DNA of 16,044 nucleotides, taken from assembly GCA_016875515.1 (NCBI GenBank), contig VGRA01000007.1:1-16044 (forward strand), given 5' to 3'. The stretch is from Deltaproteobacteria bacterium. GTDB lineage: Bacteria > Myxococcota > Myxococcia > Myxococcales > Myxococcaceae. The notes under the pieces were generated by a model, which was given only the letters and a program-made list of their open reading frames with translations, did not search any database and was not told the origin of the DNA. Each line of letters begins with the position of its first letter. Position 1 is the stretch's first letter. The translations under genes and the position numbers were made by a program. Positions 1 to 16,044 of this stretch are shown here, one piece after another.

Positions 1-184
1 CGGGCGGGCCCCACAGGACCAGCGAGGGGAGCGCGTCCCGGGCGAGCGCCTGGCGGAGGAAGCGCCCCGGGCCTGCCAGGTGACCCTGCCCGACGTACTC
101 TTCCAGCGTGGTGGGGCGCATCCGCTCGGCGAGCGGGGCGAGGGCGGCGGCGTCCGCTTCGGCGGCCTGGTCGAAGAGGTCCAT
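1..184 (-). CDS. rarA: Replication-associated recombination protein A, AAA+ ATPase (5' end only)
   Basis: The minus strand read from the ATG at 184 begins [11 protein letters not shown], continues with [19 protein letters not shown], and reaches [10 protein letters not shown] at the window edge. The pattern RMRP-x-(T/N)L-x-x-Y-(V/I)GQ-x-HL followed by the Walker A lead-in (WGPPG) is the hallmark N-terminus of RarA/MgsA/WRNIP1 clamp-loader-like ATPases, which act at stalled replication forks with SSB. Only about 61 of the expected roughly 430 residues are visible; the rest lies to the left of base 1. No Shine-Dalgarno sequence is obvious in front of the ATG, but the N-terminal alignment to the family supports this start. 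The gene diverges from the NAD kinase gene, with about 37 bp between start codons. RuvB or another clamp-loader family is less likely because of the RMRP...YVGQ signature. Confidence 0.88.
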
Positions 185-221
185 GGGGAGAAGGGGGAGT
201 CCTGGGCTAGAACGACGGGCC

Positions 222-1076
222 GTGTCCATAAAGACCATTGCGCTCGTGGCGAAGAAAGGGAAGGGCGAGGCGGTGGAGCTGGCGCGCGCCATCCGCGCCC
301 GCTACCCCGGCTGCATGTTCCTCGCTGACGCGCACCTCTCGGAGTTGCTCGGGGAGGCCGGGGGGCCGTCCAACGAGGAGGTGGGACGCCGGGCGGAGCT
401 GGTGGTGGTGCTGGGCGGGGACGGCACGCTCATCCACGCGGCCCGGATGCTGGCGGGGCGCGAGGTGCCCATCCTGGGGGTGAACCTGGGATCGCTCGGC
501 TTCCTGACGGAGATTCCGCAGGAGGATCTCTTCCCCCGGCTGGACGACGTGCTGCACGGCCGGGCGGTGCTGGACCCCCGGATGAAGCTGCGCTGCCGGC
601 TGCTGCGGGACGGCAAGCAGGTGATGGAGGACCACGTCCTCAACGACGTGGTCATCAACAAGGGGGCGCTCGCCCGCATCGCGGACCACGAGACGTTCGT
701 GGACAGCAAGCTGGTGACGACCTTCAAGTCGGACGGCGTCATCGTCTCCACGCCCACCGGCTCCACCGCGTACGCGCTGTCCGCGGGGGGCCCCATCCTG
801 TACCCGAGGGTGGACGCCATGGTGCTCGCGCCCATCTGCCCGCACGCGCTGACGCAGCGGCCGCTGGTGGTGCCGGCGGACCGGACCGTTTCCATAATCC
901 TGCGCAACTCCCCGGCGGACGTCTTCCTCACCATTGACGGCCAGGCGGGGTTGCCGCTCCAAGACGGTGACCGGGTGGAGGTGAGCCGCAGCCCGCAGCG
1001 GGTGCTGCTCGTGCGCAACCCGCGCATGGACTACTTCTCCATCCTGCGCAGCAAGCTGCACTGGGGCGAGCGGTAG
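222..1076 (+). CDS. nadK: NAD kinase (ATP-dependent NAD(+)/NADH kinase)
   Basis: This 284-aa cytosolic enzyme phosphorylates NAD(H) at the 2'-hydroxyl to make NADP(H). All family landmarks are present: the GGDGT nucleotide loop at residues 65-69 after a hydrophobic strand (LVVVL), the NDVV motif in [11 protein letters not shown] near residue 145, the glycine/threonine motif [15 protein letters not shown] from about residue 177, and TIDGQ near residue 238. The GTG at 222 gives the usual family length and starts directly on the first beta strand ([10 protein letters not shown]). A longer reading from an ATG at 183 would add 13 residues that do not look conserved. A purine-rich stretch (GGGGAGAAGGGGGAG) lies 185-199, rather far from the GTG, so the exact start remains open. 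The gene appears single, followed by about 100 bp of intergenic DNA. Confidence 0.93.
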
Positions 1077-1179
1077 CCCGGGCGCTCGGGCAGCGGCCCC
1101 GTCCGACTTTCCTGCTTGGGGGGCGCACGTCCGTTGGAATACAAGCCGCGGCTTCACCCCCAGCAGGAGTACGGCAGCA

Positions 1180-2595
1180 ATGGCGACGTGGAGCACGTGG
1201 AGGGCGCTGACGGCCAGCGCGCTGATGGCGTTGACCGGGTGTGGCGTCCTCGCGCCCGGCCCCCGGGACGCGGGCACCGCCCAGGGCGGCGGAAGCGTGG
1301 CAGACGGCGGCACCCAGCCCGCGGCGGACGGCGGCAGCAACACGGCGGCAGACGGCGGTACCCGGGCGGACGGCGGAAACACGGGCAGCCTGCCCACGCA
1401 GTCCACCTACTGCGCCGCCGAGGCGCAGGCGACGTGTGCGCGGTACGTGGCGTGCCAGCTGGTGCCCGCGGCCGGCGAGGCCTCCTGCCGCGCCATGCTG
1501 GAAGAGGGGTGCACGGGGCTGCTGGCGGAGGTGACGGCGGGCCGGCGGACGTTCTCGGCGGAGGCCGGGGCCGCGTGCCTCGTGCAGCTGGCGGCGGACG
1601 CCTGCTCGGAGATTGGCAGCGCCTGCGGCCCCTCGGCGGTGTTCCCCGGGGCGGTGGCCAACGGCGGCGCCTGCAAGCGCTCGAGCGACTGCGTGGCCGG
1701 CACCTGCGACGGGCTGACCGAGACCACCTGCGGCAGCTGCCTTCCCTTCGGTGCGCTGGGCGCTGCGTGCGGCGTGGACGGCGGGGTGACGTGCGCCCCG
1801 GACGCCTACTGCGCCAGCAACGCGTGCGCGGCCAAGCTGATGGACGGAGCCCCGTGCGCCACCCGGCGCGCCTGCAGCTCAGGGGTGTGCAACTACGACA
1901 ACTACCTCCTGGAGGTGCCGGACGCGGGGCGCACCTGCGGCACGCACCCCGCCGGGGTGGCCTGCGCGGACCTGGGAGACTGTGACGACGGGCTGTGGTG
2001 CGCCGGCTACGCGTACGACGTGGACTCGTACGACACGCTCCGGGACGGCGTCTGCACGCAGCGCCCGGCGGCAGGCACGGTGGCCGTGGACGGCACCTGC
2101 GGCGGGGACGAGGACTGCGCCTCGGGGCTGTGGTGCGAGATCCCGGACGGCTACTCGGACGGTCGGTGTGCCCCGCGCGGCGGCAACGGGGCGCCCTGCA
2201 GCCAGTTCCTCGCGTACTTCAGCGGCGGCTACGCGCGCGAGTGCCTTCCCGGGTACACCTGTGGCGAGGGGGGCTGCGCGAAGATGGGCGAGGCGGGCGA
2301 GGCCTGCGCGGACTCGTCCGGCTGCAAGTACACCCTGGACTGCCCGCAGCCCCTCGACGGCGGCACCCCGCCGGCCAACGCCCCTGCTTACGGCGTGTGC
2401 TCGGTCCCGGTGGCAGCTGGCGGTAGCTGCTACGGGGAGGAGGTCCAGTGCGCGCAGGGGGCGTTCTGCGACCCGGCCACCATCACCTGCGTGGCGCTGC
2501 TCGCCAACGACGCGGCCTGCACGGCCAACGGGCAGTGCGCCTCCGGCAGATGCGGCTCGAGCGGCGCCTGCGCCGCGCCGCTGACCTGCCAGTAG
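1180..2595 (+). CDS. Cysteine-rich secreted lipoprotein (Dickkopf-like Cys repeats)
   Basis: This 471-aa protein begins with a short signal peptide ending in the lipobox LTGC (acylated Cys21), so it should be a lipoprotein. A low-complexity linker follows (about residues 25-68) with repeated DGG blocks such as AADGG and RADGG. The rest holds more than 40 cysteines in loosely repeating units of the form C-x(5)-DC-x(2)-G-x-WC or C-x-x-x-x-xC-x-SGxC, resembling the 'Dickkopf N-terminal cysteine-rich' hits common in myxobacterial surface lipoproteins. The many disulfides expected imply folding outside the cytoplasm. AGGAG at 1165-1169, 10 bases ahead of the ATG, supports the start. The function is unknown; an adhesion or shell role is only a guess. 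It lies upstream of a pilin gene and a second Cys-containing lipoprotein. Confidence 0.85.
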   Translation: MATWSTWRALTASALMALTGCGVLAPGPRDAGTAQGGGSVADGGTQPAADGGSNTAADGGTRADGGNTGSLPTQSTYCAAEAQATCARYVACQLVPAAGEASCRAMLEEGCTGLLAEVTAGRRTFSAEAGAACLVQLAADACSEIGSACGPSAVFPGAVANGGACKRSSDCVAGTCDGLTETTCGSCLPFGALGAACGVDGGVTCAPDAYCASNACAAKLMDGAPCATRRACSSGVCNYDNYLLEVPDAGRTCGTHPAGVACADLGDCDDGLWCAGYAYDVDSYDTLRDGVCTQRPAAGTVAVDGTCGGDEDCASGLWCEIPDGYSDGRCAPRGGNGAPCSQFLAYFSGGYARECLPGYTCGEGGCAKMGEAGEACADSSGCKYTLDCPQPLDGGTPPANAPAYGVCSVPVAAGGSCYGEEVQCAQGAFCDPATITCVALLANDAACTANGQCASGRCGSSGACAAPLTCQ

Positions 2596-2746
2596 GGATC
2601 TCCCGCGCGGGGGGGATGTCCGGCCCAGATCCCTGCAATACCAAGGTGTTGAGAGAATCAGCCGGCATCCTCCCGTTGACGTAGGGATCTTTTCCGGGGC
2701 GCCTGTACAGTTCTCACCGTCGTTCCCAACCACACAGGGGTTTCAC
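2596..2746 (+). other. Intergenic region before the Flp pilin gene (possible promoter)
   Basis: This 151-bp stretch has no gene. A TTGACG hexamer (2676-2681) resembles a -35 element, but the nearest -10-like sequence (TACAGT, 2706-2711) is 24 bases away, too far for a standard promoter. A 10-bp direct repeat GTAGGGATCT begins at 2592 and again at 2681. The palindrome CCCGCGCGGG just after the lipoprotein stop lacks a T-run, so it is not a clear terminator. Confidence 0.3.
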
Positions 2747-3007
2747 ATGAACGCGATGGTCAAGGCGCAGTCCCGGAAGGCTCTCAAGCGCGGTCAGGGC
2801 ATGACCGAGTACATCATCATCGTGGCGCTCATCGCCATTGCGGCCATCGGCGTGGTCACGCTGTTCGGTGACAACATCCGCAAGCTGTTCGGCACGTCCG
2901 CCAACGCCCTCCAGGGCAGCCCGAACGAGAAGAACAACCGCACCAAGGCGAACGACGGCCTGACGAACAAGGGCATGAAGAACTTCGGCCAGAACAACTC
3001 GTACTAG
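2747..3007 (+). CDS. Flp-type (type IVb) pilin-like protein
   Basis: This is an 86-aa small prepilin. A basic leader (residues 1-16, KALKRG at its end) is followed by QGMTEYIII and a roughly 20-residue hydrophobic segment (ALIAIAAIGVVTLFG). Cleavage after Gly16 by a prepilin peptidase would leave Glu at +5 and Tyr at +6, exactly the Flp signature. The segment after the helix (about residues 55-86) is unusual for the family: it is hydrophilic and rich in Asn, Lys and Gly (SPNEKNNRTKAND, NFGQNNSY). A second ATG at 2756 is a possible start; AGGGG at about 2735-2739 suits 2747. The gene stands alone, with no tad/cpa assembly genes in view, so the assembly machinery must be elsewhere. A strong terminator follows. 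Family assignment is firm; a filament function is inferred. Confidence 0.85.
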   Translation: MNAMVKAQSRKALKRGQGMTEYIIIVALIAIAAIGVVTLFGDNIRKLFGTSANALQGSPNEKNNRTKANDGLTNKGMKNFGQNNSY

Positions 3008-3044
3008 CCGTTGCTTCGGCGGCGCGCCCTGGGCGCGTCTCCAC

Positions 3045-3088
3045 GGGCGGGTGTCCCTCTTCGCGGAGGGACCCCGCCCTTTCCTTTT
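3045..3088 (+). terminator. Rho-independent terminator after the Flp pilin gene
   Basis: The 5' arm GGGCGGG-T-GTCCCTC (3045-3059) pairs with the 3' arm GAGGGAC-CCCGCCC (3066-3079). This gives 14 base pairs with one bulged T at 3052 and a TTCGCG loop. A T-rich tract (TTTCCTTTT, 3080-3088) follows. It begins about 37 bp after the pilin stop and ends 17 bp before the next ATG. Confidence 0.85.
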
Positions 3089-3105
3089 GTGCCATCCTCC
3101 GGCGC

Positions 3106-4794
3106 ATGGTCCTTTCCTCCCTTCGCCTGGTCTGGTGGTTGGTCCCCTTGCTCGCGGCCTGTGGTCCGGGCGTCCCCGCCGGGAAATGCGCTGGCAAGGC
3201 GTGTCCTTCCAACCAGGCCTGCGAGACCACCACCGGCCTGTGCAGGCCCGTGTCGCCCGCTGCGGACGCGGGGGCGGGCGAGGACGCAGGGGCGCGCGTG
3301 GATGGAGGGACGGGGGGCGGTACCGGCGGGGGCGCGGGAGGGTGTGTGCCGGCGTGCGCGGCGGTGTTGGTCTGTGACGTGGCCGCGCGGGCGTGCGTGC
3401 AGTGCCTCACCTCGGCCCAGTGCACGGACGCTGCGCGCCCGGTGTGCGAGCCCACCGCGCACGTGTGCGTCCCCGAGCAGGTGGCCTCCGGCGAGCGCTG
3501 CGCGGAGGCGCAGGACATCACCGCGGAGGTGACGCTGGGCACCTCCGTGGCCTTCACGCTGGAGGCAGCCACGGACGACGAGCCGGCGGGCAGCTGCGGC
3601 CAGGACGGCACCCCCGAGCGCGTGTTCACCTTCACCACGGTGACGCAGAAGGACGCGGTCATCGAACTGGTTCCGGATGCGGGGACGCCGTGGGACCCGG
3701 TGCTGCGGGTGGTGGCCGCGGATTGCGCCGGCGGCGAGGACCTGGCGTGCATGGACAACGGATCCACGCTCGACGGCGAGGTGCTGAGCCTGCCGAGGCT
3801 GGACGCGGGGACCTACTTCGTCATCGTGGAGGCGCTGGACGCCGCCGAGCTGGGCGCGGCGGAGCTGAGGGTGCGGCTGGAGGATCCCGTCCCCGCGCCG
3901 GCCAACGACACCTGCACGAGCCCGGGGGCGCTGGTGCTGCCCCCGCCAGGCACCTCCACCAGCCTCGCCGGGACCAGCTCCGGGGCGCTGAACAACAACG
4001 ATCCGGCAGCGGATGCTCCCAGCTGCTCGTACGGAGCGGGCCAGGAGGGCCCGGACGTGGTGTACAGCTTCACCGTGGCCCAGGCGCTGGGCGTTCGCTT
4101 CACCGCCACGCCCACGGGCGGGATGCAGGCGGTGCTCTACCTGAGAAAGGACGCCTGCGAGGACCCGGACCCGGCCCTGGAGGTGGGCTGCGCCCACGGC
4201 CTCAGCGCCCCCAGCGGCGCCGCCGAGCTGCCCCTGCCGCTGCTCCAGCCGGGGACCTACTACCTGTGGGTGGACGGCGCGGACGCGCAGGGCGGGCCCT
4301 TTGCGCTGGGGGTGGAGACCTTCACGCCGCCCACGCTGGTGGACGGCGCCACCACCGACGCGTGCACCAGCCCGCCGCAGGCCGTGGTGCTGTCCGCATC
4401 CGCCGCCGGCGGGCAGGCAGCCCGCTTCCTGCTGGACACCTCCGCCGCTGCGGACGACGCGGAGGCCATGGGCGGGCTGGCCTCGGGGCTGGGCGGGCTG
4501 GACGCGGTGTTCCACCTGTCGTTCACATCTGCTGTGCAGGTGACGGTGACCGCAACGCCCACCACGGCCACCGAGGACCCGGTGCTCTACGTCCGGGAAG
4601 GGCCGGGAGGCGCCACGGTGGCGGCTGCCTGCACGGCGGCCACCACGGAGACGGCCTACGTGGACGACGAGGCGCCCGGCGGGCAGGAGACCCTGCAGTT
4701 CCAGGCGCAGCCGGGCGTGGATTACTTCCTCTACGTGGACGCGTTCGACAACCTGTCCGCTGGGGTGCAGTTGGTGGAGATCTCCCACCCGTAG
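3106..4794 (+). CDS. Secreted lipoprotein with three repeated beta-sandwich-like modules
   Basis: This 562-aa protein has a signal peptide ending in LLAAC (lipid-modified Cys19), so it is a lipoprotein. Residues 20-130 hold Cys pairs (KCAGKAC, CVPACAAVLVC, CVQCLTSAQC) split by a DAG/GGGTGGG linker. Three modules of about 150 residues follow. Each ends in a related strand motif: LDAGTYFVIVEA near residue 232, LQPGTYYLWVDG near 382 and QPGVDYFLYVDAF near 535. Modules two and three open with D(T/A)CTSP. The PGTYYLxVDG pattern resembles pre-peptidase C-terminal (PPC) type domains, but no peptidase domain is attached. No Shine-Dalgarno sequence is evident, and a terminator lies just upstream, so the start and promoter are uncertain. 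The function is unknown; cell-surface binding is plausible. The SNF2 gene starts 10 bp downstream. Confidence 0.83.
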   Translation: MVLSSLRLVWWLVPLLAACGPGVPAGKCAGKACPSNQACETTTGLCRPVSPAADAGAGEDAGARVDGGTGGGTGGGAGGCVPACAAVLVCDVAARACVQCLTSAQCTDAARPVCEPTAHVCVPEQVASGERCAEAQDITAEVTLGTSVAFTLEAATDDEPAGSCGQDGTPERVFTFTTVTQKDAVIELVPDAGTPWDPVLRVVAADCAGGEDLACMDNGSTLDGEVLSLPRLDAGTYFVIVEALDAAELGAAELRVRLEDPVPAPANDTCTSPGALVLPPPGTSTSLAGTSSGALNNNDPAADAPSCSYGAGQEGPDVVYSFTVAQALGVRFTATPTGGMQAVLYLRKDACEDPDPALEVGCAHGLSAPSGAAELPLPLLQPGTYYLWVDGADAQGGPFALGVETFTPPTLVDGATTDACTSPPQAVVLSASAAGGQAARFLLDTSAAADDAEAMGGLASGLGGLDAVFHLSFTSAVQVTVTATPTTATEDPVLYVREGPGGATVAAACTAATTETAYVDDEAPGGQETLQFQAQPGVDYFLYVDAFDNLSAGVQLVEISHP

Positions 4795-4804
4795 GCCAAA
4801 GGGA

Positions 4805-7800
4805 ATGCGCCGGGGCGGCGCGCTTGTGATAGGGGAATCCTCCTTGTCCGACTCGAACGCACGCCCCGCTTCCCCCCGCGCCTCCGCTCCCCTCTCCGCC
4901 CAGGACGACGGCCGCTGGCTGCTCACCCTCCGAGACGAGGTGCAGCCCGTCACTTTCAAGAAGGGGCGCCAGTACGCCGAGGGCAGGCGGGTGCTGAACC
5001 TCGCCCGCGCGGACGGCCGCCTCACCGCGGACGTGGTGGGTACCGAGTCCCGCTACTCGGTTGCCGCCTGGCCCGGTGAGGGCAAGGTGTCCTCCACCTG
5101 CAACTGCGAGAGCCACGACAAGTACGGGCCCCACTGCAAGCACGTGGTGGCGCTGGCGCTCGTGTACCTGGCCCGGCTGCGCGCGGCAGGCTCCGCGGCG
5201 GCGGCGCCCCCCGCTCCTGCGTCCCGGCCGCCAGCCACGCCCGCGTCCGGCGAGGCGCCCGGGGACGGGCAGGACGAGGAGGCCGAGGGGGCGCGCGCGC
5301 CGTCCTCCCCGGCCGTGGAGGGGGTGGGGCTGCCGGGGCTGGCCAAGCTGGAGAGCTGGCTGGGGCTGTCCGCGCTGCCGGACCACGAGTTCAGCTACCG
5401 GATCACCCCGTCCGGCCCGGGCGCGGGGCGGCACTGGCTGGTGGACGTGCGGCGGCTGGACGCGCAGGCCAAGGGGCCGGTGCACGTCAAGCGGACGCTG
5501 ACCCAGGGGCTGCGCATAGCGCCGGCGGACGAGCGCATCTTCCTGGAGCTGTCCCGCCACGAGCACCGCTACGACGCGCGCGTGGTGCTGTCCGACGAGG
5601 ATCTCGCCGAGGTGATGGAGCTGCTGCGTCCCCGCCGCGTCATCTACCGGGGCACGCCGCTGCTGTTCATGGACGACCCGGCGCGCCCGCAGGTGAAGCT
5701 GGAGAGCCGGGCAGACGGGGCCACCGCCACGCTGGAGGTGCTGCTGCCCGGAGGCCAGTCCCTGGGGCTCAAGGACGTCATCGTGCTGGGGGGGCGGGTG
5801 ACATGGGTGCTGGTGGGCCAGTCCGTGCACCGGCTGGAGCCGGCGTTCCCGGCGCGGCTGCTGCGCAAGTGGCTGCTCGAGCCGCAGATGTCCTTCCCCC
5901 CGGGGCAGCTGGACCGGGTGCTGACCTTCTTTGCGGCGCACCTGCCGCGGTTCCGCATGTCGCTGCGGGCGGACGGGCTGGAGGTGGACGAGCAGACGCC
6001 GCCCCGCTTCCTGCTGACGGTGGAGGGGACGCCGGACAAGGTGAGGGCACAGCTGGCGGCGCGCTACGGCAAGGCCACGGTGCCGGTGTCTCCGCACGCG
6101 CAGCACCTGGGGTACGCGCTGGGCGGGGGCGGGCAGGGGCGCAAGCTGTACCGCCGCCGCGAGGACGCGGAGCGGGCGGCCGGCAAGCGGCTGGTGGAGG
6201 GGGGCTTCCGGTTTGACGCCGGGGCGGGCACCTACGAGGCATCCGGGGACGCTGCGCTGGAGTTCTGGGCGCGCGGGGTGAAGGCGCTGCCGGAGGACTG
6301 GGAGGCGTACGGCACCACGGCCCAGAAGGTGAAGCTGCGCCCGGCGCTGAAGCCGCGCGTGCGCGTGGGGATGAGCGGGGTCAACTGGTTCGAGCTGGAG
6401 GCGGAGTTCGTCTCGGACGACCAGTCCGTGGACCTGGGGGCGGTGCGGATGTGGCTGGACTCCGGCCGGCGCTTCATCGCGCTGAAGGACGGCAGCTTCA
6501 CCGAGGCGGACCGCGAGGCGCTCAAGCGCGCGGCGGACCTGCTGGAGGAGGCCGGGGCGCTGCCGGGGGCGAAGGCCACGCGGCTGCCGCTGCACTCGGC
6601 GGCGGCGCTGGAGCTGCTCTCGGAGCTGGGAGAGTTCTCGGAAATGGAAGGCCGGGCGCGCGCCGCCATCGCGGAGCTGAAGGCGGAGCACGGCGTGCCG
6701 CCCATCCCGCGGCCGGAGGGGGTGGACGCGGAGCTGCGGCACTACCAGGAGGCCGGGGTGTCCTGGCTGTGGTTCCTGGAGCGGCACGGGCTGTGCGGCA
6801 TCCTCGCGGACGACATGGGCCTCGGAAAGACGCTGCAGGCGCTCTCCCTGCTGCAGAAGGCCCGCAACGTCCACGGGCAGAAGGCCTCCCTGGTGGTGGC
6901 CCCCACCTCCGTGCTGCCCAACTGGCAGCGCGAGGCGGAGCGCTTCACCCCGGGGCTGAAGGCGGTGGTGTGGCACGGGCAGGACCGCAAGGAGATGGCC
7001 GAGTCCCTGAAGGACGTGGACCTGGTGCTCACGTCCTATGCGCTGGTGCGGCGGGACCTGGAAGAGCTGTCCAAGGTGGGCTTCCGGTACGTGGTGCTGG
7101 ACGAGGCGCAGAACATCAAGAACGCGGGGAGCGCCACGGCGCAGGCATGCAAGGCCATTCCCGCCGAGCACCGGCTGGCGCTCACCGGGACCCCGCTGGA
7201 GAACCGGCTGTCGGAGCTCTGGAGCCTGTTCGACTTCCTCATGCCGGGCTTCCTGGGCGGGCCGGACACGTTCCATGACCGGTACGAGCACCCCATCCAG
7301 GTGCAGGGGGACGCCTCCGTGCGGGACCGGCTGCGCAAGCGCATCCAGCCCTACATCCTGCGGCGGCTGAAGACGGAGGTGGCCAAGGATCTTCCCCCGC
7401 GCACGGAGACGGTGGCCTTCTGCGAGCTGGACCCCGGGCAGGCGGCGCTGTACCGGGAGGTGCTGGAGGAGAGCCGCCGGAAGGTCTACGACACCATCGA
7501 CAAGGTGGGCTTTGGCCGCAGCAAGGTGAGCATCCTGGCGGCGCTGATGAAGCTTCGGCAGGTGTGCTGCGATCCGCGCCTGCTGAAGCTGCCGCCGGGG
7601 ACGCAGCTGCCCCCGTCCGGGAAGCTGGAGCGGTTCAACGCCCTGGTGGAGGAGCTGGTGGGGGAAGGGCACCGGGCGCTGGTGTTCAGCCAGTTCACCG
7701 AGATGCTGGAGCTGCTCAAGGGCGAGGCGGACCAGAAGAAGCTGGGCTACCTGTACCTGGACGGCCGGACGCGGGACCGGATGGCGCGGGTGGACGAGTT

Positions 7801-8131
7801 CAACAACCCGGCTGGGCCGCCGCTGTTCTTCATCAGCCTGAAGGCCGGCGGCACGGGCCTCAACCTGACCGCCGCGGACTACGTCATCCACTACGATCCT
7901 TGGTGGAACCCCGCGGTGGAGGACCAGGCCACGGACCGGGCGCACCGCATTGGGCAGACGCGGGCGGTCATTGCCTACAAGCTCATCACGCGCGGGACGG
8001 TGGAGGAGAAGATCCTGGCGCTGCAGAAGCGCAAGCGGGAGCTGGCTGCCGGGGTGCTGTCCGCGGAGGGGGACTTCGGGAAGACCCTCACGGAGAGCGA
8101 CGTGGAGGAGCTGTTCCGGGACGATCTGTAG
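4805..8131 (+). CDS. SWIM zinc-finger SNF2-family DNA-dependent ATPase (helicase-like)
   Basis: This 1,108-aa cytosolic protein is expected to translocate on double-stranded DNA and remodel nucleoprotein. Residues 99-113 form a SWIM zinc finger (C-x-C-x9-C-x-H: Cys99, Cys101, Cys111, His113). A low-complexity Ala/Pro linker and a large middle region (about 180-640) typical of bacterial SNF2-associated domains follow. The ATPase core has motif I DDMGLGKT (669-676), motif II DEAQ (766-769), motif III LTGTPLENR (from 793), SLKAGGTGLNL (from 1011) and motif VI DRAHRIGQ (1044-1051). All catalytic residues are present, and length is normal for the family. The start is ambiguous: the ATG at 4805 is used here, but a TTG at 4844 preceded by AGGGGA (4831-4836) is a good alternative. 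It may be co-transcribed with the lipoprotein gene ending 10 bp upstream. The DNA target is unknown. Confidence 0.93.
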   Translation: MRRGGALVIGESSLSDSNARPASPRASAPLSAQDDGRWLLTLRDEVQPVTFKKGRQYAEGRRVLNLARADGRLTADVVGTESRYSVAAWPGEGKVSSTCNCESHDKYGPHCKHVVALALVYLARLRAAGSAAAAPPAPASRPPATPASGEAPGDGQDEEAEGARAPSSPAVEGVGLPGLAKLESWLGLSALPDHEFSYRITPSGPGAGRHWLVDVRRLDAQAKGPVHVKRTLTQGLRIAPADERIFLELSRHEHRYDARVVLSDEDLAEVMELLRPRRVIYRGTPLLFMDDPARPQVKLESRADGATATLEVLLPGGQSLGLKDVIVLGGRVTWVLVGQSVHRLEPAFPARLLRKWLLEPQMSFPPGQLDRVLTFFAAHLPRFRMSLRADGLEVDEQTPPRFLLTVEGTPDKVRAQLAARYGKATVPVSPHAQHLGYALGGGGQGRKLYRRREDAERAAGKRLVEGGFRFDAGAGTYEASGDAALEFWARGVKALPEDWEAYGTTAQKVKLRPALKPRVRVGMSGVNWFELEAEFVSDDQSVDLGAVRMWLDSGRRFIALKDGSFTEADREALKRAADLLEEAGALPGAKATRLPLHSAAALELLSELGEFSEMEGRARAAIAELKAEHGVPPIPRPEGVDAELRHYQEAGVSWLWFLERHGLCGILADDMGLGKTLQALSLLQKARNVHGQKASLVVAPTSVLPNWQREAERFTPGLKAVVWHGQDRKEMAESLKDVDLVLTSYALVRRDLEELSKVGFRYVVLDEAQNIKNAGSATAQACKAIPAEHRLALTGTPLENRLSELWSLFDFLMPGFLGGPDTFHDRYEHPIQVQGDASVRDRLRKRIQPYILRRLKTEVAKDLPPRTETVAFCELDPGQAALYREVLEESRRKVYDTIDKVGFGRSKVSILAALMKLRQVCCDPRLLKLPPGTQLPPSGKLERFNALVEELVGEGHRALVFSQFTEMLELLKGEADQKKLGYLYLDGRTRDRMARVDEFNNPAGPPLFFISLKAGGTGLNLTAADYVIHYDPWWNPAVEDQATDRAHRIGQTRAVIAYKLITRGTVEEKILALQKRKRELAAGVLSAEGDFGKTLTESDVEELFRDDL

Positions 8132-8159
8132 CAGGGACGCGGAGGAGGCACACCCAGCC

Positions 8160-8868
8160 ATGGCGGCCCGGCGCAGCATCCTCTTCGCCGCACACCCGGC
8201 GGTGGGTCACACGGGGGCGCTGCGCGCCATCGCCGCCGAGCGCCGCACCCGCGGACACGGGACCGGTTTCGCGCTCGTGAACGCGTGCGTGCCGTTTGCG
8301 TCGGCGTGGCCGGAGCCGGTGCAGGCCGCGGCCCGCCTGCCCGCGCTCATTGCGAAAGAGGGCGCGGAGTTCCTGGGGCTGCAGCCGTCCCTCGCGGCGC
8401 TCCGGCGCGCTGTCCGCTTGCCTCGCGCGACGGGCCAGGCGGAGCTGGAGACCGCGCTCGCGCTGTTCACGGGCGGCCTCGAGGCGCAGGCCCGGCAGCT
8501 CGCCGCGCACGCGCAGCGCATCCGCGCCGCCGTCGTCGCGGGTGACTACCTGATGCCCGCCGCGTTGCTCGGGGCGCGCCTGTCCCGCCTGCCGTTTGTC
8601 GCCGTCTACCACTCCGCGTTGCCGTTCCCGGCCGCCGGGGCGCCTCCCTTCGGGACGGTCCTGCCAGAGCCTGCGCGGGGGAGCGCCGCCCGGTGACAGG
8701 CTCTTGCTTCGCCCCGTCTCGCCGGACCTGAACCTGCTCGCGACCGCCCCGGAGCTGGAGCCGGGCCTTCTGCCACTTGAGGGCAGGGTCGTCATGACGG
8801 GGCCGTGCCTGCCGAGGGGCGCGGCGCTCGGACTTGCCGCGGGGCCGCACGTGGGCCTCGCACGGTAA
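8160..8868 (+). pseudogene. UGT-like (MGT-family) glycosyltransferase remnant, frameshifted and 3'-truncated
   Basis: The ATG at 8160 follows GGAGGAGG (8141-8148). The first frame gives 178 residues ending at a TGA at 8694. It opens with a GT-B donor/acceptor start (RRSILFAAHPAVGHTGALRAI), with further N-terminal-domain segments such as VVAGDYLMPAALLGARL and FVAVYHSALPFP. The protein-like sequence then continues in the next forward frame: LLLRPVSPDLNLLATAPELE (from about 8700) and GRVVMTGPCLP (to about 8815), ending at TAA 8866-8868. The whole C-terminal nucleotide-sugar-binding domain is absent. The linker between the two pieces also looks shorter than in complete enzymes, suggesting a deletion plus frame change. 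It should be inactive. It probably once glycosylated a small hydrophobic acceptor, but the acceptor cannot be told. Confidence 0.75.
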
Positions 8869-8882
8869 GCTCTCCCACCCCG

Positions 8883-9743
8883 ACGCGCCCGGCGCGTGGC
8901 CCAGGCGTCCAGGCACTCCCGGACCGTGCCGTCATCGTGGGTGAGCACGACCTCGCGTCCGTCCAGGCTCAGCGCAACGTAGCCGGGGTCGTCGCCGCGC
9001 GGCTCACCGTGCGTGATGCGCGCTGATCCGGAAGTCGTCCACCGGGCCTCGAAGGGGATGAAGGAGCCGTGCTGCCAGAGCATGCGCGCGGCGAACGCCC
9101 GGCCCATCGCCATGGCGATCTCGCCGGGCGGCATCCCGGGCGGTGGGGTGTCCTCCTCGCCCTCGAACCAGCGGGCGTAGGCGTGCTACAGCGGCCCGGG
9201 GGCCCGGGTCGCGGCCTTCATCACGAGCGCGGACGCCACCGCCGCGGCCTGCCCTTGCGCGAGCGGCCCCAGGTCTCGCAGCGCCCACAGCGCGGCGACT
9301 GCGTAGGGCGGCTCCGACACGATATGGCCCAGCGGCTCCACCGCGCGCGCGTCGCCGATCTTGCCCAGCGCCTCGATTACCGAGCTGCGGACGGGGATGA
9401 CGCCGTCGCCCGTGCCGTGGCCGGGAGGGCACTGCTCGAGCGCGTGGAGGAGCGCCGGAACCGCGGCGGCAGCAGCGGGCCCCATCTTCGCGAGGCAGCG
9501 AGCGGCGCCGGTGGGGCAGGTCCGCCGGTCCTCGTAGCGCGTCAGCAACCACCCGAGCACACCGCGCGGCGGTCGTGGCTGGCAGCTGTCCAGCGCATCC
9601 ACGCCGAAGCGGCAGTGTCGCCCCTCGAGCTGCGCGACGATCTCCTCCAACGCGGGCGCCTCGGCCGACGTGACGGGGTGCCCGCCCCGCTCACACCCGG
9701 CGAGGCAGGCCAGCACCGGGAGCAGGGCGCGCAGCCTGTTCAC
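8883..9743 (-). pseudogene. HEAT-repeat lipoprotein, interrupted by in-frame TAG and lacking a proper 3' end
   Basis: The GTG at 9743 overlaps the stop of the Nudix gene as GTGA. The protein starts with a lipoprotein signal (VNRLRALLPVLACLAGC, Cys17). HEAT-like helices follow (CLAKMGPAAAAAVPALLHAL, SSVIEALGKIGDARAVEPL, YAVAALWALRDLGPLAQG). After 185 codons there is a TAG at 9188-9186. The same frame then continues with convincing protein sequence: HAYARWFEGEED, GEIAMAMGRAFAARMLWQHG, YVALSLDGREVVLTHDDGTV. The stop is one base from CAG (Gln), so a C-to-T nonsense change is the simple explanation. Beyond about 8883 the frame runs into antisense glycosyltransferase sequence with no natural stop, so the original end is lost. 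A functional 185-aa truncated product is possible but less likely. Confidence 0.72.
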
Positions 9744-10261
9744 GCGCCCGGCGCCCGTGGCGCGGCCTGGCCGGGGACGAGCCCGCCGCGCTCCAGCCAG
9801 TCGCGCACGGCGAGCCCGGTGCCGAACGTCCAGGGCTTCAGCTTCTCCTTCGGGATGCGCTTCAGCTCCTCGAGCTCGTCGGAGAGCGTGACGGGGCCGC
9901 GCGCGCGCACGTGGAACGCGAGGATGAGCTCGTTGCGCAGCTCGAAAGGGTAGGCGCCGACGAACGCCACGACTTCGCCCTCGAGCCCCGTCTCCTCGCG
10001 GACCTCGCGGAGGACGCCCGCCTCGGGCGACTCGTCGGCCTCGAGGAAGCCGGTGACGAGCGCGAACATCTTCTCGGGCCAGCCCTTGCCGCGCGCGAGC
10101 AGCACCGCGCCCGCGTGCTCGAGGATGGCCGCGACGACCGGCGTGGGGTTGTTCCAGTGGACGAAGCCGCACCCCTCGGCAGGGCACGCCTTGCGGACGC
10201 GGCCGCCCGCCTCGCGGTCGACGAGCGGCTGGGCGCAGCGGGGGCAGAAGCGGACGTTCAT
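9740..10261 (-). CDS. Nudix hydrolase with N-terminal zinc ribbon
   Basis: This 173-aa cytosolic enzyme is expected to hydrolyse nucleoside-diphosphate-X substrates. Residues 6-31 form a zinc ribbon (Cys6, Cys9, Cys26, Cys31; FCPRC...KACPAEGCGF) followed by HWNNPTPVVAAI, as in NudC-like and related Nudix proteins. The Nudix box is complete at residues 71-93 (G-x5-E-x7-REVREETGL; metal-binding Glu86, Glu89 and Glu90). It ends with a short Ala/Pro tail. The length is far shorter than NADH pyrophosphatase NudC (about 260 aa), so a different substrate is likely; the exact one cannot be told. Its stop overlaps the GTG of the HEAT lipoprotein by 4 bases, so the two were translationally coupled. It is one of only two clearly intact genes in the decayed block. 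No Shine-Dalgarno sequence is seen; see the candidate promoter just upstream. Confidence 0.88.
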   Translation of the reverse strand: MNVRFCPRCAQPLVDREAGGRVRKACPAEGCGFVHWNNPTPVVAAILEHAGAVLLARGKGWPEKMFALVTGFLEADESPEAGVLREVREETGLEGEVVAFVGAYPFELRNELILAFHVRARGPVTLSDELEELKRIPKEKLKPWTFGTGLAVRDWLERGGLVPGQAAPRAPGA

Positions 10262-10270
10262 GGCTGGGCG

Positions 10271-10280
10271 AAAATAGCAG
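10271..10280 (-). promoter_or_regulatory. Candidate extended -10 promoter for the Nudix gene (near-leaderless)
   Basis: On the minus strand CTGCTATTTT contains a TG-n-TATTTT extended -10 element (TATTTT at 10276-10271). It would place transcription start only a few bases before the ATG at 10261, so a leaderless or nearly leaderless mRNA is possible. That would fit the absence of a Shine-Dalgarno sequence. No good -35 hexamer is present. This is a weak call based on sequence match alone. Confidence 0.3.
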
Positions 10281-10307
10281 GACCCGAGGCGCGGCTCGTC
10301 GCTGACG

Positions 10308-11065
10308 TCAGGGGAGTCCACCGAGGAACGGCATGACCGCGGCGTGGAAGGCTGCGCTCTCCTCGAGAAAGGGCGCGTGGCCCGAGTTCTCGAAGCGCAC
10401 CAGCGTCACGTTCGGGAGCGCGGAGACTGCGTCGCGGTTGTGCGCCCACTGCACGAGCCCATCGCGCATGGCCCAGCCCACGAACACCGGCAGCGAGAGG
10501 GACGGCAGCCCCGGGCCCGAGGAGGATGTCGGCGTAGTACCCGGCGAACCAGTCCCGGTACCGGGCCTCGCCCGCAACGCCGCGGCGGAAGCGCGACACG
10601 AGGTGGTCAATGAAGAGGCCCGCGACGAAGCCGCCCGGGTCCAGCCAGGCGGGGTTGCAGAGCACCAGCGCGCGCACGCGCCCGGGCGCTTGTTGTGCCA
10701 GGGCGATGGCCGCCGCCCAGCCAATGGAGTTGCCGAACAGGAGGGGCGCTCGAGCCCGAGCGCGTCCAGCAGGCCGCGGAGCAGCGAGGCGTACCGGTGC
10801 GCGCTCGCCTGCTGCGTGTCGGCCCCCGAGGCGCCGTGGCCGGGTCGCTGTCGTGGACAGCGAGTGACACGCCGTCCATCTCCACGAGGCGCCTCGGTTC
10901 CTGCACGGCGAGCGCGAGGTGGCGGGGGGGCATGGGCTCCAGTTCGGCCCGCGTCAGCACCCGCGGCGCGGCACAGCCAGACAAGACGGCGCAGGCCAGC
11001 AGGAGGGAGAGGGGCCCGGGACGTCCCGGTCCGGGGGATACTCGGCGAATGCACGCACTCTCCAT
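10308..11065 (-). pseudogene. Alpha/beta-hydrolase lipoprotein remnant, spread over three frames with internal deletion
   Basis: The first frame from the ATG at 11065 gives a lipoprotein signal (LSLLLACAVLSGC) and then LVEMDGVSLAVHDS. A second frame continues at about 10845 with PGHGASGADTQQ and YASLLRGLLDALGLERP. A third frame (about 10745-10505) gives LLFGNSIGWAAAIALAQ with the nucleophile elbow G-N-S-I-G, then RALVLCNPAWLDPGGF. A return to the second frame gives LPVFVGWAMRDGLVQWAHN and the catalytic-His motif FENSGHAPFLEE, ending at a TGA at 10310-10308. The usual HG oxyanion segment between GVSLAVHDS and the DRPGHG-type loop is missing, which implies about 50 lost codons. Three frame changes plus that deletion make this a pseudogene. 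The 10744 change could be a single lost C in a C-run. Confidence 0.78.
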
Positions 11066-11087
11066 GGCGCCGTTTTCCCCTTAATCC

Positions 11088-11786
11088 ATGCGGGCCCGGC
11101 TCGCGCTGGATGCACAGGGCATCCCCTACCGGGCGGTTCACTGCGTCCCGGCAATCAGCGAGCCCGCGCTTCGCTTGCGGCTCTGGGACTTCCGGGGACG
11201 CATCTCGGTGCCGGTGCTGCTCCCGGAGGACGGGCCTCCGGTAAGGGAGTCGTTCGAGATTGCGGCCTGGGGCGCGGCCCGGTCCGCGCGGCCGTTGATA
11301 ACCGCTGACAACCGGGAGGGGTGCGAGCGCACGGACGCGCTCTCGAACCGCGCGCTGGAGGCGGGCCGTGCGCGCACCACGCGGCTCGTCTACGACGACG
11401 CGGCAGCGCTGCGCGAGTCCATGCCTCCCGCGGTGGCCGCGCTGGGACCCCTGGGGCGGGCCATTGGCCGCAATGCCACGTGGGACCTGCTGCGGAAGTA
11501 CGGCGCCGAGGGCATCACCGAGACCGAGGCTTTGGCGCAGCTGCGCGGCGCGCTGTTGGAGCTGCGCGGCGCAATCGCCGGGCGCGAGTGGCTGCTCGGA
11601 GAGTTCTCCTACGCGGACGTTACAGGGGCCATGGCGCTCGGCTTTGTCTCCCCCCACGCGCGGGCGCCACTCGGGCCCGCGAGCAGGCCGCTCTGGACGG
11701 TGGAGTCGCTGGCCGCGGAGTTCGCGGACCTGGTGGCCTTCCGCGACCGGGTGGTGGACGAGGTCCGCCGCAGGCGTAAAGCCTAG
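11088..11786 (+). CDS. Glutathione S-transferase-like protein, N-terminally truncated
   Basis: The open frame codes for 232 aa. It begins MRARLALDAQGIPYRAVHC, the first alpha helix and following strand of a GST thioredoxin-like domain, with the cis-Pro region RISVPVLL and the glutathione-contacting VRESFEIAAW (the usual E-S pair). The C-terminal helical domain follows (LRGAIAGREWLLGEFSYADVTGAMAL). The first beta strand and the catalytic Ser/Cys/Tyr loop expected before MRARLAL (usually ...SP-x-S/V) are missing, because a TAA lies two codons upstream (11082-11084). Only 22 bp separate this ATG from the divergent hydrolase start, leaving no room for a promoter. Both facts suggest the 5' end was deleted. 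It may be expressed as an inactive or partial protein. Its TAG shares bases with the stop of the gene on the other strand. Confidence 0.68.
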   Translation: MRARLALDAQGIPYRAVHCVPAISEPALRLRLWDFRGRISVPVLLPEDGPPVRESFEIAAWGAARSARPLITADNREGCERTDALSNRALEAGRARTTRLVYDDAAALRESMPPAVAALGPLGRAIGRNATWDLLRKYGAEGITETEALAQLRGALLELRGAIAGREWLLGEFSYADVTGAMALGFVSPHARAPLGPASRPLWTVESLAAEFADLVAFRDRVVDEVRRRRKA

Positions 11787-12589
11787 GGGGCGAAGGCCGC
11801 GGCGAGCTCCGCGAGGCGGTCCGTGTTGACGAAGTCCACGCCTGCGTCGCGGGCCTCGCCCCAGTACGCGGGCGTGTCCGGGCTCGCGTAGATCCGCAGG
11901 GCCCGTCCCTTCTGGTGGACGCCGTCCACCAGGTTCTGGAGCTGCCGCCGCTGGGTGGGGGGCATGGGCGCCGTGCCGTCCCACGCGAGGAAGTTGAAGT
12001 AGTTCACCGCGTAGAAGGCCCACTGGCCGTCGGCCGGTGGATCGTCCGGGGCGTAGGTGTTGCTGTCGCGCACGTAGGGACGTGGCGCTGGCCGCGCGGC
12101 CAGCGCCTTCTTGGCCGCGTCGTGGCCGGTGAGCACCACCACCACGGCGCCTGCGCGCTGCTCCCCGAGGTCGTCGTAGGCCGCCAGCCAATCGCAGGTG
12201 CCGAGCTGCGAGGCGAGCAACTCCTGCAGCTTCGCGTCGCCCTGCTTGAGGTCCAACCAGAGGTAGAAGGGCCGGCGGTCACCGTGGACGCTGCCGCCGT
12301 TGGCCGCGATGCGCGCGGCGAGCGGCTCCAGGTACAGCGCGCGCAGCGAGCCCTTGAAGGGTGCCCCCGTGTGGGAGACGCCGAGCTCCTCTCCGTCGAG
12401 CCAGAGGTCTGCCTCCACGCTCTCGAAGCCCTGGTCGAGCGCGTCGAGCAGCGGGCGCGCGTGCTCGTAGTCGTTGTGGGCGTGCTTGAGCGACCACAAC
12501 GGCGACGGCGGCGTGCCCGCGTCCACGGCAGGCAGCACCGGCGTGCAGGCGGTGAGCAGCAGCGCGGCGAGGAGCAGGTGCGGTTTCAC
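11783..12589 (-). CDS. Glycerophosphodiester phosphodiesterase / PI-PLC-like lipoprotein
   Basis: This 268-aa protein has a lipoprotein signal (LLLAALLLTAC, Cys15). The conserved opening WSLKHAHNDYEHARPLLDAL (residues 32-51), GFESVEADLWLDG with the metal-binding pair Glu59/Asp61, and ELGVSHTG with His73 match the TIM-barrel GDPD/PI-PLC superfamily. The HAHNDYEHxRPL variant points to the Aim6-like subgroup. Later strands include FYLWLDLK, AVVVVLTGH, LRIYASPDTPAYW and GVDFVNTDRL near the C-terminus, so the barrel is complete. The start is a GTG with no clear ribosome site; the TPR remnant ends 10 bp upstream, so co-transcription with it was likely. The predicted role is hydrolysis of phosphodiester head groups in the periplasm, but the substrate is unknown. 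It appears intact. Confidence 0.85.
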   Translation of the reverse strand: MKPHLLLAALLLTACTPVLPAVDAGTPPSPLWSLKHAHNDYEHARPLLDALDQGFESVEADLWLDGEELGVSHTGAPFKGSLRALYLEPLAARIAANGGSVHGDRRPFYLWLDLKQGDAKLQELLASQLGTCDWLAAYDDLGEQRAGAVVVVLTGHDAAKKALAARPAPRPYVRDSNTYAPDDPPADGQWAFYAVNYFNFLAWDGTAPMPPTQRRQLQNLVDGVHQKGRALRIYASPDTPAYWGEARDAGVDFVNTDRLAELAAAFAP

Positions 12590-12599
12590 GGCGGGGACT

Positions 12600-13829
12600 C
12601 TAGCCCCGCTGGGCGCGACGGGGGCCTGCGGTGGCCGCCGCCGGCGGGGTGCCTGCCTGGCGCTGCTTCATGCGGGCAAGACAGTCCCGCCCCTGCTGCA
12701 CCAGCGGATGGTCCCGGCCCAACAGGTGCCCCATGCGCGCCAGGGCCTTGGTGGCTGCGCCGCCCCGGTTTCCGGAGGCGAGTCCCAGTCCCAGCCGGAG
12801 CCAGGCAACGTGCGCCTCGCCTGCGTCCCGGGTGAGGGCGGCGAGCCGCTCGAAGTGGCCGCGGGTGTCCGTGCGCCCCAGGTCCACCAGCTGGATCCAG
12901 GCGAGCGCAGCGAGGCTGTCGAGCGTGTCAGGGTGGGACGGGCCGAGCGTGCGCTCGCGGCCCTCGAGCGCCCGGAGCAGCAGGTGTTCGGAGCGAGCGA
13001 GCCGGCCAGCGTGCTGCTCCCACAGCCCGAGTGTGTGGGTGCTGACGAGGGTCCTCGGGTGTTCCGGTCAGAGGGAGCGCTCGCTGGAGCGTACGACGCG
13101 CGCGAGCAACTGCCGGGCCTTCCGGTCCCGCCCCGTCTCCACGAAGAGGACGGCAAGGTTGTTCAGGGCATTGAGCGTGAGCGGGTGCGAGGCGCCGAGG
13201 GCGCGCGTGCTGGCAGCGCGGGTGCGCACCAGGAGGGACTCCGCAGCCTCGCAGTTGCCGCGTGTCTTCTCGAACAGGGCGAGGTTGAGCAGGCAGGCCA
13301 GCGTCCCTTGCCTCGAGGACCCGCCGTAACAGGCGCTCGGCGCCCGCGAAATTGCCACCGTCCTTGTCGAGCAGGCCCAGCAGGTTCAGCCCCATCAGGG
13401 TTCCGCGGTGGTCGGGGCCAAGGACGGACTCCGCGCGTTGAACGAGCTTGGCCGTGAAGTCAGTGCCCGCGCCGGACAGGCCCGCGTCCCGCAGGAACTG
13501 GGCAACGGTCAAGGCGGCCTCCAGCCTGTGCTCCGTCCAGCCGTCACCGGCCAGCGCCGCGAGGTACGCGGAGCCGGCCCTGGCGAGCCCCACCACCCGC
13601 CATGCCGCGAGCGGGACGTCTGCGCTCGGCCACGCGTTACAGTGCGCCACCCCAGGTCGGCCAGCGCCCGTTCCGCCTCCTCCACGCGACCGTTCACCAG
13701 CAGGTGGGCCACGGCGTGGCGCGTCGCGTATACAGCGCGCGCGCCGTGTGGGCCGGCTGAAACCGGCCAGGCCACCTCGCCCAGGCGGTCGTTCAGGGCG
13801 CGGCGGGTGTTCAGCCGGAGCCGGGGCAT
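12600..13829 (-). pseudogene. TPR (kinesin-light-chain-type) repeat protein remnant with frameshifts and a nonsense codon
   Basis: Starting near the ATG at 13829, one frame gives RHAVAHLLVNGRVEEAERAL. At about 13650 the sequence continues in another frame with YLAALAGDGWTEHRLEAAL, RAESVLGPDHRGTLMGLNLL and NFAGAERLLRRVLEAR. At about 13315 it returns to the first frame with GTLACLLNLALFEKTRGNCE and LGASHPLTLNALNNLAVLF. A TGA at 13070-13068 sits exactly where a Gly is expected in SL-G-PEHPRTL. The frame stays open beyond it (LLLRALEGRERTLGPSHPDT) to the TAG at 12602-12600. The LG-P-x-HP-x-TL repeats are TPR units of the kind found in the C-termini of myxobacterial Ser/Thr kinases and signalling proteins. 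No kinase or other N-terminal domain is present here. It is not expected to make a functional protein. Confidence 0.78.
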
Positions 13830-13860
13830 CAGCCGATCTGCACTTTCAACGCGTTCCCTT

Positions 13861-13906
13861 CAGAAAGCCAAAGGCCGCTGCCCCCGAGGTGACGGGAACA
13901 GCGGCC
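13861..13906 (-). terminator. Rho-independent terminator after the ompA-family gene
   Basis: On the minus strand GGCCGCTG pairs with CAGCGGCC (8 bp; + coordinates 13899-13906 with 13873-13880). An inner CCCG/CGGG stem extends it. The hairpin is followed by TTTGGCTTTCT. It lies about 35 bp after the stop codon at 13941. Confidence 0.75.
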
Positions 13907-13940
13907 GCGGCGTCTCACCAGCCCGAGGCGGGTGGCCTTG

Positions 13941-15392
13941 CTACTCGGCCAACTGCTCGAGGATGGTGAACTCCACGCGGCGGTTCTGCTCCCGCGCCTC
14001 ATCCGAGTCCGCAGTGTCCAGCGGCCGGGAGGAGCCGTAACCCACCGCCTCCAGCCGCTCCTTCTCCACGCCCTTCTTCACCAGGAAGGCCACCACGGCC
14101 TTCGCGCGCTCCCCGGAGAGTTTCTGGTTCTTCTCCGCCTTGCCCTTTCCATCCGTGTGGCCCTCCACGCGCACCTTCTTCAAGCGCGGGAAGTTCTTGA
14201 GCACGGCCGCCACCTCGGTGAGCAGCATCTCGGACTTCTTCTGCACGGTCGCCTTGTTGAGGTCGAAGAACACCTTGTCGGTGATGGTCACCTTCTCCTT
14301 GGTGATGAAGGCCGCGGCCTCCTTCTCCGGGCAGCCGTCCGCGTCGTCCTTGCCGTTGACGGTCTCCGGCTCCAGCGGGCACTGGTCCGCCGCGTCCGGG
14401 ACGCCGTCGTTGTCGTTGTCCTTCTCGGCGCAGCCGTCCTCGTCCTGGAATCCGTCCTTGTCCTCGGGCTCGCCGGGGCACTTGTCCGCGGCGTCCGCAA
14501 TGCCGTCGCCGTCGTTGTCGGCCTCCACGCAGCCGTCGTCGTCCTGGAAGCCGTCCTTGTCCTCGGGCTCGCCGGGGCACTTGTCCGCGGCATCCGCAAT
14601 GCCGTCGCCGTCGTTGTCGGCCTCCGCACAGCCGTCGTCGTCCTGGAAGCCGTCCTTGTCCTCGGCGGCGTCCGGGCACTTGTCCGCGGCATCCGCAATG
14701 CCGTCGCCGTCGTTGTCGGCGTCCACGCACCCGTCGTCGTCCTGGAAGCCGTCCGTGTCTTCAGCGGCGTCCGGGCACTTGTCCTTCTCGTCCACCAGCC
14801 CGTCGCCGTCGCGGTCCTGTGACTCGCCGGGATCCTTGGCGAAAGAGAGCGAGAGCCCGAGCGTGGCGACCAGCAAGTTGTCCGCCAGGGTCAGCTTCAC
14901 GAGCGGTCCCACCTGCATCCCCTCCACCAGGGACACCTCGGCGCCGCCACCCACCTCGAAGCCCGGGACCTTGAGGCCGGCCTCGCCGGTCATCAGGAAC
15001 GAGGCGTCCACCCACCAGTTGCCCAGCCAGTTGCCGCTCTTGTTGTCCCCCGGCATGTGGAAGCGGTAGCCCTTGTGGTCGTCCACCAGCCGGTAGCGCA
15101 CGCCGAGGCCCGCCCCGTAGGTGATGGAGGGGCGCACCGCGAGGGGGAGCGAAATGGCGAGCCCCTGGGCCTGGACCGCGAGCCGGCTGTAGACCGGGAT
15201 GTCCAGCTTGGCCGCCACCCCGAAGCCAACGCCCTGTCCCGTGCCGGTGTGGCCGTCCGGGCTGATGACCACGTTGGCCAGGGAGGCGGCCACGCCGGTC
15301 TCGAAGTGCAGGTTGAACGGACCCGACTCCGCGGTCGCGGCGCTGGAGGCGAGGAGCGAACAGAGGCCGAGACCACGCAGGGACTTACCCAA
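13941..15392 (-). CDS. OmpA-family outer-membrane protein with thrombospondin type 3 repeats
   Basis: This protein of about 483 aa is predicted to anchor the outer membrane to peptidoglycan. A signal peptide (residues 1 to about 22, LCSLLASSAATA) is followed by a region of about 165 residues with alternating strands that looks like a small outer-membrane barrel. Next come acidic calcium-binding-type repeats (about residues 192-336) of 33 residues each (DNDGDGIADAADKCP...DGFQDDDGC). The C-terminal OmpA domain contains FDLNKATV, VRVEGHTDGKGK, LSGERAKAVVAFL and EQNRRVEF, with the Asp and Arg that bind diaminopimelate. The start chosen is a TTG at 15392, because AGGAG (15403-15399) lies six bases upstream and the signal peptide then begins MGKSLRG. 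In-frame starts further upstream would overlap the promoter. The gene has its own promoter and terminator. Confidence 0.9.
   Translation of the reverse strand: MGKSLRGLGLCSLLASSAATAESGPFNLHFETGVAASLANVVISPDGHTGTGQGVGFGVAAKLDIPVYSRLAVQAQGLAISLPLAVRPSITYGAGLGVRYRLVDDHKGYRFHMPGDNKSGNWLGNWWVDASFLMTGEAGLKVPGFEVGGGAEVSLVEGMQVGPLVKLTLADNLLVATLGLSLSFAKDPGESQDRDGDGLVDEKDKCPDAAEDTDGFQDDDGCVDADNDGDGIADAADKCPDAAEDKDGFQDDDGCAEADNDGDGIADAADKCPGEPEDKDGFQDDDGCVEADNDGDGIADAADKCPGEPEDKDGFQDEDGCAEKDNDNDGVPDAADQCPLEPETVNGKDDADGCPEKEAAAFITKEKVTITDKVFFDLNKATVQKKSEMLLTEVAAVLKNFPRLKKVRVEGHTDGKGKAEKNQKLSGERAKAVVAFLVKKGVEKERLEAVGYGSSRPLDTADSDEAREQNRRVEFTILEQLAE
14385..14820 (-). repeat. Tandem 99-bp repeats encoding TSP3 calcium-type units
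   Basis: Nearly identical 99-bp units (33 codons) recur: the block GCAATGCCGTCGCCGTCGTT begins near 14497, 14596 and 14695, exactly 99 bp apart. Diverged partial units lie on both sides. Each unit encodes DxDGDGIxDxxDxCP plus a DGFQDDDGC tail. The high DNA identity suggests recent duplication and possible copy-number change between strains. Confidence 0.85.
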
Positions 15393-15422
15393 GGTGAACT
15401 CCTGGACGGTGTAAGAGCGCCG

Positions 15423-15451
15423 AACCGTAGTTCCTGCCGTCTGAATGTCAA
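15423..15451 (-). promoter_or_regulatory. Sigma-70-type promoter for the ompA-family gene
   Basis: On the minus strand a perfect -35 TTGACA (15451-15446) is followed, after 16 bases, by TACGGT (15429-15424), a partial -10 match. Transcription would begin near 15417, about 25 bases upstream of the TTG start and including its AGGAG. The -35 match is strong; the -10 is weak. Confidence 0.5.
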
Positions 15452-15500
15452 CGGACGTCGGAGCAAGGTGGGCTGAAAAATTGGTCAGTGTCAGCATCCA

Positions 15501-15517
15501 CTGATAGCGTGTTCAGT
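15501..15517 (+). promoter_or_regulatory. LexA (SOS) box upstream of recN
   Basis: CTGATAGCGTGTTCAGT matches the LexA-binding motif I recall for Myxococcus xanthus (CTRHAMRYBYGTTCAGS) at 15 of 17 positions, including the full GTTCAG half. It also forms a perfect inverted repeat CACTGA-N8-TCAGTG (15499-15518). It lies about 45 bp before the recN ATG, where a repressor would block transcription. recN is a classic SOS gene in many bacteria, which supports the call. The motif is quoted from memory. Confidence 0.72.
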
Positions 15518-15562
15518 GTGACGCGGGAATAGGCCTGCGCCCGGCGCGAGGAGGTGTGCGGC

Positions 15563-16044
15563 ATGCTTCAGGGGCTCCGGATCTGCCAGTTCGCGGTGAT
15601 GGAAGAGGTGGAGGTGACGTTCAGCGGCGGGCTCACCGTGCTGACGGGAGAGACGGGGGCGGGAAAGTCCATTGTCATGGACGCCCTTTCGTTGCTCCTG
15701 GGTGGGCGGGCGGAGCCGGACTGCGTGAGGGCCGGGGCGGGCGAGGCCACGGTGGAGGGGACGTTCCGGCGTACGCCGTTGCTCGCGGCCCGTCTTGAGG
15801 AGCTGGGGCTTCCGGACCTGGGGGACGAGCTGCTCGTGCGGCGGGTGGTGGGGCGGGGCGGCCGGTCCCGGGCGTGGGTCAACGGCTCCCTGGTGACGGT
15901 GGGGGTGCTGTCCAGGCTGATGAAGGGGACGGTGGAGATTTCTGGGCAGCATGAGCACACGGCGCTGCTGGATCCGGCCGAGCACCTGGGTCTGCTGGAC
16001 CGGGAGCCGGGGATGGAGCCCGGGCGCCGCGCCTTCGACCAGGC
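15563..16044 (+). CDS. recN: DNA repair protein RecN (5' end only)
   Basis: About 160 residues of this SMC-like ATPase for double-strand-break repair are visible. It starts MLQGLRICQFAVMEEVEVTF, followed by GGLTVLTGETGAGKSIVMDA with the Walker A motif at residues 29-36. LLVRRVVGRGGRSRAWVNG comes next, then the diagnostic EISGQHEHTALLDP (SGQHEH at 127-132). This order and spacing are as in known RecN proteins (about 550-570 aa); the coiled coil and C-terminal ATPase half lie beyond the window. The start is supported by GAGGAGG at 15548-15554, eight bases upstream of the ATG. The LexA-type operator just upstream suggests induction by DNA damage. The gene diverges from the ompA-family gene and shares a 170-bp intergenic region with it. 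Confidence 0.94.
   Translation, partial: MLQGLRICQFAVMEEVEVTFSGGLTVLTGETGAGKSIVMDALSLLLGGRAEPDCVRAGAGEATVEGTFRRTPLLAARLEELGLPDLGDELLVRRVVGRGGRSRAWVNGSLVTVGVLSRLMKGTVEISGQHEHTALLDPAEHLGLLDREPGMEPGRRAFDQ

Follow-up and report, generated by a model that had tools for sequence, protein, structure and literature searches.

A probable cluster of decaying genes in an accessory segment between SNF2 and recN of a myxobacterial draft genome

Clusters of bacterial pseudogenes are known from strain-specific segments, where lesions (deletions, frame changes and stops) affect several neighbouring accessory genes and leave the genes around them intact, and deletion-biased decay is the ordinary fate of dispensable bacterial genes. 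The locus described here, a block at positions 8160 to 13829 of a contig from a deltaproteobacterium of the Myxococcaceae, shares this arrangement. It differs from the known clusters in that nothing such as host restriction presents itself as a cause and in that the segment around it retains intact Nudix, GDPD-like and OmpA-family genes. Parts of the block also resemble described families or gene pairs. An open relative of its broken glycosyltransferase scores E 5e-40 against the macrolide family glycosyltransferases (TIGR01426, MGT), although the 137.7 bits of this match fall below the family cut-off of 260 and the copy in the block is without its C-terminal half. Similarly, Cyanobium, Vulcanococcus and two further cyanobacterial genomes (loci L260-L263) carry a tandem pair of a HEAT-repeat gene and a gene of an unnamed 290-aa family, and the same families occur in the block in the same order and strand, whereas here the pair is fused by a deletion and bears a stop. 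We place at roughly four in five the probability that the block is a genuine pseudogene cluster, decaying largely by deletion, in a lineage-specific accessory segment between SNF2 and recN.

The window, that is, the whole stretch of 16,044 nucleotides analysed, is one entire contig (C7) of a draft genome of 3.92 Mb in 904 contigs that is 87% complete. Frames were read by six-frame translation together with three-phase GC and a codon-usage model, and the comparison set of 40 genomes, this genome counted in, held no second genome of the same genus. The features are collected in Table 1. Measured in 500-bp steps, the GC content of the window is 64-77% and does not shift at the borders of the block. 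Outside the block, a short open frame at 2747-3007 encodes what we take to resemble a Flp/TadE-type pilin.

Table 1. Features of the window, with positions counted from its first letter.
Feature	Position	Strand	Remarks
NAD kinase	108-1076		open
SNF2-family helicase	4805..8131	+	intact; left border of extra segment; Pfam SNF2-rel_dom E 1.9e-75
Extra segment between SNF2 and recN	8132..15553		7.4 kb (gap 7,423 bp)
Glycosyltransferase remnant	8160..8865	+
C-terminal remnant, unnamed 290-aa family	8907..9230	-	junction with HEAT part approximate
N-terminal remnant, HEAT-repeat lipoprotein	9231..9743	-	in-frame fusion with 290-aa-family remnant
Nudix hydrolase	9740..10261	-	intact; Pfam NUDIX E 8.5e-15; relatives 56-73% identity
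Alpha/beta hydrolase remnant	10308..11065	-
GST-like gene	11049..11786	+	in-frame TAA 11082-11084 within N-terminal domain
GDPD-like lipoprotein	11783..12589	-	intact; relatives 49-61% identity; Pfam GDPD_2 match below its cut-off
TPR-repeat protein remnant	12600..13829	-
OmpA-family protein, thrombospondin type 3 repeats	13941..15497	-	intact; inside extra segment
recN, N-terminal part	15554..16044	+	open, cut by contig end; right border of extra segment

SNF2 is ~60-72% identical to its relatives across most of its length, and the spacing between this gene and recN sets the window apart from them. Ten of the eleven relatives in which the two genes lie together have a gap of only 63-418 bp (a count in which the stretch from G013 is too short to tell and that from G005 has no recN match), as against 7,423 bp in the window, and the block thus accounts for the greater part of the additional DNA found here. 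The exception is G010, where a gap of 3,848 bp holds a gene with copper-binding motifs; in the stretches fetched from G002 and G004, recN has no adjoining SNF2. Absence from the same place in relatives is what marks a lineage-specific accessory segment. The original prediction had named SNF2, an ompA-family gene and recN as clean flanks. All three are indeed open, but the extra segment extends past the right end first assigned to the block and takes in the OmpA-family gene, which is no flank. This gene contains 99-nt direct repeats (14325-14819) that match its thrombospondin type 3 repeats.

We further note that, among nine genomes of other families, five (G024, G025, G027, G028 and G032) have NAD kinase and recN 0.07-0.36 kb apart and four have the two genes on separate contigs; in the eight other members of the same family with both on one contig, the distance is 3.5-14.9 kb. 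The interval between NAD kinase and SNF2 is variable too, measuring ~0.1 to 11.4 kb across eight relatives (L165-L172), and genes may have been gained repeatedly in this neighbourhood.

A segment that is extra relative to its neighbours, lies at a variable site and carries a patchily distributed HEAT family and partner might be what remains of a single defined mobile element. This proposal concerns the origin of the segment and is compatible with a pseudogene cluster, and we consider it improbable. None of the marks of such an element (integrase, transposase, border repeats or a tRNA target) was found: the tRNA search of the window returned none, the borders of the segment have no convincing repeats, and the Pfam matches of the genes scanned include no integrase or transposase. 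Likewise, the phage search gave no match, and the plasmid search gave matches in 7 of 72,556 records, those listed covering at most 6% of the query.

Within the block, six of eight genes are broken (glycosyltransferase, HEAT, 290-aa family, alpha/beta hydrolase, GST-like and TPR), and the Nudix and GDPD-like genes are open. Open or longer relatives exist for all of the broken genes but the TPR gene, so that several adjacent genes are interrupted relative to open homologs, as in a pseudogene cluster. The four genes that had been named as broken (glycosyltransferase, HEAT lipoprotein, hydrolase and TPR) are broken where they were placed; their count as four of seven gives way to six of eight.

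The glycosyltransferase has a frame change and ~90 nt missing near 8663-8701, and its C-terminal half is absent. In a comparison with three relatives, its alignment to an open-frame relative falls into two separate segments, and the missing ~90 nt lie between them. Open frames in the relatives run to 427-727 aa, and the UDPGT and EryCIII-like domains of one relative fall in the half that the window copy has lost. Matches occur in 8 of 59 other genomes at 33-52% identity.

The 'HEAT lipoprotein' proves to be the remains of two genes. Residues up to ~169 match HEAT proteins that are mostly 333-361 aa long, and the rest of the fused frame corresponds to residues 177-289 in a 290-aa family that is unrelated to them and has no Pfam or NCBIfam match of its own. 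This second part carries an in-frame TAG at 9186-9188 and has no stop at the usual family end. A contig scan for the HEAT family, from which records of this genome itself are possibly left out, gave 13 loci with 9 strong matches. The HEAT and 290-aa genes stand in tandem in four of these nine, all of them cyanobacterial (L260-L263), and relative to these four the window lacks ~1.0-1.3 kb between the matching points. Among the other strong matches, L259 (Cyanobium sp. FGCU6) has only the C-terminal part of the partner after the HEAT gene, and L255-L258 (three titled Betaproteobacteria and one uncultured bacterium) have no 290-aa partner in the stretch near it. Since five of the nine loci are thus without a full-length partner, we can only infer that the two genes were once in tandem in this lineage. 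In the genomes searched, the HEAT part has matches in 0 of 59 others and the 290-aa family in 1 of 95, at 55% identity. A speculative extension, to which we assign a small probability, is that the lipoprotein and its partner form an undescribed two-gene accessory module moving between cyanobacteria and this lineage, the block showing one copy that had fallen out of use shortly before.

The remaining broken genes carry lesions of several kinds. Alignment of the alpha/beta hydrolase with an open relative in G013 reveals two gaps, each longer than 100 nt, and a frame change of a single base. Six of 59 other genomes have a match: G013, from which the query came, G041 and G005 with open relatives at 58% and 52% identity, and three at 31-34%. 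The GST-like gene had been said to lack its N-terminus. The frame in fact extends upstream to the ATG at 11049, so the N-terminus is present and interrupted by the TAA, a site covered by four of the five relatives that aligned; matches occur in 9 of 59 other genomes at 32-37% identity. The TPR gene changes frame at about 13310-13330 and at 13650 and has an in-frame TGA at 13068-13070. Its relatives were found only at 29-43% identity, and none of the 59 other genomes has a match. In this genome, 87% complete, each broken gene matched only in the block at the thresholds used, with no second copy. These absences weigh little, because the searches used differing thresholds and, for four of six queries, only fragments or a late-opened frame of the broken genes.

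The Nudix and GDPD-like genes, which the original prediction took to be kept or not yet hit, are open, and Table 1 gives the identities of their relatives. At the DNA level, the Nudix gene has matches in 11 of 39 other genomes (G001, G004, G005, G006, G013, G016, G019, G021, G024, G035 and G039), a count that leaves out weaker short matches in that stretch.

Some of the shortened or fused products could in principle be functional new genes, for instance the HEAT fusion, which stays in frame, or the GST-like frame, which is open for 232 aa from 11088. We regard this as highly improbable: the fusion contains a stop of its own and only part of a HEAT protein of the usual length, the glycosyltransferase has lost the half that holds its relative's recognized domains, and the hydrolase frame is broken three times.

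A different concern is that a low-coverage or strain-mixed stretch yielded false frame changes and stops through assembly or sequencing error. In favour of this stand the fragmentation of the draft and its raised background of flagged lesions, and one published account holds assembly responsible for many apparent pseudogenes (PMC11017572). Genome-wide, 64 lesions were flagged in 582 kb of this genome compared with 23 in 403 kb from 20 relative genomes (P 0.006), a roughly twofold rate under a codon model whose training data came from this genome; the excess may reflect mild decay, draft quality or that own-genome training.

The block nevertheless stands out from this background. The codon-usage scan picked up 4 frame changes and 2 internal stops there; applied to 100 other contigs of this genome, with 944,716 coding bases in all, it marked 22 frame changes and 94 internal stops. 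With 5,300 coding bases assumed for the block, a figure set by us, the Poisson probability of the excess is ~9e-6 for frame changes and 6e-5 for all lesions; these values are optimistic because the block was chosen for looking broken. None of the 100 other contigs has more than 2 frame changes per 5,670-bp span. The scan misses at least three lesions of the block (the glycosyltransferase frame change, the GST-like stop and one TPR frame change), may miss as many elsewhere, and makes some false calls at places where adjacent genes have the same frame. The claim that decay is confined to one block is borne out to the extent that flagged frame changes are concentrated there.

Two other signals were set aside. 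Eight in-frame stops flagged at 1000-4100 of contig L230, the highest count of the scan, were rejected as decay, the stretch being repeat-rich and probably misread in strand or frame, and frame changes were accordingly given more weight than stops. Third-position GC gave no clear signal as a clock of decay: it is 0.89-0.93 in the broken genes, 0.94-0.98 in most intact neighbours and 0.90 in recN, with a genome median of 0.92, and values within the genome's range neither prove nor date decay. Contigs L215, L038, L051 and L220 of the same genome each have four flagged lesions within 5.7 kb and are possible further decaying blocks.

Error is also disfavoured by where the lesions lie and what they are. 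They are concentrated in a single extra segment, and the Nudix, GDPD-like, OmpA-family and SNF2 genes of the same contig are free of them. As the original prediction held, deletions argue against pure sequencing error: judged from the alignments, the stretches of ~90 nt to 1 kb missing relative to intact relatives would not be simple base-call errors, nor would the two-gene fusion, though both are possibly misjoins. Further, the shortened glycosyltransferase product (one member sequence) and the shortened HEAT product (two member sequences) each occur on five contigs, the window's contig among them, although these contigs are possibly re-assemblies of the same reads and so not independent. The dense frame changes and the two recurring products together make random assembly error unlikely, and we hold error as a whole to be an unlikely source of the block.

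A genuine pseudogene cluster could have arisen as follows. The genes of the segment would have lost their use, after which non-homologous deletions, one of them joining the HEAT gene to its neighbour, would have accumulated along with stops and small indels; the Nudix, GDPD-like and OmpA-family genes would still be under selection or as yet unhit. The suggestion that an accessory segment was recently released from selection is sound as to its accessory nature, given 7.4 kb that are extra relative to ten of eleven relatives and broken genes with few or no relatives in the searched genomes. Codon periodicity in the broken genes is still strong and their proteins are still alignable, signs that suggest recent decay and carry no date.

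Overall, the appearance of the block is that of ordinary gene decay, not of a new biological system. On a small scale it clearly illustrates how adjacent accessory genes can decay together next to open neighbours, and how a deletion-made fusion of two genes yields a misleading 'lipoprotein'. For draft genomes it also serves as a caution, as single-pass gene naming can count one fused remnant as a gene.
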